DNA from: Dyella silvae
GTDB taxonomy: Bacteria > Pseudomonadota > Gammaproteobacteria > Xanthomonadales > Rhodanobacteraceae
Length of the DNA: 64,000 nt
Assembly: GCF_026421305.1 (NCBI RefSeq)
Contig: NZ_JAPJBQ010000009.1
Span: 62,001-126,000, forward strand
Direction: 5' to 3'
Numbering within the stretch: the stretch's first letter is position 1; each line of letters opens with the position of its first letter. The notes beneath the pieces are model-generated. The model was not told the origin of the DNA, ran no database searches, and worked only from the letters and a program-made list of their open reading frames with translations. Positions 1-64,000 of this stretch are shown here, piece after piece. Made by a program: the position numbers and the translations under genes.

Positions 1-345
1 CGCGCGGACAATGGCCAGCCGTTGCAGGGCACCTCGAAGCACACCTACAACGCGTCGGCTTACTTCGAAAACGAGCTGTTCAACGCCCGCCTCAGCTACA
101 CCTATCGCTCGTCGTTCTTCGACGGCGTGAGCCGTTCGGACACGTACTACCAGGCAGGCGTGGGCAACCTCGCGTTCTCGGCTGGCTACAACGTGACCAG
201 CTGGATGTCGCTGCGCTTCGACGCGATGAACCTCAACAACCCGAAGTACCGCTATTACACGGTCAACCCGGCCTACGGCAATCAGCTGAACTCGTATTAC
301 GTGAACGGCCGTCAGTACTACCTGACCGCGAACTTCAAGTACTGA
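1..345 (+). CDS. TonB-dependent receptor, C-terminal fragment
   Basis: The frame is open from the first base of the window, so the gene begins upstream and only the last 114 residues are visible. They show the alternating aromatic/polar pattern of outer-membrane beta-strands. The segment 'LRFDAMNLNNPKYRYY' resembles the penultimate strands of TonB-dependent receptors, and the protein ends in an aromatic residue (FKY), the usual signal for outer-membrane barrel insertion. A strong terminator follows 22 bases after the stop, so this gene closes its own transcript. The following GH9 and GH20 genes suggest that the substrate is an oligosaccharide, but nothing visible in the fragment proves it. 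Confidence 0.85.
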   Translation, partial: RADNGQPLQGTSKHTYNASAYFENELFNARLSYTYRSSFFDGVSRSDTYYQAGVGNLAFSAGYNVTSWMSLRFDAMNLNNPKYRYYTVNPAYGNQLNSYYVNGRQYYLTANFKY

Positions 346-367
346 TTTAACGCTTTCTCCCCGCGAA

Positions 368-399
368 CGGGCCCGGCACACTTGCCGGGCCCGATTTTT
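368..399 (+). terminator. Rho-independent terminator of the TonB receptor gene
   Basis: A perfect 11-bp stem (368-378 with 383-393), GC-rich, with a 4-base loop, is followed directly by ATTTTT. It lies 22 bases after the receptor stop codon. Confidence 0.9.
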
Positions 400-421
400 C
401 GTTGGGGTACACGCTGGAGCC

Positions 422-501
422 TGTTCAAAATCTCTGTACGACGTCGTGACGTTGAGGGACTCGTGCGGGTGCGCGATCTCGTAGCACAGAGATTTTGAAC
501 A
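422..501. repeat. 80-bp MITE-like element with 16-bp terminal inverted repeats
   Basis: Arms 422-437 and 486-501 are perfect 16-bp inverted repeats (TGTTCAAAATCTCTGT and its complement) around 48 bases of unrelated sequence. The arm resembles, from memory, terminal repeats of IS256-type insertion sequences; that is inference and no transposase is present. The right arm contains a TTG at 495 in frame with the GH9 gene, so the element could affect that gene's leader. Confidence 0.5.
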
Positions 502-533
502 CGCTTTTGCCTGAATCTGCCGGAGTCGATGAC

Positions 534-2369
534 GTGAAGCGATGTCGCCGTGTTGCGGTTGCGCTGCTGCTGGTCATGGCCCATTCCGCCGTTGCATCGG
601 AGTGGAAGGTGTTGGTCGACCAGGTGGGTTATGACACCAGGGCCAACAAACAGGCCGTGGTGATGGTGCCATCGGGATCGCCGCCATCGTCGTTCCAGGT
701 GATAAACGCCGACACGGGCGAGCAGGCCTGGCAGGGCAGCCTCACTGCGGTGGGCAGAGTGGAACGCTGGGGCGAGCAACAGTACGCCGTGGCCGACTTC
801 AGCGGACTGACCAAGCCCGGGCACTACTACGTCACGCTGCGGGAAGGCGATCACAACGCGCAGTCATGGACCTTCGACGTCCAGGACAACGTGCTGGAAC
901 GCCACACGCTGTCCAACGTCATCTATTACTTCAAGGGCCAGCGTTCCAGCGGTTTGCTCGACAAGGCCGACATGCATCTCGCGCGGCCGGATGGCCAGCC
1001 CGGCACGCTTGACCTTCATGGTGGCTGGTATGACGCCACCGGTGACTACGGTATCCACCTGTCGCACCAGAACCTCACGAGTTATTTCAACCCGCAGCAG
1101 GTGCCTCTGGCTGCGTGGAGCCTGCTGCGCACCTGGCAGTTATTGGACGCGCGCCACGACAAGAACTTCAATGAATACCAGCGCCGCCTGCTCGACGAAG
1201 GTCTGTTCGGTGCGGATTTTCTCGTACGCGACAAACGGCCTGACGGATCGTTCTACCAGTCCATCGAGGGGCCCGGGCCTGGCAAGTTGCCGAATGATCG
1301 CATCATTGGCGATCCCAACTGGCGCACGCAGATCAAGCGCAAGCCCAGCGATGAAACCGGCAAGATCGAGCAGCCGGCGCGTGGGCCGCACGCCTTCGAG
1401 GCGAGTTTCCGCGCTGGCGGTGGCATGGCTATCGCCGCGTTGGCCCTGGCCGCGAGCACCGGCGTCGATGGTGACTTTACGTCAAAGGATTATCTGAAAG
1501 CCGCCGTGGAGGCGTACCGCTTTCTGGATGTGCACAATCGCGAGCTGACCAACGACGGTAAGGACAATATCGTCGACGACTACTGCGCCTTGCTCGCGGC
1601 GGTGGAGCTGTACCGCGCCACGCATGACGAGGTGTGGCGCAAGGCAGCGGATCAGCGTGCGGATCACCTGATGGGGCGCTTGATCAGTCACGGCGGCCAC
1701 CGTGACTACTGGCGTGCCGATGACGGCACGCGACCGTTCTTCCATCCGTCCGATGCCGGTATGCCGGTGATCGCGCTGGTGGAGTACGCCTCGATCGCCG
1801 ATGCGCATCGCCAGGCAAAGGTGCGTGATAGCGTGAAGCGATCGCTTGCGTCCGAGCTTGCGATGACGGTCAACGTCGCCAATCCTTTCGGCTACGCGCG
1901 ACAGTTGGTGCGCGGCGGCGACGGTGAGGTGCGGCCGGCCTTCTTCTTCCCCCATGACACGGAAGCCGCCCCGTGGTGGCAGGGCGAGAATGCGCGCATC
2001 GCGTCGCTCGCCGCGGCGGCACGATTGGCTTCGCCGCTGTATGGCGGCGACGATGCGTTCCAGAAGCAGCTGCAAGCCTATGCATGGAACCAGCTGCACT
2101 GGATACTCGGCCGCAATCCCTATGACAGCAGCATGCTGATGGGCAGCGGCCACCACAACGCGCCATACATGTTCTTCGACTCCTACGCGTATACCAATGC
2201 GCCGGGAGCCATCATCAACGGCATCACCTCCGGCTTGACCGACGACGAGGGCATCGCTTTTGATCTAGGTTATGCCCAGACCGGCAAGGACGATGACTGG
2301 CGCTGGACCGAGCAATGGCTGCCGCATGATGCGTGGTACCTGTTCGCCATCAGCCTTCCCCACGACTGA
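534..2369 (+). CDS. Secreted glycoside hydrolase family 9 protein with N-terminal Ig-like domain
   Basis: About 611 residues. The GTG at 534 is chosen because GGAG (521-524) lies at good spacing and a clean signal peptide follows (VKRC then a hydrophobic run ending HSAVAS). A TTG at 495 is an alternative but would put 13 odd residues before the signal. Residues about 24-110 look like the CelD_N Ig-like domain (VLVDQVGYDTRANKQAVV). The rest is an (alpha/alpha)6 GH9 domain: GGWYDATGDYG near residue 165 supplies the Asp pair of the usual DAGD motif (here DATGD, one residue longer), and WRWTEQW near 591 may carry the acid Glu. GH9 is mostly endoglucanase, but exo-beta-glucosaminidases acting on chito-oligosaccharides are known in it, and the adjacent GH20 gene favours such a role. 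Confidence 0.85.
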   Translation: MKRCRRVAVALLLVMAHSAVASEWKVLVDQVGYDTRANKQAVVMVPSGSPPSSFQVINADTGEQAWQGSLTAVGRVERWGEQQYAVADFSGLTKPGHYYVTLREGDHNAQSWTFDVQDNVLERHTLSNVIYYFKGQRSSGLLDKADMHLARPDGQPGTLDLHGGWYDATGDYGIHLSHQNLTSYFNPQQVPLAAWSLLRTWQLLDARHDKNFNEYQRRLLDEGLFGADFLVRDKRPDGSFYQSIEGPGPGKLPNDRIIGDPNWRTQIKRKPSDETGKIEQPARGPHAFEASFRAGGGMAIAALALAASTGVDGDFTSKDYLKAAVEAYRFLDVHNRELTNDGKDNIVDDYCALLAAVELYRATHDEVWRKAADQRADHLMGRLISHGGHRDYWRADDGTRPFFHPSDAGMPVIALVEYASIADAHRQAKVRDSVKRSLASELAMTVNVANPFGYARQLVRGGDGEVRPAFFFPHDTEAAPWWQGENARIASLAAAARLASPLYGGDDAFQKQLQAYAWNQLHWILGRNPYDSSMLMGSGHHNAPYMFFDSYAYTNAPGAIINGITSGLTDDEGIAFDLGYAQTGKDDDWRWTEQWLPHDAWYLFAISLPHD

Positions 2370-2387
2370 CGCTGCCTCGCGAGAACG

Positions 2388-4688
2388 ATGATGAAAACGA
2401 CACGCTACGTGCTGGCTCTTGCTCTCTGCGGCCTTGCCGTCGTCGCTCATGCGGCGACACCGAATCTGATCCCCATGCCGGCGCAGCTGATGGCGTCCGG
2501 CGAAGGATTCACCGTCTCGACGCAGACGCCCATCGTGGTTGACGGTGACGATGCGGATGCACGCCGCACGGCTGAATACCTCGCCTCGATCACCGCGCGT
2601 ACGCGCCATCTGCAGCTGCAGGTGAAGACGGGTGTATCGGAGAACGGCGCCATCGTGTTCAAGCGCGATCCGCAAGCGCCGGTTGCCAGCGCGGAAGGCT
2701 ATGCACTTGACGTTACGCCACAAGGCATCCGCATCGTCGCCCGCGACGAGGCGGGCCTGTTCTACGGCGCCGTCACGGCATGGCAGTTGCTCACGCCGTC
2801 ACAGGGCACGGGTGATGTGCGCGTGGACCCGGTGCATATCCGCGACGAGCCCCGCTTCGCCTGGCGCGGCTTCATGCTGGATTCCGTACGGCATTTCCAG
2901 ACGACGGACGAAGTGCGCACCCTTATCGACCAGATGGCGCAGCACAAGCTCAACGTGCTGCATTGGCATCTCACGGACGACCAGGGCTGGCGCATCGAGA
3001 TCAAGCGCTATCCCGAGCTCACCCGCATCGGTGCGTGGCGCACGCCGCCCACCATCGGCAAACAGGTCGTGCCGAAGCCGTATGGCGGCTTCTATACGCA
3101 AGACGATATCCGCGCCATCGTCGCTTATGCTGCCGAACGGCATATCACCGTGGTGCCGGAGATCGATATACCGGGACACGCGCAAGCGGCGGTCGCGTCC
3201 TACCCGGAGCTCGGCGTGACCGGCAAGCGTCCGCCGGTATCGCCTGACTGGGGTGTTCACCCGTATCTCTACAACGTCGATGACCACACCATCGAGTTTC
3301 TGCACAACGTACTGGACGAAGTGATGGCGCTGTTTCCGTCCACCTTTATCCACCTGGGTGGCGACGAGGCGGTGAAGGACCAGTGGCAGGCCTCGCCCGC
3401 GGTGCAGGCGCGCATGCACGCATTGGGTATCAAGAAGGAAAACACCCTGCAAAGCTGGCTCATCGAGCAGATGGGGCAGTACCTCGGCGCGCATGGCCGT
3501 CGCCTGATCGGTTGGGACGAAATTCTCGAAGGCGGCCTGCCGCCGAGCGCTACAGTGATGTCGTGGCGCGGCACCCAGGGCGCTATTGATGCGGCAAAGC
3601 AGGGCCATGACGTGGTGCTGTCGCCGGCACCGCAGTTGTATCTGGATCAGATGCAGAGCGATCGCGTGGACGAAACCACCGGTCGCCTGCCATCGATGTC
3701 GCTTGAAAGCTATTACGAGTTCGAGGCGGTACCCAAGGCGCTGAGCGAGGCGCAGGCAAAGCACGTGCTCGGTATGCAGGCCAACATGTGGACCGAACAC
3801 ATGCCCACCTTGCGCCACATTGAGCATGCGGTGTTCCCGCGCATGGATGCCCTGGCCGAAGCCGCGTGGACACCGGTGAAGCAGCGCAATTGGCATCAGT
3901 TCCTCGAGCGTATGCCGGCCCAGCTGGCGCGCTATCGCGCGCAGGACATCGCCTATGCCGACAGCGCGTTCGCACCGTTCATCGAGTTGGACCGCAACGC
4001 CGCCATTGCCAGCGGGCACGCCACCGTCGCGGTTGCCAACCAGGCCAAGTATGGCAACGTGCACTACACCACCGACGGCAGCGAGCCTGGTGCGTCGTCG
4101 CCGCTGTACGTTCGTCCGTTCACGGTGAATGTGCCGGCCACGATCAAGGCCGTGGCACTGGCGGACGATGGCACGCCGTTGGCCGCGACCCGTACGCGCG
4201 TGCTCGACCTGCCGTCGCTGCGTACGCGCAGCACCGGCGAACTCGAGAACTGCCTGGGCAGCGATTTTCGACTGCGTGTGCAGCCCTCGGCCGATGCCAC
4301 CAGCATGGCGCCGACGTATCTGATCAACGTCTTTGACGCCTGCCGTGTGTATCGCGCCGCAAGGCTGGATGGCATTGCCGCTATTCGCGTGGAAGCTGCC
4401 ACGCTGCCGCGCAACTACCAGTTGGCGCACGACGCCAAGCTGGTGGTGGCCCATAAGGCCAGCACGCAGCAGGGCGAACTGGTGGTGCGCCTGGACGGCT
4501 GCAAGGGCAAGCAACTAGCCTCGCTGCCGTTGCCCGCCGACCAGCCGGCCACCTTCACCCTGCAAGGCAACATGACGAAGCAGACGGGCACGCACGACCT
4601 GTGCCTGGTGTTTACCTCGCCAATCACCGGGCCGATCTACGGTGTGGGTGCCGTCACGCTGTTGCCGGCTGGCCAGGTGTCGCCCTGA
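2388..4688 (+). CDS. Beta-N-acetylhexosaminidase, GH20
   Basis: 766 residues with a signal peptide (MMKTTRYVLALALCG...VAHAA). It removes terminal GlcNAc/GalNAc residues from oligosaccharides in the periplasm or at the outer membrane. Domains in order: GH20b N-domain (about 25-150); catalytic TIM barrel (about 155-520) with HWHLTDDQGW and the catalytic Asp-Glu pair in HLGGDEA near 325; a CHB_HEX_C-type domain near 545-605 (YTTDGSEP); and a C-terminal beta-rich extension of about 150 residues that may bind sugar. It starts 19 bases after the GH9 stop, so the two are almost certainly co-transcribed. Substrate-assisted catalysis is family knowledge. The extension makes this longer than minimal GH20 enzymes. 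Confidence 0.93.
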   Translation: MMKTTRYVLALALCGLAVVAHAATPNLIPMPAQLMASGEGFTVSTQTPIVVDGDDADARRTAEYLASITARTRHLQLQVKTGVSENGAIVFKRDPQAPVASAEGYALDVTPQGIRIVARDEAGLFYGAVTAWQLLTPSQGTGDVRVDPVHIRDEPRFAWRGFMLDSVRHFQTTDEVRTLIDQMAQHKLNVLHWHLTDDQGWRIEIKRYPELTRIGAWRTPPTIGKQVVPKPYGGFYTQDDIRAIVAYAAERHITVVPEIDIPGHAQAAVASYPELGVTGKRPPVSPDWGVHPYLYNVDDHTIEFLHNVLDEVMALFPSTFIHLGGDEAVKDQWQASPAVQARMHALGIKKENTLQSWLIEQMGQYLGAHGRRLIGWDEILEGGLPPSATVMSWRGTQGAIDAAKQGHDVVLSPAPQLYLDQMQSDRVDETTGRLPSMSLESYYEFEAVPKALSEAQAKHVLGMQANMWTEHMPTLRHIEHAVFPRMDALAEAAWTPVKQRNWHQFLERMPAQLARYRAQDIAYADSAFAPFIELDRNAAIASGHATVAVANQAKYGNVHYTTDGSEPGASSPLYVRPFTVNVPATIKAVALADDGTPLAATRTRVLDLPSLRTRSTGELENCLGSDFRLRVQPSADATSMAPTYLINVFDACRVYRAARLDGIAAIRVEAATLPRNYQLAHDAKLVVAHKASTQQGELVVRLDGCKGKQLASLPLPADQPATFTLQGNMTKQTGTHDLCLVFTSPITGPIYGVGAVTLLPAGQVSP

Positions 4689-4696
4689 GCGTCGTG

Positions 4697-4786
4697 CGCC
4701 GCTGCGAGGTCACGCAGCGGCGTATCGCGATATCAAACGCTCATCATGCGGAGCGTTCCGGCATCCGAAGCCCAGGCCGGAACGCT
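4697..4786. terminator. Two hairpins between convergent genes
   Basis: A perfect 10-bp stem (4697-4706/4713-4722) follows the GH20 stop by 8 bases. A second 11-bp stem (4752-4762/4776-4786) reaches into the stop codon of the convergent cyclase gene. Neither has a U-tract, so factor-independent termination is not assured. Confidence 0.45.
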
Positions 4787-6183
4787 TACGACATCTGTCC
4801 CAGATCCGGCATGCCGAGGATGTGAATATCCTGCGCGGCGGCAACGCGCACGTGATTGCCGCCGTTCTTCTTGACTTGATACATCGCGTAGTCCGCGGCG
4901 CGCGTGAGCTCGCGCGGGTCGTCGCCGTGCAGCGGATACGTGGCGATGCCGATGCTGGTGGATATCTGCAGCCTCCGCTCCGCCAGCTGAAAAGGCTCGT
5001 TGAGCACGGCGCGTAGTTTCTCCGCCACGGCGACACTGTCGGCGGTCGACTGTAGATGGCTTAGCAGCACCACAAACTCGTCGCCGCCCATACGGCCGAC
5101 GACGTCGCCTTCGCGAAGATGACTCTTGATTCGCTGCGCGACTTCGCACAGCAACAGGTCGCCGACATGGTGGCCGAAGCGGTCATTCACCTGTTTGAAC
5201 TGGTCGAGATCGAAATAGAGCAGCGCCAGGTTGCCGCCGAAGCGCACGACGTTGTCCAGTGCGGCCTCAAGCTGTTGGTTGAACAAGTCGCGGTTGGCGA
5301 GATCCGTCAACGGGTCATGACGTGCAATGTGATGCAGCCGTGCTTCGGCGCGTTTGCGTTCGATGGCGGAAGCCACCTGAGCGGAAACGAATTGCAGCAG
5401 CTCCTTATCTGCTTCGGAGTAGCGCGTGGCGCTGGAGTAACTTTGCACGACCAGGGCGCCCACCGTACTGCCCTGGCAGGTGAGCGGAACACCGAGCCAC
5501 TGCGCCGCGTCCGTGCCATGCACGGGCAATGAAAGTGCGGTGGACGAATCGGGCGACAACAGCAACGCTTGTCCGCAGCGGATCAGTTCTGCCGTCAACG
5601 TGCCCGAATCCAGCTGCTGCGGTGGCGGCGGCTCATCACGCTCGTCGACAAAGTAGGGGAAGCTCACTTCGTCGCGGCGCGCGTCGTACAGCGCTACAAA
5701 GAAGTTTTTGGCGGGCAACAATCCGCCCACGATTCTGTGGATCTGCTCATACAGCGCTGGCAGGTTGTCCGCGGCGTGTGCGGCTTCGGAGATGGCGTGC
5801 AGCGCGGCAGTCATCGATTCGGCGCGCTTGAGTGCGGTGATATCGCGAGCGACCGCGATGCGTACCTGATCGGCTTCCGACCAGCGGGCGGACCACATGA
5901 TGTGGACGATCTGGCCGTCTTTACGGATATAGCGGTTCTGGAAGTGCGCCTGAGGGTGGCCCGCCATGATCGCGGCGGCGGTCTGCAGGGTGGCGTCGCG
6001 ATCGTCCGGATGCACCAGTTCGATCATCCGCCGCCCCATCACTTCCTCGGGCTTGTAGCCAAAGATGCGCTCGTAAGAGGCGCTGACAAACACATACCGG
6101 CCCTCGGCATCGACCACGCAAATGGCATCCCACAGGAGATCCATGATCTTGCCGAGCTGGGTAATGGCCTGTCTTTCCATCAT
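4786..6183 (-). CDS. Diguanylate cyclase with PAS and GAF sensor domains
   Basis: Cytoplasmic signalling enzyme expected to make cyclic di-GMP from two GTP. PAS domain at about residues 10-120 (DAICVVDAEGRYVFVS, FGYKPEEVMGR, and a PAC-like HFQNRYIRKDGQ segment). GAF-like domain at about 145-290. GGDEF domain in the last 165 residues. The active-site motif is the canonical GGDEF (GRMGGDEFVVLL). Five residues upstream is RxxD (REGD), an intact I-site for product feedback inhibition. No EAL or HD-GYP domain and no membrane segment. The start is uncertain: ATG-ATG at 6183/6180, or GTG at 6210, none with a clear Shine-Dalgarno. It converges on the GH20 gene. Confidence 0.9.
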   Translation of the reverse strand: MMERQAITQLGKIMDLLWDAICVVDAEGRYVFVSASYERIFGYKPEEVMGRRMIELVHPDDRDATLQTAAAIMAGHPQAHFQNRYIRKDGQIVHIMWSARWSEADQVRIAVARDITALKRAESMTAALHAISEAAHAADNLPALYEQIHRIVGGLLPAKNFFVALYDARRDEVSFPYFVDERDEPPPPQQLDSGTLTAELIRCGQALLLSPDSSTALSLPVHGTDAAQWLGVPLTCQGSTVGALVVQSYSSATRYSEADKELLQFVSAQVASAIERKRAEARLHHIARHDPLTDLANRDLFNQQLEAALDNVVRFGGNLALLYFDLDQFKQVNDRFGHHVGDLLLCEVAQRIKSHLREGDVVGRMGGDEFVVLLSHLQSTADSVAVAEKLRAVLNEPFQLAERRLQISTSIGIATYPLHGDDPRELTRAADYAMYQVKKNGGNHVRVAAAQDIHILGMPDLGQMS

Positions 6184-6524
6184 GCGCGATCTACGTGAGA
6201 CGTCCGGCACGGTGCGGGCGGGTCCTGCACTGCACGCAAGATGCGTGCCGCAGCTGGAAGCGCGCGAAAGTACGGCCCACAGGGTCGTGGCAGTGGTACG
6301 TCGTTGCGGCGCGGCAGGCAGTCATGCGCGGAGGCTGGCGACAGGGACGACGGTTCCCAATATAGGCGTTCTGCGGACTGGTGGCGCGCTCGAGCGATGC
6401 GACACGGGTCGGTCGGCGATGCAGTAGCCACGTGCCGTGCCCGAAGGCCGTGTCACTTATGTGCCCATTGCGGCAGCTTTGGCACAGTGGGCGGACGCTA
6501 GCGGCCATAGGGTGGCCGCGGGAA
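6184..6524. other. Intergenic, no gene seen
   Basis: About 340 bases between the cyclase start and the 3' end of the Lrp-family gene. Open frames here have no recognisable protein and no good start sites. It should contain the cyclase promoter, but I could not identify convincing -35/-10 boxes. Confidence 0.5.
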
Positions 6525-7040
6525 TTAGTCCTCCAGAAGCGAGCGCCCGGCGTTCCACGTGGCACGCGTCAGTGGTCTGTTCTCGTGCGGCGTCTGCAGC
6601 ACTATCAGGGTGGTCGTGCTGATGCTGGCGTGGATCTTCAGCAGGCGGTCGAGCACGGTTTCCAAATGGGGAATGGACATGGCCACGACCCGTAGCAGCG
6701 CCGAGTCCTCGCCAGCCAGTCGGCGGCAGTCGAGCACTTCGGGAATGTCCGCCACCAGCGCGCCGACGCGGGCGCAAATGCCGCCATCGCAACGCAACCG
6801 GATCATGGCGTCGATTTCGTAGCCCAGCTTGCGCGGGTTCACCACCGCCCTGTAGCCAGCGATGACACCGGCTTCCTCCAGCCGCTTCACACGCTCGGCC
6901 ACGGCCGGGGCGGACAGCTTCACCCTGCGCCCCAGCTCGGCGTAGCCCTGTCGGGCATCGTGCTGCAGGGCTTCCAGCAGCTGCCAATCGGTAGCGTCCC
7001 AAATCGGTTTCGATTCAAAGGTAACGGCGTTCATAGACAT
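6525..7040 (-). CDS. Lrp/AsnC family transcriptional regulator
   Basis: 171 residues. N-terminal winged helix-turn-helix (DATDWQLLEALQHDARQGYAELGRRV, then SAPAVAERVKRLEEAGVI, about residues 15-65), followed by the alpha-beta RAM/effector domain (about 80-155), in the usual order and length for the family. Such proteins sense amino acids or related metabolites. It is divergent from the EamA exporter gene with 104 bases between them, a common arrangement in which the regulator controls the exporter. An internal ATG two codons downstream (7034) is an alternative start. Confidence 0.92.
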   Translation of the reverse strand: MSMNAVTFESKPIWDATDWQLLEALQHDARQGYAELGRRVKLSAPAVAERVKRLEEAGVIAGYRAVVNPRKLGYEIDAMIRLRCDGGICARVGALVADIPEVLDCRRLAGEDSALLRVVAMSIPHLETVLDRLLKIHASISTTTLIVLQTPHENRPLTRATWNAGRSLLED

Positions 7041-7144
7041 TTCGATCGTTGGCGAAACATTGGCATCCTACGCTGATTCATCATTCAAGCGCACACCGGC
7101 CCGCCTTACGATGCGCACGTTTCCCTCTCACCGGAACCCTCCCC

Positions 7145-8068
7145 ATGCAGACCCCGGAACGCCTGGACGGGCGTGCCCTCAGCTATATCGGCATCGCCCT
7201 GCTTACCTGGTCGTCGGCTTATGCCGCGATTGCCTACGCGCTGGCCTCATTCACGCCCGGCGAAGTCGCGCTTGCGCGCCTGGCCATCGGCTCACTGTGC
7301 TTTGCGGTGTTGCTGTTGGTGAAGCGGGTGCCCCTGCCGGCGCGGCGGGACTGGCCGCAGCTGGCGGTACTGGGCGTGATCGGCCTCAGCGTTTACCACC
7401 TGTGCCTCAACACCGCCGAAACCCGCGTGGCCAGCGGCACGGCGGCCATCCTGATCTCGCTGGTCCCTGCCACCACGGCGGCACTGTCGGCCATCTGGCT
7501 GCGCGAGCGGCTGTCGAGCCGCACGCTGACGGGTCTGGCGGTGGCCTTACTCGGCGTGGTGGTGGTGGTGCTTACCAGTGGCAAGGATGTGAAGATCGAG
7601 CCCATGGCGGCACTGGTGCTGGTCAGCGTGATCGCATGTGCGATCTTCTTCGTGGCGCAGAAGCCCTTCTTTGCGCGCAACGGCATGCTGAGCGTTACGG
7701 CATTCACGTTCTTCGCCGGCACCCTGGGCACGCTGCCGTTTGGACTGGGTCTGCCGCAGGCGCTGGCCAATGCACCGGCCTCGCACATCGGCGCACTGGT
7801 ATGGCTGGGGATTGCGCCCACCTTCATTGGATACATCGCTTGGAACGCTGCGCTTCATCGCGCATCGGCGTCGCAGGTAAGCAGCTTCATTTACTTCTCG
7901 CCGCCGATCGCCGTGCTGATTGGTTGGGTGTGGCTGGGTGAGCGTCCCACCTTGCTGACGCTGGTGGGTGGTGTGATCACCGTGGGTGGCGTCGTGCTGG
8001 CCAACGCACGGCGCCGGACACCGGCCTCGGCTGCTGCCGTGGCGGGAACGCCTGCCAAGCAACACTGA
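7145..8068 (+). CDS. EamA/DMT family membrane transporter
   Basis: 307 residues with about ten hydrophobic segments arranged as two EamA repeats of five helices (residues about 12-145 and 155-290), typical of drug/metabolite exporters that export amino acids or other small molecules. The ATG at 7145 (MQTPERLDG) is chosen because the sequence before it, though open, is not hydrophobic and not family-like. Its divergent Lrp-type neighbour suggests amino-acid-linked control. The cupin gene follows after 4 bases, so the two are likely co-transcribed. The substrate cannot be told from the sequence. Confidence 0.9.
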   Translation: MQTPERLDGRALSYIGIALLTWSSAYAAIAYALASFTPGEVALARLAIGSLCFAVLLLVKRVPLPARRDWPQLAVLGVIGLSVYHLCLNTAETRVASGTAAILISLVPATTAALSAIWLRERLSSRTLTGLAVALLGVVVVVLTSGKDVKIEPMAALVLVSVIACAIFFVAQKPFFARNGMLSVTAFTFFAGTLGTLPFGLGLPQALANAPASHIGALVWLGIAPTFIGYIAWNAALHRASASQVSSFIYFSPPIAVLIGWVWLGERPTLLTLVGGVITVGGVVLANARRRTPASAAAVAGTPAKQH

Positions 8069-8072
8069 ACCG

Positions 8073-8369
8073 ATGACGCCGATACGTTTGATCAACGCAG
8101 CGAGCGAGCTGCCGGAGGCGTGGTCGTCGTGCGTGCTCGCCGCCATCGGCGATGCATGTCTGAAACTGCTTCGCATGGATGAGGCGGCCTATCCGGAAGA
8201 GTGCCACGACTACGCCGAGGGCCTGCTCGTGCTCGATGGCGAGATGGTGCTGAGCATGCAAGGCACCATCATGCGCGTGGGCGCCGGTGAACTTTGCATC
8301 GTGCCGGCGGGCGTGCCGCACAGTGTGGCGCCCGGCAGTCGCAGTACGCTGCTGATTCTCGACTCCTGA
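8073..8369 (+). CDS. Small cupin-domain protein
   Basis: 98 residues forming one beta-barrel cupin. The segments YAEGLLVLDGEMVLSM and RVGAGELCIVPAGVPH fit the two conserved cupin motifs; the second keeps the G(x)5PxGxxH pattern, while the first lacks the usual HxH pair. It starts 4 bases after the EamA stop, indicating an operon. Small cupins of this type bind metals or small ligands, but no function can be assigned. The frame is open further upstream but overlaps the exporter gene, so the ATG at 8073 is preferred. Confidence 0.8.
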   Translation: MTPIRLINAASELPEAWSSCVLAAIGDACLKLLRMDEAAYPEECHDYAEGLLVLDGEMVLSMQGTIMRVGAGELCIVPAGVPHSVAPGSRSTLLILDS

Positions 8370-8393
8370 CATCGGCCACCCCGGAGCTTGCCA

Positions 8394-9074
8394 ATGACCA
8401 CGCTCTACATCGCCAACAAAAATTACTCGTCGTGGTCGTTGCGCCCCTGGGTACTCATGAGCGAGCTGGCGATTCCATTTGAGGAAATCGTTGTGCCGTT
8501 CGGGCAGGGCTCCAACTGGCAGACATTTCGCAAATTCTCGCCCAACGGCCGTGTGCCATGCCTGCATGACGGCGAGTCGGTCGTGTGGGATTCGTTGGCG
8601 ATCATGGAGTACCTCGCCGAGCACCATCCGGGTGTTTGGCCGTCCGATCGCGATGCGCGAACTTGGGCGCGTTGTGCAGCGGCGGAGATGCACTCGGGTT
8701 TCGCGGTGTTGCGTAACGAATGCGGCATGAGTTGCGGTACCCGTGTACGACTGAATGTCATAGGGCCGGCACTGAAGGCGGACATCGCCCGCATCGACGA
8801 ATTATGGAACGAAGGCCTGTCTCGCTTCGGCGGCCCCTTTCTTGGTGGCGGCGCTTTCACGGCCGTCGATGCGTTCTATGCGCCCGTGGTGTTTCGTATC
8901 CAGACTTACAACCTGTCCATGAGTGCCGCCGCCTCGCACTATGTGGAGCGCATGCTGGCGCTGCCGTCGATGCGCAAATGGTATGTAGCGGCGTTGGCCG
9001 AAAGATGGCGGGATGACGCTCACGAGCGCGAAGTGCGTCACTTTGGCGATGTCGTCGACGACCTGCGCGCCTGA
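8394..9074 (+). CDS. Glutathione S-transferase family protein
   Basis: 226 residues. The ATG at 8394 has CCGGAG seven bases upstream. Thioredoxin-like N-domain at about 1-80 (LYIANKNYSSWSLRPWVLMSE, with Ser residues in the catalytic position and the cis-Pro segment GRVPCLHDG). The SNAIL/TRAIL-type glutathione-binding segment is SVVWDSLAIMEYLAE. An all-helical C-domain follows (about 90-215). It lies 24 bases after the cupin gene, probably in the same transcript. The physiological substrate is unknown. Confidence 0.92.
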   Translation: MTTLYIANKNYSSWSLRPWVLMSELAIPFEEIVVPFGQGSNWQTFRKFSPNGRVPCLHDGESVVWDSLAIMEYLAEHHPGVWPSDRDARTWARCAAAEMHSGFAVLRNECGMSCGTRVRLNVIGPALKADIARIDELWNEGLSRFGGPFLGGGAFTAVDAFYAPVVFRIQTYNLSMSAAASHYVERMLALPSMRKWYVAALAERWRDDAHEREVRHFGDVVDDLRA

Positions 9075-9582
9075 CGCGCCGCTGCCTCCGGCGTGGAGTG
9101 CTTTCGTTCGCTTCCTACAAGACGGCGGTTGAACCCTTACCGGCGTAATGGCAATTCACCTTCATGGCTTCGCCACTCTCGCATGGGCGCATGCGTGGCA
9201 TATGGTCACGGCTTCTTGGAGTTCGTTACTGTCGTCGATAACGAAATTCAGGCTTGATCGGACATCGAATGGCAACCGGCCGCATGGTCTAAACCTTCGA
9301 TCCAGAAAGAGTTCTCGCTGGTCATGAGACCTGAAAATAGCGGGTGCTTTCGGTAACCCGTATGGGCAGCCATGTGCTCCCATCATTCGCCATGCGCGGC
9401 GCGCTTCGTATCGGCGCGATATTTCGTGATGGCTAGATAGGGCACACTTTCGCCGCTCAAGGCGAACTACTTCACGCTGGAGAGTCGCGCATCAATCATC
9501 GCGACGAACGAGGCCATGGCCCATTGCTCTCCATGCTGTTCGTCCTTGTCCGAAGGATGGTGCCAACAATCTGAATAATGGA
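9075..9582. other. 508-bp intergenic stretch, no convincing gene
   Basis: Lower GC than its neighbours. A 74-codon frame on the minus strand (9162-9386) has no recognisable features or good ribosome binding site. The 3' part presumably holds the promoter of the DUF481 gene. I see no repeats or strong hairpins. Confidence 0.5.
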
Positions 9583-10485
9583 ATGAACGATATGACAAGG
9601 AAATGGATAGGTCGCGCTTTGCTTATGGCGCTGGTGAGTTTTGGTGCTCAGGCCGATGAGGTATCACCAGCCGACACTGGTGCCAAGCCCATCGTCCCCT
9701 ACGGCTGGTCGGGTTCGGCCCAACTCGGCGCTTCCATCGCGAGTGGCAATTCCACATCGGCAGCAGCCGACGGCAAGTTCGCGGTTGGCCTGAACACAGA
9801 CCAATGGAAGCATTCCTTCTATCTGGAAGGTGAGTACTCTCGCGCCCAATACGACACCGAGGATGCACAAGGCAATCCTACACAGCGCATGGAAACGACA
9901 GCAAAGCGCTACGACGTCGGCCTTACCCTGGGTTACAAGCTCAATCAACGCAGCTACATCTACCAATCGACACGCTACGGCCACGACAGATTCGCCGCCA
10001 ACTTGTGGGATGCTGTTGTATCCGCGGGTTACGGCTACATCGCGTTGAACACGGAGCGCAGCTACCTGTATTTCGAGGCCGGTCCAGGCTACAGAAAATA
10101 TCGACCCGCCGATGTCGAGCAAACGGTTCCGTCCAGTAGTGAGCTGCCGGCTGCGAGTTCCGATGAAGGTACGGCCCAGAGTGATGGAGGCGGCGATAAT
10201 TCGACAACCATCATGGTCCGCCAAGCCAGCCGCAGCACCTTAATTGGCCGCGGCCTGATCGGCTACACGTATCTCTTCAATAGCACTGTGTCGCTGTCGG
10301 ACACGTTGCTGATCGAGGCAGGCACCGGGTTCAGTTACTACAAGAACAACCTCAGTCTTGTCGTCGCCATGACCAAGAAGCTGGCGCTCACGGCCGGTTA
10401 CGAGTTGCGTTACAACAGTGATGCTCAAGGTGGCACAAAGTCCGTCGACTCGCTGCTAACCACCAATCTGCGTTACACCTTCTGA
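9583..10485 (+). CDS. DUF481-family (YdiY-like) outer-membrane beta-barrel protein
   Basis: 300 residues with a signal peptide (RKWIGRALLMALVSFGAQA). The mature part is rich in alternating beta-strands with the pattern 'GWSGSAQLGASIASGNS' near residue 42, characteristic of the DUF481 'salt-stress/outer membrane' family, and it ends in aromatic Phe (NLRYTF) as expected of a barrel. A low-complexity Ser/Asp/Gly loop (about 185-206) probably faces outward. Either ATG 9583 or 9592 could be used. The molecular role of the family is not established. It is followed 158 bases later by a secreted metallopeptidase. Confidence 0.8.
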   Translation: MNDMTRKWIGRALLMALVSFGAQADEVSPADTGAKPIVPYGWSGSAQLGASIASGNSTSAAADGKFAVGLNTDQWKHSFYLEGEYSRAQYDTEDAQGNPTQRMETTAKRYDVGLTLGYKLNQRSYIYQSTRYGHDRFAANLWDAVVSAGYGYIALNTERSYLYFEAGPGYRKYRPADVEQTVPSSSELPAASSDEGTAQSDGGGDNSTTIMVRQASRSTLIGRGLIGYTYLFNSTVSLSDTLLIEAGTGFSYYKNNLSLVVAMTKKLALTAGYELRYNSDAQGGTKSVDSLLTTNLRYTF

Positions 10486-10643
10486 CTTTCCGGCGGAACT
10501 ACCTTCGCGCATCAGGCGCGGAGGTTCTTGCCGCCGACGGAAACGCAAGACAGCGGATTCGCTCTTCATCGGACTTATGGTCGGATCCGCCCGCTATTCC
10601 TTCGGCGAGATCCATCGTTCCATCTTCAACAGGACACAATGCC

Positions 10644-11951
10644 ATGTGGGCAAGGCTTTTCGTTGTTTTTACTCTGGCGTCGTCATGCGTCGCCGCGCAC
10701 GCAACACGCGTTGACAACGCAGCAGGAAGCTACACGTTTTCCTCGCTCCCTTCGACCGATGTCGAGCACGCGCGCACGAATACCTTCTATATGTCGGACC
10801 AGCAGCCTCTGGGCCGCTACGTGCACGTTGGCGACGTGGTCAATGTGGAAGTGAAGCATCTGCCGGCGCGTTACGAGGCAAGCATCATGCTGGGTTTTCG
10901 ATCCTTGTGGCATGAGAAAAATGACCAGCAAGAGGTGCCGCTGCACGACGGCGACAATCGTTTCATGGCAGAGCGGGATGGTCCTCTGTTCATCCGATTC
11001 GTGGCACCGAGTGACAAGCCGAACGCGACGAGTGAGCTTTCTCTCTCGATCAGCGGTAGCAAGCCGCTGCCACTCTATATGGACGGCCAGACTACGCGGG
11101 ATGAGTGGGAGGCGCAGTTGGCCAACTATGGCGACGCTCCCTTTGTGCAATTCATGGGCCGCCACAGCATGATCACTTTGCCGGTCAAGGTTCATCGCGA
11201 GCATCCGGTTGCCAATCCATCCGCCACATTCGCCGTGATCGAACAGGTGCTTGCCATGGAGGACGAGCTTGCGGGATTCGATGGTGCTACGGGGCGCGAC
11301 GCGCGCTCATCGCTACGGCAACATTTCCTGGTTGATTTCCTCGCGCCGGACGATGCCCCCTACTACATGTACTGCACGGACCAGTTCATCGCGATGCGGC
11401 CGGACAACACCGAGGACCTTACCGACCCGGCCACGCTGCGGCATGCATGGGGCATCTGGCACGAGCTGGGGCATGCCCATCAGCAGGAATCCTGGACGTG
11501 GGACAGCGTGACCGAAGTGTCCACCAACATTTTTTCCCTCTACGTGCAAGAAAAGATGGGATTGCCGAGTCGACTGGATGTTCCGGAGGAGGACGGCAGG
11601 TCTCCCCGCGATAGAGCGAAAGACTACCTGGCCCAGCCTTCACGCAACTATCTGGCGGGCGAAGAGGATGAAAGCGCCGAGTGGAACGACCCGTTCATAA
11701 AGCTCGTGATGTTCGACGAGTTGAGGCAGGCTTACGGCTGGGATCTGTATAAGGATGTATTCAAGTACTACCGCGAGCATCCGCTTTCCGACGACGCGAC
11801 GAACCAAGAGAAGGCTGACCAATTCGCGGTGGTGTTGTGCAAACTGACCTCGGCCGACCTGCGTCCGTTCCTTGAGCGGTGGGGGTTTCACCTTGGACCG
11901 CAGGCCATGCGCGCGATCGACAACATGCACCTGACGGCTCGCGATATCTAG
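10644..11951 (+). CDS. Secreted M60/enhancin-like zinc metallopeptidase
   Basis: 435 residues. The ATG at 10644 follows AGGACA at good spacing and begins a signal peptide (MWARLFVVFTLASSCVAAHA). An N-terminal beta-rich domain of about 150 residues precedes the catalytic domain. The zinc motif is HELGHAHQQ near residue 273, a HExxH, with a downstream Glu in VTEVSTN, matching the HExxH(8,28)E pattern of peptidase family M60. Characterised M60 enzymes act on mucin-type and other glycoproteins. Placement in M60 rests on the motif and fold order only. A glycoprotein substrate would fit the glycan-active enzymes at the left of the window, but that is speculation. Confidence 0.8.
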   Translation: MWARLFVVFTLASSCVAAHATRVDNAAGSYTFSSLPSTDVEHARTNTFYMSDQQPLGRYVHVGDVVNVEVKHLPARYEASIMLGFRSLWHEKNDQQEVPLHDGDNRFMAERDGPLFIRFVAPSDKPNATSELSLSISGSKPLPLYMDGQTTRDEWEAQLANYGDAPFVQFMGRHSMITLPVKVHREHPVANPSATFAVIEQVLAMEDELAGFDGATGRDARSSLRQHFLVDFLAPDDAPYYMYCTDQFIAMRPDNTEDLTDPATLRHAWGIWHELGHAHQQESWTWDSVTEVSTNIFSLYVQEKMGLPSRLDVPEEDGRSPRDRAKDYLAQPSRNYLAGEEDESAEWNDPFIKLVMFDELRQAYGWDLYKDVFKYYREHPLSDDATNQEKADQFAVVLCKLTSADLRPFLERWGFHLGPQAMRAIDNMHLTARDI

Positions 11952-11993
11952 TCTCGCTTGCGCATGGTCGAAACCGGCGATGCGCTCAGAGCA

Positions 11994-12656
11994 TCATCGC
12001 TGTGCGGGCTGCAACCCCGCACGGCGCCGCACTTGCCATCGTCCCAACATAATCAGCAGCGACGCCACCGCGATAAAAGCCACCAGCACCGCGAGGGCGT
12101 TGGTGACCACCTGCGCATAACCCAGCGTGTTCACATCGAGAAATGGATACGGATACCAACCCGTCACCGCGCCTCGCAGCAATACGTACGCGAAATAGCC
12201 CGCCGGGTAGCTTTGCCACACCAGCACTTGCGACCAGCGCAGGCCACCCTTGGGCACTGCAAGCCACCAATACAGCAAATACAGCGGCGGCATGATGTCG
12301 TGCACGATCACGTCGGCCACCAATAGCCAGCCGGTGGGGTGCCACAGCTGGCGCAACATCAGGTTGTAGATAAGGCTGACGATGGCAATGCTCATGGCGA
12401 TCGCCGTCTGTACGCCCGGCCGCAGAAAGAAGCGCACCACCGGGCCGTGCCCCGGGCCAAGTGCCGCTGCGGACAGTGCCTTGGCCACCAGCATGTTGGT
12501 GAGAATGGTGTAGAAACCCAGGTAGATCCATACACCGGCTGCCGCGCCGTCGCCTTTCGTTTCGGCGAGCAGGATCGACTGCCATAACTGCAGCGCCAGA
12601 CCGAACCAGCCGAGCAGGGAGCCAAAGGCAGCGAGTGGGCGGTAGGGCTGAGTCAT
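11994..12656 (-). CDS. Pr6Pr family six-helix membrane protein
   Basis: 220 residues with about six hydrophobic helices. Polar motifs include GFYTILTNMLVA near residue 50 and DVIVHDIMPPLYLLYWW near 120, with intramembrane His/Asp typical of the Pr6Pr (FAR-17a/AIG1-like) family. Homologous eukaryotic proteins hydrolyse fatty-acid esters of hydroxy fatty acids, but the bacterial role is unknown. It is the promoter-distal gene after ubiE on the same strand, with 69 bases between them, and may be co-transcribed with it. The C-terminus is basic (RWQVRRRAGLQ). Confidence 0.8.
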   Translation of the reverse strand: MTQPYRPLAAFGSLLGWFGLALQLWQSILLAETKGDGAAAGVWIYLGFYTILTNMLVAKALSAAALGPGHGPVVRFFLRPGVQTAIAMSIAIVSLIYNLMLRQLWHPTGWLLVADVIVHDIMPPLYLLYWWLAVPKGGLRWSQVLVWQSYPAGYFAYVLLRGAVTGWYPYPFLDVNTLGYAQVVTNALAVLVAFIAVASLLIMLGRWQVRRRAGLQPAQR

Positions 12657-12725
12657 CAGGAGCTCAGGAGTCTGGTTTGTGCGGGGCCGGCGCGCTGCGC
12701 TTTCGCCCTATGAAACCGCCATGCG

Positions 12726-13484
12726 TCAGAACTTGTACCCGCGATGGATGGCCACAATGCCGTTGCTGAGGTTGCGCACATCGACGCGACCGAAACCGGC
12801 ACGCTCCATCATGCTCTTCAGCGTCTCCTGATCCGGATGCTTGCGGATCGATTCGGCCAGGTACTGATAGCTGTCGGCGTCGCCGGCGAACAGCTGGCCG
12901 AGTTTGGGCAGCACCTTGAACGAGTGGAAATCGTAGAGTTTGCTGAAGAAGTCGCTCTGCACGCGCGAGAACTCCAGCACCAGCGCGCGACCACCGGGCT
13001 TGAGCACACGGCAGATGTCGGCGAGTGCCTTGTCCTTATCAGTGACGTTGCGCAGGCCGAAGGCCATGGTCACTGCATCGAAACTGTTGTCGGGGAACGG
13101 CAGGCTTTCGGCATTGAGTTGCGCCCAGCGCAGGCCCGAGACCATGCCGCGATCGGTCATGCGGTCGCGGCCCACGCCAAGCATGGCGGCGTTGATGTCG
13201 CCCACCACGATCTCGCCTTCGGTGCCCACCACGGGCTTGAGCAGCGCGGCGATATCGCCGGTGCCGCCCGCCAGATCGAGTACGCGATCACCACGCCGTA
13301 CGCCGCTGATGGCCACGAAATGGCGTTTCCACAGGCGATGGATGCCGAACGACATCAGGTCGTTCATCAGGTCGTAATTGTGCGCGACGGAGGTGAACAC
13401 CTGGCCGACGAGCTTTTGCTTGTCGGCGACTGGGACGTCGCGGAATCCGAAGTGGGTGGTTTGGGGGTTGGGCTGGTCGCTCAT
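12726..13484 (-). CDS. ubiE: UbiE C-methyltransferase (ubiquinone/menaquinone biosynthesis)
   Basis: 252 residues. SAM-dependent methylase acting on 2-polyprenyl-6-methoxy-1,4-benzoquinol (ubiquinone) and demethylmenaquinone. SAM-binding motif [16 protein letters not shown] near residue 70. UbiE signatures include [26 protein letters not shown] near the N-terminus and [13 protein letters not shown] near 150. Length is as expected for the family. The long intergenic repeat (13542-14265) lies immediately upstream of its start, so its promoter must lie within or next to that element. Confidence 0.97.
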
Positions 13485-13541
13485 TTGCTAATGGTAGCGG
13501 ATTGGGGGGTGGGGCTTCTTCTTTGGGGGTGCTTGTCTTGT

Positions 13542-14265
13542 CTCCCTCTCCCCTCCGGGGAGAGGGTTGGGGTGAGGGGCGGGTGCTCGCCTCACCGCTT
13601 CATCTTTGCCGTCACCCCGGCGAAGGCCGGGGTCCAGTGACTTTGCACTTGGTCGTCGCGATACGGCGACCTGGCTCGCCTGCCGCGGGCTTCCGACCTC
13701 CTGCCGGAGGCCGGGTCACTTTCTCTTGCTTGCCCAAGAGAAAGTAACCAAAGAGAAGGGCCCCCCGGATGAGGCGCCTTCCGGGCCTTCGGCCCTCCAG
13801 GTCCGCGTGCGGGTTGCGGGCTTTTCGACGGGGCTCCTGCCCCGACGAAAAGTGGCTGGCATCCATGCCAGCCACCCCTGCGGGGCCTTCTCTCCACCCG
13901 CCCGCCGCCTCATACGGGGACCCGGAAGGTCAAAAGCCAAAGCGACGAGCAAGAGCGAAGAGCCAGAGCGAAGAGCCAGAGCAGCGCCAAAGCTAAAGCG
14001 AAGCGCCGCTTTAAGTCCTCTTGGCTATGGCGCGTTGCGAAACGCTTGGAAGTAACTGTGTTGTGTCCCACAGGGACTGGCTTCGCGTCGTAGGCGGCAC
14101 TCTGGTGGCAGCGCCAGGTTCAGAGCCAAGCAACGTCACTGGATGACCCGTCATTCGGCTGTTGTGAAGCGTTTCCTGCCTTCGCCTCGATGACGGTGAG
14201 GGGGAGCAATCCTTGTCGCGAGCACCCGCCCTTCACCCCAACCCCTTCCCGCAGGGGAGAGGGAG
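13542..14265. repeat. Modular intergenic repeat, copy 1 (about 720 bp)
   Basis: It opens with the CTCCCTCTCCCCTCCGGGGA unit (13542), followed by 'accccggc' palindromes, a hairpin box (13718-13727/13736-13745, ACTTTCTCTT with its complement), and a hairpin with CTTTTCG arms (13821-13852). A second hairpin follows (13852-13862/13865-13875), then a GTCCCACAGGGAC palindrome (14065-14077). It ends with an inverted copy of the opening unit (14218-14264). All 801 bases between ubiE and the amidohydrolase gene are otherwise gene-free; the open frames here are translations of the repeat. Confidence 0.85.
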
Positions 14266-14285
14266 GTAAAAGCCAAGAACAGGGC

Positions 14286-15644
14286 TTACAGCACAGCCTT
14301 GCCGTCCAGCTTGTACACCACGCCGTTCTTCATCACGAAGCTGACCTTCTGCATCAGCGTGATGTCGTCCAGCGGGTTGCCCGGCACGGCGATGACGTCA
14401 GCGTAGCGGCCTACGGCAATCTGGCCGAGCTCGTTCTGCTTGTGCAGCAGTTCGGCGGCGTGCGTGGTGGCAGCCTGCAGCACGAACATAGGCGGCATGC
14501 CGGCTTGCACCATGTACTCAAATTCCTTGGCGTTCTGGCCGTGAGGATAGACCGCCGCATCGGTACCGAAGGCGATCTTGACTCCAGCCTTGTACGCCTT
14601 GCCCGCAGTGGCCTGGATGATCGGCCCCACCTGCATGGCTTTCGAAGCGACTTGCGGCGGGTAATAGCCGGGCTTGGCAGCCATTTCCTGCACGTACTTG
14701 CCGGCGATGATGGTCGGCACGTACCAGGTGCCATGTTCCTTCATCAGCTTCATGTCTTCGTCGTTCATGAAGGTGCCGTGTTCGATCGAATCGACGCCGG
14801 CCAGCACGGCGCGGCGAATGCCTTCGGCGCCATGGGCGTGCGCCGCTACGGTGAAACCGTAGTCATGCGCGGCGGTGACCACGGCCTTGATCTCTTCCAA
14901 GGTCATTTGCGCGTTGTCAGCGCTGCTGCCTTCGTCCAGCACGCCGCCCGAAGGCATGATTTTGATGAGGTCTACGCCGTCCTTGTAGTGCTGGCGCACG
15001 GCCTTGTGAGCATCATCGACGCTATTGATGATGCCGTCCTTGGGGCCGGGATCGCCTGCCAGATCCGAGCGGTAACCATTGGAGGCATCCGCGTGGCCAC
15101 CGGTGGTGCCGATGGGCTTGCCGGCAGTGAAGATGCGCGGACCCGGCACGATGCCGGCGTTGATGGCATTGCGTAGCGCAATGGTTTCGTTGCTGCCGTC
15201 ACCGACGTTGCGCACGGCCGTAAAGCCGGCCAAAAGTGTGCGATGCGCGTACACGGTGGAGCGCACGGCGTAGTCGGCTACGTTCCAGCGAAACTGGTCG
15301 GAGTATTCGGTGGGGCTGGTTTCGAGGGAAAGGTGCGTGTGCGAGTCGATCAGGCCAGGCATGCAGGTGGCGTCGGCCAGATTCTGGAAGTTGAACCTGC
15401 CGCCCGCGGCGGTGGCGGCATCCTGATAGGGCTTGGGATCGACCGCGCCAGCCTTGATCTCCTTCACCCGGTTGCCTTCGATCACCAGTGTGGTTTCACC
15501 CAGCAATTTGCCGGCGACGGGGTCGACCAGACGGGCGCAGTGCAACACGGTGACATCGTGATTCGCCTGGGTGGCGGGTTCGGCCGCGATGGCGGCAGGC
15601 AGCGCGAGGGCTGCGGCGATGGCGAAGGCAACGCGTGTGATCAT
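14286..15644 (-). CDS. Secreted metal-dependent amidohydrolase (imidazolonepropionase/prolidase-like)
   Basis: 452 residues with a signal peptide (MITRVAFAIAAALALPAAIAAE). Amidohydrolase-superfamily TIM barrel: metal ligands HxH in DSHTHL (near 120), a probable carboxylated Lys in LIKIMPSGG (near 226), His in AAHAHG and SIEHGT, and the catalytic Asp in FGTDAAV. A small beta-sandwich is formed by both termini. Close relatives are annotated as Xaa-Pro dipeptidases or imidazolonepropionase-like hydrolases; the true substrate cannot be told. The export signal indicates periplasmic action. It is transcribed alone, with repeat copy 1 downstream. Confidence 0.9.
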   Translation of the reverse strand: MITRVAFAIAAALALPAAIAAEPATQANHDVTVLHCARLVDPVAGKLLGETTLVIEGNRVKEIKAGAVDPKPYQDAATAAGGRFNFQNLADATCMPGLIDSHTHLSLETSPTEYSDQFRWNVADYAVRSTVYAHRTLLAGFTAVRNVGDGSNETIALRNAINAGIVPGPRIFTAGKPIGTTGGHADASNGYRSDLAGDPGPKDGIINSVDDAHKAVRQHYKDGVDLIKIMPSGGVLDEGSSADNAQMTLEEIKAVVTAAHDYGFTVAAHAHGAEGIRRAVLAGVDSIEHGTFMNDEDMKLMKEHGTWYVPTIIAGKYVQEMAAKPGYYPPQVASKAMQVGPIIQATAGKAYKAGVKIAFGTDAAVYPHGQNAKEFEYMVQAGMPPMFVLQAATTHAAELLHKQNELGQIAVGRYADVIAVPGNPLDDITLMQKVSFVMKNGVVYKLDGKAVL

Positions 15645-15743
15645 GGCGAACTCCCCGGAGTGAAGCAGCCATCTTAGGGGAGTGATCCACGCAAAGAGGG
15701 GTGACTTTCGTCACCCCTCGGCAGGCGGCACAAAGCGGAAGGG

Positions 15744-18368
15744 TCAATCCTTGCGCGTTGTCTCTTCGGTCACCGTAACGATTTCGGCGGGCGCATGCTC
15801 GTGCTGTTCCGCCGCCACATGCCGCTCGTGCAATGCCTCGCTGGTGGCATCGGCCGGCAGCGGTTTTTCGGCAGGCTCTTTCTCGCCATCGCCACCCGGG
15901 GTGATCTTTAGAATGGAGTGGCGTACTTCACGGGCAAGAATGACGCGGGCGTCGCGCACCATGTCTTCCAGGCCGCGGTCGTAGTCCAGCTTGCCCGCTT
16001 CGTCGGTCCACACGATGCGGCTTTCGCGCAGCTTCTGGATGAAGCCGCGGAACAACGCTTTGTCGAAGAACTCCGGCGCAGACAGCTCGTTGAGCAGGCT
16101 CAGGCGCTGGGCGGTGAGTGTGCAGGCATTCTCCAGCTCCGCTCCTGTCAGGGTATGCGGGCCGTTCTTCACCAGTGCGGCGATAGTGATGTAGTAGCGC
16201 TCGAACGCCTGGATGAGGCTGCGCGCGATGATTTTGAGCTGGAACGCTGCGTCGTCCTGCCCGGGGCCACGCTCCAGCACGCGGCCTTCGCCGGTGGACT
16301 CGAGCAGACCGCGACGCACGAAGAAGTCGATCGTGGATTGCAGCTGGGCGCAGAAGCCATCCGCATCCCACGGCAGGAACAGCTCGCCCTGGATGAACGG
16401 ATAAATGATGCGGCCCAGGCGCAGCACCGAGGCGCGCGACATGCGGCGATTGTTGAGGAAGCAGCACGCCACCCATGCGGCGGTCGCCGTGAGGTGCAGC
16501 ACGTTGTTGCGGAAGTAGCTGAGCAGTACGGCCTGCTCGTCTTCGGTGACCAGCACGTCGCCGAGCGGGTGGCGCACGCGGCGGATCCAGCCCATCTGCT
16601 CGCCATAGGCGATGATGCCGGCCGGGTCCATCGACGTGAGGGTCATGCGGTCGGAGTAGGGCAACTCCTCCAGCAAGGCCTTCATCAGCTCAAGCTGCAC
16701 CAGCAGATCGTTCTCCGCCATCGCGTGCTTCGGCGTGGCGAGCAGCGCCAACCCGAGCAGGTTGATGGGGTTCACGTCTGCGGCGCGGTTGATGTTGATC
16801 TGAATCTTGTCGGCGAGGCCGTCCACCACGCGGCCCAGCCATTCGGGCTTGGCATCGGGATCGTCAGTGCGCCAATCGGGGCTGGCGGCGTCGAGCAGCG
16901 GATTGAGTTCGATCGGCTCGCCGAAGTTGAGCGCCACATGGCCGTAGCGCTGGCGCAGCACCTTGAGGCCGCGCAACAAGCCGATCAGCGATTCCTTCTC
17001 CTTGGGCTTGCCGGAGAGTTCGCCGATATAGCTCTTGCCCTCCATCAGCTTCTCGTAGCCGATGTACACGGGCTGGAACAGCACCGGACGGCGCGGCGCA
17101 CGCAGGAAGGCGCGCACCGTCATCGCCAGCATGCCGGCGCGCGGCGCCAACAGGCGGCCGGTACGCGAGCGTCCGCCTTCGATGAAGTACTCCATCGGCA
17201 CGCCGCGGTCGATCAGCTGCGCCACGTATTCGTTGAACACCACTGAATACAGCGCATTGCCCTTGAAGCTGCGGCGCAGGAAGAACGCACCGCCGCGGCG
17301 CAGGATGGGGCCGATCACCGGCAGGTTGAGGTTCACGCCGGCGGCAATGTGCGGCACCACCACACCGGACATATGCAGCTGGTACGACAGCAAGAGATAG
17401 TCCGCGTGGCTGCGATGGCAGGGCACGTACACCACTTCATGGCCGGGCGCGGCAGCGCGGGCCTTTTCGAAGTGGTGCATGGCGATGCCGTCGTACAGCT
17501 TGTTCCAGAAATTGGAGAGCAGGAACGACGCCGAACGCACCACCGGGTGCGAATAGTCGGCGGCAATCTCCATCACCATGTCGTGCGCGCGGCGCCACGC
17601 CTTGGCCGGGCTGATGTTTTCCTTTGCGGCCGTGGCGGCGATCGCGGCACGCACGGGTTCGGCGTTCAGCACCGAATCCACCACGGTACGGCGGTGCGAC
17701 AGGTCGGGGCCAATCACCGCTGCGCGAATACGGCGGAAGTGCGTGCGCAGCACGCGGGCAATCTTGCGGGTAAGGCGCTCGGGACGGATCTCGGCGGCTT
17801 CGTTCACCACGGTGCGCAACGACACCGGCGTGGAGAAGTGCACCACTGTGTCACGGCCGTTGAGCAGCAGCGCCAGCATGCGGCGGAACCGGCCGACCAT
17901 CACCCAGTTTTCGGAGAACAGCACACTGAACCAGCCCGACTCGCGGGTGGGCGCGCGGCCGACATAGATGGAGACCGGCACGATCTGGATGTCGCGCTCG
18001 GGGTCGCCTTCCAGCGAGCGCACCAGCTGGCCCAGCGGTTCGTTCGGCGGGCGCTTGCGGTTGCGCCCGAACAGCCAGCCGTCGCGGCGGGCCAGGGCAA
18101 ATACCGAGCGCTTGCGGCGGGTGCCCTGCAGCGGCTGCATCGGGCTGGGCAGGCCAGCCTCGCGGCAGGCCCGTTCCAGGATCAGGGCATCGGAAAAGCC
18201 ATCGCGTTCAATCACGTAGCACACGCGCACACCCGCCTGAAGCAGGGTGGCGGGTTCAGCAGGATCGCGGCGGATGCGCACCCAGGGTTCGAGCAACTGC
18301 CCGGCCAGGTTGAACCACCAGGGCGCGCGGCTACGGGCGGGAGTGTCCGTGGTCGACATATTCAGCAT
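15744..18368 (-). CDS. plsB: Glycerol-3-phosphate 1-O-acyltransferase PlsB
   Basis: 874 residues (E. coli enzyme 807). First step of phospholipid synthesis: acylation of sn-glycerol-3-phosphate at position 1, at the inner membrane. The acyltransferase motifs are in order: HRSHAD (HX4D, near 317), GGAFFLRRSFKGN, FIEGGRSRTGRLLAPRAGM and VPMEYF, then VYIGYEKLMEG. The C-terminal tail is rich in Glu/His. Two in-frame ATGs occur, at 18368 and 18359; the second (MSTTDTPARS) has GGGG upstream and may be the true start. It is followed by unrelated genes, so it probably has its own promoter. Confidence 0.97.
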   Translation of the reverse strand: MLNMSTTDTPARSRAPWWFNLAGQLLEPWVRIRRDPAEPATLLQAGVRVCYVIERDGFSDALILERACREAGLPSPMQPLQGTRRKRSVFALARRDGWLFGRNRKRPPNEPLGQLVRSLEGDPERDIQIVPVSIYVGRAPTRESGWFSVLFSENWVMVGRFRRMLALLLNGRDTVVHFSTPVSLRTVVNEAAEIRPERLTRKIARVLRTHFRRIRAAVIGPDLSHRRTVVDSVLNAEPVRAAIAATAAKENISPAKAWRRAHDMVMEIAADYSHPVVRSASFLLSNFWNKLYDGIAMHHFEKARAAAPGHEVVYVPCHRSHADYLLLSYQLHMSGVVVPHIAAGVNLNLPVIGPILRRGGAFFLRRSFKGNALYSVVFNEYVAQLIDRGVPMEYFIEGGRSRTGRLLAPRAGMLAMTVRAFLRAPRRPVLFQPVYIGYEKLMEGKSYIGELSGKPKEKESLIGLLRGLKVLRQRYGHVALNFGEPIELNPLLDAASPDWRTDDPDAKPEWLGRVVDGLADKIQININRAADVNPINLLGLALLATPKHAMAENDLLVQLELMKALLEELPYSDRMTLTSMDPAGIIAYGEQMGWIRRVRHPLGDVLVTEDEQAVLLSYFRNNVLHLTATAAWVACCFLNNRRMSRASVLRLGRIIYPFIQGELFLPWDADGFCAQLQSTIDFFVRRGLLESTGEGRVLERGPGQDDAAFQLKIIARSLIQAFERYYITIAALVKNGPHTLTGAELENACTLTAQRLSLLNELSAPEFFDKALFRGFIQKLRESRIVWTDEAGKLDYDRGLEDMVRDARVILAREVRHSILKITPGGDGEKEPAEKPLPADATSEALHERHVAAEQHEHAPAEIVTVTEETTRKD

Positions 18369-18411
18369 CCCCAGATTGTAACCGGTGAGCCTAAGAAACC
18401 GGTTCAGGTGT

Positions 18412-19425
18412 TTAGTGCTTTGTGACGGAGCTGTGGGTGGCGGGCTTCACTGGCGCGGTCTGCGGTGGCGGAGCTGCGCTGGCCGGTGTCGCTGGCGCGG
18501 CCGCACTGCTGGCCGGTGCCGGCGGTGCCGACAGGCGGTCATGGGCTTCGCGTACGTTCTGCAGTACGTCGGCGCTGTACCAACGGCCGTCCTGCTTGAT
18601 CAGTTCCGATTCGGTGGAAAGCGGCTTGCCGAGCAAGATGTAATCGAGGCGCACGCGGGCATGGTCGTTGCGGTTCTCCAGCAGGGTCACCTTCACCGAG
18701 TCCAGCGTTTCGTCCAGCGGCAGGCCGTAGATGTTCAACACCTGCTTGATGGCCAGAAAGCCGGTGTCGTACTTCTGCATGGCGGTGTCGAAGTCCATGG
18801 CGCGCAGGTCTTCGGGGGTCTTCAGATCCAGCTTGCGCGCCGCCGCCACCACCACGGCGATGGCCTGCTTGGCCTTGGCCTGGTCGAACCACGGCACCTT
18901 CTGCGCCCAGGGGGCCAGCACATTGATGACCTCGGCGGCTTGCTGTTTCTGCGGATTGGTGAGGTCTTTGCTCTGGGCGACGCCGGTGATCGCGATGTTC
19001 TGCACGATGCCGATCATGATGGGCACCTGGTCGTGGTACTGCTGCTGCAGCTGGTTGAGCTTGGGCCTGGCGATGGCGTAGAGCTTGGTCTCCGCATCCG
19101 GCTCGGTGAGCTGCTGCATGTCTTTGATGAAATCGGCGCGTTGCTCGGGCGTGACCGGCTGTTCGTCAGGGCGTGGGCGGGTCCAGTCGCGGCGCAGCGT
19201 GTCGTAGTCCGCGGGGGGCAGCGCATGCTTCCAGAAGCCGGCGAAGTCGGCGGCCTTGATCAGCGCCACGGTTTGCTGCACCGACGCTTCAGGCGTCTCG
19301 CCACCGGCAACCACCGGGGCCGGCAGCGCGTTCTTGTGCGAGGTCATGAACAGGGCGCCGATCGTGGCCAGCACGAGCAGGGCGATGAACGCACCAACGG
19401 CGTAGAAGACAGATGAGCGACGCAT
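18412..19425 (-). CDS. Membrane-anchored protein of unknown function
   Basis: 337 residues. One N-terminal hydrophobic segment (about 8-28) then an all-helical periplasmic region with several Gln-rich stretches (NQLQQQYHDQ), and a Pro/Ala-rich C-terminal tail (about 300-330, repeated APA/PAT blocks) that probably acts as a flexible linker or is disordered. The region around 240-300 (VKVTLLENRNDHARVRLDYILLGKPL and QDGRWYSADVLQNV) looks like a small beta-rich domain of the type seen in DUF-class lipoprotein-like proteins. I do not recognise the family. It lies just upstream of plsB (43 bases) on the same strand, so the two may be co-transcribed. Confidence 0.75.
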   Translation of the reverse strand: MRRSSVFYAVGAFIALLVLATIGALFMTSHKNALPAPVVAGGETPEASVQQTVALIKAADFAGFWKHALPPADYDTLRRDWTRPRPDEQPVTPEQRADFIKDMQQLTEPDAETKLYAIARPKLNQLQQQYHDQVPIMIGIVQNIAITGVAQSKDLTNPQKQQAAEVINVLAPWAQKVPWFDQAKAKQAIAVVVAAARKLDLKTPEDLRAMDFDTAMQKYDTGFLAIKQVLNIYGLPLDETLDSVKVTLLENRNDHARVRLDYILLGKPLSTESELIKQDGRWYSADVLQNVREAHDRLSAPPAPASSAAAPATPASAAPPPQTAPVKPATHSSVTKH

Positions 19426-19557
19426 GGAATCTCAGGTTTGGCGCCCGCTTAACGCAATTCGGGCCGTCGGCGGAGCGTAAGGGTGTCGACTCCACGTGAA
19501 CAAGAGTCGCGGCGCGAGGGTGAGAGCCCGGTCATAGGCTCTATTAAGGATGCGCCC

Positions 19558-19594
19558 AAAAAGAAAACCCCGCGGGCGTTGGGCCTCACGGGGT
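19558..19594 (-). terminator. Rho-independent terminator after the acid-phosphatase gene
   Basis: On the minus strand a 6-bp GC stem (19594-19589 with 19572-19567) is followed by TTTTCTTTTT. It is about 150 bases past the stop of the phosphatase gene. Confidence 0.75.
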
Positions 19595-19678
19595 AATCCG
19601 GCAGAGCCGGAAGGGAAATGGCCTTGCCTGCGGAATTTTCAAGGTCAGCAGGTGTTGGCAGGGAAGATCTTACTTCCC
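19558..19678 (-). ncRNA. Candidate structured 3' UTR or small RNA
   Basis: Between the phosphatase stop (19743) and the terminator, the minus strand can form a perfect 6-bp hairpin (19661-19666/19673-19678) and a CCGGC/GCCGG hairpin (19598-19610). It also has two interleaved 5-bp pairings (19652-19648 with 19631-19627, and 19644-19640 with 19626-19622), then the terminator. A weak TTGCTT/TAAGAT promoter-like pair with 17-base spacing overlaps the first hairpin. I match it to no known RNA family. It is a prediction from pairing only. Confidence 0.3.
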
Positions 19679-19742
19679 CGTTAAACTTAAAGCAATACGT
19701 TAGCTTGTGCTGCGTAAGTTGCTGATTTTTATTGATCGATAG

Positions 19743-20633
19743 TCAATCAAAACGCAGCGACTGGATCTTCTGGCGCCGGCGCTCATCGCGCGGGGCTGCC
19801 CAATCATTATTAAACAAAGCAGGCTCCCATGCGCCATAGGTCGGGTTGGGGAGCACGAACCAGCGCGTGCCGATCCAGTTCACGTACGACGCCATGGCCT
19901 TCTGGCGGCCCGCCTCGTTATTGGCCAGAACAGTGACAAAATCGCCGATCTGGTCGCCAAATTGCATCAATACGCGGTATTTGTGACTGATCAGCTGGCG
20001 GCGGCAGCTCTTCTCGGTGCCGATCTGCTCGCAATCTTCCACAAAGGTGCCCAGGCCAAGAAAGGCCTCGGGGCCCGAAACCGGCAGGCCTTCCTTGCGC
20101 AGGTTGGCCAGGGTGGCCTGGTCCAGATCCTTGGCGCGGTTGGAGATGTAGATCACCGCGATGCCATGGCTGGCGGCGAACTGGGTGAATTCGACCACGC
20201 CCGGCAGGGCGCGGGCCCGCTGCTCGTTGCACCAGGCGGCCCAGTCAGCCTCGTTGTACTCGCCGCCGCTCTTCACCAGGCGCGCCTGGTAGGGCGAGTT
20301 GTCCAGCACGGTTTCGTCGATATCCAGTACTACGGCCGGTTTGAGGCCAGCGGCGGGGGCCAGGCGATCGTCCTTGGGCAGCGCGTCCCACTGCTTGTCG
20401 GCGAGGGCGGCCAGCAGGCGCGACTGGGCGTCCCGATAGGTCTGCAGATAGATCAGGTCGTGCTCGATCGCGGTCTGGCTCCAGGCCACCGCGTTGAGGT
20501 TGTCGTCCGCCGGCGTGGCGGTGCTGGGCGCTGGCGCGGCGGGCGCGCTGGCGACGGGCGCCTTGGCAGGGGCGGCAGAACAGCCGGCAAGCAGGACCAG
20601 GGCGGCAAGAGCCGCCGGCAAACGAACAGACAT
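19743..20633 (-). CDS. Class C (e(P4)-type) acid phosphatase / 5'-nucleotidase lipoprotein
   Basis: 296 residues from the ATG at 20633 (MSVRLPAALAALVLLAGC), which gives a proper lipoprotein signal with lipobox LAGC. A longer frame to 20666 adds 11 unlikely residues. HAD subfamily IIIB: motif I VVLDIDETVLDNSPYQ (nucleophile and general-acid Asp), motif II Ser/Asn in IYISNRA, and later Lys/Asp motifs around FGDQIGDF. In Haemophilus the e(P4) protein dephosphorylates NMN and nucleotides at the outer membrane, which is the best guess here. Monocistronic, with its own terminator downstream. Confidence 0.9.
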   Translation of the reverse strand: MSVRLPAALAALVLLAGCSAAPAKAPVASAPAAPAPSTATPADDNLNAVAWSQTAIEHDLIYLQTYRDAQSRLLAALADKQWDALPKDDRLAPAAGLKPAVVLDIDETVLDNSPYQARLVKSGGEYNEADWAAWCNEQRARALPGVVEFTQFAASHGIAVIYISNRAKDLDQATLANLRKEGLPVSGPEAFLGLGTFVEDCEQIGTEKSCRRQLISHKYRVLMQFGDQIGDFVTVLANNEAGRQKAMASYVNWIGTRWFVLPNPTYGAWEPALFNNDWAAPRDERRRQKIQSLRFD

Positions 20634-20790
20634 GAAGGATTCCCGTGAAAACCGATGACGCACCATCGAACAATTTTACGACAACGGTGTGTCTGACCCC
20701 AGATGGACTGGGTGTGGCACTGCGGGTCTGGCGGCATTCATCGCCTGCTGACAGACTCAGCGCGTCCCCCTCCATTTCGCATGAACTTGC

Positions 20791-21819
20791 ATGGACTCCC
20801 CCGCACCCGCTCGCCAGCCGTCGTTCGCCATCCGCCTGACTAGCTATCTGCTGGCCGCGGCCGCTTTGATGCTGATGCTCGTCTTGCATCTGTTGCCAGC
20901 GCTGTTTGCTGGCCTGCTCGTGTACGCGCTGGTGCAGACCACCGCGCCGCTCCTGGGCAAGCGCGTGCCGAGCGATCGTGCCCGCGTGCTGGTGGTTGCC
21001 CTGCTGGGCACCATCGTGGTCGGCCTGCTGGTGCTGCTGATCCTCAGTGCGGTGAGCTTTCTGCGCAACGAGATCGGCAATCCCGAAGTGCTGTGGGAGC
21101 AACAGCTGATGCCGCTGGTGGAAAAAGCGCGCCAGCAGCTGCCCGCGTCCGTGGTGGGTTGGCTGCCAGATACGGTGGATGATTTGCGCATGATGGCCAT
21201 GGAGCTCACGCGCAAGCACTCAGTGAGTCTGCAAACGCTCGGCAAGGAAGCGGCGCGTGTGTTCGTGCACATCCTGATTGGCATGGTGCTGGGCGCCATC
21301 GTGGCGCTGAGCCGCGCGCGTCCCGCGCATCAGGTGGGGCCGCTCGCTGCCGCACTTGGCCAGCGCTGCCAGCGTCTGGCGGAGGCGTTCCACAACATCG
21401 TGTTTGCGCAGATCAAGATTTCCGCGATCAACACCGTGTTCACCGCAATCTTTCTGCTCGGCGTGCTGCCGATGTTGGGCATCCATCTGCCGCTGGCCAA
21501 GACGCTGGTGGTGCTGACCTTCATCGTGGGCTTGCTGCCGGTGATCGGCAATCTCATCTCCAATACCGCCATCACCATCGCGGGCCTGTCGATATCGCTG
21601 GGTGTTGGCGTGGCCGCGCTTGGCTTCCTGATACTCATCCACAAGCTCGAATACTTTCTCAATGCGCGCATCGTCGGTGGGCAGATTCGCGCGCGTGCAT
21701 GGGAGTTGCTCGTGGCGATGCTGGTGATGGAGGCCGCGTTCGGTCTGGCGGGTCTGATCGCCGCGCCGATTTATTACGCCTATCTCAAGAGCGAGCTGGA
21801 AGCCGAACGGCTGATCTGA
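20791..21819 (+). CDS. AI-2E/PerM family membrane transporter
   Basis: 342 residues with about seven to eight hydrophobic segments and a soluble loop at about 85-145 (EVLWEQQLMPLVEKARQQLP), the layout of the AI-2E_transport (PerM) family. The C-terminal part has GLLPVIGNLISNT, a family signature. Members include autoinducer-2 exporters and Na+/H+ antiporter-like proteins, and the substrate of this one is unknown. It is divergent from the phosphatase gene and apparently transcribed alone. Confidence 0.88.
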   Translation: MDSPAPARQPSFAIRLTSYLLAAAALMLMLVLHLLPALFAGLLVYALVQTTAPLLGKRVPSDRARVLVVALLGTIVVGLLVLLILSAVSFLRNEIGNPEVLWEQQLMPLVEKARQQLPASVVGWLPDTVDDLRMMAMELTRKHSVSLQTLGKEAARVFVHILIGMVLGAIVALSRARPAHQVGPLAAALGQRCQRLAEAFHNIVFAQIKISAINTVFTAIFLLGVLPMLGIHLPLAKTLVVLTFIVGLLPVIGNLISNTAITIAGLSISLGVGVAALGFLILIHKLEYFLNARIVGGQIRARAWELLVAMLVMEAAFGLAGLIAAPIYYAYLKSELEAERLI

Positions 21820-22211
21820 ACCTGTTCCGGGAGTCGGGCGATGGGCGCGATTCCTGATGGCGAACGGTGGCCAATCCGTTCTCGACGAAAGAAAGTTCTT
21901 GCGCCTTGAGCCTCGGGCGAGACGTGGCGATGAGTGATCATCATGCCGTCTCATCCTTTGTGCACTCCTGCATGTGCCGATTTACGTTAGAAGTTTCCTA
22001 TTTTTTCAACGCGGTGCATGAATTTGCGACCTGCGAATACACCCCTGTGTAAACAAACTTTCATGTGATACACAACCGCCCGCGAGAACCAAACAAACCG
22101 TAAGAGGGTGTCTCCGGGGGGTGCTCCTCTTTCGGGGGTTTTCGCAGGGAGAGGTAGTGCGCCGGGATTCGGCGCCCTGCGCAACGCAGACAAAAAATAA
22201 TTGGGGAGACA
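21820..22211. other. 392-bp leader region of the TonB receptor gene
   Basis: No gene is seen. It is clearly AT-richer around 21950-22080 than the flanks. A short dyad (TGTGTA at 22046, TACACA at 22069) may be an operator half-site pair, but this is weak. I checked for a cobalamin riboswitch box and saw none. Confidence 0.4.
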
Positions 22212-25064
22212 ATGATGTCGAAGTACAAACTCAGCGCTGCCGTGACGGCAGCGTTGGCGCTCAGCTATGCGTCCGTTTCGTTCGCAACCGCCAATGTTCC
22301 TGTGACAACCCCGTCGGCGTCAGATACGACCACCGGCAGCGATGCCTCCGCTGACGCGGATGCAGCCAAGAAAGCCAAGAAGCTCGAAGCCGTCTCGGTC
22401 ACCGGCTCGCTGATTCCGCAGTCGCAGGTCGAAACGGCCACGCCGGTCATCACCATTACCGCGCAGGACATCAAGGCTCGCGGCTTTGCCACGGTCGCGC
22501 AGGCCTTGCAGAACGCTTCAACCTCGACGGGTAGCGTGCAAGGTGCCCAGTTCAGTGGCGGCTTCACGCAGGGCGCGCAGACGCTCAGCATGTTCGGCCT
22601 GCCCACCGGCTTCGTGAAGTACCTTATCGACGGGCGCCCGATGGGCAACTTCCCGGCGCTCTACAACGGCAGCGATGTCTTCAACAATCTCAGCAGCATC
22701 CCGGTGGAGATGGTCGATCACATCGACATTCTCCCGGGCGGCCAGTCGTCCCTGTATGGCTCCGATGCGATTGCCGGCGTGATCAACATCGTGCTCAAGA
22801 AGAAGCTCGATGCACCGGTGCTGGACGTGCGCTACGGCTGGAACAGCAACGGCGGCGGCGCGACGCGCCGTGTGTATCTGGCGGACAGTTTCAATGTCGG
22901 CAAGTTGAATGTCGTCGCAGGCGTGCAGTTCCAGAACACCAACCCCACCTGGGCCTACAGCCGTGATCTGACCAAGGAATACCCCACCGAGGGGGCGACG
23001 CCGCAAGCAGCGGGGCGCAATTATCTGGTCGTCAGCGCGACCGCGCAGAGCAACGGCTACTACTTCGAGGATCCGAACAACTGCGCGAACGCTGCCCCCG
23101 GGTACGGTGGCACGACCAAATACAGCTTCCGCGTCAACAGCGGTAATTACTGCGGTTCGATATACGAACCGGGCTTCGTCACGTTGGCCAATGCGGAAAA
23201 GACGGCCAACCTGTATACGCACGCCACCTTCGACGTCAACGAGAACCTGCAGCTTTACAGCGACTTGCTCTACAACTACCAGGAGCAGAAATGGCAGGGT
23301 GGGCTCAACAACATCTGGTCGACGCAGATCACCTCCGTGGGCAGCTTCTATGAGCCGAACATCGGTGACTATGTAGACCTGCAGCACATCTTCTCGCCGG
23401 AAGAGGTTGGTGGTTACCAGAACACCATGACCAAGCAGATCGAGAATTCCTACATGTTCACCCTGGGCGGCAAAGGCACGTTCGGGCAGTCGAACTGGGA
23501 TTACGATCTGGGCTTCACCCATTCCGATGACCAGACCAACACGCGCGATTTCCTCTCGTTCGCTGGCCCCATCAACACCTTCTTTACCAATCGCGTGCTC
23601 GGACCGAACCTGGGTCCCGATCCCAACGGTTTTGGTGTATCCACCTATGCGCCGAACTATGCGGCGTTCTACACACCAATCACGCCAGCGGATTTCCACA
23701 GCTTCGGTGGCTATGTCGCTACCTATGGCAAGACCTGGGACAACATGTTGCGCGGCCAGGTCACCGATGCCTCGCTGTTCACCCTGCCGGGTGGCGACGC
23801 GGGCCTGGCGGTCGTGCTCGAGGGCGGCAACCAGGGCTGGGCTTATGAGCCGGACGCGCGCTATTTCAACGGCGGCATCTACGACATCACCGCCTCGCAA
23901 GGCTCAGGTCATCGCTACCGTTATGCGGCGACCACGGAAATGAACTTTCCGTTGTTGACCCAGCTGACCGCCGATGTTTCGGGCCGCTATGACAGTTACA
24001 AGGTAGCGGGCAATACGGTCTCGCACGGCACCTACAACCTTGGACTGGAATACCGTCCCTTTGAAACCCTGCTGGTGCGCGCCAAATACGGCACCGCGTT
24101 CAAGGTGCCGACCCTTGCCGACGAGTTCTCCGGCCCGAGCGGCTCCTACAGCCAGGTGGTTGACTACTACAACTGCGCGAAGTTGGGCTTCACGGGCAAT
24201 AACCTTGGCAACTGCCCGGGCAACTACCAACAGGCCAATTACTTCTCCCAAACCCAGGGCAATCCCGCGCTCAAGCCCATCACCGCCAAGGTATGGAATG
24301 CGGGTGTGGTATGGGCGCCGCTCCAGCAGATGTCGTTGAGCATCGACTACCTGCACTTCGATATCAGCAACGAAGTGGCGACGCAAAGCGCAGACAAGAT
24401 CTCGCAGCTCAATTCGTTGTGCCTGCTTGGGCAGATGGACATCAATTCACCGTCGTGCCAGGCCAACATCAACCAGGTCACACGCGATGCGTTCGGCACC
24501 ATCCAGACCATCAACACGCCCAAGGTGAACGTGGCCAGGGAGCAGGTGAATGCGCTCACTGCCAATTTCAGCTACACGGTGGAAATCGGCTCCTACGGCA
24601 AGCTGTTCTTGCAGAGTGCCTACAGCGATGAGTTGAAGCATACCTATCAGCAATACGCCGGCGATCCAGTTATCGACTATCTGCGCAGCCCGTACTGGAA
24701 TACGGACTTCAAGACCAAGTTCAACGCGTCGCTGACCTGGAGCAAGGGTGACTGGAGTGCTACGGCCTTCGTCAACCGCTACGGTTCGTCGCCCAACTAT
24801 CAGGCAACGGTGGTCAACAACTACACCGACCCGGGAACCGGCAAACTGTCGCCCTGGATGATCTACAACGCCAGCGTACAGTACACGCCGATCGCGAACC
24901 TGACCTTGTCCTTCCTGGTGAACAACCTGTTCAACTCGATGCCGCCGAAAGATGGCAGTTATCCGGGTAGCCTCGGAGGCGGGCCGTACAACAGCACCAA
25001 CTACGACGTGTACGGCCGCCAGATGTATATCGAGGCAACGTACAAGTTCGGTACATCGCACTAA
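22212..25064 (+). CDS. TonB-dependent outer-membrane receptor
   Basis: 950 residues. Signal peptide at about 1-26 (KLSAAVTAALALSYASVSFA), then a low-complexity Thr/Ser/Asp/Ala stretch. The TonB-box-like segment LEAVSVTGS is near 58. Plug domain at about 65-200 (TPVITITAQDIKARGFATVAQALQ, DHIDILPGGQSSLYGSDAIAGVINIVLKK in parts), and the rest is a 22-strand barrel rich in Tyr/Asn. Family members import siderophores, oligosaccharides, peptides or other large nutrients; this long receptor, with extended loops containing several Cys pairs, cannot be assigned a ligand. ATG 22212 or 22215 may be used; GGGGAGA lies upstream. A terminator follows. Confidence 0.93.
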   Translation: MMSKYKLSAAVTAALALSYASVSFATANVPVTTPSASDTTTGSDASADADAAKKAKKLEAVSVTGSLIPQSQVETATPVITITAQDIKARGFATVAQALQNASTSTGSVQGAQFSGGFTQGAQTLSMFGLPTGFVKYLIDGRPMGNFPALYNGSDVFNNLSSIPVEMVDHIDILPGGQSSLYGSDAIAGVINIVLKKKLDAPVLDVRYGWNSNGGGATRRVYLADSFNVGKLNVVAGVQFQNTNPTWAYSRDLTKEYPTEGATPQAAGRNYLVVSATAQSNGYYFEDPNNCANAAPGYGGTTKYSFRVNSGNYCGSIYEPGFVTLANAEKTANLYTHATFDVNENLQLYSDLLYNYQEQKWQGGLNNIWSTQITSVGSFYEPNIGDYVDLQHIFSPEEVGGYQNTMTKQIENSYMFTLGGKGTFGQSNWDYDLGFTHSDDQTNTRDFLSFAGPINTFFTNRVLGPNLGPDPNGFGVSTYAPNYAAFYTPITPADFHSFGGYVATYGKTWDNMLRGQVTDASLFTLPGGDAGLAVVLEGGNQGWAYEPDARYFNGGIYDITASQGSGHRYRYAATTEMNFPLLTQLTADVSGRYDSYKVAGNTVSHGTYNLGLEYRPFETLLVRAKYGTAFKVPTLADEFSGPSGSYSQVVDYYNCAKLGFTGNNLGNCPGNYQQANYFSQTQGNPALKPITAKVWNAGVVWAPLQQMSLSIDYLHFDISNEVATQSADKISQLNSLCLLGQMDINSPSCQANINQVTRDAFGTIQTINTPKVNVAREQVNALTANFSYTVEIGSYGKLFLQSAYSDELKHTYQQYAGDPVIDYLRSPYWNTDFKTKFNASLTWSKGDWSATAFVNRYGSSPNYQATVVNNYTDPGTGKLSPWMIYNASVQYTPIANLTLSFLVNNLFNSMPPKDGSYPGSLGGGPYNSTNYDVYGRQMYIEATYKFGTSH

Positions 25065-25085
25065 GTACCGTTGGTTGGATGAAAA

Positions 25086-25118
25086 CAAGAACCCCGCCAC
25101 TGGCGGGGTTTTTGTTTT
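25086..25118. terminator. Bidirectional terminator
   Basis: An 8-bp GC-rich stem (25091-25098 with 25102-25109) is flanked by T-rich sequence downstream on each strand (TTTTTGTTTT on plus; TTCTTGTTTT on minus). It serves the TonB receptor gene and the convergent rep gene. Confidence 0.9.
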
Positions 25119-25137
25119 CCGGTGATTCGCTGAAAGC

Positions 25138-27120
25138 TCAGTTGCCGGCCAGCATCGCCGCGATCTTGGCCATGTGTGACTCGGCCGTTTCGCGCACCAC
25201 TTCCTTGTCCGCTTCCGGATCCTTGCCTTGCCAGTGCAGGTCATCCTGCGGCAATTCATGCAGGAAGCGGCTCGGCTGATTGCTGTGGACTTCGCCGTAG
25301 CGCTTGGTTTTGGCAGACCACGACAGCGTGAGCATTTCCTTGGCGCGGGTGATGCCGACGTACATCAGGCGGCGTTCTTCGTCGATGCGTCCTTCGTCGA
25401 TGGCGCCATCATGCGGCAGCGTGCCTTCTTCGCAGCCGACGATGAAGACGAAGCGGAACTCGAGGCCTTTCGCGGCATGCAGCGTCATCATGCGCACCGC
25501 ATTGCCTGGTTCGTCGCGATCGGCGTGCGTGAGCAAGGCCAACTGCGCGGCAAGATCGCCCGTGGTGTGATCGTTGCGCTGCATGGCGCGGAACCAGTCG
25601 GCGAGTTCGCGCAGATTGCCCAGCCGGCGTTCGCGCAGCGTGGCGTCCGCGGTGCTGGCCGCAATTTGCGCCGCATAACCGGTGCGCTCGAGCACGGTCT
25701 CCACCAGGTCGGCGGCGCTCTGGTGCAGCGAAGCGCTGCGCAGTTCGTCCATCAGCTGGGTGAACGATGCGAGCGCAGCGGCGGGGCGCGGCGTGAGCTG
25801 GCGCAGAACGCTATCGCTGCGCGCGGCATCCAGCAGCGGCGCGTGACGCGTCTGCGCAATCTGGCCAAGCTTCTCTAGCGTGGTCGAACCAATCTCGCGC
25901 TTGGGTACATTCACCACGCGCAGGAACGCTGCATCGTCGCTTGGGTTGGTCAGCAGGCGCAGATAGCAAAGCAGGTCTTTCACTTCGCCGCGGTCAAGAA
26001 AGCTCAGCGCACCGGAGAGGTGGTATGGCACGCGCGCCAGGCGAAGCGCCTTCTCCAGCGGTCGCGCCTGGAAGTTGCCGCGATACAGAATGGCGATATC
26101 GTGCCAGCGCGCCTTGTGTTTCTCGGCGAGCGTGGCGGCAATGGCGGCCACGCGCTCGGCTTCGTGCTCGTTCTCCTTGCACTCCAGTACGCGGATCTGC
26201 GCCCCTTCCGGATGCTCGCTCCACAGCTTCTTTTCGTGCAGGTGAGGGTTGTTCGCGATCAGCTTGTTTGCCGCACGCAGGATGCGCTTGCCGCAGCGAT
26301 AGTTCTGCTCGAGCTTGATCACGCGCAGCGATGGCCAGTCCTTGCCGAGCTGGTCAATATTCTCGGGATTGGCGCCACGCCAGGCGTAGATCGACTGGTC
26401 ATCGTCGCCCACGCAGGTAAAGCTGCCGCGCTCGCCCGCCAGAGCCTTCAGCAGACGGTACTGCGCATCATTGGTGTCCTGGTATTCGTCGACCAGCAGG
26501 TAGCGCAGGCGTTCGCGCCATACGGCGCGGCACGCTTCATCGGTTTCGAGGATGCGCAGCGGCAAGCGAATCAGGTCATCGAAATCCACCGCGTTGAATG
26601 CGGAGAGTCGTTGTTGATACAGGTCGTAGATGGTCGCCGCATCCAACTCGCGCGGGCTGCGCGCAGCGGCCAGTGCCTCTTCCGGTGACAAGCCGGCGTT
26701 CTTCGCACGGCTGATCAGATTGCGCAGGCCAAACAGCACGTCGGGCTTGGCCCCCTTGGGAGCCAGCTCCTTGAAGATGCCTTCACTGTCGTCCGCATCA
26801 AGCACGGAGAAGCCTTTGCGCAAGCCAGCGCGCTCATGCTCCATCTGCAGAAACTTCAGGCCGAGTGCGTGAAACGTACACACGGTGAGTGCGGCCGCGT
26901 CCTCGGTGCTGATCAGCTTCGCCACGCGCTCGCGCATTTCCTTCGCCGCCTTGTTGGTAAAGGTGATGGCGGCGATGCGTGACGGGGCGAGTTTCTTGCG
27001 GGCGATGAGATACGCGATCTTCTGCGTAATCACGCTGGTCTTGCCCGACCCTGCGCCGGCCAATACCAGCAGCGGGCCGTCGCAGTGTTCGACGGCGGCC
27101 AATTGTTGGGGGTTGAGCAT
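25138..27120 (-). CDS. rep: ATP-dependent DNA helicase Rep
   Basis: 660 residues (E. coli Rep 673). UvrD/Rep-type superfamily 1A helicase moving 3'-5' on single-stranded DNA, helping replication forks pass protein obstacles. Walker A AGAGSGKTS near 22, motif Ia TFTNKAAKEMRERV, motif II VDEYQDTN near 216, motif III GDDDQSIYAWRGA, motif IV, motif V TLHAAKGLEF and motif VI RLMYVGITRAKE. The relation to Rep rather than UvrD is judged by the overall length and the NLRELADWF region. Convergent with the TonB receptor gene and preceded by 164 bases before the divergent Sel1 gene. Confidence 0.95.
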   Translation of the reverse strand: MLNPQQLAAVEHCDGPLLVLAGAGSGKTSVITQKIAYLIARKKLAPSRIAAITFTNKAAKEMRERVAKLISTEDAAALTVCTFHALGLKFLQMEHERAGLRKGFSVLDADDSEGIFKELAPKGAKPDVLFGLRNLISRAKNAGLSPEEALAAARSPRELDAATIYDLYQQRLSAFNAVDFDDLIRLPLRILETDEACRAVWRERLRYLLVDEYQDTNDAQYRLLKALAGERGSFTCVGDDDQSIYAWRGANPENIDQLGKDWPSLRVIKLEQNYRCGKRILRAANKLIANNPHLHEKKLWSEHPEGAQIRVLECKENEHEAERVAAIAATLAEKHKARWHDIAILYRGNFQARPLEKALRLARVPYHLSGALSFLDRGEVKDLLCYLRLLTNPSDDAAFLRVVNVPKREIGSTTLEKLGQIAQTRHAPLLDAARSDSVLRQLTPRPAAALASFTQLMDELRSASLHQSAADLVETVLERTGYAAQIAASTADATLRERRLGNLRELADWFRAMQRNDHTTGDLAAQLALLTHADRDEPGNAVRMMTLHAAKGLEFRFVFIVGCEEGTLPHDGAIDEGRIDEERRLMYVGITRAKEMLTLSWSAKTKRYGEVHSNQPSRFLHELPQDDLHWQGKDPEADKEVVRETAESHMAKIAAMLAGN

Positions 27121-27284
27121 GATGTGCGCGGAGGCCTGAGCGACGGGCGATGGTAGCAGAGGTGGCCGCTCCGGTTGGCGGCGGGGCTGACCATACGCCT
27201 GATGTATGCTCCCGAACCAAGGCCCCGGCGGCGGTCTTATGGGGGGCAGTATGGCGTCCGCATCATCACCAGGGAGAGTGTGAT

Positions 27285-28124
27285 ATGGCGAAGGCGACTC
27301 GTTTCATGCTTATGGGTGTCCTGCTGGCGGGCAGTTTCCTCGGTACGGCTCTGGCGCAAGAGCTACCGTCGTCGCCGACGACGACCGATGGCCCGAGCGC
27401 AAAAGCGCTGGAAGCGGCCAGGGATCTGCAAGAAGTGCTGGACGAGCCTTCCGTGGCTTGGCAGCACCCTGATCTGCGTTATCGCCAGTTGGGTCTCGAT
27501 GCGTATCGCAACGGCAGCAAGGAGCGGGCGCTGCGATTGCTGATTGAGGCTTCGCGGTACGCAGACAAGCCCTCGCAAGCCATGGTGGCGGCGATGTACT
27601 GGCATGGCGAAGGCACTGCGGTCGATCGCCCCCGTGCGTATGCCTGGATGGATCTCGCGGCGGACCGCGGTTATCGCGACCTGTTGGTTCAACGCGAATT
27701 GTTCTGGCATTCGCTCACCGAAGCCGAGCGTCGCACCGCGCTCGACCTTGGCAAGGAGATCTATGACCAATACTCCGACGATGCCGGCAAACTCAGGCTG
27801 GAACGCAGTCTCAGCCTTGTGAGAAACAAGGGAACCGGCAGCCATGCCGGGTTCATTGGCAGTGGCAACACGATTTTCTCGTCGGGTATTCGTGGCTACT
27901 CCAATGACGCGTTGCCCGCTAACTCCGTGGCCCGCCTACTGGGGCAAGTCGATGGCCATTCGATGGACTTCAAGCTGGTGTATGACCCCATGCTGTGGCA
28001 TGCAGGCCCGTATATGCAGCTGAAAGACGTGCAATGGCAGCTCAGCCGGCCGTTGCAGGGACACGTGGACGTCGGCGATCCGCAAACCGTTCGGTCGCCT
28101 GACGACACCCAGCCTCCGGTATAG
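27285..28124 (+). CDS. Secreted Sel1-repeat protein
   Basis: 279 residues starting at ATG 27285, preceded by AGGGAGA. An open frame upstream (from 27150) is not protein-like. Signal peptide MAKATRFMLMGVLLAGSFLGTALAQ. Residues about 85-135 form one clear Sel1-like unit (QAMVAAMYWHGEGTAVDRPRAYAW then MDLAADRGY), with a weaker one before it. The C-terminal half (about 180-270) has no recognised domain and may be beta-rich. Sel1 repeats mediate protein-protein contacts, so an adaptor role in the periplasm is possible. It lies upstream of tdk in the same orientation. Confidence 0.75.
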   Translation: MAKATRFMLMGVLLAGSFLGTALAQELPSSPTTTDGPSAKALEAARDLQEVLDEPSVAWQHPDLRYRQLGLDAYRNGSKERALRLLIEASRYADKPSQAMVAAMYWHGEGTAVDRPRAYAWMDLAADRGYRDLLVQRELFWHSLTEAERRTALDLGKEIYDQYSDDAGKLRLERSLSLVRNKGTGSHAGFIGSGNTIFSSGIRGYSNDALPANSVARLLGQVDGHSMDFKLVYDPMLWHAGPYMQLKDVQWQLSRPLQGHVDVGDPQTVRSPDDTQPPV

Positions 28125-28197
28125 GTCAACGCTGCTCGTGTCGGGGCGCCATAGGGTGGCAACCGGGTAACATCAGCGCCCCGCCGCAGGAACGATC

Positions 28198-28830
28198 ATG
28201 GCCAAGCTCTATTTCTATTACTCGGCAATGAATGCCGGCAAGACCACCACGCTCCTGCAGAGCGCCTACAACTATCACGAGCGTGGCATGCGCACGCTCA
28301 TCCTGACGCCTGCGCTGGACAACCGGTTTGGCGAGGGCGTGGTGGCTTCGCGTATCGGCTTGAAAGCCAACGCTCGCCGCTTCGGCACGGAAGAAGATCT
28401 GTTCGCCCTCGTGCAGGCCGATATGGCCGAGCGCGGCCCGCTGCATTGCGTGTTCGCGGACGAGGCGCAGTTCCTCAGCAAGGCGCAGGTGTGGCAGCTC
28501 AGCGACGTGGTCGACAAGCTCAACATCCCGGTGTTGGCCTATGGTCTGCGTACCGACTTCCGTGGCGAACTGTTCGAGGGCAGCCGCTACCTGCTGGCCT
28601 GGGCCGACAATCTGGAAGAGATCAAGACCATCTGCCACACCGGCCGCAAGGCCACTATGGTGGTGCGTGTGGATGAACAGGGCCGTGCGGTGACCGAAGG
28701 TCCCCAGGTTGAGATTGGTGGCAACGACCGCTATGTCTCCGTGAGTCGCGCCGAGTTCAAGAACATTACGGAAGGACACGGCAGGATTGAACTGCAGCAG
28801 CCGGTGCTGCCGCTTGGCGAAGGGCACTGA
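28198..28830 (+). CDS. tdk: Thymidine kinase (type II)
   Basis: 210 residues. Phosphorylates thymidine with ATP in the pyrimidine salvage path. P-loop [13 protein letters not shown] near 8-20, Mg-binding DEAQ near 88, and lasso/thymidine-binding segments [14 protein letters not shown] and [12 protein letters not shown] as in E. coli. The structural zinc site seems lost: E. coli has CxC and CxxH clusters, whereas here the corresponding segments read CHTGRK and SRAEF, leaving only one Cys. Gene neighbours (Sel1 protein before, unknown protein after) do not hint at more. The enzyme is probably still active, as relatives without zinc exist to my recollection. Confidence 0.95.
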
Positions 28831-28858
28831 GGCCCCTCCCATTCACCAGAGGAAAGGT

Positions 28859-29617
28859 ATGTCGAAGATCCAGTTTCCCGCCTGGCAACGCCCGCACTGG
28901 CAGGCAAGCAACGAGGAAGTGCTGCTGCAGTTCTACGTGTTCGGCAAGTTCCAGCCGGGACGCGCGCCCTCCATCGATTACGGCAGCGAAGGCCTGCCTG
29001 ATGGTGTGGAACTGAGCAGCCACAACCATACGCAGTTGCGTCAGTGGGAAGGCTATCCGCTCAAGGGCAGCGTCGGGCGCATGTTCAAGGAAGACGCTCC
29101 GGAGGCTTACCGGCAGGCCCTGGATGCGCCGGAGGTGCTGGTTATTCGTGGCCGCATTCCCGATAGCGCGGATACGGGCTACTTGCGCGACACGCTGGGC
29201 GTGATCGCCGCGCTGCTCGACGTGGGTGGCGTGGCCGTTCTCGATCCGCAGACGCTCAATCTTTATGACGCCGATACCTGGCGCCGCCAGTTCCTGGTGC
29301 GCGACGGTGCGCCCATCCGCAACCATCTGCTGATTCTGCGTGACGCGGAGAATGAGGATGGCCATTACTGGATCCACACGCGCGGCATGCGCAAGTTTGG
29401 GCGTCCTGACATCAGCATCCGCAACGTGCCTGAGGCCGACAGCAATCGGGCTGGTGCGTTGTGCGAGCGACTGGTGGAGCTGGAGGCGCTCGGCGCGCGC
29501 TTCGAGGAAGGGCAGGCGCTGGATGCCGATGGCATGACGTTTGTGGCCACGTTGGGTGGCGGGCTGGAAGATCCGGATTTCAACAATACGTTTGTGGAGT
29601 TCCGCTGGCCGGAGTGA
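28859..29617 (+). CDS. Conserved hypothetical protein
   Basis: 252 residues starting at ATG 28859, preceded by AGGAAAGG; a frame starting earlier overlaps tdk. No signal peptide or membrane segment. It contains mixed alpha/beta sequence with several acidic Asp/Glu-Asn-Asp turns (RDAENEDGHYWIHTRGM near 160-175). I do not recognise the family; it gives the impression of a soluble cytoplasmic protein. It starts 28 bases after tdk, so co-transcription is likely. Repeat copy 2 starts 11 bases downstream. Confidence 0.7.
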   Translation: MSKIQFPAWQRPHWQASNEEVLLQFYVFGKFQPGRAPSIDYGSEGLPDGVELSSHNHTQLRQWEGYPLKGSVGRMFKEDAPEAYRQALDAPEVLVIRGRIPDSADTGYLRDTLGVIAALLDVGGVAVLDPQTLNLYDADTWRRQFLVRDGAPIRNHLLILRDAENEDGHYWIHTRGMRKFGRPDISIRNVPEADSNRAGALCERLVELEALGARFEEGQALDADGMTFVATLGGGLEDPDFNNTFVEFRWPE

Positions 29618-29628
29618 CACGCTCTTCA

Positions 29629-30120
29629 CTCCCTCTCCCCTCCGGGGAGAGGGTTGGGGTGAGGGGCGGGTGCTCGCCTCACGCTTTCATCTTTGCCGTC
29701 ACCCCGGCGCAGGCCGGGGTCCAGAGCCTCGGTGTTTGGTTTTGGCGATACGGCGATCTGGCTCGCCTGCCGCGGGATTCCGACCTCCTGCCGGAGGCCG
29801 GGTCACTTTCTCTTGCTTGCCCAAGAGAAAGTAACCAAAGAGAAGGGCACCCCCGCTTGGCGCTGGCCGGTGAAGCCGGCCAGTCCGTGAGGGGCGGCCG
29901 GGCTTTTCGACAGGGCATCCTGCCCTGACGAAAAGGGATCGGCATTCATGCCGATCCCCCTGCGGGCCTGATCGTCCACCCCTCACCGCCGCACAGGGGG
30001 CCCGAAGGTCAAAAGCTCAGAGCGCACGGCTCGTGCAGCAGAGCTGCACATCGCATCACGGGTCTCGATGGGGTTCATAAGGAGCCTGCTCGTCTGTAGG
30101 AGCGCACCCTGTGCGCGACC
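29629..30120. repeat. Modular intergenic repeat, copy 2 (about 490 bp)
   Basis: Same opening unit as copy 1 at 29629, then the ACTTTCTCTT hairpin box (29805-29814/29823-29832) and a hairpin with CTTTTCG arms (29903-29935). Next comes the hairpin 29935-29945/29948-29958, whose arms differ from those of copies 1 and 3 yet remain complementary. A REP half-element (30096-30120) closes it. It fills the space between the convergent hypothetical gene and mutM. The frames open here are repeat translations. Confidence 0.85.
30096..30120. repeat. REP-like half element
   Basis: GTAGGAGCGCACC followed by CTGTGCGCGACC: same as the left arm of the REP pair at 37858-37935. Located 4 bases downstream of the mutM stop codon. 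Confidence 0.7.
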
Positions 30121-30124
30121 CCAA

Positions 30125-30952
30125 CTACTTCTGACACCTCGCGCACCAGAACGTCGACCGCTGCCCAAGCACCACTTGGCGAATGGGTGCGCCACAGACA
30201 CGACACGGCTCACCCTCGCGCCCGTACACCTGCAATTCGCGAAAGAAGTAACCAGGCGCACCATCTGGCTTGATGAAGTCGCGCAACGTGGTGCCGCCGC
30301 GTTCAATCGCCCACGCGAGAATGCGCTTAACTTCACCCGCCAGGCGTGCATAACGCGCCCGTGATACCTCGCCTGCGGGTCGGCGAGGATCAATGCCCGC
30401 CGCAAACAATGCTTCACTGGCGTAGATGTTGCCCACGCCCACCACCACGGCGTTGTCCATCAGGAATAACTTCACGGCTGCCGTGCGTCCACGCGACATG
30501 CGCCACAACAGGTCGCCGTCAAAATCATCGGTAAGCGGTTCCGGACCCAGCGCAGCCAACAGCTCGTGCGTTTCACCGGGCGGCTGCCATAGCAGGCAGC
30601 CGAAACGTCGGGCGTCAGTGAAGCGAAGTATGCGCGGGCCTTCGGTGGCCGTGGCTTCCAGCGCGATATCCACGTGATCGTGCTTGCCCACCAGCGCATC
30701 GGGTGGCAGTACACGCAGCACGCCAGTCATGCCCAGGTGCAGCAGTGGGCTGCCCACCGGTGTATGCAGCAACAGATACTTCGCGCGGCGCTCCACTGCT
30801 TCGATGCGCTGACCGGGCAACAGCTCGCTGATCTCCGGCGGAATCGGCCAGCGCAGATCGGGGCGACGCAGCACCACGCCGGTGACGCGCCGGCCGATCA
30901 GGTGTGGGGCGATGCCACGGCGAGTGGTTTCGACTTCGGGAAGTTCAGGCAC
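30125..30952 (-). CDS. mutM: Formamidopyrimidine-DNA glycosylase MutM (Fpg)
   Basis: 275 residues. Bifunctional glycosylase/lyase that removes 8-oxoguanine and other oxidised purines. The N-terminal catalytic Pro ([13 protein letters not shown]) is intact and followed by the conserved Glu. The helix-two-turn-helix region (NIYASEALF) is present. C-terminal zinc finger CRVC...CARC spans about 248-271 (CxxC-x16-CxxC). Length and order are canonical. Transcribed singly, convergent with the preceding hypothetical gene across repeat copy 2. Confidence 0.97.
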
Positions 30953-31042
30953 TGCAGGTCTCGGTTGAAAAGCACGGAGAAGTATCGGCGCGACTGCAAC
31001 GCAACGCCAATGCCTCGATCGGCCGTTGTCGCAACGATCACT

Positions 31043-32452
31043 TTAGCTCCAGTCATTGTGAAAACTGCCCGGCTTGTCCACGCGCTCGAATGTGTGCGCA
31101 CCAAAATAATCGCGCTGCGCCTGCAGCAGGTTCGCCGGAAGATGCTCCGCGCGATAGCCATCGTAGTAGGCAATGGCAGACGAGAAGCACGGTACCGGTA
31201 CGCCAGCGTTTACTGCAGCGCTAACCACTTCGCGCAGCGCACTCTGATACTGCGTAGCGATATCGCGGAAATACGGATCAAGCAGCAGGTTCTTCAATTG
31301 CTGATCGCGCGCATAGGCATCGGTGATCTTTTGCAGGAACCGGGCGCGGATGATGCAACCAGCGCGGAAGATGCGTGCGATGGTGCCGTAGGGAAGGTCC
31401 CACTGATATTCATCGGAAGCGGCGCGCAATTGCGCGAATCCCTGGGCATACGACACGATCTTGCTGAAGTACAACGCGCGGCGCACGGCTTCAATGAAGC
31501 TCTTGCGATCACCGCTGAAGTGGGCAGGACCCGGGCCGGGGAGTACCTTGCTGGCGGCCACACGCTCGTCTTTCAGCGCGGAAAGCAGTCGCGCAAACAC
31601 CGACTCGGTGATCAACGGCAGCGGTACGCCGAGATCCAGTGCGCTCTGACTGGTCCATTTGCCGGTGCCTTTCTGCGCCGCGCGGTCGAGGATGATATCG
31701 ACCATGGCTTTGCGCGTTTCAGGGTCTTTCTTGGTGAAGATGTCGGCGGTGATGCTGATCAGGTAACTGTCCAGCTCACCCTTGTTCCAATCCGCGTAAA
31801 CCTCGGCCAGCTCATCGTTGGTTAGGCCAAGCACCTGGTGAAGTACCGAATAACTTTCGGCGATCAACTGCATGTCGCCGTACTCGATGCCGTTGTGGAC
31901 CATCTTCACGTAATGGCCCGCACCGTTAGGGCCCATATACGCCACGCAAGGCTCACCATCAGGCGCGCGCGCCGCAATTTCGGTGAGGATGGGCGCGACC
32001 AGGTCATAAGCCTCGCGCGGTCCACCTGGCATGATCGACGGGCCATGCAGCGCACCCTCTTCGCCGCCCGACACGCCGGTGCCGATGAAGTGCAGTCCCG
32101 CCGCGCTCATTTCGCTTTCGCGGCGCATGGTGTCTTTGAAGAAGGTGTTACCGCCATCGATGACGATGTCGCCCTTGTCGAGCAGCGGCTTGAGTTGCGC
32201 CAGTGTGGCGTCGGTGGGCTCGCCCGCCTTTACCATCAGCAGGATGCGGCGCGGCTTTTCCAGCGAATCGACAAACTCCTGCAGCGTGTAGGTGGGTACC
32301 AGACGCTTGCCGGGATTCTCAGCGATGACCTCGTCGGTGCGTTCGCGATGCCGGTTGTAGATAGACACGGCGTGGCCGCGACTCTCGATGTTCAGGGCCA
32401 GGTTGCTGCCCATCACTGCCATGCCTACTACGCCGATCGCCTGCTTCGTCAT
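31043..32452 (-). CDS. gnd: 6-phosphogluconate dehydrogenase, decarboxylating
   Basis: 469 residues from the ATG at 32452 ([15 protein letters not shown]), preceded by GGAG; an open frame to 32506 has no support. It converts 6-phosphogluconate to ribulose-5-phosphate, CO2 and NADPH in the pentose phosphate pathway. NADP-binding Rossmann motif [11 protein letters not shown] near 7-17, substrate-binding [21 protein letters not shown], catalytic Lys/His region [20 protein letters not shown]. The length equals the enteric enzyme. It is separated by 74 bases from the small DUF4340-like gene upstream on the same strand. Confidence 0.97.
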
Positions 32453-32526
32453 CTCGTCGCTCCGCACTGGGAATAGCTCAGATATGGGGAAAGGCTTGCC
32501 GGGCACAAGTGCGCGCTTGGGCGCGG

Positions 32527-33018
32527 CTAGCGGGCTTGCGTTACAGCGCCGGTGGCGGGGCGGGGCGTGTAACGCACCGAAATCAGCGCCACGCGATCGC
32601 CCACCCGCACATAGCGCTGCGGTCCGGTGACGGACGTTTCGCCAAATGCGAGGGCCTGACCATTCAGCGTCAGCAGAGCCACCGGAGGCTCCAAGCCGAT
32701 CTTCGCGGGGTCGAAATCGCTGGCGGGGCGCCAGCTCAGGACGTCGGCCGCGGCCGTATCGGCCAGTTCGCCCAGGCGGCCATCATCGGCGCGCGACGGC
32801 GTGCCGTCGGTGCGCCACCAGTGGTCGTCGCGTTTGGCGTAGTGCTCGATGGCGCCGGTGCCGATGCCCAGTTCGATATGGGTGATCGAGCCGGGCGCCA
32901 GCGACAGCAGCGTACCGGGTTCCGCCTCGGCATCACGGCGCCACTGCCAGGCAGCGGCCGCGATCAGCGCCACCGCGCCTGCGGTCAGCCAAACGAGCTG
33001 GCGGGCCGGGCGCTTCAT
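32527..33018 (-). CDS. Small DUF4340-like membrane-anchored protein
   Basis: 163 residues from ATG 33018; the ATG overlaps the preceding gene's TGA (ATGA), strongly indicating translational coupling. One N-terminal hydrophobic segment ([17 protein letters not shown], about 8-24), then a beta-rich region with GSITHIELG and [22 protein letters not shown], resembling the DUF4340 repeats found beside GldG-like proteins. Much shorter than usual DUF4340 proteins. Last gene of the ABC operon and probably an accessory subunit. Confidence 0.65.
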
Positions 33019-34373
33019 GCGCGGCGTCGCCGCCATGCCATCCAGCCGCACGCCACGAGCAACAACAGGGGCAGCGCCACCAAAAAGCCGAGCGATGCCG
33101 TACTCAGCTGCGCTTGCGAGATGCGCAGCACGCGATCGGGCGCACCTTGCGAAACGGGCATATTGACCAGCACATCATCGCCAAGCAGCCAGTCGACGAT
33201 GCGGCGGCCGAGCTCGCGATTGCCACCCTCACCGAGATAGGCGTTGGAGAGAAAATCGCCATCACCGATCACCACCACGCGCTGCTCTGCCTTGTCGGGG
33301 CTGGGCGACAACCGGGACAGTGCGAAACCGAAATCCAGCGGACCCTTCAGTTCACCCGCGCTGGCGTCATAACGGATGGTGGACGCATGCGCGTTGTCGA
33401 TGGGCTTGAACTCGGTCCAGCTCTGTACGCCCGAACGCAAGAACGGTGACGCATGCCAAGCTGTCTGGGTGGCCAGAGCCAGCGCAGACACCTGCGGAAA
33501 CTGCGTGGCGAGTTTGAAGCCGTGGGTGATCGCATGCGGCGGGTAGTCGCCCAGTGCGAGCAGCCGCGGATCGTTGAGGCCGACGGCGCTGCCCTGTCCA
33601 TCGACCAGCACGCCCGGCAACACATGCAGGCCCAGCGTATCGGCGAGCGCACCAAGATGCAGATCATCATTGGCCGGTTCCGTCAGCCACAGCAGGTTGC
33701 CGCCGTTGGCCACGTAGTCGGTCAACGCTTTCACCGCGCCGTAGGGCAGGGCTTGCTGCGGACTCGCCAACACCACCAGATCCGTGTGCAGCGGCACGGC
33801 GGCGACCTGCGTAAAGTTCAGAGGCACGGCGCGAATGCCGCTCTCCTGCATCTGTTCCACGAACGTGCCGAGATCCGCATTGCCGCTGTCGGCCGGGCTG
33901 CGCTCACCGTCGCCGGACACAAAAGCGACGATGCGATCGTTGCCGCGCATGAGACGCTTGAGTGCATTGGTAAGACTGCGCTCGGTCAGCGTATCCAGGC
34001 GCTGCTCATGTCCCCGGTAATGCAGGATCAGCATGCCGTTGGTGGTGATGCCCAGTTCGCGCATCGCCGCCGGATCCTGCTGCGGATCCACGAAACGCAG
34101 GCTGATATCCGGCTTCACGCGCTGATAGCGCTGCATGAAGCTGGCGATGTTGCTGCGTATGTCGTCCTGCGGATTGGCGTAGCTGACGATGTCCACCGGG
34201 CCATTGAGCGTCTTCAGCACGGCCCGGCTCTCGGTCGAAAGCGTGGCGCGGCCGCCGTAAGTCCAGTCGGCTACAAGATCAAAACGTGCCGTGAGATAGC
34301 CGATGGCGCCGGCACACGCCAGCAGCAGCAGCGCAAACAGCCAGCCGTTGAGTCGTCGGAACAAGCGCGTCAT
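33015..34373 (-). CDS. GldG-like ABC transporter auxiliary protein
   Basis: 452 residues from ATG 34373, whose ATGA overlaps the permease stop. N-terminal membrane helix (about 10-30). A large extracytoplasmic domain of the GldG/ABC_transp_aux type (YANPQDDIRSNIASFMQRYQ; RIVAFVSGDGERSP; VVLASPQQALPYGAV) follows, with a second transmembrane helix near the C-terminus (LGFLVALPLLLLVACGWMAW) and a basic tail. Family proteins work with an ATPase and permease; in Bacteroidetes the GldA-F-G complex supports gliding, whereas here the role is unknown. Confidence 0.8.
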   Translation of the reverse strand: MTRLFRRLNGWLFALLLLACAGAIGYLTARFDLVADWTYGGRATLSTESRAVLKTLNGPVDIVSYANPQDDIRSNIASFMQRYQRVKPDISLRFVDPQQDPAAMRELGITTNGMLILHYRGHEQRLDTLTERSLTNALKRLMRGNDRIVAFVSGDGERSPADSGNADLGTFVEQMQESGIRAVPLNFTQVAAVPLHTDLVVLASPQQALPYGAVKALTDYVANGGNLLWLTEPANDDLHLGALADTLGLHVLPGVLVDGQGSAVGLNDPRLLALGDYPPHAITHGFKLATQFPQVSALALATQTAWHASPFLRSGVQSWTEFKPIDNAHASTIRYDASAGELKGPLDFGFALSRLSPSPDKAEQRVVVIGDGDFLSNAYLGEGGNRELGRRIVDWLLGDDVLVNMPVSQGAPDRVLRISQAQLSTASLGFLVALPLLLLVACGWMAWRRRRA

Positions 34374-35167
34374 CAGCCACGCTCCCGTTCGGCGCCGAGG
34401 CGCTGTGTGGCCAATGCCAGCGAAGCCACGATGACCAGCAGAAACCACACGACGTCAGCGCTGGAGACCAGTCCGCGCACGAAGGTATCCAGGTGCGTGT
34501 TCATCGACAGCCAGTTGATAAAGCCATTGTTGACGCCAGCCATGAGGGCGCCCACGTTGAGGCTGACCAGGGCCAGGCCCAGCATCAGACTGGCTGCAGC
34601 GGCAATCGCCGGGTGGGATGCGTAAGCCGAACAAGCCACGCCGATCGCGGCCAGCGCCGCCAGCATCAGCAGTAAGCCCAGCGACGCGCTGGCGAGCTTG
34701 CCCCAGTCGAGGGAGATGCCATGCGCCAGACTCAGCGGCATGGCCAGTGTCAGCGCCAGCCATAGCACCAGCCAGACCAGCAGCGCGAAAAACTTGCCGA
34801 GCACAATGCGCGACGCCGGCTGCCCCATGCCGAACCACAACGGCAGCGTGCCGTTGCTGCGTTCACCGGCCAGCGTGGACATGGTCAACAGGGGCACCAC
34901 GATCAGCGCCAGTTCCGCCAGGCCGAACGGCAGCATGGGCAGAATGCCGCTGGTGAGGATGCTGCTGAGCATCGGTACGCCCACCACATCGGTGTAACCC
35001 GGGCCGGCGGGTTTGGCGGCCCAGGCAATCTGATGGCTCAGAAAGGTTTGCAGCAGCAACATGAAGCGCCCGGCCAGCTGTGCCAGGGTCAACGCGGCAA
35101 GCACCCATGCGAGCGGGCGGACCAACAATCGGCGCAGCTCCAGCCGCGTCACGGCAAGCACGCTCAT
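34373..35167 (-). CDS. ABC-2 type permease (GldF-like)
   Basis: 264 residues from ATG 35167; the start ATGA overlaps the ATPase stop. Six hydrophobic segments; the second region (VPMLSSILTSGILPMLPFGLAELALIVVPLL) and TLAGERSNGTLPLW match the ABC-2 permease signature between helices 2 and 3. Partner of the upstream ATPase. Open sequence before 35167 is in the ATPase gene. The substrate is unknown. Confidence 0.85.
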   Translation of the reverse strand: MSVLAVTRLELRRLLVRPLAWVLAALTLAQLAGRFMLLLQTFLSHQIAWAAKPAGPGYTDVVGVPMLSSILTSGILPMLPFGLAELALIVVPLLTMSTLAGERSNGTLPLWFGMGQPASRIVLGKFFALLVWLVLWLALTLAMPLSLAHGISLDWGKLASASLGLLLMLAALAAIGVACSAYASHPAIAAAASLMLGLALVSLNVGALMAGVNNGFINWLSMNTHLDTFVRGLVSSADVVWFLLVIVASLALATQRLGAERERG

Positions 35168-35919
35168 GCAGCCTGCATCCTGTGATTGCTCCCGTTGCCG
35201 CGCATGGCAATGTCGAAGAAGGTTTGTTCCAGCATCTTGTGATCGTCGTCGGTGATAGGCGCGTCGTACCGCAACTGCCCCTCGTGCAGGATCGCCACGC
35301 GATCGCACGCCGCCGTGACTTCGGCCAGCAAGTGCGTGGAAAGGATGACCGTGGTCCCAGCGGCGGCTTCCTCGCGAATCACGGCGCGCAAAGACGCCAC
35401 CTGCACCGGATCGAGTGCGTTGGCCGGCTCATCCAGCACCAGCAGCGAAGGCCGGTGCAGCAGCGCGCAGGCCAGGCCCAGGCGCTGCCGTTGGCCTTGC
35501 GACAGCACGGCGGCCAGCCGGCGCAGCAGCGGACCAAGTTCCAGGCGCTCGATGATGGCTTCACGCGCCTGCGCCAGCGCCGTGCCGCGCAAGCCGCGCA
35601 GACGGCCATGGGCGTCCAGATGCTCGCTTACCGTCAGTTCTTGCCACAGCGGGGCACGTTCCGGCAGCCAGCCGATAGCGCGCTGGGCCAGCTCCGGGTG
35701 CTCGATGAAGTCCTTGCCGTTCAGCGTGATAGCGCCGCTATCGGGGATCAGGGCGCCTGCGATCATGGCCAGCGTAGTGGACTTGCCAGCGCCGTTGACC
35801 CCCAGCAAACCCAGTACCTGTCCCGCGTCCAGCTGTAGGCTGAGATCGGCCACGGCAGGGCGGCCGGCCCGATGTCGGGTGATGTGATCCAGTTGCAATA
35901 CGGGCGTAGGCGCAGTCAT
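35164..35919 (-). CDS. ABC transporter ATP-binding protein (GldA-like)
   Basis: 251 residues. Walker A GVNGAGKSTT near 40-49, Q-loop, signature LSQGQRQRL near 139, Walker B LLVLDEPANALDP near 160 and H-loop STHLLAEV near 194, all intact. First gene of an operon with three ATGA overlaps (35164/35167, 34373, 33015/33018). It should energise the permease and the GldG-like subunit. The 177 bases between this start and the desaturase start hold divergent promoters. Confidence 0.93.
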   Translation of the reverse strand: MTAPTPVLQLDHITRHRAGRPAVADLSLQLDAGQVLGLLGVNGAGKSTTLAMIAGALIPDSGAITLNGKDFIEHPELAQRAIGWLPERAPLWQELTVSEHLDAHGRLRGLRGTALAQAREAIIERLELGPLLRRLAAVLSQGQRQRLGLACALLHRPSLLVLDEPANALDPVQVASLRAVIREEAAAGTTVILSTHLLAEVTAACDRVAILHEGQLRYDAPITDDDHKMLEQTFFDIAMRGNGSNHRMQAA

Positions 35920-36096
35920 TGCATGATTGTCACGGTGCCCCCACGTTCACACAACTGGGTGAGGGCGCTTGTGCGGGGCACAGCACATTAACTTTGTCAC
36001 GCTGAAGAGGTGCGACAATCTTTGTTGCGGTCCATGCTGGCGGGTACGGAAACCCCTCGTTTAGACTGAATTTTCATATACCTGGGTGTTTCCCCG

Positions 36097-37290
36097 ATGC
36101 TTGATGCAGTCCTCAACTTCTTGTCCAACGGCCTCACGCACGCCAGTTGGCTGAGCATGGTCATTTATATGCTGGTGATGACCCAGCTCACCATCTTCAC
36201 GGTGACGCTGTACCTGCACCGCTGCCAGACCCACCGTGGCGTGGATCTGCATTGGTCCATCTCGCATTTCTTCCGCTTCTGGGGCTGGCTCACCACCGGC
36301 ATGGTCACCAAGGAGTGGGTCGCGGTGCATCGTAAGCACCACGCCAAGGTCGAGACCGAGGAAGATCCGCACAGCCCGCAGATCTACGGCATCAAGAAGG
36401 TGTTCTGGGATGGCGTGTCGCTGTACCGCGACGCCAGCGAAGTGAAGGAAGACCTCGAGAAGTACGGCCGCGGTACGCCGGACGACTTCATCGAGCGCAA
36501 GCTTTACTCCGCGCATCCGTACTGGGGCCCGGCGTTGATGCTCATCATCAACCTCGCTCTGTTCGGTGTGATCGGTGCAGCCCTGTGGGCCTTGCAGATG
36601 ATCTGGATCCCGTTCTGGGCGGCTGGCTTCGTCAACGGCATCGGCCACTGGTGGGGCTACCGCAACTTTGAAAGCGCCGACACCGCGACCAACCTGATCC
36701 CGTGGGGTTTCTGGATCGGCGGCGAAGAGCTGCACAACAACCACCACGCTTTCCCGAGCTCGGCCAAGTTCGCCCTGCGCAAGTGGGAGTTCGATATCGG
36801 CTGGGCTGCCATCTGCGTCCTGCGCGCAGTCGGCCTGGCCAAGGTGCTGCGCGTGGCGCCGACGCTGGACGTTCGCCCGAACGTGCACCTGCCCGATGCC
36901 GAAACGCTGAAGGGTGTGCTCACCCATCGTTTTGCCGCGATGACTGACTACTACCGCAACGTGATCATGCCGACCCTGCGCGACGAAGCGCAGCACGCCG
37001 GCGAGAACATCAAGTCGGTACCGCGCCGCATGCGCCGCGCATTGGCTGATGGTGGCCGTTGGCTGGACAACGAAGGCCGTGACCGCATGCAGGCTGTACT
37101 GGCCAAGCGTCCGACCCTCAACACCGTGTGCGATTTCCGCAATCGCCTTGCTGCCCTGATGGAGCAGCGCGGTGCCGATCAGGCGCTGAAGGGTTTGCAG
37201 CAGTGGATCGCTGAAGCCGAGCAGAGTGGCATTCGTGCGCTGCAGGAGTTTGCTGGTCGCCTGAAGAGTTACTCGGTCGCCAGCGCCTGA
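36097..37290 (+). CDS. Membrane fatty-acid (acyl-CoA-type) desaturase
   Basis: 397 residues. Delta-9-type desaturase that would introduce a double bond into acyl chains and adjust membrane fluidity. All three histidine boxes are present: HRCQTH near 41, HRKHH near 82 and HNNHH near 212. Four hydrophobic segments surround them. The C-terminal 130 residues are helical and hydrophilic, as in the bacterial homologues of this length. Divergent from the ABC operon and followed by a strong terminator. Electron donors are not encoded nearby. Confidence 0.93.
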   Translation: MLDAVLNFLSNGLTHASWLSMVIYMLVMTQLTIFTVTLYLHRCQTHRGVDLHWSISHFFRFWGWLTTGMVTKEWVAVHRKHHAKVETEEDPHSPQIYGIKKVFWDGVSLYRDASEVKEDLEKYGRGTPDDFIERKLYSAHPYWGPALMLIINLALFGVIGAALWALQMIWIPFWAAGFVNGIGHWWGYRNFESADTATNLIPWGFWIGGEELHNNHHAFPSSAKFALRKWEFDIGWAAICVLRAVGLAKVLRVAPTLDVRPNVHLPDAETLKGVLTHRFAAMTDYYRNVIMPTLRDEAQHAGENIKSVPRRMRRALADGGRWLDNEGRDRMQAVLAKRPTLNTVCDFRNRLAALMEQRGADQALKGLQQWIAEAEQSGIRALQEFAGRLKSYSVASA

Positions 37291-37311
37291 TTGGCGCAAT
37301 GAGCTGAAACG

Positions 37312-37339
37312 AAAAGCCCGCCGCAAGGCGGGCTTTTTT
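37312..37339 (+). terminator. Rho-independent terminator of the desaturase gene
   Basis: An 8-bp stem AGCCCGCC/GGCGGGCT (37315-37322/37327-37334) with GCAA tetraloop and six T. It lies 22 bases after the stop. Confidence 0.93.
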
Positions 37340-37390
37340 GTTGTGGGTGGCTGGTCGGGGCTGGCATGCGTGCGAGGCGCTGCGCTCTTA

Positions 37391-38060
37391 CTCCCTCTCC
37401 CCTCCGGGGAGATGGTTGGGGTGAGGGGCGGGTGCTCGCCTCACCGCTTCATCTTTGCCGTCACCCCGGCGCAGGCCGGGGTCCAGTGACTTTGCACTTG
37501 GTTGTCGCGATACGGCGATCTGGCTCGCCTGCCGCGGGCTTCCGACCTCCTGCCGGAGGCCGGGTCACTTTCTCTTGCTTGCCCAAGAGAAAGTAACCAA
37601 AGAGAAGGGCACCCCCGCTTGGCGCTGGCCGGTGAAGCCGGCCAGTCCGTGAGGGGCGGCCGGGCTTTTCGACGGGGCTCCTGCCCCGACGAAAAGTGCC
37701 TGGCGTCCTGCCAGGCACCCCTGCGGGGCCTGATCGGCCACCCCTCACCGCCGCACAGGGGGCCCGAAGGTCAAAAGCTCAGAGCGCAAGGCTCGTGCAG
37801 CACAGCTGCACATCGAATCACGGGTCTCGATGGGGTTCATGAGGAGCTTGCTCGTGTGTAGGAGCGCACCCTGTGCGCGATCACCTGACGGAGCGGGAAT
37901 TGTGTCGTGCTTCGATCGCGCACAGGGTGCGCTCCCACCAGGGGCGGCGCGACGTCTCGTGCTTGGTCTTGAGTCCTCTCCGCGATGGCGCGTAGCGAAG
38001 CGCCTGGAAGTACCTGCTGTGTCCCACAGGGACTAGCTTCGCGTCATGGGCGGCACGTTG
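37391..38060. repeat. Modular intergenic repeat, copy 3 (about 670 bp)
   Basis: Nearly the same as copy 2 from 37391 to about 37880, including the ACTTTCTCTT box (37567-37576/37585-37594), a CTTTTCG hairpin (37665-37696) and a GTGCCTGGC/GCCAGGCAC hairpin (37696-37704/37710-37718). It continues into a REP pair (37858-37935) and the GTCCCACAGGGAC palindrome (38021-38033) shared with copy 1. The whole lies between convergent desaturase and rpmG genes; no gene is seen. Confidence 0.85.
37858..37935. repeat. Pair of inverted REP elements
   Basis: A 22-bp perfect inverted repeat (37861-37882 and 37914-37935, reading GGAGCGCACC then CTGTGCGCGATC). Each arm is itself palindromic. This is the arrangement of REP doublets (BIMEs). 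Confidence 0.8.
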
Positions 38061-38071
38061 GCGGGCAGGCA

Positions 38072-38100
38072 ACAAAAAACCCGCCTTGCGGCGGGTTTTT
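38072..38100. terminator. Bidirectional terminator after rpmG
   Basis: Stem AACCCGCC/GGCGGGTT (38078-38085/38090-38097) with a TTGC loop. T-rich on both strands: TTTTT to 38100 on plus; TTTTTTGTT on minus. It closes the rpmB-rpmG transcript. Confidence 0.9.
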
Positions 38101-38127
38101 CGTGGAAGTTAAGCAAACCCTGAGGGC

Positions 38128-38295
38128 TTACTTGATCTTGCCTTCCTTGTAGATCACATGCTTGCGAACCACCGGATCGTACTTCTTGAACTCGAACTTT
38201 TCCGGGGTGTTCTTCTTGTTCTTCTGCGTGGTGTAGAAGTGGCCGGTGCCGGCCGAAGAGATCAGGCGGATCTTGTCTTGCTTGCTGTTAGCCAT
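38128..38295 (-). CDS. rpmG: 50S ribosomal protein L33
   Basis: 55 residues, read directly from the minus strand ([18 protein letters not shown], then [18 protein letters not shown] and KKYDP, ending YKEGKIK). No Cys residues are present, so it is the zinc-free (C-minus) form. GAGGA lies 8 bases before the ATG. It follows rpmB by 10 bases, the conserved rpmB-rpmG pair, and a terminator lies beyond. Confidence 0.97.
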
Positions 38296-38305
38296 GGCTC
38301 AATCC

Positions 38306-38542
38306 TCAGATCTTTTCGCCGCGGGCGCGCAGATCGGCAAGCACGGCTTCGATGCCGTTCTTGTCGATGGTGCGCAGGGCGTGGTTGGAAACGCGCAGCT
38401 TCACCCAGCGGTTTTCGCTCGGGACCCAGAAGCGGCGCTCGTGCAGGTTCGGCAACCAGCGGCGGCGGGTTTTGTTGTTGGCATGCGAGACGTTGTTACC
38501 GGTCTGCACACCCTTTCCGGTGACTTGGCAAATACGGGCCAT
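38306..38542 (-). CDS. rpmB: 50S ribosomal protein L28
   Basis: 78 residues from the ATG at 38542 ([22 protein letters not shown]), since the 13 codons before it are not family-like. [19 protein letters not shown] and [14 protein letters not shown] are family signatures. The single Cys indicates the zinc-free type. First gene of the rpmB-rpmG transcript. GAGG is found upstream of the ATG on the minus strand. Confidence 0.97.
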
Positions 38543-38860
38543 GATGACCTCCTCTAGAGCGCCTTTCAGCGCGTTTGCCACCCGTTAGCCAGGGCGGCAT
38601 CGGCCCAGCGGCGGCAGGCGCCACGCGATGCTGGTGAGTACAGCTTTCGGGTCTGCCGTGAGGTCCGTATCGCGTAGCGGACGTGCCCGAAAGATCGGGT
38701 CGGCATGGTCGAGCCGGCTATTCTCCCAGAAAAACAGGGCTGTGCGCAATATTTGATCAGCCGGGGCCGTTGCCGCATGGCGGCCCGCTGGGATGTATGG
38801 AACAATCGAAGCCTTTGCGTTTTCACGCACCGAACACTTTATTGACCGAGGTATACCCCC
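38543..38860. other. Divergent promoter region of rpmB and secB
   Basis: 318 bases without a gene. The part next to secB is AT-rich (around 38810-38860) and should contain its promoter. I see no repeats here. A 590-codon minus frame running through it and gpsA is antisense noise. Confidence 0.5.
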
Positions 38861-39352
38861 ATGGCAGACGTCTCCGCCAACGGCCAGGCTGGCCAACCGC
38901 AGCTGGTGCTGCAGAAGATCTACGTGAAGGATGTCTCTTACGAGGCGCCGAACGCCCCGCAGATCTTCCAGGAAGTCGGTGAGACCGAGATGCAGCCGCA
39001 GGTGCAGCTGAATCTGGGCCAGAAGTCCACGGACATGGGCAACGACCTGTATGAAGTGGTGCTCAGCCTCACCCTGACCTGCACCCTGGGCGAGCGCACT
39101 GCTTACCTGGCCGAAGTGCACCAGGCCGGCGTGTTCGGCATTGCAGGCTTCAGCGAAGATGACCTCGCCGGCATCCTCAACAGCTACTGCCCGAATCTGC
39201 TGTTCCCGTACGCACGCCAGCTGCTGTCCTCGCTGGTGCTCGAGGGTGGCTTCCCGCCGTTCCTGCTGCAGCCGATCAATTTCGACGCGCTGTACGCCGA
39301 ACAGCAGCGCCGCATTCTCAGCGGCAGCGCCGTCCCGACGCTCAATAGCTGA
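38861..39352 (+). CDS. secB: Protein-export chaperone SecB
   Basis: 163 residues. Tetrameric chaperone that keeps precursors unfolded and delivers them to SecA. Family segments: LQKIYVKDVSYEAPNAP (peptide-binding groove), VVLSLTLTC, EVHQAGVFGI (dimer interface), LFPYARQLLSSLVLEGGFPP and the C-terminal tail. GAGG upstream of ATG 38861. It is followed 18 bases later by gpsA, the same gene order as in many proteobacteria. Confidence 0.97.
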   Translation: MADVSANGQAGQPQLVLQKIYVKDVSYEAPNAPQIFQEVGETEMQPQVQLNLGQKSTDMGNDLYEVVLSLTLTCTLGERTAYLAEVHQAGVFGIAGFSEDDLAGILNSYCPNLLFPYARQLLSSLVLEGGFPPFLLQPINFDALYAEQQRRILSGSAVPTLNS

Positions 39353-39370
39353 TTCATAAGGGCCTGGCTC

Positions 39371-40396
39371 ATGGTTGAGCGTCCGACCCTGGCCGTCCTC
39401 GGTGCCGGCTCGTGGGGCACCGCGCTGGCGGCGCTGGCTGCCCGCAATCACGTGCCGACCCGGCTGTGGGGGCGCGATGCCTCCGCGCTGAAGGCGATGG
39501 CGGAAACCCATCGCAATCAGCGCTACCTGCCGGATGTCGAGCTGCCGTCCGAGCTGGTGTACGAACCTGACCTCGCTGCCGCCCTGCGCGGCGCGACGGT
39601 CGTGCTCATCGTCGTGCCCAGCCACGCGTTCGCCTCCATCCTGGAGGAGATCTCGCCGTATCTGGCGTCTGACGCCCGTATTGCCTGGGCCACCAAGGGT
39701 TTCGAGCCGGGCACCGGCCGTTTCCTTCACGAGCTGGTGGACGAGCGCTTCCCGGGTCGGGCTGCCGCGGTCGTCACCGGCCCGTCGTTCGCGAAGGAAG
39801 TGGCCGCTGGCCTGCCCAGCGCCGTCACCGTTCATTCGGATGACGACGTGTTCGCGCACGACCTCGCCTTGCTGCTGCACGCGCCGAACTTCCGTGCGTA
39901 CTCCGGCAGCGACGTGTTGGGCGCGGAGTTGGGCGGTGCCATGAAGAACGTGCTGGCGGTCGCCACTGGCGTCGCCGATGGCATGAATCTGGGCCTGAAC
40001 GCCCGTGCCGGCCTGATCACCCGTGGCATGAACGAAATGCTGCGACTTGGTGTGGCGCTGGGTGCCCGTCCGGAAACCCTGATGGGCCTCGCCGGTCTGG
40101 GAGATCTGGTGCTCACCTGTACCGGCGACCTGTCGCGCAACCGCCGCCTGGGTCTTGCCCTCGGTCGCGGCCAGGCGATCGACGACGCAGTGCGCGAGAT
40201 CGGCCAGGTGGTGGAAAGCGTGCTCACCGCCGACGAAGTGGCGCGTCTGGCTACCAAACACGGTCTGGATCTGCCCATCAGCAGCGGCGTACGCGCTGTG
40301 CTGCACGGCGAAGTGACGCCGGCCGAAGGGCTTAAGCGGCTGATGAGCCGCGAGCAAAAACCGGAATACCCAAAGGGCTTATTCGGCCAAGCCTGA
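39371..40396 (+). CDS. gpsA: Glycerol-3-phosphate dehydrogenase [NAD(P)+]
   Basis: 341 residues. Reduces dihydroxyacetone phosphate to sn-glycerol-3-phosphate, the substrate of PlsB (encoded at 15744-18368), for phospholipid synthesis. N-terminal NAD-binding motif [12 protein letters not shown], then [33 protein letters not shown] with the catalytic Lys, and [20 protein letters not shown]. Standard length. Co-transcribed with secB (18-base gap). Confidence 0.97.
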
Positions 40397-40413
40397 ACCT
40401 CGACGTCACATAC

Positions 40414-40445
40414 CTCATCGTTCGGTGGAAAAACCGGACGATGAG
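40414..40445. terminator. Hairpin downstream of gpsA
   Basis: A 13-bp stem with one mismatch (40414-40426/40433-40445) around GGAAAA, 17 bases past the gpsA stop. There is no U-tract, so its role as a terminator is uncertain. Confidence 0.4.
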
Positions 40446-40504
40446 ACGCGCACTCGTGCAAGACCCTTGCTAAGCTGGATCTTTTGGTCGCCCCTGCGGA
40501 CCGA

Positions 40505-43500
40505 ATGCGCATGCAGTCACCGGACGATAAACGGCACGACCGTCTGACCTCGCAACGCGACGAGAGCGGCGGCGAGCCTTTGCCTGGCATCTGGCGCAAG
40601 CTGCTGGCGCCGCCGGTAGCGGGTGCGCCGCATGAGCCCGCCGTGCTCGGCTTCTTCATCGAAGTGATGCCCGAGGAAGGCGTGCCCTATGCGCACGTGG
40701 ACGTCGCTCCCGTGCTGCTGACCGTGGCCGAGCAGGGCCGCTACGTGCGCCCCTCGCCGCTGGACAGCAAACATCTCTCCCAGCAACCGCTGCAGCCGCT
40801 GGAGCAGCGGCTGGCCGCCACCGTGCTCGGTTTGCCACAAAGCCTGCGCAAGAGCCGCAGCTACGCGCGCCTGACCGGCCATGTCGGCGACGCGCTGCTG
40901 GCGGAGATCCTGGACACCTGCCCGACCTTTTTGGGCGGTCTCGCCGGCCTGCGCCTGTCGCGCGCCAAGTCGCACCAGCTCAACTGGCAGTGGCATCTCG
41001 AGCAGGACGGCAGTCAGCGCCTGCTGCCTTGTCTGCCGGCCAATCACCGCCTGCTGCGCATCGACGCCTTGTGGTATCTCGACGTTGAACGCGCTGAGCT
41101 GGGCCATCTGGAAGCCCCGCTGGAAGAATCCCAGTGGCTGGACCTGCCGCCGCTCAAGCACGAATACGCCCAGACCCTGCGGCACGCGCTGCCACACAGC
41201 CGCTTGTCACATCGCTTGCCGCTGCCACAGGTGCTGGGTGAGCTGCGCCGAGCGGAGCTGGCGCCCAAGCCGGTGCTCACGCTGCACGCCTTGACCCGTC
41301 ACGCCCGTCTCGCCGCCGGCACGCCGCCGTTGGCGTACGCGCGTCTGGCTTTCGATTACGCCGGCGAACGCCTGCCGGGCCGCGGTGGTGAGCCGCTGGT
41401 GCGGCGCGTGCGCAACGGCCAACTGGTGGAAATCGCCCGCCGCCGCGCGGAAGAACTTTCCGCCATGGAACAGCTCGAACGCGCCGGCCTCACGCCCGGC
41501 GTGGATACCGAAGGCCTGCCCTGGGATCTGGCCGACACGCTGCCCGACGACGCCTGGCTGTTCCCCGGCAAGGGCTACGCGGGCGCACTGGAAGTCAACA
41601 CACCCGCCCGCTGGCTGGCGCTGCGACCCAAGCTCGAAGTCGAAGGCTTCGTGCTCGACTACGCGCCCAGCTTCCCGTTCGAAGTGCTGGAAGGTCCCGT
41701 GCGCTGGTACGGCAACGCGGTGGAAGACACCGACGACCATGCCTTTGATCTGGAAATCGGCATCGAAGTTGAAGGCAAGCGCCACAACCTGCTGCCCGCA
41801 GTGGCGCAGGCGCTGGCCGATCATCAGCTGAATCTGAGCCCGGTACCGAACGAACCGGAAGACGCCGTGTGGTACGCGCCGGTCGACGAACGCCGCCGCG
41901 TGCCCGTGCGCCTGAAAGAACTGCGCGGCCTGCTGGCGCCGTTGGCTGAATACCTCGAGCGCCCGCGCAAGACACTTCATCTGCCGCGCGTGCAGGCCGG
42001 CCGTCTGGAAGAACTGGTCGAAGCGCTGCCCACCGGCGGCGAACTCGAAGCCCCCGAAGCGCTGCGCGGCTTCACCGCACGTCTGCGCGACGCCGCCGAG
42101 CGCGCCAGCGACGCGGTGCCGGACGGGCTCACCGTCGAGTTGCGCCCGTATCAGCGCGAAGGTCTGCGCTGGCTCAACGCACTCGCCGAGGCAGGCGTAG
42201 GCGGCGTGCTCGCTGACGACATGGGTCTTGGCAAGACGCTGCAGCTCATCACGCATCTGTTGGCGCTGAAAGAGCGCGGTGCACTCACCCAGCCCGCGCT
42301 GGTGGTGGTGCCTACCAGCCTCATTCCGAACTGGCAGGCGGAAGTCGCCCGTTTTGCGCCCGCTCTGCGCGTGCTCGCCCTGCATGGCCCGCAGCGTGGC
42401 GGTGATTTCTCGCAGCTGGGTTCGCAAGACATCGTACTGACCAGCTACGCCCTGCTGCCGCGCGACGTGGTGACGCTGCGCAAACAGCCGTTCTCGCTGA
42501 TCGTGCTCGACGAAGCGCAGCAGGTGAAGAACCCGCGCACGCAGGCGCGCCGCGCCGTGTTGAGCTTGCGCGCTCCGCGTTGCATCTGTCTCACCGGCAC
42601 GCCGCTGGAAAATCATCTGGGCGAACTGTGGTCGCAGGTCGATCTGGGCGTGCCGGGTCTGCTCGGCGATGAAGGCGCGTTCCGCCGGCACTATCGCGTG
42701 CCGATCGAGCGCCATCGCGACAACGAATGCCAGGACCGGCTCAATCGCCGCCTCGCGCCTTTCATCCTGCGCCGAACCAAATCGCAGGTAGCGTCGGAGT
42801 TGCCGCCGAAGACGGAAATCACCCGTCGCGTGGTGCTCGAAGGCCGGCAGCGCGAGTTGTACGAAAGCCTGCGCCTGTCATTGGCGGAAGAGTTGCGCGA
42901 GGTGATCGCCCAACGCGGCATCTCGCACAGCGGCATCGTCGTGCTCGATGCGCTGCTCAAGTTGCGTCAGGTCTGCTGCGATCCGCGCCTCGTAAAACTG
43001 GAAGCCGCACGTGGCGTGCGCGACTCCGCCAAGTTCGAATTGCTGATGGACATGCTGCCTGCCTTGCTCGCCGAAGGCCGCAAAGTGCTGTTGTTCTCGC
43101 AGTTCACTGAAATGCTCAAGCTGATTTCGCACGAGCTCGATCGCCATCGCATTCCGTACGTCACGCTCACGGGCGAAACGCGCGACCGCGCCGAGCCGGT
43201 GCGCCAGTTCCAGGAAGGCGAAGTGCCGTTGTTCCTGCTGTCGCTGAAAGCCGGTGGCGTCGGCCTCAACCTCACGGCGGCGGATACGGTGATTCACTAC
43301 GATCCGTGGTGGAATCCGGCGGCGGAAGCACAGGCGTCCGATCGTGCGCATCGCATCGGTCAGGACAAGCCGGTGTTCGTGTTCCGCCTGATCACGGGCG
43401 GCACCGTCGAAGAGCGCATCGAAGAAATGAAGGCACGCAAGGCTGAGCTTGCCGAAGCCGTGCTCGAAGGTGGTGGTACGCGCGAGAAGCTCAGCTTCGA

Positions 43501-43537
43501 TCAGGCGGATTTGGACGCGTTGCTGGCGCCGGGTTAA
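40505..43537 (+). CDS. SNF2-family DEAD/DEAH-type helicase/translocase
   Basis: About 1010 residues; ATG 40505 or 40511 (GCGGA just upstream), a TTG at 40484 being less likely. The first half (about 1-550) is a family-specific region of unknown role. The second half is a SNF2 motor: motif I DDMGLGKT, motif II LDEAQQVKN (DEAQ rather than DEAH), motif III CLTGTPLENHLGELWSQ, motif V LLSLKAGGVGLNL and motif VI ASDRAHRIGQDKPV. Such proteins remodel DNA-bound complexes using ATP; several SNF2 relatives occur in phage defence or DNA repair islands, but here the flanks are housekeeping genes. Confidence 0.88.
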   Translation: MRMQSPDDKRHDRLTSQRDESGGEPLPGIWRKLLAPPVAGAPHEPAVLGFFIEVMPEEGVPYAHVDVAPVLLTVAEQGRYVRPSPLDSKHLSQQPLQPLEQRLAATVLGLPQSLRKSRSYARLTGHVGDALLAEILDTCPTFLGGLAGLRLSRAKSHQLNWQWHLEQDGSQRLLPCLPANHRLLRIDALWYLDVERAELGHLEAPLEESQWLDLPPLKHEYAQTLRHALPHSRLSHRLPLPQVLGELRRAELAPKPVLTLHALTRHARLAAGTPPLAYARLAFDYAGERLPGRGGEPLVRRVRNGQLVEIARRRAEELSAMEQLERAGLTPGVDTEGLPWDLADTLPDDAWLFPGKGYAGALEVNTPARWLALRPKLEVEGFVLDYAPSFPFEVLEGPVRWYGNAVEDTDDHAFDLEIGIEVEGKRHNLLPAVAQALADHQLNLSPVPNEPEDAVWYAPVDERRRVPVRLKELRGLLAPLAEYLERPRKTLHLPRVQAGRLEELVEALPTGGELEAPEALRGFTARLRDAAERASDAVPDGLTVELRPYQREGLRWLNALAEAGVGGVLADDMGLGKTLQLITHLLALKERGALTQPALVVVPTSLIPNWQAEVARFAPALRVLALHGPQRGGDFSQLGSQDIVLTSYALLPRDVVTLRKQPFSLIVLDEAQQVKNPRTQARRAVLSLRAPRCICLTGTPLENHLGELWSQVDLGVPGLLGDEGAFRRHYRVPIERHRDNECQDRLNRRLAPFILRRTKSQVASELPPKTEITRRVVLEGRQRELYESLRLSLAEELREVIAQRGISHSGIVVLDALLKLRQVCCDPRLVKLEAARGVRDSAKFELLMDMLPALLAEGRKVLLFSQFTEMLKLISHELDRHRIPYVTLTGETRDRAEPVRQFQEGEVPLFLLSLKAGGVGLNLTAADTVIHYDPWWNPAAEAQASDRAHRIGQDKPVFVFRLITGGTVEERIEEMKARKAELAEAVLEGGGTREKLSFDQADLDALLAPG

Positions 43538-43549
43538 TGCTTTTCCTGA

Positions 43550-43999
43550 CTCCCTCTCCCCTTCGGGGAGAGGGTTGGGGTGAGGGGCGGGTGCTCGCGA
43601 TCGAGCTGGTCGTCCCTCACCGTCATCCCGGCGCAGGCCGGAAGCGCTTCACAACAGCCGAAGGCTGGTCATCCAGTTTCGGGAGTGGCCAGTCATCGCC
43701 TCGGACCTTCCCGCCGGCGTGCCGCCTACGCGGCGGGCGTTTCGATCGTCTGCCGACGCTCGAGTCACTTTTCTTTTGCTGGCCCAAAAGAAAGGTAACC
43801 CAAAGAAAATGGCCTGAAAGGCTCGTAGCGTCGTGTTTAATACAAGCCTTGGGGCTTAAGTTAATCGGCACCTATCGATCCATCCGACACGCGGTACGGC
43901 TAAATCGCAACGCGCCATTGCGAAGAGGACTTAAAGCGGTGTTGCCGAAGTGCTTCACTTCTCCCTCCCCCCAAAGGGGAGTGGGAGTTAAAGCGCAGG
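43550..43999. repeat. Modular intergenic repeat, copy 4 (divergent)
   Basis: It starts with the CTCCCTCTCCCCTTCGGGGA unit and contains a variant of the hairpin box (TTTTCTTTTG near 43770 with complementary CAAAAGAAA). It ends with an inverted C-rich unit (43959-43989). Its first 100 bases match the reverse complement of the right end of copy 1, so copies are recombined modules. Lies between convergent SNF2 and lipoprotein genes. Confidence 0.75.
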
Positions 44000-44311
44000 C
44001 CGCGCGCGCAACAACGCATCCACCGCCTGCTGCCATTGCGGCGACCCCACGGGCGATTGCGGTGCCTCCTGGCCGAGCTTGTGCTGCACAGCGTGATTCC
44101 ATTCGTCGGAACCGTGATCGGGGCCGTGGCCGTCGACGCTGATGTGCAGGCGTTGATCTACCCAGTCGTACCACCCGGGCGAACCGAGCGCTGCGTTATC
44201 GGGTGCGACTTGTGCGGCCTGGGGCTTGGGTGGTTTCTGCTCAGGCGGTGGCGACGAAGGCGAGCAGCCAACGAGCAGGGCAACGGTGAGCAAAGCGAGC
44301 ATGCGGCGCAT
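43988..44311 (-). CDS. Small putative lipoprotein
   Basis: 107 residues. A lipoprotein signal (MRRMLALLTVALLVGC with lipobox LVGC), then a Pro/Gln-rich linker and a soluble part with GSPGWYDWVDQRLHIS and SPQWQQAVDALL. I do not recognise the family. The 5' region (44312-44397) is short and AT-containing. The stop codon lies at the very edge of repeat copy 4. Confidence 0.7.
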   Translation of the reverse strand: MRRMLALLTVALLVGCSPSSPPPEQKPPKPQAAQVAPDNAALGSPGWYDWVDQRLHISVDGHGPDHGSDEWNHAVQHKLGQEAPQSPVGSPQWQQAVDALLRARPAL

Positions 44312-44397
44312 GGTTGCCTCCGGTGGAGGAATCAGTCTTCGAGACTAATCGCAAACACGTGCGTTGCGGTGAATAACGCCTGACGGCAAATAGCAGA

Positions 44398-44473
44398 AGT
44401 GAGTTAAGAGGAGTGAGAAGTGAGAGTGGCAAAGACCAGCTCTTCTCTCACTTCTCACTCCTCTGAACTCACT
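44398..44473. repeat. 29-bp near-perfect inverted repeat
   Basis: Arms 44398-44426 and 44445-44473 are complementary with one mismatch; the loop is 18 bases. Made of GAGTGAGAAGTGAGAG-type purine-rich sequence. It begins 10 bases downstream of the phosphatase stop codon. No U-tract, so it is not a classic terminator. Confidence 0.8.
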
Positions 44474-44482
44474 CCTCGCTCT

Positions 44483-45166
44483 TCAGCTCCGAGCAACCAC
44501 TTCATCGATGTGTTTGAGCAAATCTGCCGGATCTTCGTAAACACGGAATGCGCCGGCGTCTTCCAATTCTTCCTGGCCGTAGCCGCCGGAAAGCAGACCG
44601 ATGCCCAGAGAGCGGGCGCGTTGTGCGGCGAGCATGTCCCAGATGCTGTCGCCGATCACCAGGCTGTAGTGAATGTCCACGCCCAGGCGTTCCGCTGCAG
44701 TAATGAACAGATCAGGATCCGGTTTGGCATGGCGCACCTGATCGCGCGTCACGACCGGCACTTTCGACGGATCGACGCCCAGCGCTTCAAGATTATGGGC
44801 GGCCGTTTGCATGCGGCCGCTGGTGGCGATGGCCCACGGAATCTCGGCGTCGGTCAGAAAGGCGAGCAGTTCGCGTGCGCCGGGCAACGGACGCACCGAA
44901 CCCTGCGTGGCCTGCCGGTTGTAGGCCTCCGCGTGCCAGGCGCGCAGGCGCGCCAGCCGCTCTTCAGTAATTTCCAGGCCGGTTTCGCGCAGCAGAATGT
45001 TGGCGAACAAGCCGCCGCTCATGCCGATCTTGCGGTGGATGCGCCACACCGAAAGATCCACGCCTTCGCGGTCCAGCGCTTCCTTCCAGGCAAGCACGTG
45101 CTGGTAGACGCTGTCGACGAGTGTGCCATCGAGGTCGAACAGGAATGCAGTGTCGGCGCGACGCAT
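44483..45166 (-). CDS. HAD-superfamily phosphatase (subfamily IA)
   Basis: 227 residues. Motif I FLFDLDGTLVDS near 8-19 (nucleophile Asp and acid Asp), motif II IATSGR near 113, motif III Lys in KPDPDLF near 147, motif IV VIGDSIWDM near 168. An alpha-helical cap lies between motifs I and II (about 20-85). It resembles phosphoglycolate phosphatase/beta-phosphoglucomutase-type enzymes, and the substrate cannot be told. The glucokinase gene nearby (45697) makes a sugar phosphate possible but not shown. Confidence 0.9.
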   Translation of the reverse strand: MRRADTAFLFDLDGTLVDSVYQHVLAWKEALDREGVDLSVWRIHRKIGMSGGLFANILLRETGLEITEERLARLRAWHAEAYNRQATQGSVRPLPGARELLAFLTDAEIPWAIATSGRMQTAAHNLEALGVDPSKVPVVTRDQVRHAKPDPDLFITAAERLGVDIHYSLVIGDSIWDMLAAQRARSLGIGLLSGGYGQEELEDAGAFRVYEDPADLLKHIDEVVARS

Positions 45167-45358
45167 GGCTATGGGCTTGATCGAGGGAGGGCGTTACAGC
45201 GTAGCACCGTGCTTGTGGGTCCCGAGAGCTGTGATGCAACGCACGCCGCTTTGTAAGGTGCCGCACGGGATGACAGAAAGCGTGCTCCGTCATCGCTAAC
45301 GTGTGCGGCGTCTAACAAGCGCTTGCCGCGCAACGATCATTCAGTCCGGGGGGACGTT

Positions 45359-45670
45359 ATGACACGCAATAGTCGATGGGCTGCCTTGGGGCTGGCGATG
45401 TCTTTGCTGGTGGGATTTGCCAACGCGCAGGGCGCCGCCGGGCGACTCGTGTTCGAGGGCAGCGTGGTGCAGGACGGCTGCAACGCAGATGTGCCGCTAT
45501 GGGGTGCGCAGGGCGGTGTGCGCAGTTGCGGTACCAGTCCTGCGGCTCGTGCCGAATATGTCGAGCACACGGCTCGGGCGACATCCGAAACGGGTATGGC
45601 CATGCTCGATTACTTTGCCGGGCGTCCCGATGGCGGCACCAAGTACCTGGTGACGCGCCAGTACCTCTGA
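45359..45670 (+). CDS. Small secreted protein with fimbrial-subunit-like start
   Basis: 103 residues from ATG 45359 with a signal peptide (MTRNSRWAALGLAMSLLVGFANA). The mature N-terminus GRLVFEGSVVQDGC matches the G-x-I-x-F-x-G-x-I-x4-C pattern of type 1 pilins, and a second Cys comes near residue 57. The protein is far shorter than a pilin (usually 150-180) and lacks the C-terminal chaperone-binding strand, so it is either a distinct small family or a remnant. No chaperone/usher genes nearby. Confidence 0.55.
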   Translation: MTRNSRWAALGLAMSLLVGFANAQGAAGRLVFEGSVVQDGCNADVPLWGAQGGVRSCGTSPAARAEYVEHTARATSETGMAMLDYFAGRPDGGTKYLVTRQYL

Positions 45671-45696
45671 ATGGAGCAGGGTGCTCGGCGAAAAGG

Positions 45697-46716
45697 TCAG
45701 CCGTTCGCCAGCAGCGGCTTGCCGGCGTCGAGCACCGCCAGTGCGGCAGCGCCGAGCAGGCCGGGCTCCGGATGTGTCATCGCGACGGTCGGCACCTGTT
45801 CCATCGTTTCGCGGAAGCGGCCCTTGGCCTCGAAACGTTCGCGGAAACCGCCGCGCTTGATCCACGGCAGCAGAATCGGCAGCACGCCGCCGGTGAGGTA
45901 CACGCCATCCCATCCGCCGAGGCTGAGCACCAGGTCACCAGCCACGCTGCCGAAGATGCCGGCAAGCGTTTCCACCGTACGCACGCACAGCGGGTCGGTG
46001 CCGGCTTCGGCGCGGGCGGTGATGTCTTCGGGGGTGTATTCCTCCGCCGGCTGGCCAGCGATATCGGCAAGGGCGAGATAGAGGTTCACCAGGCCGTTGC
46101 CGCAGATCATGCGTTCGTTGGACACGCGACCGAAGCGCTCGTTGAGGCGATGCAGAATCTCCACGTCTTCGGCGGTGTGGGCGGCGAAGCCGGCGTGACC
46201 ACCTTCGGTTTCCAGCACAATCCAGTGGCCTTCGCGGCGCAGCAGGCCCGCCACGCCAAGACCCGTGCCCGGGCCCATCACGACAAAGGTCTGCGGCTCG
46301 CGCTGGCCGAGGGTCGGCAAGGCCTGCGGGCCTACCGCCGAGAGCTGTTCGTGCATGAGCAGCGGCACAGCCATGGCCTGCGCGGCAAAGTCATTGACCA
46401 GATGCACCGCTTCCATGCCCAGCTCGGCCTGCAGCGTGTGCGCCGCCACCAGCCAGGGATTGTTGGTGACCTTGACCGTTTCCCCTTCGCTGACGCGGCC
46501 GGCGGCGGCAATGACAGCGCGCAGCGCCGTATGGCCGGTGTCGGTGAAGTACTGGCGAATGGCCTCAGCCAGCGAAGCATGATCCTTCACCCGGTAACGC
46601 CGAACGCTGTCCCCCAGCAACGGTGCGGTGCTGCTGGTGTCAGCCAGCGCAAAGCGCACGTTGGTGCCGCCGAGATCAGCAAGCAACGTCGGGGCGGCAC
46701 GGGATGGCGTTCTCAT
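45697..46716 (-). CDS. glk: Glucokinase
   Basis: 339 residues. Phosphorylates glucose with ATP at C6. N-terminal phosphate-binding LLADLGGTNVRFAL; catalytic Asp in HLVNDFAAQAMAV near 107-115; MGPGTGLGVAGL; ETEGGHAGFA; YLTGGVLPILLPWI. Length suits the bacterial ROK-independent Glk family. Between the small secreted protein (convergent) and the dehydrogenase operon (same strand, 150 bases upstream). Glucose import is not encoded in the window. Confidence 0.95.
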   Translation of the reverse strand: MRTPSRAAPTLLADLGGTNVRFALADTSSTAPLLGDSVRRYRVKDHASLAEAIRQYFTDTGHTALRAVIAAAGRVSEGETVKVTNNPWLVAAHTLQAELGMEAVHLVNDFAAQAMAVPLLMHEQLSAVGPQALPTLGQREPQTFVVMGPGTGLGVAGLLRREGHWIVLETEGGHAGFAAHTAEDVEILHRLNERFGRVSNERMICGNGLVNLYLALADIAGQPAEEYTPEDITARAEAGTDPLCVRTVETLAGIFGSVAGDLVLSLGGWDGVYLTGGVLPILLPWIKRGGFRERFEAKGRFRETMEQVPTVAMTHPEPGLLGAAALAVLDAGKPLLANG

Positions 46717-46866
46717 GGACTGTCCTGGCTTGGGGAGACAGTAAGCGTGACGCCGTCGGGTCAGTTCGTCCAGTAGTGCAGTGCAACGAAAACCATGGCG
46801 GACGCCATTCTGTGGCGCATGGTTGGCCGTCCGGGCGTCCAGGGCCCGGAAGGTTGCGCGGGGGAG

Positions 46867-48243
46867 TTACTGCTGCGCGCGCGGGTCGTAACTCGTCATG
46901 GTGGGTTGGCCCGCGGGCGGCAGCTCGCGCAGCGGGTTGACCTGTTGGGCGCTGACCGTGCTGCCTTTATTGCCCCAGCTGGAGCGCACAAAAGTCAGCA
47001 GCTCGGCTATCTGTTCGTCACTCAGCCGGTCGCGGAAGGCGGGCATGCTGAACTGGGTGGGTGCGCCGCGGCCGGTGGGCATGGTGCCGCCGTGCAGTAC
47101 CAGCCGGATGACCGAAGCGGGGTTGTCGCCATTGAGCACCGGGTTGCCGGCCAGGGCGGGGTAGACCTGGTTGTAGCCATGGCCATCCGTGCGATGGCAG
47201 GTGGCGCAGTTGTCGACGTAAAGCTGTGCGCCGGTCTTGGCAACGTCGCCACCCTTAAGCGCGGTGTAAGTGGCGGCGTCATAGGTCAGTGCCGTTTCCT
47301 CCCGCGCTGGCGGCAGCGACTTGAGGAAGTGCGCGATGGCGGCAAGGTCTTCATCGCTCATGTACTGCGTGCTGTGCTCGACCACGTCCGTCATGCCGCC
47401 GAACACTGCGCTGCGATCCGTGCGGCCGGCCCGCAGCAACGCTGCGAGTTCCTCTTCGGCGACGTTGCCCAGCCCGCTGGCCAGTTCGCCGCGCAGGCTC
47501 GGCGCCACCCAGTTATCGCTTTCGCCACCGCTGAGATAAGCGCTGCCATCGTTCGGCCCCAACGCCTTCTCCTGCAGCGTGAACGCGCGGGGTGTATGGC
47601 AGGCGCCGCAGTGGCCCAGCCCTTCCACCAGATACTGCCCGCGTGCCAGGGCGGCATCGCCCGTGGCCGGGGTCTGCACCGGTGTCACTTTGGGTGCAAA
47701 CAGCCAGCGCCAGTAGGTAAGCGGCCAGCGCATCGATAGTGGCCACACGATGCCTTCGGCGTGATTTTTCTGCTGAACCGGCGTCACCCCGTGCATGACA
47801 TACGCGTACAGCGCCTGGATATCCTGGTCGCTGACCTTGGCGAAAGACGGGTAGGGCATCGCCGGATACAACGTATGCCCCGACGCATTGATGCCGCGCC
47901 GCACTGCACGCTCAAACTCGCCGTAGGTGTAATGGCCGATACCGGTGTCCGGATCAGGCGTGATGTTGGTGCTGTAGATCGTGCCCACCGGCGAGGCGAT
48001 CGCGAGCCCGCCGGCAAATGGCTTGCCGCCCGGCGCCGTATGACAGGCGGCGCAGTCGCCCAGTTGCGCAAGGTACTCGCCCTGCTTGATCAGATCGGGC
48101 GAAGGTGCGGGCGCCGTGGCCGAAGGGTCACCACCGCCGCCGCGATACACCAGCGTGAGAAGCCACGCGAGCACCACCAGCACGACCAATCCGATGAGGA
48201 ATCGCAGCAAGCCGCCGCGACGGCGAGTGGCCTGCGTATTCAT
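46867..48243 (-). CDS. Tri-heme cytochrome c subunit of sugar/gluconate dehydrogenase
   Basis: 458 residues from ATG 48243, whose ATGA overlaps the GMC stop; the 20 codons before it are antisense to nothing useful. An N-terminal membrane helix (about 14-34) anchors it to the inner membrane. Three CxxCH heme sites: CAACH near 63, CGACH near 207 and CATCH near 348. It should receive electrons from the FAD subunit and pass them to ubiquinone or terminal oxidases. Matches the gluconate 2-dehydrogenase cytochrome c subunit family in heme number and length. Confidence 0.93.
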   Translation of the reverse strand: MNTQATRRRGGLLRFLIGLVVLVVLAWLLTLVYRGGGGDPSATAPAPSPDLIKQGEYLAQLGDCAACHTAPGGKPFAGGLAIASPVGTIYSTNITPDPDTGIGHYTYGEFERAVRRGINASGHTLYPAMPYPSFAKVSDQDIQALYAYVMHGVTPVQQKNHAEGIVWPLSMRWPLTYWRWLFAPKVTPVQTPATGDAALARGQYLVEGLGHCGACHTPRAFTLQEKALGPNDGSAYLSGGESDNWVAPSLRGELASGLGNVAEEELAALLRAGRTDRSAVFGGMTDVVEHSTQYMSDEDLAAIAHFLKSLPPAREETALTYDAATYTALKGGDVAKTGAQLYVDNCATCHRTDGHGYNQVYPALAGNPVLNGDNPASVIRLVLHGGTMPTGRGAPTQFSMPAFRDRLSDEQIAELLTFVRSSWGNKGSTVSAQQVNPLRELPPAGQPTMTSYDPRAQQ

Positions 48244-50018
48244 GCCTGCACCAGCGGGCCGGGGTGCTTGAGATAGGTATCGCGAATGGCTTTGACCGAC
48301 CAATACGTGAGGCCACCGATGGTCCCGGTGGGGTTGTAGCCTAAGTTCTGCGGAAAAGCCGATGCGCCCGTGACGAACACGTTGTGCACATCCCAGTTCT
48401 GCTGAAAGCGATTGAGCGCGCTCGTTTCAGGCGAGGTCCCTTGAATCACTCCGCCCGTGGTGTGCGTGGTCTGGTACTGCCGAATGTCGTAATGATCGCC
48501 AGGCTTGCGCAGCGTCACCGATGTCGCCTTCGGCTTCATCTGTTTGACGATCTCCTGCGCGCGTTCGGTGACGAATTGCGACATCTTGTATTCGTTGTCG
48601 TGCCAGTCGAAGGTGATGCGCAACAGCGGCAGGCCGAAGGCATCCTTGTAGGTGGGATCAAGATCGAGATAGCGATCGCGATACGCCATCACCGAGCCGT
48701 GCGTGGATACCGAGGTGGCGTGCAGATAGCTTTCTTTGGCGGCTTTCTTCCAGCCCGCGCCCCAGCTCGGCGTTCCCGGCGGCACGATCAGCTGCTGCAA
48801 TGGCCTGCCACCCGTCTGCCCGGCGTAAATGTAAGCGCCACCGACAAAGCCGTGCGTGGTGTGATCAAAGTGATCGGAGTTGAAATCGTCGACAATCTGA
48901 AAGCCACCCGCGCCCGCACCGATGAACGGGTTGATGGTGACGTCCTGATCGAAGAAGACACCGATGCTGCTCATCATCTGATAGGCGTAGTTCTTGCCGA
49001 TAACGCCCTTGCCGGTGGCCGGGTCGTACGGTTTGCCGATACCCGACAGCAACATCAGCCGCACGTTGTGCATCTGGAACGCGGAAACAATCACCAGATC
49101 CGCCGGCTGTTCGATCTGCTGGCCTTGGGCATCGATATATGTCACGCCCGTGGCGCGCTTGCCTGAGGAGTCGAGATTGATCTTGATGACGTGACTGTTG
49201 GTGCGCAGCGCAAAGTTGGACTTGCGCATCAGCACCGGAAGAATCGTGGTTTGTGGCGACGCCTTGGCATACATGAAGCAGCCGAAGCGTTCGCAATACC
49301 CGCAGAAGTTGCACGGGCCCAATCGCGCGCCGTAGGGATTGGTGTAGGGCCGCGAAGCATTCGATGACGGCTGCGGAAACGGGTGATAGCCCACCGCGCG
49401 CGCGGCGTCTGCAAACAACTGGGCGCCGTACGTGTCGCTCAGCGGTGGGTTCGGGTAATCCTTCTTGCGCGGGCCCTCGAACGGGTTGCCGCCTTGCCTG
49501 ATCTCGCCGCTGAGGTTGCCGGCGCGGCCGGAGGTGCCACAGGTGTATTCAAACTGCTCGAGAAACGGCTCCAGCTCGTCGTACGCGACACCGTAATCCT
49601 GAATCTGCATATCCTGCGGCATGAACTGCTCGCCGTAGCGCTTGCTGATATGCGTGTGAAACTCCAGGTCTTCCGGCGACGGACGGTAATGCTGGCCATT
49701 CCAGTGCGTGCCCGCGCCGCCCACGTTGTTGCCAAACAGAAATGAGCCGTACTGACGGTAAGGCACGGCGGTGTCGTTGATCGCATGACGTACCGTTACT
49801 GTTTCGCGCGCCAGCGGCTGAAACAGCTTGCCGCGAATGCCATAAGCCAGCTCGTCGGCGATGTTGGGGTAAGACCAGTCGGGTGACGTGTCCTGATAAG
49901 CGCCACGTTCCAGCGCCAGAATGTTCAGACCCGTCTGCGAAAGCTCCATCGCCATGATGGCGCCTGTCCAGCCAAACCCGACGATCACCACATCGACCGG
50001 CTTCTTGGTGGTCGTCAT
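48240..50018 (-). CDS. GMC-family FAD subunit of periplasmic dehydrogenase
   Basis: 592 residues from ATG 50018 (MTTTKKPVDVVIVGFGWTG). Rossmann FAD motif VIVGFGWTGAIMA; VVIV-type second FAD strand; conserved GGAGTHWNG. The Cys cluster GPCNFCGYCERFGCF near 280-295 resembles the segment that binds the 3Fe-4S cluster in bacterial FAD glucose/gluconate dehydrogenases. C-terminal GMC_oxred_C with HTTGGVIQGTS containing the catalytic His. The substrate (glucose, gluconate, 2-ketogluconate or another polyol) is not settled. Overlaps the cytochrome gene (ATGA) and follows the small subunit by ATGA overlap. Confidence 0.93.
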   Translation of the reverse strand: MTTTKKPVDVVIVGFGWTGAIMAMELSQTGLNILALERGAYQDTSPDWSYPNIADELAYGIRGKLFQPLARETVTVRHAINDTAVPYRQYGSFLFGNNVGGAGTHWNGQHYRPSPEDLEFHTHISKRYGEQFMPQDMQIQDYGVAYDELEPFLEQFEYTCGTSGRAGNLSGEIRQGGNPFEGPRKKDYPNPPLSDTYGAQLFADAARAVGYHPFPQPSSNASRPYTNPYGARLGPCNFCGYCERFGCFMYAKASPQTTILPVLMRKSNFALRTNSHVIKINLDSSGKRATGVTYIDAQGQQIEQPADLVIVSAFQMHNVRLMLLSGIGKPYDPATGKGVIGKNYAYQMMSSIGVFFDQDVTINPFIGAGAGGFQIVDDFNSDHFDHTTHGFVGGAYIYAGQTGGRPLQQLIVPPGTPSWGAGWKKAAKESYLHATSVSTHGSVMAYRDRYLDLDPTYKDAFGLPLLRITFDWHDNEYKMSQFVTERAQEIVKQMKPKATSVTLRKPGDHYDIRQYQTTHTTGGVIQGTSPETSALNRFQQNWDVHNVFVTGASAFPQNLGYNPTGTIGGLTYWSVKAIRDTYLKHPGPLVQA

Positions 50019-50725
50019 GCCTTGTCTCCCCGGATCGACACCGGGCCGAACGGATAAGCCTTGCCGGGCTGCTCGATCCAATCCGCGTAGTCGGCACGCG
50101 CCCCCGGAAAGCCGATCATTTTCCAGCTGCCCATGTGCTTGTTGCCGCCATACATCGGGTCGGCCAGGTAGCCTTCCTTGGTATTGGTCCACAGCTGGTT
50201 GAAGAATGCCGCGGCGGGCAACTGCTCAAGCTGGATTTCGCCCTTCTCCAACTGGTGCAGCACGCCGTCGCGTTCTTCCGGCGATAGCGCGGCGAACTTC
50301 TTCTGGTGTTGTTTCTGGCACCAGTCGTCCACCGCAGCAATGGCGGTGCGGTAAAGCTCGCGTGGCGTAAAGCGCAGCTGGTAGCCGAGTGTGGGAGGGG
50401 TGTCCGGTACGAACGGCCCCTGCATATACCAGTACCCGCCGTGGCCGTAAGCCGCTTCCATTTCGCGATCGATGAACTCGGGCACACCTGCTTCCAGCGC
50501 GCCCGGTCCGTCTTCGTTGGAAGGAATCAGCCGATCGACCGCCGCCTGCAGAAACGCCCACTCCGGTGCTGTGAAATAGCGTGGCGCATAGATGGCGTTC
50601 GCGGTTGCCGGGACGTTCTGCGTCTGCGCAATGGCAGAGGTCCCGAGCAGGCTCACTGCGGGAACGGCAACCAGGGACTGCCGCAAAAAGTCGCGCCGTG
50701 ATGGCGACGAAGGCTTGTTGGACAT
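50015..50725 (-). CDS. Gluconate 2-dehydrogenase subunit 3-like (Tat-exported) subunit
   Basis: 236 residues from ATG 50725. Twin-arginine signal SRRDFLRQ followed by SLVAVPAVSLLGTSAIA, so the folded complex is exported by Tat and can carry the FAD subunit, which lacks its own signal. Matches the gluconate_2-dh3 family in length and in the FTAPEWAFLQAAVDRLIPS segment. First gene of the three-gene operon (subunit 3, FAD subunit, cytochrome c), all with ATGA overlaps. Confidence 0.9.
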   Translation of the reverse strand: MSNKPSSPSRRDFLRQSLVAVPAVSLLGTSAIAQTQNVPATANAIYAPRYFTAPEWAFLQAAVDRLIPSNEDGPGALEAGVPEFIDREMEAAYGHGGYWYMQGPFVPDTPPTLGYQLRFTPRELYRTAIAAVDDWCQKQHQKKFAALSPEERDGVLHQLEKGEIQLEQLPAAAFFNQLWTNTKEGYLADPMYGGNKHMGSWKMIGFPGARADYADWIEQPGKAYPFGPVSIRGDKA

Positions 50726-50921
50726 GGCGTTCCCCACGGCCAAAGTGTCGTGCGCTACCGCATGCTGGCGCGGGTGGTGGATGCAAAGCGTGAAGGCGTC
50801 GGGGCGCCACTGTCATGTTGAAAACGCCGCCCGAAACGGCCCGCGCTACGCGATGGTCTTGCCGCCCACAGGGTGATCTCCCACAGGCATAATGCCCCCG
50901 ACTTGCCATCGGGGCTCAGGC

Positions 50922-51824
50922 ATGGACAACTCCCGCGAACAACGCCAGTTGCGCCTCTCCATCGTCGCGACCTTTCTGGTGGGCGCTGCGTGTGTTGCTG
51001 TGGGTTTGTTGATGCGCTCGCAGGCGATCGCCTTCGATGGTTTCTATTCACTGGTGGATGTCGTGCTCACCGCCGGCTCGCTCCTGGTGTCGCATCTGGT
51101 GACCAGCGAAGGCAGCCGCCGCTTTCAGTTCGGCTACTGGCACCTCGAGCCTTTGATGGTGGTATTCAACGCCACCGTGCTCACCGCTATCTGCAGCTAC
51201 GGCGGCGTCACCGCGTTGCACGATCTGCTGACCGGCGGCCATGAACTTGCCTTTGGCTTTGGTGCGGCGTGGGCAGCCATCATGGGTGTGGTGAGCTTGC
51301 TCATGGCGCGATACATGCTGCGCGAGTCAAAGGCATTGAATTCCGTATTGCTGCAACTCGATGCACGGGGCTGGATCATCGGTGGCTGCATCAGCATTGC
51401 CGTACTGGCGGGATTCGCGCTGGCGGCCGTCATCGAAGGCGGGCCGCTGGACCACTGGACCCGTTACGTCGACTCTTCCGTACTGCTGTTGCTGATTCTG
51501 GCGCTATTGCCGTTGCCGCTGAGCAGCTTGTGGGGCGCGTTGCGCGAAGTGCTGCAACTCGCACCCGACGCGCTCGATCAACGCGTACGCGAGGTGATGC
51601 GCGAGCTGGTTCAAGAATGCGGATATCTGGAGTTCGCCAGCTACGTCGCCAAGATCGGCCGCATGCGCTTCATCGACATCCACATCCTCGTCGTGCCCAG
51701 CCAGCCACTCGGTAGCATGCATGAGGTGGATGAGGTGCGCAGTGAGATTGCACGGCGCATCGGTAGCGATATTCGCGCCGAGTGGCTCACCATCGTGTTC
51801 ACCAGCAAACGCGAGTGGATGTAA
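50922..51824 (+). CDS. Cation diffusion facilitator (CDF) family transporter
   Basis: 300 residues from ATG 50922 (MDNSREQRQLRLSIV); the open sequence upstream is not membrane-like. Six hydrophobic segments with the family metal site DGFYSLVD (D-x6-D region) in helix 2 and a C-terminal cytoplasmic domain (about 205-300; the ending IRAEWLTIVF is regular). It should efflux a divalent metal such as zinc, iron or manganese. Divergent from the dehydrogenase operon. Confidence 0.88.
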   Translation: MDNSREQRQLRLSIVATFLVGAACVAVGLLMRSQAIAFDGFYSLVDVVLTAGSLLVSHLVTSEGSRRFQFGYWHLEPLMVVFNATVLTAICSYGGVTALHDLLTGGHELAFGFGAAWAAIMGVVSLLMARYMLRESKALNSVLLQLDARGWIIGGCISIAVLAGFALAAVIEGGPLDHWTRYVDSSVLLLLILALLPLPLSSLWGALREVLQLAPDALDQRVREVMRELVQECGYLEFASYVAKIGRMRFIDIHILVVPSQPLGSMHEVDEVRSEIARRIGSDIRAEWLTIVFTSKREWM

Positions 51825-51848
51825 ATCGATCGCAGGGTGGCCGCCTGC

Positions 51849-52700
51849 TCACCCCAGCTTCTGCAACCAATCCGCGAGCTGCTTCAGCACCTGACTGCGC
51901 GAAGGCTCGGCTTCGTTGAAAAGCTCGTGGTAAAGCGAATCGAAATAGCGCGTCGTGAGGTACTTGCCTGCCCAGCTGCCTTCGGCAAACTCGCGGCTGC
52001 CCGCCGGATTCACCAACTTGTCCGCGCCCGCCACCAATAGCAGCGTGGGAATCTTCAGCTTGGAGGCGTCGCGGACACAGGCATCGCCTGCGCGGAAAAT
52101 GAATTCCGCCATGCGCGGCGTTACCCAGCCATGTCGCAACGGATCGGCGCGGTAAGCCGTCTCCACCTGCGGATCGTGCGAAAGCTTGTCGAACGCCAGT
52201 CTGTTGGGCAGCGGCACATTCGGCAACAGCTTCGCCACCGTGGCAGCCAGCTTTTGCCGCCACGCGGGCTCCCAGGTACGCAGCGCCGGCGAGGAAAGCA
52301 CCATCGCGGGCGGCTGGATGCGGCGGTCGAGCACGCAGCGGGCCGCCACCAGGCCGCCCATGCTGTGGCCGAGCAGCAGCGGCCGCCGGGGCAGGGCGTC
52401 GGCGTAGTCGTTGTAGACCGTGGCGAGGTCTTCCAGCAGGTCGTCGGGATGGGACATGCCACCGCGCGTGCCCGGGGTCTTGCCGTGCCCGCGCTGGTCA
52501 TAGCTGCGCACGGCGTAGCCGCGCGTATGGAACCACGTGGCCAGTCGCTGGTAGCGGCCGCTGTGTTCGCCCAGGCCATGCACGATCAGCACCGCGTCGT
52601 GCGCGCGAGCACTGGGCCAGTCGCGCACGAACAAAGGCAGGCCATCGGCCATGGTCAGGAGATGGGTGCGGTCGCTGCCGTGGTCGCCCGGGTGGTTCAC
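51849..52700 (-). CDS. Alpha/beta hydrolase, monoacylglycerol-lipase-like
   Basis: 283 residues from the GTG at 52700, which has GAGAG upstream; the open frame further upstream is not protein-like. Nucleophile elbow LGHSMGGLVAA near 116; oxyanion segment IVHGLGEHSGRY near 41; catalytic Asp in VAGADKLVNP near 228 and His in YHELFNE near 258. Matches the Hydrolase_4 type, which includes monoacylglycerol lipases and lysophospholipases. No signal, so cytoplasmic. Convergent with the CDF gene. Confidence 0.88.
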   Translation of the reverse strand: MNHPGDHGSDRTHLLTMADGLPLFVRDWPSARAHDAVLIVHGLGEHSGRYQRLATWFHTRGYAVRSYDQRGHGKTPGTRGGMSHPDDLLEDLATVYNDYADALPRRPLLLGHSMGGLVAARCVLDRRIQPPAMVLSSPALRTWEPAWRQKLAATVAKLLPNVPLPNRLAFDKLSHDPQVETAYRADPLRHGWVTPRMAEFIFRAGDACVRDASKLKIPTLLLVAGADKLVNPAGSREFAEGSWAGKYLTTRYFDSLYHELFNEAEPSRSQVLKQLADWLQKLG

Positions 52701-52776
52701 ATCGCACTCTCGACGGGAAATTGACGAATTCTGCACCAAGCAGGGTCCGCTTGGGGATCCATTCGCCGGCCAAAGA

Positions 52777-52806
52777 AAAAGGGGAGTGGCCAGGCCACCC
52801 CCCTTT
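52777..52806 (-). terminator. Rho-independent terminator of the TonB receptor gene
   Basis: On the minus strand a stem of about 10 bp with one mismatch (52803-52793 with 52791-52781) is followed by TTTTTCTTTG. Located about 40 bases past the receptor stop. Confidence 0.8.
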
Positions 52807-52845
52807 GATTGATGGTGATCGGGCCGGTGGCAGCCGGCCGGGCCA

Positions 52846-55110
52846 TCAGAAGTCCGTGCGGAACTCCACGCCGATGATGCGCGGGTCGTTGACGAACGCG
52901 GTGCGGTTGTTGAAGTCGATCGCACCGGTGATGTACTGCTTGTTGGTGATGTTGCGGCCGTACAGGGCGATTTCGCGCTTGCCGAAATCCCAGTTGTAAC
53001 CCAGACGCAGGCCGCCCTCGAGCGTCGGCTTGCCGCGGAACTCTTCCGACTCGTACAAGAAGAAGTTCACTTCGCTGCGGTAGCTCCAGTCGGTGTAGAT
53101 GAAGAACTCGCCGCTCTCGCCGTACGGGATGCCGTAGCGCGCGGTGAGGTTGCCAATCCACTTCGGTGCGTTCGGCAGCGGGTTGCCGTTGATCAGCGCG
53201 TTGCCGTTCGCATCCAGCGGGTTCAGCAACGTGCAGCCGGAACCGCACGGCGCCACGGCCAGGGTCGGGTCCTTCAGCTCGGTGTAGTTGTAGCTGCCGT
53301 TAGCGGTAAGCACGAAGTTCGGCGTGACATACGCCTCCAGGTCGAACTCTGCGCCGTGGCCGCGGGTTTCCTTCGCGTTGATCAGGCGCGTCACGTTGGT
53401 GTCGCCGCCCACCGCGGTGAGCTGCTGGTTGTGCATCGTGTAGTCGTAGATATCCGCGTTGAAGCGCAGGCGGTTGTCCATACCCGTGGTCTTGATGCCC
53501 AGTTCGTACGAGGTGACCGTCTCCGGCTTGGCCTCGGAGATGAAGTCGGCAAACAGCACGCGGCCCTGCACGCTCGGCGCGCGGAAGCCGTTGGCGATGC
53601 GGCCGTACACGTTGACGTTCTGGTTCACTTCCCAGGTGCCGGTCAGGTCACCGCTCCAGCGCGAATCGTGCGGGTTGGCGCCCAGCGACAGCGGGCCGCC
53701 GCCGATCGGCGACAGAATGCGGTCCACGTGGAAGTCACGCGAATCGTGCGACCAGCGCGCACCGGCACGCACGTCGAAGTCGTCGGTGAGATGGTAATCC
53801 GTCGAACCGAACACGGCGTACGCGGTGGTCTTCTGGCTCTGCTGTGCATAGCCGTCCAGCGCGTGGTTGTTGAGCGTGTTGTAGTCGTAATTGACGATCG
53901 CGATGTTTTCGTTGAAGTAGTACGTGCCCACCTGCCAGTTCAGGCGATCCTGCGGATTGCTGGCGAGGCGGAACTCCTGCGTGACCTGGCGATCGTGCGG
54001 CAGCGCATCGGCCGTTTCCGCCGGGAACGGCGTCACGTACGGCAGCTGGCTCGGGTTCTGCGGAATGGCGATACCGCCGTCCACGTCGCCGCGGCTGTAC
54101 GTGTCGGCCTTCTCGAAGCCCGTGATCGAGGTGAAGGTGTAATCACCCAGATTCCAGGTGAGGTGGACATTGCTGCCCCAGGTAAACAGGTGCTGTTCGT
54201 TGCGGCCGTCCTGGTACACCACGTCGCGGTTGAAGCCCGGCACGAAGCTATCGCTGCCCAGCGGAATCGCATTGGCGCGATTGACCTCGGCCGTGCCCTG
54301 GAGCCAGCGCGCATGCACGTTGATGAGCGCGTTGAAGCCCTGCACGTCATACATGGCCTGCAGACGCACGGCGCGGTCGTTGTAGCCGCCCAGCTCGTCC
54401 TTCTGGCCCGTGTAGCCGTTGTCGATCCAGCCGTCGCGATGCTGCGCCAGCGCCGAAATACGACCCGACCAGTTGCCGCCCAGCGAGCCGCCCAACGCGG
54501 CCTCAGCGTTCGCAGTGCCCTTGGTGCCGATCGAGGCCTTGGCGTAGCCCGAGGTTTCCTGGCTCGGCTTCACCGAGTCGAACTTGATGACGCCGGCCGG
54601 CGAGTTACGACCGAACAGCGTGCCCTGCGGGCCGCGCAGCACTTCCACCTGCTGCAGGTCGAACAGCGGGAAGCCCTTGAGGATCGGGTTCTCCTGCACG
54701 ATGTCGTCGTACACCATCGACACCGGCTGCGACGCATTCAGGTCGAAATCGCTGTTGCCCAGACCGCGGATGTAGAAGCGCGGAAATTCGCGGCCATACG
54801 ACGTCTCGGCGTACACGCTCGGCGCGCGGCCGGCCAGCATCAGCACGGAGTCACCGGCCTGGCCGAAATTGCTGATCTGCTCCGGCGTCACCACGGTCAT
54901 GGAGACCGGCACCTTCTGCAGATTCTCGACGCGCTTTTCAGCGGTCACGTTGATGGTTTCAAGCTGCACCGGCTTGCCATTCTGCGACTTGGCGGGGGCC
55001 GCGGCAGCGGGTGCGTTGGCATCCTGTGCGTGAGCGGTGGTACCCATGGCGAGGGCGCTGGCAATGGAAAGGGCGAGCACGGCTACGCGCGTCGAGCTTG
55101 CGGCGGTCAT
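52846..55110 (-). CDS. TonB-dependent outer-membrane receptor
   Basis: 754 residues from ATG 55110. Signal peptide (VAVLALSIASALAMGTTAHAQ), an Ala-rich stretch, a TonB-box-like LETINVTAEKR near 50, plug domain (VPVSMTVVTPEQISNFG; VEVLRGPQGTLFGRNSPAGVI) and a barrel of about 22 strands ending in Phe (RTDF). Belongs to the large group of receptors common in Xanthomonadales and Sphingomonads. No obvious ligand. It is monocistronic, with a terminator downstream. Confidence 0.93.
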   Translation of the reverse strand: MTAASSTRVAVLALSIASALAMGTTAHAQDANAPAAAAPAKSQNGKPVQLETINVTAEKRVENLQKVPVSMTVVTPEQISNFGQAGDSVLMLAGRAPSVYAETSYGREFPRFYIRGLGNSDFDLNASQPVSMVYDDIVQENPILKGFPLFDLQQVEVLRGPQGTLFGRNSPAGVIKFDSVKPSQETSGYAKASIGTKGTANAEAALGGSLGGNWSGRISALAQHRDGWIDNGYTGQKDELGGYNDRAVRLQAMYDVQGFNALINVHARWLQGTAEVNRANAIPLGSDSFVPGFNRDVVYQDGRNEQHLFTWGSNVHLTWNLGDYTFTSITGFEKADTYSRGDVDGGIAIPQNPSQLPYVTPFPAETADALPHDRQVTQEFRLASNPQDRLNWQVGTYYFNENIAIVNYDYNTLNNHALDGYAQQSQKTTAYAVFGSTDYHLTDDFDVRAGARWSHDSRDFHVDRILSPIGGGPLSLGANPHDSRWSGDLTGTWEVNQNVNVYGRIANGFRAPSVQGRVLFADFISEAKPETVTSYELGIKTTGMDNRLRFNADIYDYTMHNQQLTAVGGDTNVTRLINAKETRGHGAEFDLEAYVTPNFVLTANGSYNYTELKDPTLAVAPCGSGCTLLNPLDANGNALINGNPLPNAPKWIGNLTARYGIPYGESGEFFIYTDWSYRSEVNFFLYESEEFRGKPTLEGGLRLGYNWDFGKREIALYGRNITNKQYITGAIDFNNRTAFVNDPRIIGVEFRTDF

Positions 55111-55305
55111 TGGAATGTCCCCAGAGACAGAGATAGAAAAAGGCAACAGATGCCGCTGAAACGTACCCGTGAGTACGGCGGCTTAACGATATTGTCACGT
55201 AAATCTGTCAACGACTGAAGCGTATTATTTTACGATTGCTTGGCAAAAGGCCTACTCGCCCCCAAGTTTTCCCTCTCAAAGAGTGGTTGCGCCAGGCCTA
55301 ACTCT

Positions 55306-58300
55306 ATGCCCCTGCACGATTTTCACCCTGCCGTTGCCGCCTGGTTCCGGGGCGCTTTTCGGGCACCTACGGCGCCGCAGATAGCCGCTTGGCCGTCCAT
55401 CCGTTCAGGCAAACACACCCTGGTTGCAGCCCCCACCGGCTCCGGTAAAACGCTCACGGCCTTTCTCTCCGCCATTGATACGCTGGTGCGCGAAGGCGTA
55501 GCGAACGGTGGCGTGCTGCCCGACGCCACCACGGTGGTGTACGTGTCGCCGCTGAAGGCGCTATCCAACGACATCCGCATCAACCTCGAAGCGCCGCTGG
55601 AAGGCATTCGCGCTGAGCTGGCCAAGATGGGCCTGCCCGATGTGGACATACGCACCGCCGTGCGCACCGGCGACACACCGCAGGCCGAGCGCACATGGAT
55701 GCGCAAACAGCCGCCGCACATTCTCGTCACCACGCCCGAATCGCTCTACATCTTGTTGGGTTCGGAATCCGGCCGAACGATGCTGGCGAGCACGCGCACG
55801 GTGATCGTCGATGAAATTCATGCGATGGCTTCGAGTAAGCGCGGTGCACATCTGGCGCTGTCGCTGGAGCGACTTGAATCGCTATGCCAACGCCGACTCC
55901 TACGCATCGGCCTCTCTGCAACACAAAAGCCCATTGAAGACGTAGCGAAGTTCCTGGTCGGAGCGCACGCCCAACTCCCTCTCCCCTCCGGGGAGAGGGC
56001 TGGGGTGAGGGGCCAACCTAGCGACAAGCTCAAAAAGAGCCGCGCAAAGAAAGACGATCCCGCAAGCCCCACCCCCTCATCCGACCCTTCGGGCCACCTT
56101 CTCCTCGCTCCTCAAAGCGGGAGCCATCCATGGCCCCTCCCCGCGTGCCCCGCAGGGGAGAAGGATGAAATCTGCATCATCGACGTCGGCCACACCCGCC
56201 AGCGCGACCTCGCCATCGAAGTCCCACCCGTACCGCTCGAAGCAGTCATGTCCAACGACTGCTGGCAGCTCGTCTACAACCGCCTCTCGCAACTGGTAGA
56301 AACCCATCGCACCACACTCGTATTCGTCAACACGCGCCGCATGGCCGAGCGCGTCGCGCGGCATCTCTCCGAACGACTAGGTAAAGAAGCCGTCGCCGCC
56401 CACCACGGCAGCCTCGCCAAAGAACAGCGACTCGACGCCGAACAACGCCTCAAGCGCGGCGACCTCAAAGTGCTGGTAGCCACCGCATCGCTGGAACTCG
56501 GTATCGATATCGGCGATGTGGATCTCGTCTGCCAGCTCGGCTCGCCGCGCTCCATCGCCGCCTTTCTGCAACGCGCCGGCCGCTCCGGCCATGCGGTCGA
56601 CGGCACGCCCAAGGCACGCCTTTTCCCAAGCACGCGCGACGATCTGGTGGAGTGCACCGCCTTGCTCGACTGCGTACGCCGCGGCGAACTGGATACCTTG
56701 ATTCAGCCGCCGCAACCGCTCGACGTGCTGGCGCAGCAAATCGTGGCCGAAGTGGCCTGCCAGGAGTGGAGCGAAGACGCGCTCTACGACACGCTGCGCC
56801 GCGCCCACCCCTATCGGCACCTCACACGCGAACAGTTCAACGCCACCGTGCGCATGCTCGCCGAAGGCTTCACCACGCGCCGTGGCGCACGTGCTGCCTA
56901 CATTCACCGCGATGCCGTGCACGGACAGTTGCGTGCGCGCCGCGGGGCAAAGCTCACCGCCATCACGTCGGGCGGTGCCATTCCCGACACCGCCGATTAC
57001 CTCGTGGTGCTGGAACCGCAAGCCACCATCATCGGCACGGTCAACGAAGATTTCGCCATCGAAAGCCTGGCCGGCGATGTGTTCCAGCTGGGCAACACCA
57101 GCTATCGCATCCAGCGCGTGGAGCGCGATCGTCTGCGCGTGGAAGACGCGCAAGGCGTGCCACCCAACATTCCCTTCTGGCTGGGCGAAGCGCCGGGCCG
57201 TACCGCTGAACTCTCGCACGGCGTATCGCGTTTGCGCGAAGAGATTTCCGAACACCTCGACGCGGGCGGCGCACCCGCGGTATCGCACTGGCTGACGCAC
57301 GCACTAGGCCTCAGCGAAGCCGCCGCGCAACAGCTGGCCGACTACATGGCCGCCGCCAAGGCTTCGCTCGGCGTGTTGCCCACGCAACAAACGTTGGTGT
57401 TCGAGCGCTTCTTCGACGAATCCGGTGGTACCCAGCTCATCATCCACACGCCCTGGGGCAGCCGTATCAACCGCGCGTGGGGTCTCGCCCTGCGCAAACG
57501 CTTCTGCCGTCAGTTCAATTTCGAACTGCAGGCGGCGGCCACTGAAGACGCCATCATCCTTTCGCTCTCCACCAGCCATAGCTTCCCGCTGGACGAAGTG
57601 GCGCACTATCTCCATTCCAGCTCCGCCGAGCACGTACTGATACAGGCCCTGCTCGACGCGCCGCTATTCCCCGCGCGCTGGCGCTGGAACGCCACCACCG
57701 CACTCGCGTTGCCGCGCTTTCAGGGCGGCCGCAAAGTGCCGCCGCAGTTGCAGCGCATGAAAAGCGAAGACCTGCTCGCCACCGTCTTCCCCGACCAGGT
57801 GGCGTGCCTCGAAAACATCGTGGGCGAGCGGGAGATTCCCGATCACCCGCTGGTCAACCAGACCCTGCACGACTGCCTGCGCGAAGCGATGGACGTGGAC
57901 GGCCTGCTACACATCCTGCGAGGGCTGGAAGAGGGCACCATCACCGTCGTCGCACGCGACCTCGCTGCACCCAGCCCCCTCGCCGGCGAAGTGCTCAGCG
58001 CCGCACCTTATGCATTCCTCGACGACGCCCCGCTGGAAGAACGCCGCACGCAAGCCGTGCAATCTCGCCGCTGGTCCGACCCCGAAAACGCCGACGACCT
58101 CGGCCGCCTCGACGCCGACGCCATCGACGCCGTACGCGAAGAAGCATGGCCACAAGTACGCAGCGCCGATGAAATGCACGAAGCCCTCGGCATCCTAGGC
58201 GGCATCACCCAACACGAAGCCGATGCCAACGAAGGTTGGAACGACTGGCTGGCGTCTCTCGCGCAGTCGCATCGAGCGACGCTTTTAGCTCCCTCTCCCC

Positions 58301-59961
58301 TCCGGGGAGAGGGTTGGGGTGAGGGGTCACTCTTGCCCCAGTCCACCCCCGAAGCGACCCAACCCACCATCTGGACCACCGCCGAATCCCTCCCCAAATG
58401 GCAAGCCGTCCACCCGGCCGCCACGCTGCATCCACCCATCGACGCCCCCGCCGAATTCGCCGCCCAACCCTGGACACGCGAAGACGCCCTGCTCGAACTC
58501 CTCCGCGGCCGCCTCACCGGCACCGGCCCCACCACCGTCGCCCAACTCGCCACGGTGCTGCACGTCGAACCCAGCGACATCGACCTCGCCCTGATCCGCC
58601 TGCAAACCGAAGGCTACGTCATGCAGGGCCACTTCACGCCCGGCACGCACGACGTGGAATGGTGCGAACGCCACCTGCTCGCACGCATCCACCGCTACAC
58701 CATCGGCCGCCTGCGCCGCGAAATCGAACCCGTCAGCCGCCGCGACCTGATGCGCTTCCTGTTCGACTGGCAACACGTCGCACCCGGCGCACGCCTCAGC
58801 GGCCCCGACGCCTTACCCGCCGTACTCACCCAGCTCGAAGGTTTCGAAGCCGCCGCCGGCTCCTGGGAAAGCGAACTGCTGCCCGCGCGCATCGACGACT
58901 ACGCCATCACCTGGCTCGACGAACAATGCCGCGCCGGCCGCGTCAGCTGGAGTCGTCTGCGCAGCGGCTCCGGCAGTGGCGGCGGCCCCGTGCGAGCCAC
59001 ACCCATCGTGCTGCTGCCACGCCGCAGCGTACCCCTCTGGACCAACATCGCCACCCGCGACGGCAACACCGAAGAGGTCGCCATCTCCTCACGCGCACAA
59101 GCCGTGCTCGATGCATTGCGTGACCACGGCGCCCTGTTCTTCGACGAACTGATGAGCGACACCCACCTGCTGCGCACCGAACTCGAAGACGCCCTCGGCG
59201 AACTCGTCGCCGCCGGCCGCATCACCGCCGACAGCTTCGCCGGCCTGCGCGCACTACTCGTACCCGCCGCCAAACGCGACGCCCATCGCCACCGCCGCCT
59301 GCGCCGCCACATGCTCACCGGCATCGAAGACGCCGGCCGCTGGTCATTAGTGCGCACACCCAAATCCTTCTCCCCTCCGGGGAGAAGGTGGCCCGAAGGG
59401 ACGGATGAGGGGCGGGTGCTCGAGAAAGCCCCACCTACCTCAACCAACAAACCCGACACCGACCCCATCGAACACATCGCCCGCAGCCTCCTGCGCCGCT
59501 ACGGCGTCGTCTTCTGGAAACTGCTCGAACGCGAAGCCCCCTGGCTCCCCAGCTGGCGCGAACTACTGCGCGTCTACCACCGCCTGGAAGCCCGCGGCGA
59601 AATCCGCGGCGGCCGCTTCGTCGAAGGCCTCGTAGGCGAACAATTCGCCCTCCCCGAAGCCATCGCCCGCCTGCGCGCCGTGCGCCAACTGCAGCCGCAG
59701 AACGAACTCGTCTGCATCAGCGGCTCCGACCCACTCAACCTCGTCGGCACCGTACTCGCCGGCAACAAACAACCCGCCGTCACCGGCACCCGCGTGCTCT
59801 ACGAAGACGGCGTACCCGTCGCCGCCTGGGTAGCCAACAAACCCCAATGGCTGACGGAATCCACTCCCGCCCAACAACAACACTGGCGCAACGCACTACT
59901 GCGCCGCGCCGATGCAGATGCTTTTAAAGTCGACACCAGCGCGTCTGGCCTGAGCCACTAG
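55306..59961 (+). CDS. lhr: Lhr-family ATP-dependent helicase with in-frame repeat insertions
   Basis: 1551 residues from ATG 55306 ([16 protein letters not shown]); a frame to 55240 is possible. Lhr-type superfamily 2 DNA/RNA helicase. Motif [10 protein letters not shown] near 42; motif II VDEIH near 172; motif [11 protein letters not shown] near 205; RecA domain 2 with [32 protein letters not shown] and [10 protein letters not shown]. The Lhr C-terminal domains follow. Three segments that translate repeat DNA interrupt it (55975-56165, 58289-58326, 59367-59423). The first lies between motif III and domain 2, the others in the C-terminal region; the frame stays open. E. coli Lhr is about 1540 residues, so these insertions fit a nearly normal total. 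Confidence 0.9.
55975..56165. repeat. Palindromic repeat insertion 1 inside lhr
   Basis: Codons 224-287 of lhr. A forward CTCCCTCTCCCCTCCGGGGA unit (55975-56012) is followed by about 55 bases and then an inverted variant with the ACCTTCTCC and CCCCGCAGGGGAG arms (56069-56164). It encodes [15 protein letters not shown] then a Pro/Ser-rich stretch. Unit read in phase CTC-CCC-TCC. Confidence 0.8.
58289..58326. repeat. Palindromic repeat insertion 2 inside lhr
   Basis: Codons about 995-1007. The same unit read in phase TCT-CCC-CTC-CGG, giving [14 protein letters not shown]. The flanking sequence around [10 protein letters not shown] and [10 protein letters not shown] is atypical for the family. 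Confidence 0.8.
59367..59423. repeat. Palindromic repeat insertion 3 inside lhr
   Basis: Codons about 1354-1373. A variant unit with GGTGGCCCGAAGGG after the palindrome, read in phase TTC-TCC-CCT-CCG, giving [19 protein letters not shown]. The variant also occurs inverted in insertion 1. Confidence 0.8.
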
Positions 59962-59986
59962 GCAACCCCGGCACACCCTCACCGTC

Positions 59987-60006
59987 ATTCCCGCGAAAGC
60001 GGGAAT
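59987..60006. repeat. REP-like hairpin downstream of lhr
   Basis: Perfect 8-bp stem ATTCCCGC/GCGGGAAT with GAAA loop, of the widespread TCATTCCCGCGAAAGC type. It sits 26 bases after the lhr stop and has no U-tract. Confidence 0.75.
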
Positions 60007-60067
60007 CCAGCGACTTTGGCCCTTGAGCGCGACAACTCAGCAAAAGCGAGGGCCCCCACAACACCCC

Positions 60068-60439
60068 TCACTCACTGTAATCCCCGATATACGCCAACTT
60101 CCCCTCACGCTGGCGAAACTCACTGCGCCCATTCAACGTAATCGACTGCCCCGCGCGCACGCCATTGGGCAAATCCACCGCAAACGTGCCATCAAACAGG
60201 ATATGCGCCGTCGCCATATCCTCGCGCTCCTCATAGGCAACAATCAGCTGCCGCCGCGCGGAAAACAGATAACGCGAACTCTCCGCCAGATGCCGCAGCT
60301 CATCCACGCCCTGCGTGCGCACGCTCAGCACCCCGGCCGTGAAATTCTCAAACACCACATCGCGATGCATCGTCGCCACCATGGCATCCACATCCATGCG
60401 GTTATAGGCCGCCAGGTAACGTTCAATCAGCTCGCGCAT
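60068..60439 (-). CDS. SnoaL/NTF2-fold small protein
   Basis: 123 residues from ATG 60439 (MRELIERYLAAYNRMDVDAMVA), which is a typical N-terminal helix of nuclear-transport-factor-2-like proteins. A cone-shaped beta-sheet follows (VVFENFTAG; LLIVAYEERED-like region around 70; FAVDLPNGVRAGQSI). No signal. Family members are isomerases, hydrolases or polyketide-type enzymes, and the pocket residues do not allow an assignment. Convergent with lhr. Confidence 0.75.
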   Translation of the reverse strand: MRELIERYLAAYNRMDVDAMVATMHRDVVFENFTAGVLSVRTQGVDELRHLAESSRYLFSARRQLIVAYEEREDMATAHILFDGTFAVDLPNGVRAGQSITLNGRSEFRQREGKLAYIGDYSE

Positions 60440-60610
60440 GGCGCATCCTTCAGGGCAGGGCGCCTGCAACCGGGCGCGACAGCGCAAAGTCTACGGCACC
60501 CGCGCCACCAAACCGACAATTCCGACGCGCCGGGCCGCCCCACCAGGTCGACGCCCCCACCCAACCCCGCTACCATGTTCGCCCCACACCGGCGCAACGC
60601 CGGCACGCAA

Positions 60611-60686
<76 letters not shown>

Positions 60687-60717
60687 TCTGCCAGATCTAG
60701 CCTCCAAGCTGTTCGCT

Positions 60718-60852
60718 AAAGCATAAGTTGGCCGTTTCGGACAATTTATGGTTGAAATAAAGCATAAAGTGTCCAAGTGTGGCTGGAAGCATAAGTTTGC
60801 CGTTCTGGCCAACTTATGTTTGAACGTAAAACATTGTTTGGCCGCAGGCTGA
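60718..60852. repeat. Two tandem 68-bp palindromic units downstream of the tRNA
   Basis: Units start at 60718 (AAAGCATAAG...) and 60786 (GAAGCATAAG...), period 68 bp. Each has an imperfect dyad: CATAAGTTGGCC with GGACAATTTATG (60722-60750), and CATAAGTTTGCC with GGCCAACTTATG (60790-60818). Each is then followed by a TTGAA box and a third half-site in the first unit (CATAAAGTGTCC at 60763) and a related one in the second. Such spaced half-sites are typical of recombinase or regulator binding arrays. Confidence 0.75.
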
Positions 60853-61734
60853 CGAGAGCGTCAGCGTCGCATCCAGCGGAATCCTCAATCTAGCGTGTCA
60901 TTCCTTAGCATGGTCTTGTCGACACCTTCGGCGCACGTCGAGATCCAAGCATCCTGATGTCAGGTGCTTCCGTTTGCGAAGTACGCAAGGCGCCCGAGCC
61001 CGCAAGCCAACGCCCTGGGGCTTTTGCCTCCCCCTCGGAAATATTCTTCAGTTCGTTGGCTGGATAAGATCGCGTCCGTTCGTCCCCTCTTGTGCCACCG
61101 CCGACTAAGGCGAAAGACGCAGGACGTTGAGCCAGTTATCTTTTATGGAGGCGTCGCCAGCGCCTGCGCCGAGAGGGCGTCGGTTTTAGTACTGCAAAAG
61201 CGGACGCGAAAACGGCTGGAATAGCGCCGGGCGGAGCGGTTCTTCAGTAGCCAAGGACGGAGCGTGGACGTGGCCGTTCTACGGCCAGTCGAGAGGAAGC
61301 GCACAGCGATGTCTTCGACCGCGTCGAGGGTCCCTCCAAATGGCAACGTCGCCAAGGAGATCTGGGTGGCCTTGCGCCAATGATGTTCGAGGCGCTCAAC
61401 CCAGCACCCAGCACCCAGCCACCTGCGAAACAGGGGTGTAACAGGGCATCTTTCCCACCAACGGCTCCGCACAAGTTGCACGATGGGACGCCTAGTGCGT
61501 TTGAATTTCTTTTCATCGTGCTCAACGACGACGAGAGCTTGTTAACGCTGGTTAATGCGGCCTTCGTCCCAAACACATAGACAAGCGTGCCGTTGATTTC
61601 GTGTGTAACTGTTCTGTCAGTGATAACACAACGCTTCTCCAATCATTTGTACCCATTAGGGTGCCGCGCGTACCTTCGGCCATCCATACAGTGTAGCTCC
61701 GAGCAAGACTCATTCATTCGCGACGAGAGCAGCC
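60853..61734. other. 880-bp gene-poor region
   Basis: No convincing gene. Frames on both strands (such as 61143-61481 on minus) look like degraded or antisense coding sequence; one plus-strand stretch around 61270-61380 (VAVLRPVERKRTAM...NVAKEIW in one frame) looks as if derived from a once-coding sequence. GC is lower than the core genome. The 3' end holds the upstream region of the AraC gene. Confidence 0.5.
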
Positions 61735-62652
61735 ATGTGTGGTGCCTACGGTCAACGTCTTGGTCAATCATTTGGAGTTTCCAATCCGGCAACGCTGCTG
61801 GCTTCACCCATGCGCGATGCCGTGTTCGCTATGACGGACGTGCGTCGAAATACTCCAATGGACGGCCCAACTTCCCCACTTCCGCGCGATCGCTCGTATG
61901 TCATCGCTGTGAACTTGCAGCCGCTACGGGATCACGAGATGTGGGTTGACGGCCAAAGCGTAAGTCGCGGGCCGCTGCCTGAGGGAGCGGTCATGGTGGC
62001 AAACCTGCAGCAGGATCCGGCGTTCTTTGCGGAAGGTCCTCTTCACGCAATCTGGTTTCACATCCCGATGGATGCGCTGATGATGGATGAGGACGCGAGC
62101 GATAAGGCGTTGGACTGCGCAACCGGAAGCGTCATGGACGATCCGTTCGTCACCGTGTTGGCCCGAACCATGTTATCCATGGTCACCTGTGGTCATCGAC
62201 CTAGCCAGACGCTGGTGGACCATTTGTTTCTGGCACTGCGTGGTCATCTGTTGGATACCTATGGCGCGCCACCCGCCGTCCAGTCGCGGGGTGGCAGCCG
62301 AGGTTTGCTACCGTGGCAACATCGGCGCGCTACGTCGTTGATCATGGATAACCTGACCAACGGCATTTCGCTGCAGGCCATGGCAAGTGCTTGCCAACTT
62401 GCGCCTAGTACGTTCCTACGGGCGTTTCGTACGACATTTGGTGAAACGCCACATCAGTGGCTGATAGGTAAGCGCATTGATCGCGCCCTGGACTTGATGG
62501 CTGATCGATGCATCTCATTGGCGGATATCGCGCTATCCGTCGGTTTTTCGGACCAAAGCCATTTCACGCGAGTATTCGTGGGTCGGATGGGCGTCAGCCC
62601 GGGCGCCTGGCGTAGTGCGAACGCTGGTCGAGCGCTCGCGCTAGCGGAGTGA
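61735..62652 (+). CDS. AraC-family transcriptional regulator
   Basis: 305 residues. The N-terminal half (about 1-190) has no obvious cupin motif but probably senses a ligand. A C-terminal two-helix-turn-helix AraC domain spans about 205-300: LQAMASACQLAPSTFLRAFR is the first HTH and CISLADIALSVGFSDQSHFTRVF the second, ending in GVSPGAWR. Its target is unknown. It is convergent with the NarL-type regulator gene (8-base gap). Confidence 0.9.
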   Translation: MCGAYGQRLGQSFGVSNPATLLASPMRDAVFAMTDVRRNTPMDGPTSPLPRDRSYVIAVNLQPLRDHEMWVDGQSVSRGPLPEGAVMVANLQQDPAFFAEGPLHAIWFHIPMDALMMDEDASDKALDCATGSVMDDPFVTVLARTMLSMVTCGHRPSQTLVDHLFLALRGHLLDTYGAPPAVQSRGGSRGLLPWQHRRATSLIMDNLTNGISLQAMASACQLAPSTFLRAFRTTFGETPHQWLIGKRIDRALDLMADRCISLADIALSVGFSDQSHFTRVFVGRMGVSPGAWRSANAGRALALAE

Positions 62653-62660
62653 CGATCAAT

Positions 62661-63272
62661 TTAGTCCATGAAGCCGCGCCGTAGCGCGATGGTGACGGCG
62701 TGCGTCCGATCTTCGGCGCCAAGTTTGTCCAAGATGCTTTTCATTCTGGCCTTGACTGTATCTTCGGATATGCACAGGGCTTGTGCGATACCGCGATTGC
62801 CATTGCCCTCAGCCACCAGGCGTAACACGACGAGTTCGCGTGGGGTGAGAAGCTCGTGGCCTTCATGGGCGTGCAAGTCCTGAGCGGCTTCTCTCGTCAG
62901 AACACGACGCCCAGCCGCCGCCGCGCGAATGGCTGCCAGCATGTCCGCCCGATTGGCTGTCTTGAGCAAATAGGCGAGAGCGCCAGATTCGAGTGCTCGG
63001 CGAACCCGCGCATCGCCGGGATAGGTCGTCAATACCACCAGGCAGGCGTTTGGATACAAAGCTCGAATCGCCTGGATGGCCTGAAGCCCATCCGCATTGG
63101 GCATTTGTAGGTCAAGCAGAGCTACATCCGGCAGCAGTTCTCGGTATCGGTCCAATGCCTGCTCGCCGTCGGAGGCCTCACCGACCACCTCCATATCCGG
63201 CTCGGCATCAATGGATGACCGTAAACCATCCCGCATGATCGGGTGATCGTCGGCTAGCAATACGCGGATCAT
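62661..63272 (-). CDS. NarL/FixJ-family response regulator
   Basis: 203 residues from ATG 63272 (MIRVLLADDHPIMRDG); the ten codons before it are unlikely. Receiver: acidic pair D8/D9, phosphorylation site D54 in VALLDLQMPNADG, Thr/Lys at LTTYPGDARV and LLKTANRA. C-terminal LuxR-type HTH: LLTPRELVVLRLVAEGNGNRGIA and SEDTVKARMKSIL (about 145-195). No sensor kinase is adjacent, so it is an orphan or paired with a distant kinase. Confidence 0.92.
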   Translation of the reverse strand: MIRVLLADDHPIMRDGLRSSIDAEPDMEVVGEASDGEQALDRYRELLPDVALLDLQMPNADGLQAIQAIRALYPNACLVVLTTYPGDARVRRALESGALAYLLKTANRADMLAAIRAAAAGRRVLTREAAQDLHAHEGHELLTPRELVVLRLVAEGNGNRGIAQALCISEDTVKARMKSILDKLGAEDRTHAVTIALRRGFMD

Positions 63273-63675
63273 CTTTTGTGGGGTGTTCAAGTCAGGTCTC
63301 ACCTAACGTGCGTCGGCGGTTTATCGCGGTGATGATCGACCCGGGGGGCCATTGGCGCAACGCTCAAAAGGGTACGGATAAGTTAATGGGTCTCAAAGGC
63401 GCGGCATGTGGTGCCGTCGGGTTCAGGACTGGGCTCCCCCTGTGAGTCAGAGAGCGTTGCTGCACAGCGTTACTGTCCAGCGACCCACTACGGTGACAGG
63501 TGCGCGTCCGGCATAGATGCCATTCGTTATGCCTCGGCAAGGCGTGCCATATGGCCTACCGTTTGATCGACTTCTGCGGGAAAGGAAAAGACAAGGGCCA
63601 GTAAGAACGAACAAGCCGGCCCATGCCTGAGTGACTAGGCTTGGGTGCCAAGGTTGCCATAGAAAAGTCGCCATC
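63273..63675. other. 403-bp region without a gene
   Basis: No supported gene; the minus-strand frames here (63447-63707 and 63556-63981) overlap the real plus-strand gene antisense. No repeats seen. Confidence 0.5.
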
Positions 63676-63957
63676 ATGCGAACAACCAAATTCAGGTTCG
63701 AAGACATTGCGAGTGAGATGGCGAAAGTGGAGGCATTGCGTGACCAGGCCCGGATGAAGGCGTTCGGTCAACTTGAGAATTGCGCCGCCACGATCGCCGG
63801 CATGCTTCTTCAGCTTTTGGGATCCAGGGATCGCGCCGCGCGCTGGATGTGCATGCGGCAACGCTCGTTGGGCGGGCGCACCGCTTATGAGGCTTTGGCG
63901 GAAGGTGATTTCGACCTCGTCTGGGATCAGATGGTGGGTGTCGGGGACTTTCGGTGA
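63676..63957 (+). CDS. Small MbcA/ParS-like (DUF2384-type) protein
   Basis: 93 residues from ATG 63676; the open frame upstream is unlikely to be coding. C-terminal half: LLGSRDRAARWM then RSLGGRTAYEALAEGDFDLVWDQM matches the pattern 'alpha-rW...LgGrtP-e-L-tGd' of the toxin-binding domain of Xre/MbcA/ParS antitoxins. There is no helix-turn-helix in the N-terminal part. The TGA (63955-63957) overlaps an ATG at 63957, the start of the next gene. Confidence 0.6.
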   Translation: MRTTKFRFEDIASEMAKVEALRDQARMKAFGQLENCAATIAGMLLQLLGSRDRAARWMCMRQRSLGGRTAYEALAEGDFDLVWDQMVGVGDFR

Positions 63958-64000
63958 TGGTTCCGACGTCATCACCTCCATATGTAGAGGTTCGAGAAAT
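63957..64000 (+). CDS. Start of a gene overlapping the MbcA-like gene (cut by window end)
   Basis: ATG at 63957 overlaps the previous stop (TGATG). 14 codons plus two bases are open to the end of the window (MVPTSSPPYVEVRE). Translationally coupled partner, possibly the toxin (RES/ParT-type) if the preceding gene is an antitoxin; too short to identify. Confidence 0.3.
   Translation, partial: MVPTSSPPYVEVRE

Follow-up and report, generated by a model that had tools for sequence, protein, structure and literature searches.

The 64,000-nucleotide stretch of DNA analyzed here, which we call the window, comes from the soil bacterium Dyella silvae and contains lhr, the gene for a large helicase-related protein that acts in DNA repair, and within this gene lie three inserts (S1, S2 and S3) made of repeated palindromic DNA. 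The features of the gene and the copies of the repeat found elsewhere in the window by a core search are as follows.

55306..59961, + strand: lhr, large helicase-related protein, 1551 codons (open reading frame, Pfam and PDB matches 7lhl and 5v9x)
55975..56022, + strand: insert S1, 5' half, REP-A (55975-56012) and tail type 2, perfect 10-bp stem
56023..56061, + strand: insert S1, spacer that separates the two REPs and has diverged among species
56062..56164, - strand: insert S1, 3' half, inverted REP-B, tail type 1 reversed and then the hairpin
58289..58336, + strand: insert S2, single REP-A and tail type 2, perfect 10-bp stem
59366..59422, + strand: insert S3, single REP-B and tail type 1, perfect 10-bp stem
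13542..13579, + strand: REP-A outside lhr that opens a longer mosaic repeat
29629..29666, + strand: REP-A outside lhr that opens a longer mosaic repeat
37391..37428, + strand: REP-A outside lhr that has one stem change and opens a longer mosaic repeat
43550..43587, + strand: REP-A outside lhr with a TTC loop

The lhr frame runs from an ATG at 55306 to a TAG at 59961 with no internal stop. Pfam profiles located the domains DEAD (residues 23-211), Helicase_C (325-429), WH_Lhr (457-619), DEAD_assoc (691-893), WH3 (1143-1218) and WH4 (1384-1465), and the presence of an Lhr core and C-terminal domains in the Pfam and PDB comparisons, together with intact motifs, identifies the product as an Lhr helicase. 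The columns GSGKT, DEIH, SAT and QRxGRxGH were invariant in all 39 aligned Lhr proteins, and we take them to be the named helicase motifs. The dN/dS of the core was 0.09-0.16 in comparisons with ten Dyella, indicating at the sequence level that the Lhr core is under purifying selection. Both M. smegmatis Lhr (5v9x, 7lhl) and E. coli Lhr, as described in the available part of PMC10953399, share the helicase core and C-terminal region, but the unaligned stretch at the position of S1 is just 11 residues long in M. smegmatis.

The 15-base core of the repeat, CTCCCCTCCGGGGAG, starts at 55981, 58295 and 59370 within lhr and the units around it at 55975, 58289 and 59366/59367, bearing out the positions given by the first-pass annotation (59367 for the third). 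With up to two mismatches allowed, the window holds nine core matches (six exact and three with one or two mismatches) against 0.19 expected, a number attained by none of 100 shuffles of the window. The genome has 89 exact copies of this short GC-rich palindrome and none of the reversed control, the multiplicity of a REP element, and 145 copies when the loop was left free. At the genomic density, 0.09 core copies would be expected in a 4656-base gene; lhr has three. Our survey of REPs in the D. silvae genome covered the stretches around the 89 exact cores and contig C22; of 113 cores in 569 kb, 5 were intragenic and flanked in frame by Pfam domains, and the copies are likely to be mostly intergenic, as judged for open reading frames that have Pfam domains. 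No GTAG or CGTC tag was seen at the stem end of the A and B repeats when the 113 core rows were inspected by eye. The genome also contains four short inverted REP pairs with starts 93-122 bases apart, and pairs near 110 were found in another genome (G006). Elements of about 1 kb with REP ends held no transposase recognizable by eye.

The earlier reading that the copies are translated in three phases, with the gene open over 1551 codons, held when the frame was read codon by codon: copy 1 is CTC CCC TCC GGG GAG (LPSGE), copy 2 is TCT CCC CTC CGG GGA GAG (SPLRGE) and copy 3 is TCC CCT CCG GGG AGA (SPPGR). The description of one repeat inserted three times in this lineage had to be abandoned. Two subtypes are present, copy 3 differing from copies 1 and 2 in subtype and tail, and S1 as a whole (55975-56164) is an inverted REP pair, whose second hairpin has its arms at 56098-56104 and 56157-56163 and a nested insertion in the loop; 8 of 11 members of the Dyella clade of D. 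silvae had matches at all three sites. Two inverted REPs with a short spacer, the arrangement of a REPIN, were found at S1 of the window and of relatives, and each of S2 and S3 in the window is a lone REP. Compared with shuffles, RNA folding was more stable for copy 1 (z -2.9) and copy 2 (z -4.2), and copy 3, folded in a 63-base piece, was no better than shuffles (z -0.08). A known structured RNA was set aside as a candidate, as Rfam gave no matches with E up to 0.1 across 55200-60100.

Structure modeling, proposed earlier as a check on whether the inserts sit in loops, gave two models of modest confidence (mean pLDDT 69.7 and 78.0; pTM 0.60 and 0.58). Predicted pLDDT was below 50 at S1 (residues 222-286), S2 (1001-1017) and S3 (1353-1384), so that the inserts are predicted to be largely disordered, in agreement with the earlier placement of insert 1 in a loop after motif III.

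We compared 81 orthologues, 56 from Rhodanobacter, Dyella and Frateuria and 25 from the outgroup; S3 counts are of 80, the frame of one orthologue (L091) being split. A REP match required a score of 30, and 150 shuffled inserts reached at most 24 in a control that covers REP-A and REP-B and not the C and GTAG-type families; insert types were assigned by DNA alignment with phases. REP matches at S1-S3 occurred in 46 of the 56 ingroup orthologues and in none of the 25 outgroup orthologues (Paraburkholderia, Pseudoxanthomonas, Tahibacter and others), which answers the earlier call for an orthologue comparison: distant orthologues lack the inserts. The six REP patterns gave 195 matches in the 81 lhr frames, 193 of them inside S1-S3. 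The same linkers received REP families A, B, C and a GTAG-type (the last at S2 of 5/56), and the matching orthologues differ in family, orientation and frame. Forward REP-A was read in f1 in 10 cases and in f2 in 35, with 9 not phased, and the frame that holds a TGA (f0) was used in none of the 45 phased copies; reverse REP-A was read in f0 (8), f1 (4) and f2 (21), with 7 not phased. The first-pass annotation had held that the same peptides at conserved positions in distant genera would mark ancestral protein sequence. REP peptides are indeed present at these positions in other genera of the family, but because frames, orientations and families differ, we read these as repeated DNA insertions or replacements.

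Inserts like those of lhr were also found in hrpA, lpd and metH; the presence of lpd and metH on this list ruled out a restriction to repair genes. By eye, 16 of 20 Dyella have a recognizable REP-A peptide at one linker of hrpA. In G006, 22 loci had a core spanned by an open reading frame, of which 14 were scanned with Pfam, two more are lhr and hrpA, and the other six, with the repeat near the end of the frame, were left out, making this tally a lower bound. We searched for the enzyme that might mobilize the repeats. The RAYT/Y1 transposase profiles PF01797 and NF047646 gave no match in the D. silvae genome (99.98% complete, 22 contigs), ruling out a RAYT-linked REP there. PF01797 was matched in 8 of 12 other Dyella, and in four other Dyella the hairpin core was absent within about 3.3 kb of the Y1 transposase loci.

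We consider it likely that S1-S3 are REPs that entered disordered stretches of Lhr before this Dyella clade split into species and were repeatedly overwritten by other REPs afterwards, partly by conversion, the DNA repeat and not the peptide being what propagates. A whole inverted pair would have entered S1, between the two RecA-like domains, and single REPs would have entered S2, between two folded C-terminal units, and S3, just before WH4. Most frames of these GC-rich REPs are without a stop and the sites fall in the gaps between folded parts, and for these reasons the inserts could persist; the survivors of purifying selection would be insertions of 3n length without an in-frame stop.

We infer a role for conversion, including conversion between S1 and S2 of one gene, because rare variants are shared and REPs are conserved beside randomized spacers. 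Across all nine Dyella-clade species with both halves of S1 (36 pairs), the 5' REP was 92.4% identical, compared with 69.2% for the spacer and 62.4% for shuffled sequence. S1 and S2 were more similar within than between species (p = 0.0098 in 12 of 15 candidate species, L051, L087 and L072 being dropped since the pattern did not catch the segment; p = 0.031 in nine Dyella). In five of the nine Dyella, the species' own S2 was not the best match of its S1 (ranks 5, 9, 2, 5 and 8 of 9), a ranking in which the pattern took in 11 extra bases of D. kyungheensis. A rare REP variant is common to S1 and S2, in different frames, in Dyella sp. C11 and in D. kyungheensis. In each of these two cases (genomes G011 and G015), two of the three genomic copies of the rare variant are those at S1 and S2 of lhr; the third copy, elsewhere in each genome, is a possible donor, in a search confined to this pattern. 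The shared rare variants and the conserved REP beside a near-random spacer suggest conversion. We propose tentatively, as a serious possibility that stops short of being probable, that intragenic REPs join the living REP population and are overwritten by gene conversion, even across frames within one open reading frame, and that mobile DNA thereby rewrites linker peptides of Lhr, HrpA and dihydrolipoamide dehydrogenase, whose domains are under purifying selection.

The degrees of confidence that we give to the following alternatives are not mutually exclusive. It is unlikely that neutral insertions occurred once in the ancestor and then drifted by point mutations and indels, with neither conversion nor replacement. 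Nine of the 11 Dyella-clade members share REP-A read in frame f1 at S1, and 10 of 11 share REP-B at S3; inheritance is therefore part of the story. Evidence against drift alone comes from a REP that is 92% identical next to an almost random spacer, from the rare variants common to S1 and S2, from unrelated REP families in the same linkers in Rhodanobacter, and from the alternation of A and B types at the 3' half of S1 (five changes, absence included, in 11 species). Parsimony gave 23, 24, 13, 11, 17 and 13 changes at the six half-sites, and these replacement counts are rough because branch support within the Dyella clade (0.19-0.99) is low in places.

We thought it quite unlikely that the REPs were domesticated, with mRNA hairpins or Pro/Gly/Glu-rich peptides that regulate or tune Lhr and are kept by selection. 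In favor of it, the REP DNA is conserved beyond silent sites: it diverged by 0.066 at S1 (4/11 species) and 0.085 at S2 (7/11 species), compared with 0.36 and 0.33 at four-fold sites, in species that align over all 38 REP-A bases, a choice that favors conserved copies. A perfect stem of at least 8 bp was kept in 73 of 141 A/B matches but occurred in 9 of 600 windows drawn at random from these genes; the other 68 matches lacked one, which counts against the REP reading that we favor. Against domestication, no constant peptide is preserved, as frames and families vary, and close relatives go without the repeats: Dyella sedimenti lacks a REP match at S1, and Dyella RRB7 lacks one at both S1 and S2. 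REP copies outside lhr look alike, and the conservation therefore need not concern Lhr.

That lhr is a pseudogene in D. silvae, accumulating repeats since it is unneeded, is very improbable. The effects of Lhr loss in E. coli are mild, according to the available part of PMC10953399. Among the Dyella, frame changes within S1 and S2 break up the lhr of G002, whose hrpA is likewise split, so either the inserts can also disrupt the gene or the assembly contains errors; G016, an 86% complete genome, gave no full lhr match. The 1551-codon frame, the invariant motif residues, the low dN/dS and an open lhr frame in 17 of 19 other Dyella genomes speak against decay. We gave hardly any credence to an ancestral low-complexity linker that resembles REPs by chance; the linkers are old and variable (the S1 stretch spans 73 residues in one of the 25 outgroup proteins and 16-49 in the other 24), but identity at the DNA level to repeats elsewhere in the genome and the absence of outgroup matches oppose it, and the several frames and orientations among orthologues rule out ancestral protein sequence.

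Rickettsia palindromic elements were reportedly described by Ogata in 2000, and the likeness drawn to them in the first-pass annotation is sound in that the lhr inserts are palindromic, in frame and peptide-encoding, and missing from orthologues of other groups. In the available part of PMC2229807 they are mobile palindromes of 105-146 bp translated in frame in conserved proteins and tolerated by the enzyme (gmk), whereas in the present inserts several families contribute REPs, singly or as inverted pairs, and the frame varies; the kinship may be one of analogy in mode only. REPINs, according to the accessible text of PMC3116915, are inverted REP pairs with a spacer, the shape of S1 in Dyella and of the G006 pairs, and are linked to a RAYT, but none was found in the D. 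silvae genome. Intragenic REPs read in frame, often in genes for DNA repair or helicases, were reported by Di Nocera and colleagues (PMC3733652), who in the text available describe two inserts in uvrA of O. terrae and a recB gene in which X. campestris and X. oryzae have different REPs at nearly one position, and suggest flexible linkers or loops. Those REPs have GTAG or CGTC tags, unlike the untagged Dyella A and B repeats, and the same portion neither compiles reading frames across orthologues nor reports rare variants shared between sites of one gene; as words, Dyella, Rhodanobacter and Xanthomonas, and with them the present case, are absent from its main text by a word search whose words did not include Lhr. 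In the open-licence PMC literature we found no work joining Lhr, helicase and Dyella, and searches on Rhodanobacter and palindromic REPs gave nothing on such lhr inserts. Intragenic REPs are already in print; what looks new is that several families reuse the linkers and that conversion apparently crosses frames.

What shapes these Lhr linkers seems to be mobile DNA and not the protein. The 56 orthologues, with three sites and several repeat families, provide a natural experiment, rich in cases, in which mobile DNA turns into protein sequence, and they suggest that the reading frame and the linker count and the peptide does not. Peptides such as LLPSGEKMPGRADEG would mark translated REPs, a warning for annotation. 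If conversion between sites read in different frames is true, a linker could change its peptide in one step.

We found the core CTCCCCTCCGGGGAG at 55981, 58295 and 59370 within lhr. The genome holds 89 exact copies of this core and none of the reversed control; with even spacing, a gene as long as lhr would contain 0.09 copies. The first-pass annotation had described one palindromic repeat inserted three times; a short GC-rich palindromic repeat (REP) does occupy all three sites, but two subtypes, REP-A and REP-B, are present. REP-A consists of CTCCCTCTCCCC, a loop and GGGGAGAGGGyTGGGGTGAGGGG, with either tail 1 or tail 2 after it (of 107 copies, 73 have a CGGGTGCTCGC-like tail 1, 31 a CCAATCTTGC-like tail 2 and 3 some other tail). 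REP-B consists of CCTTCTCCCC, a loop and GGGGAGAAGGTGGCCCGAAGGGaCGGATGAGGGG, with tail 1 after it. The features of the gene are as follows:

55306-59961, lhr, 1551 codons, with Pfam domains DEAD, Helicase_C, WH_Lhr, DEAD_assoc, WH3_Lhr and WH4_Lhr
55975-56164, insert S1, REP-A plus tail 2, then a spacer, then an inverted REP-B carrying a further insertion in its loop
58289-58336, insert S2, a single REP-A with tail 2
59366-59422, insert S3, a single REP-B with tail 1

Insert S1 is thus shaped like a REPIN (an inverted REP pair with a short spacer). The hairpin cores of S1, S2 and S3 are translated in three different phases, as had been noticed at first pass. Five of six frames are free of stops in REP-A and likewise in REP-B; shuffled sequences average 5.1 and 4.5 open frames of six, respectively, so composition accounts for most of this lack of stops.

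We compared 81 lhr orthologues, comprising the window gene and the best 80 of 345 loci; the nearest named orthologues place the own genome in Dyella. At least one REP match was found in S1-S3 of 46 of the 56 members of the Dyella-Rhodanobacter-Frateuria clade, the other 10 having none at the chosen threshold, and in 0 of the 25 outgroup members (Paraburkholderia, Burkholderia, Aquabacterium, Pseudoxanthomonas, Vulcaniibacterium, Tahibacter and one Rhodanobacteraceae MAG grouping there). Six REP patterns searched against the whole frames gave 195 matches, with 103 in S1, 32 in S2, 58 in S3 and 2 elsewhere. The last two, near frame residue 744 of L068 and 719 of L088, both Rhodanobacter orthologues, may mark a fourth, rarely used site. 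Families A, B, C and a GTAG-type were matched in the linkers, the GTAG-type at S2 of Rhodanobacter, where inverted pairs (GTAGGAGCGCACCCTGTGCGC) occur in L066, L075, L076 and L077; further palindromes are visible by eye. The S1 linker of L118 (MAG SCN18_25) holds a different stretch, read as HQSRESGNPDAAF, and in the window a hairpin, ATTCCCGCGAAAGCGGGAATCC, lies near 59990, directly 3' of lhr; the two may belong to one repeat family.

Among forward REP-A copies in these genes, 10 are read in f1, 35 in f2 and 9 are unphased, with none of the phased copies in f0, the frame that reads the TGA of the tail; reverse copies are read in f0 (8), f1 (4) and f2 (21), with 7 unphased. On the lhr tree (FastTree, 1384 core columns), REP type and frame changed 11 to 24 times per half-site, counts that are rough because some of the branching within Dyella is poorly supported.

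Each of the inserts falls between Pfam domains of Lhr. In AlphaFold models built with 39 sequences, residues 222-286 (S1) have pLDDT below 50, consistent with the earlier proposal that insert 1 sits at a loop, as do residues 1001-1017 at S2 (where the insert starts at 995) and 1353-1384 at S3, both in full-length numbering. The best structural matches of the models were 5v9x and 7lhl, entries for M. smegmatis Lhr and the solved structures closest to the window protein. The helicase motif residues GSGKT, DEIH, SAT and QRxGRxGH did not vary across the 39 sequences, and the core dN/dS was 0.09-0.16 between the window gene and its orthologues in ten Dyella. Given the placement of the inserts between domains, the low pLDDT there, the invariant motifs and these dN/dS values, the window lhr is most likely functional. 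In the related genome G002, lhr (L187) is split into three frames, the reading frame shifting once within S1 and once within S2; these breaks may be real or may be sequence errors, the latter being possible since hrpA of G002 is likewise split.

In nine Dyella-clade genomes with both S1 halves (36 pairs), identity averages 92.4% for the 5' REP of S1 and 69.2% for the spacer, compared to 62.4% for shuffled spacers. S1 and S2 REPs were more alike within species than between (p = 0.0098, 12 species; p = 0.031 for the nine of the Dyella clade), with the own S2 not the best match to S1 in five of these nine. Post hoc, we observed shared rare variants in two of the nine species. Dyella sp. C11 (L041) carries an 81-base extended variant at both S1 and S2, 2 bases apart and in differing frames; its middle part has 3 exact genomic copies, 2 of them in lhr, and ordinary tails number 90. 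D. kyungheensis (L039) carries a rare A-tail at S1 and S2, with 3 rare and 48 ordinary tails in its genome. The third genomic copy could have been the donor in both species. Conversion between REP copies is the simplest reading.

Rickettsia palindromic elements (PMC2229807) are the classic analogue of the in-frame REPs in lhr. Intragenic REPs are already in print in PMC3733652, many of them within repair genes, including uvrA with double REP inserts and recB of two Xanthomonas with REPs at about one site. The literature searched yielded neither the present lhr case, nor a set of three linkers used repeatedly by several REP families, with frame statistics, nor rare-variant sharing between sites read in different frames. 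A profile search of the own genome gave no match to a Y1 transposase that might mobilise the REP family. We also observed a mosaic repeat family of 0.83-1.13 kb (L127-L178, own genome) with inverted REP-A at both ends, often TTAGCTCCCTC...GAGGGAGCTAA; 17 copies similar to one another occur within the stretches examined, and no transposase was recognised in them by eye. Related mosaics begin with the window REPs outside lhr, in agreement with the earlier claim that the unit starts the intergenic repeats:

13536-14274, mosaic repeat
29620-30055, mosaic repeat
37383-38022, mosaic repeat
43550-43808, mosaic repeat

Our survey of the own genome covered 113 cores in 569 kb, in stretches picked around exact cores plus contig C22. 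For five of the 113, in-frame Pfam domains surround the core within a gene; lhr holds three of these, and hrpA and metH one each. The hrpA core (L172:5889) falls between HA2_C and OB_NTP_bind, and a REP pair is seen by eye in this linker in 16 of 20 Dyella (L195-L214); in the genome G001 the hrpA frame is broken close to its pair. The REP-A of metH, the cobalamin-dependent methionine synthase (L159:3047), lies within the activation domain, at a position that corresponds to a loop when aligned with solved MetH. The related genome G006 has 50 cores, with at least one in lhr, one in hrpA and one pair in a dihydrolipoamide dehydrogenase (L245:3000 and 3096), where it occupies the linker joining the lipoyl domain to the FAD domain. 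It seems that intragenic REPs favour the linkers and loops of large proteins, and lhr, the most used of the genes seen, is partly special.
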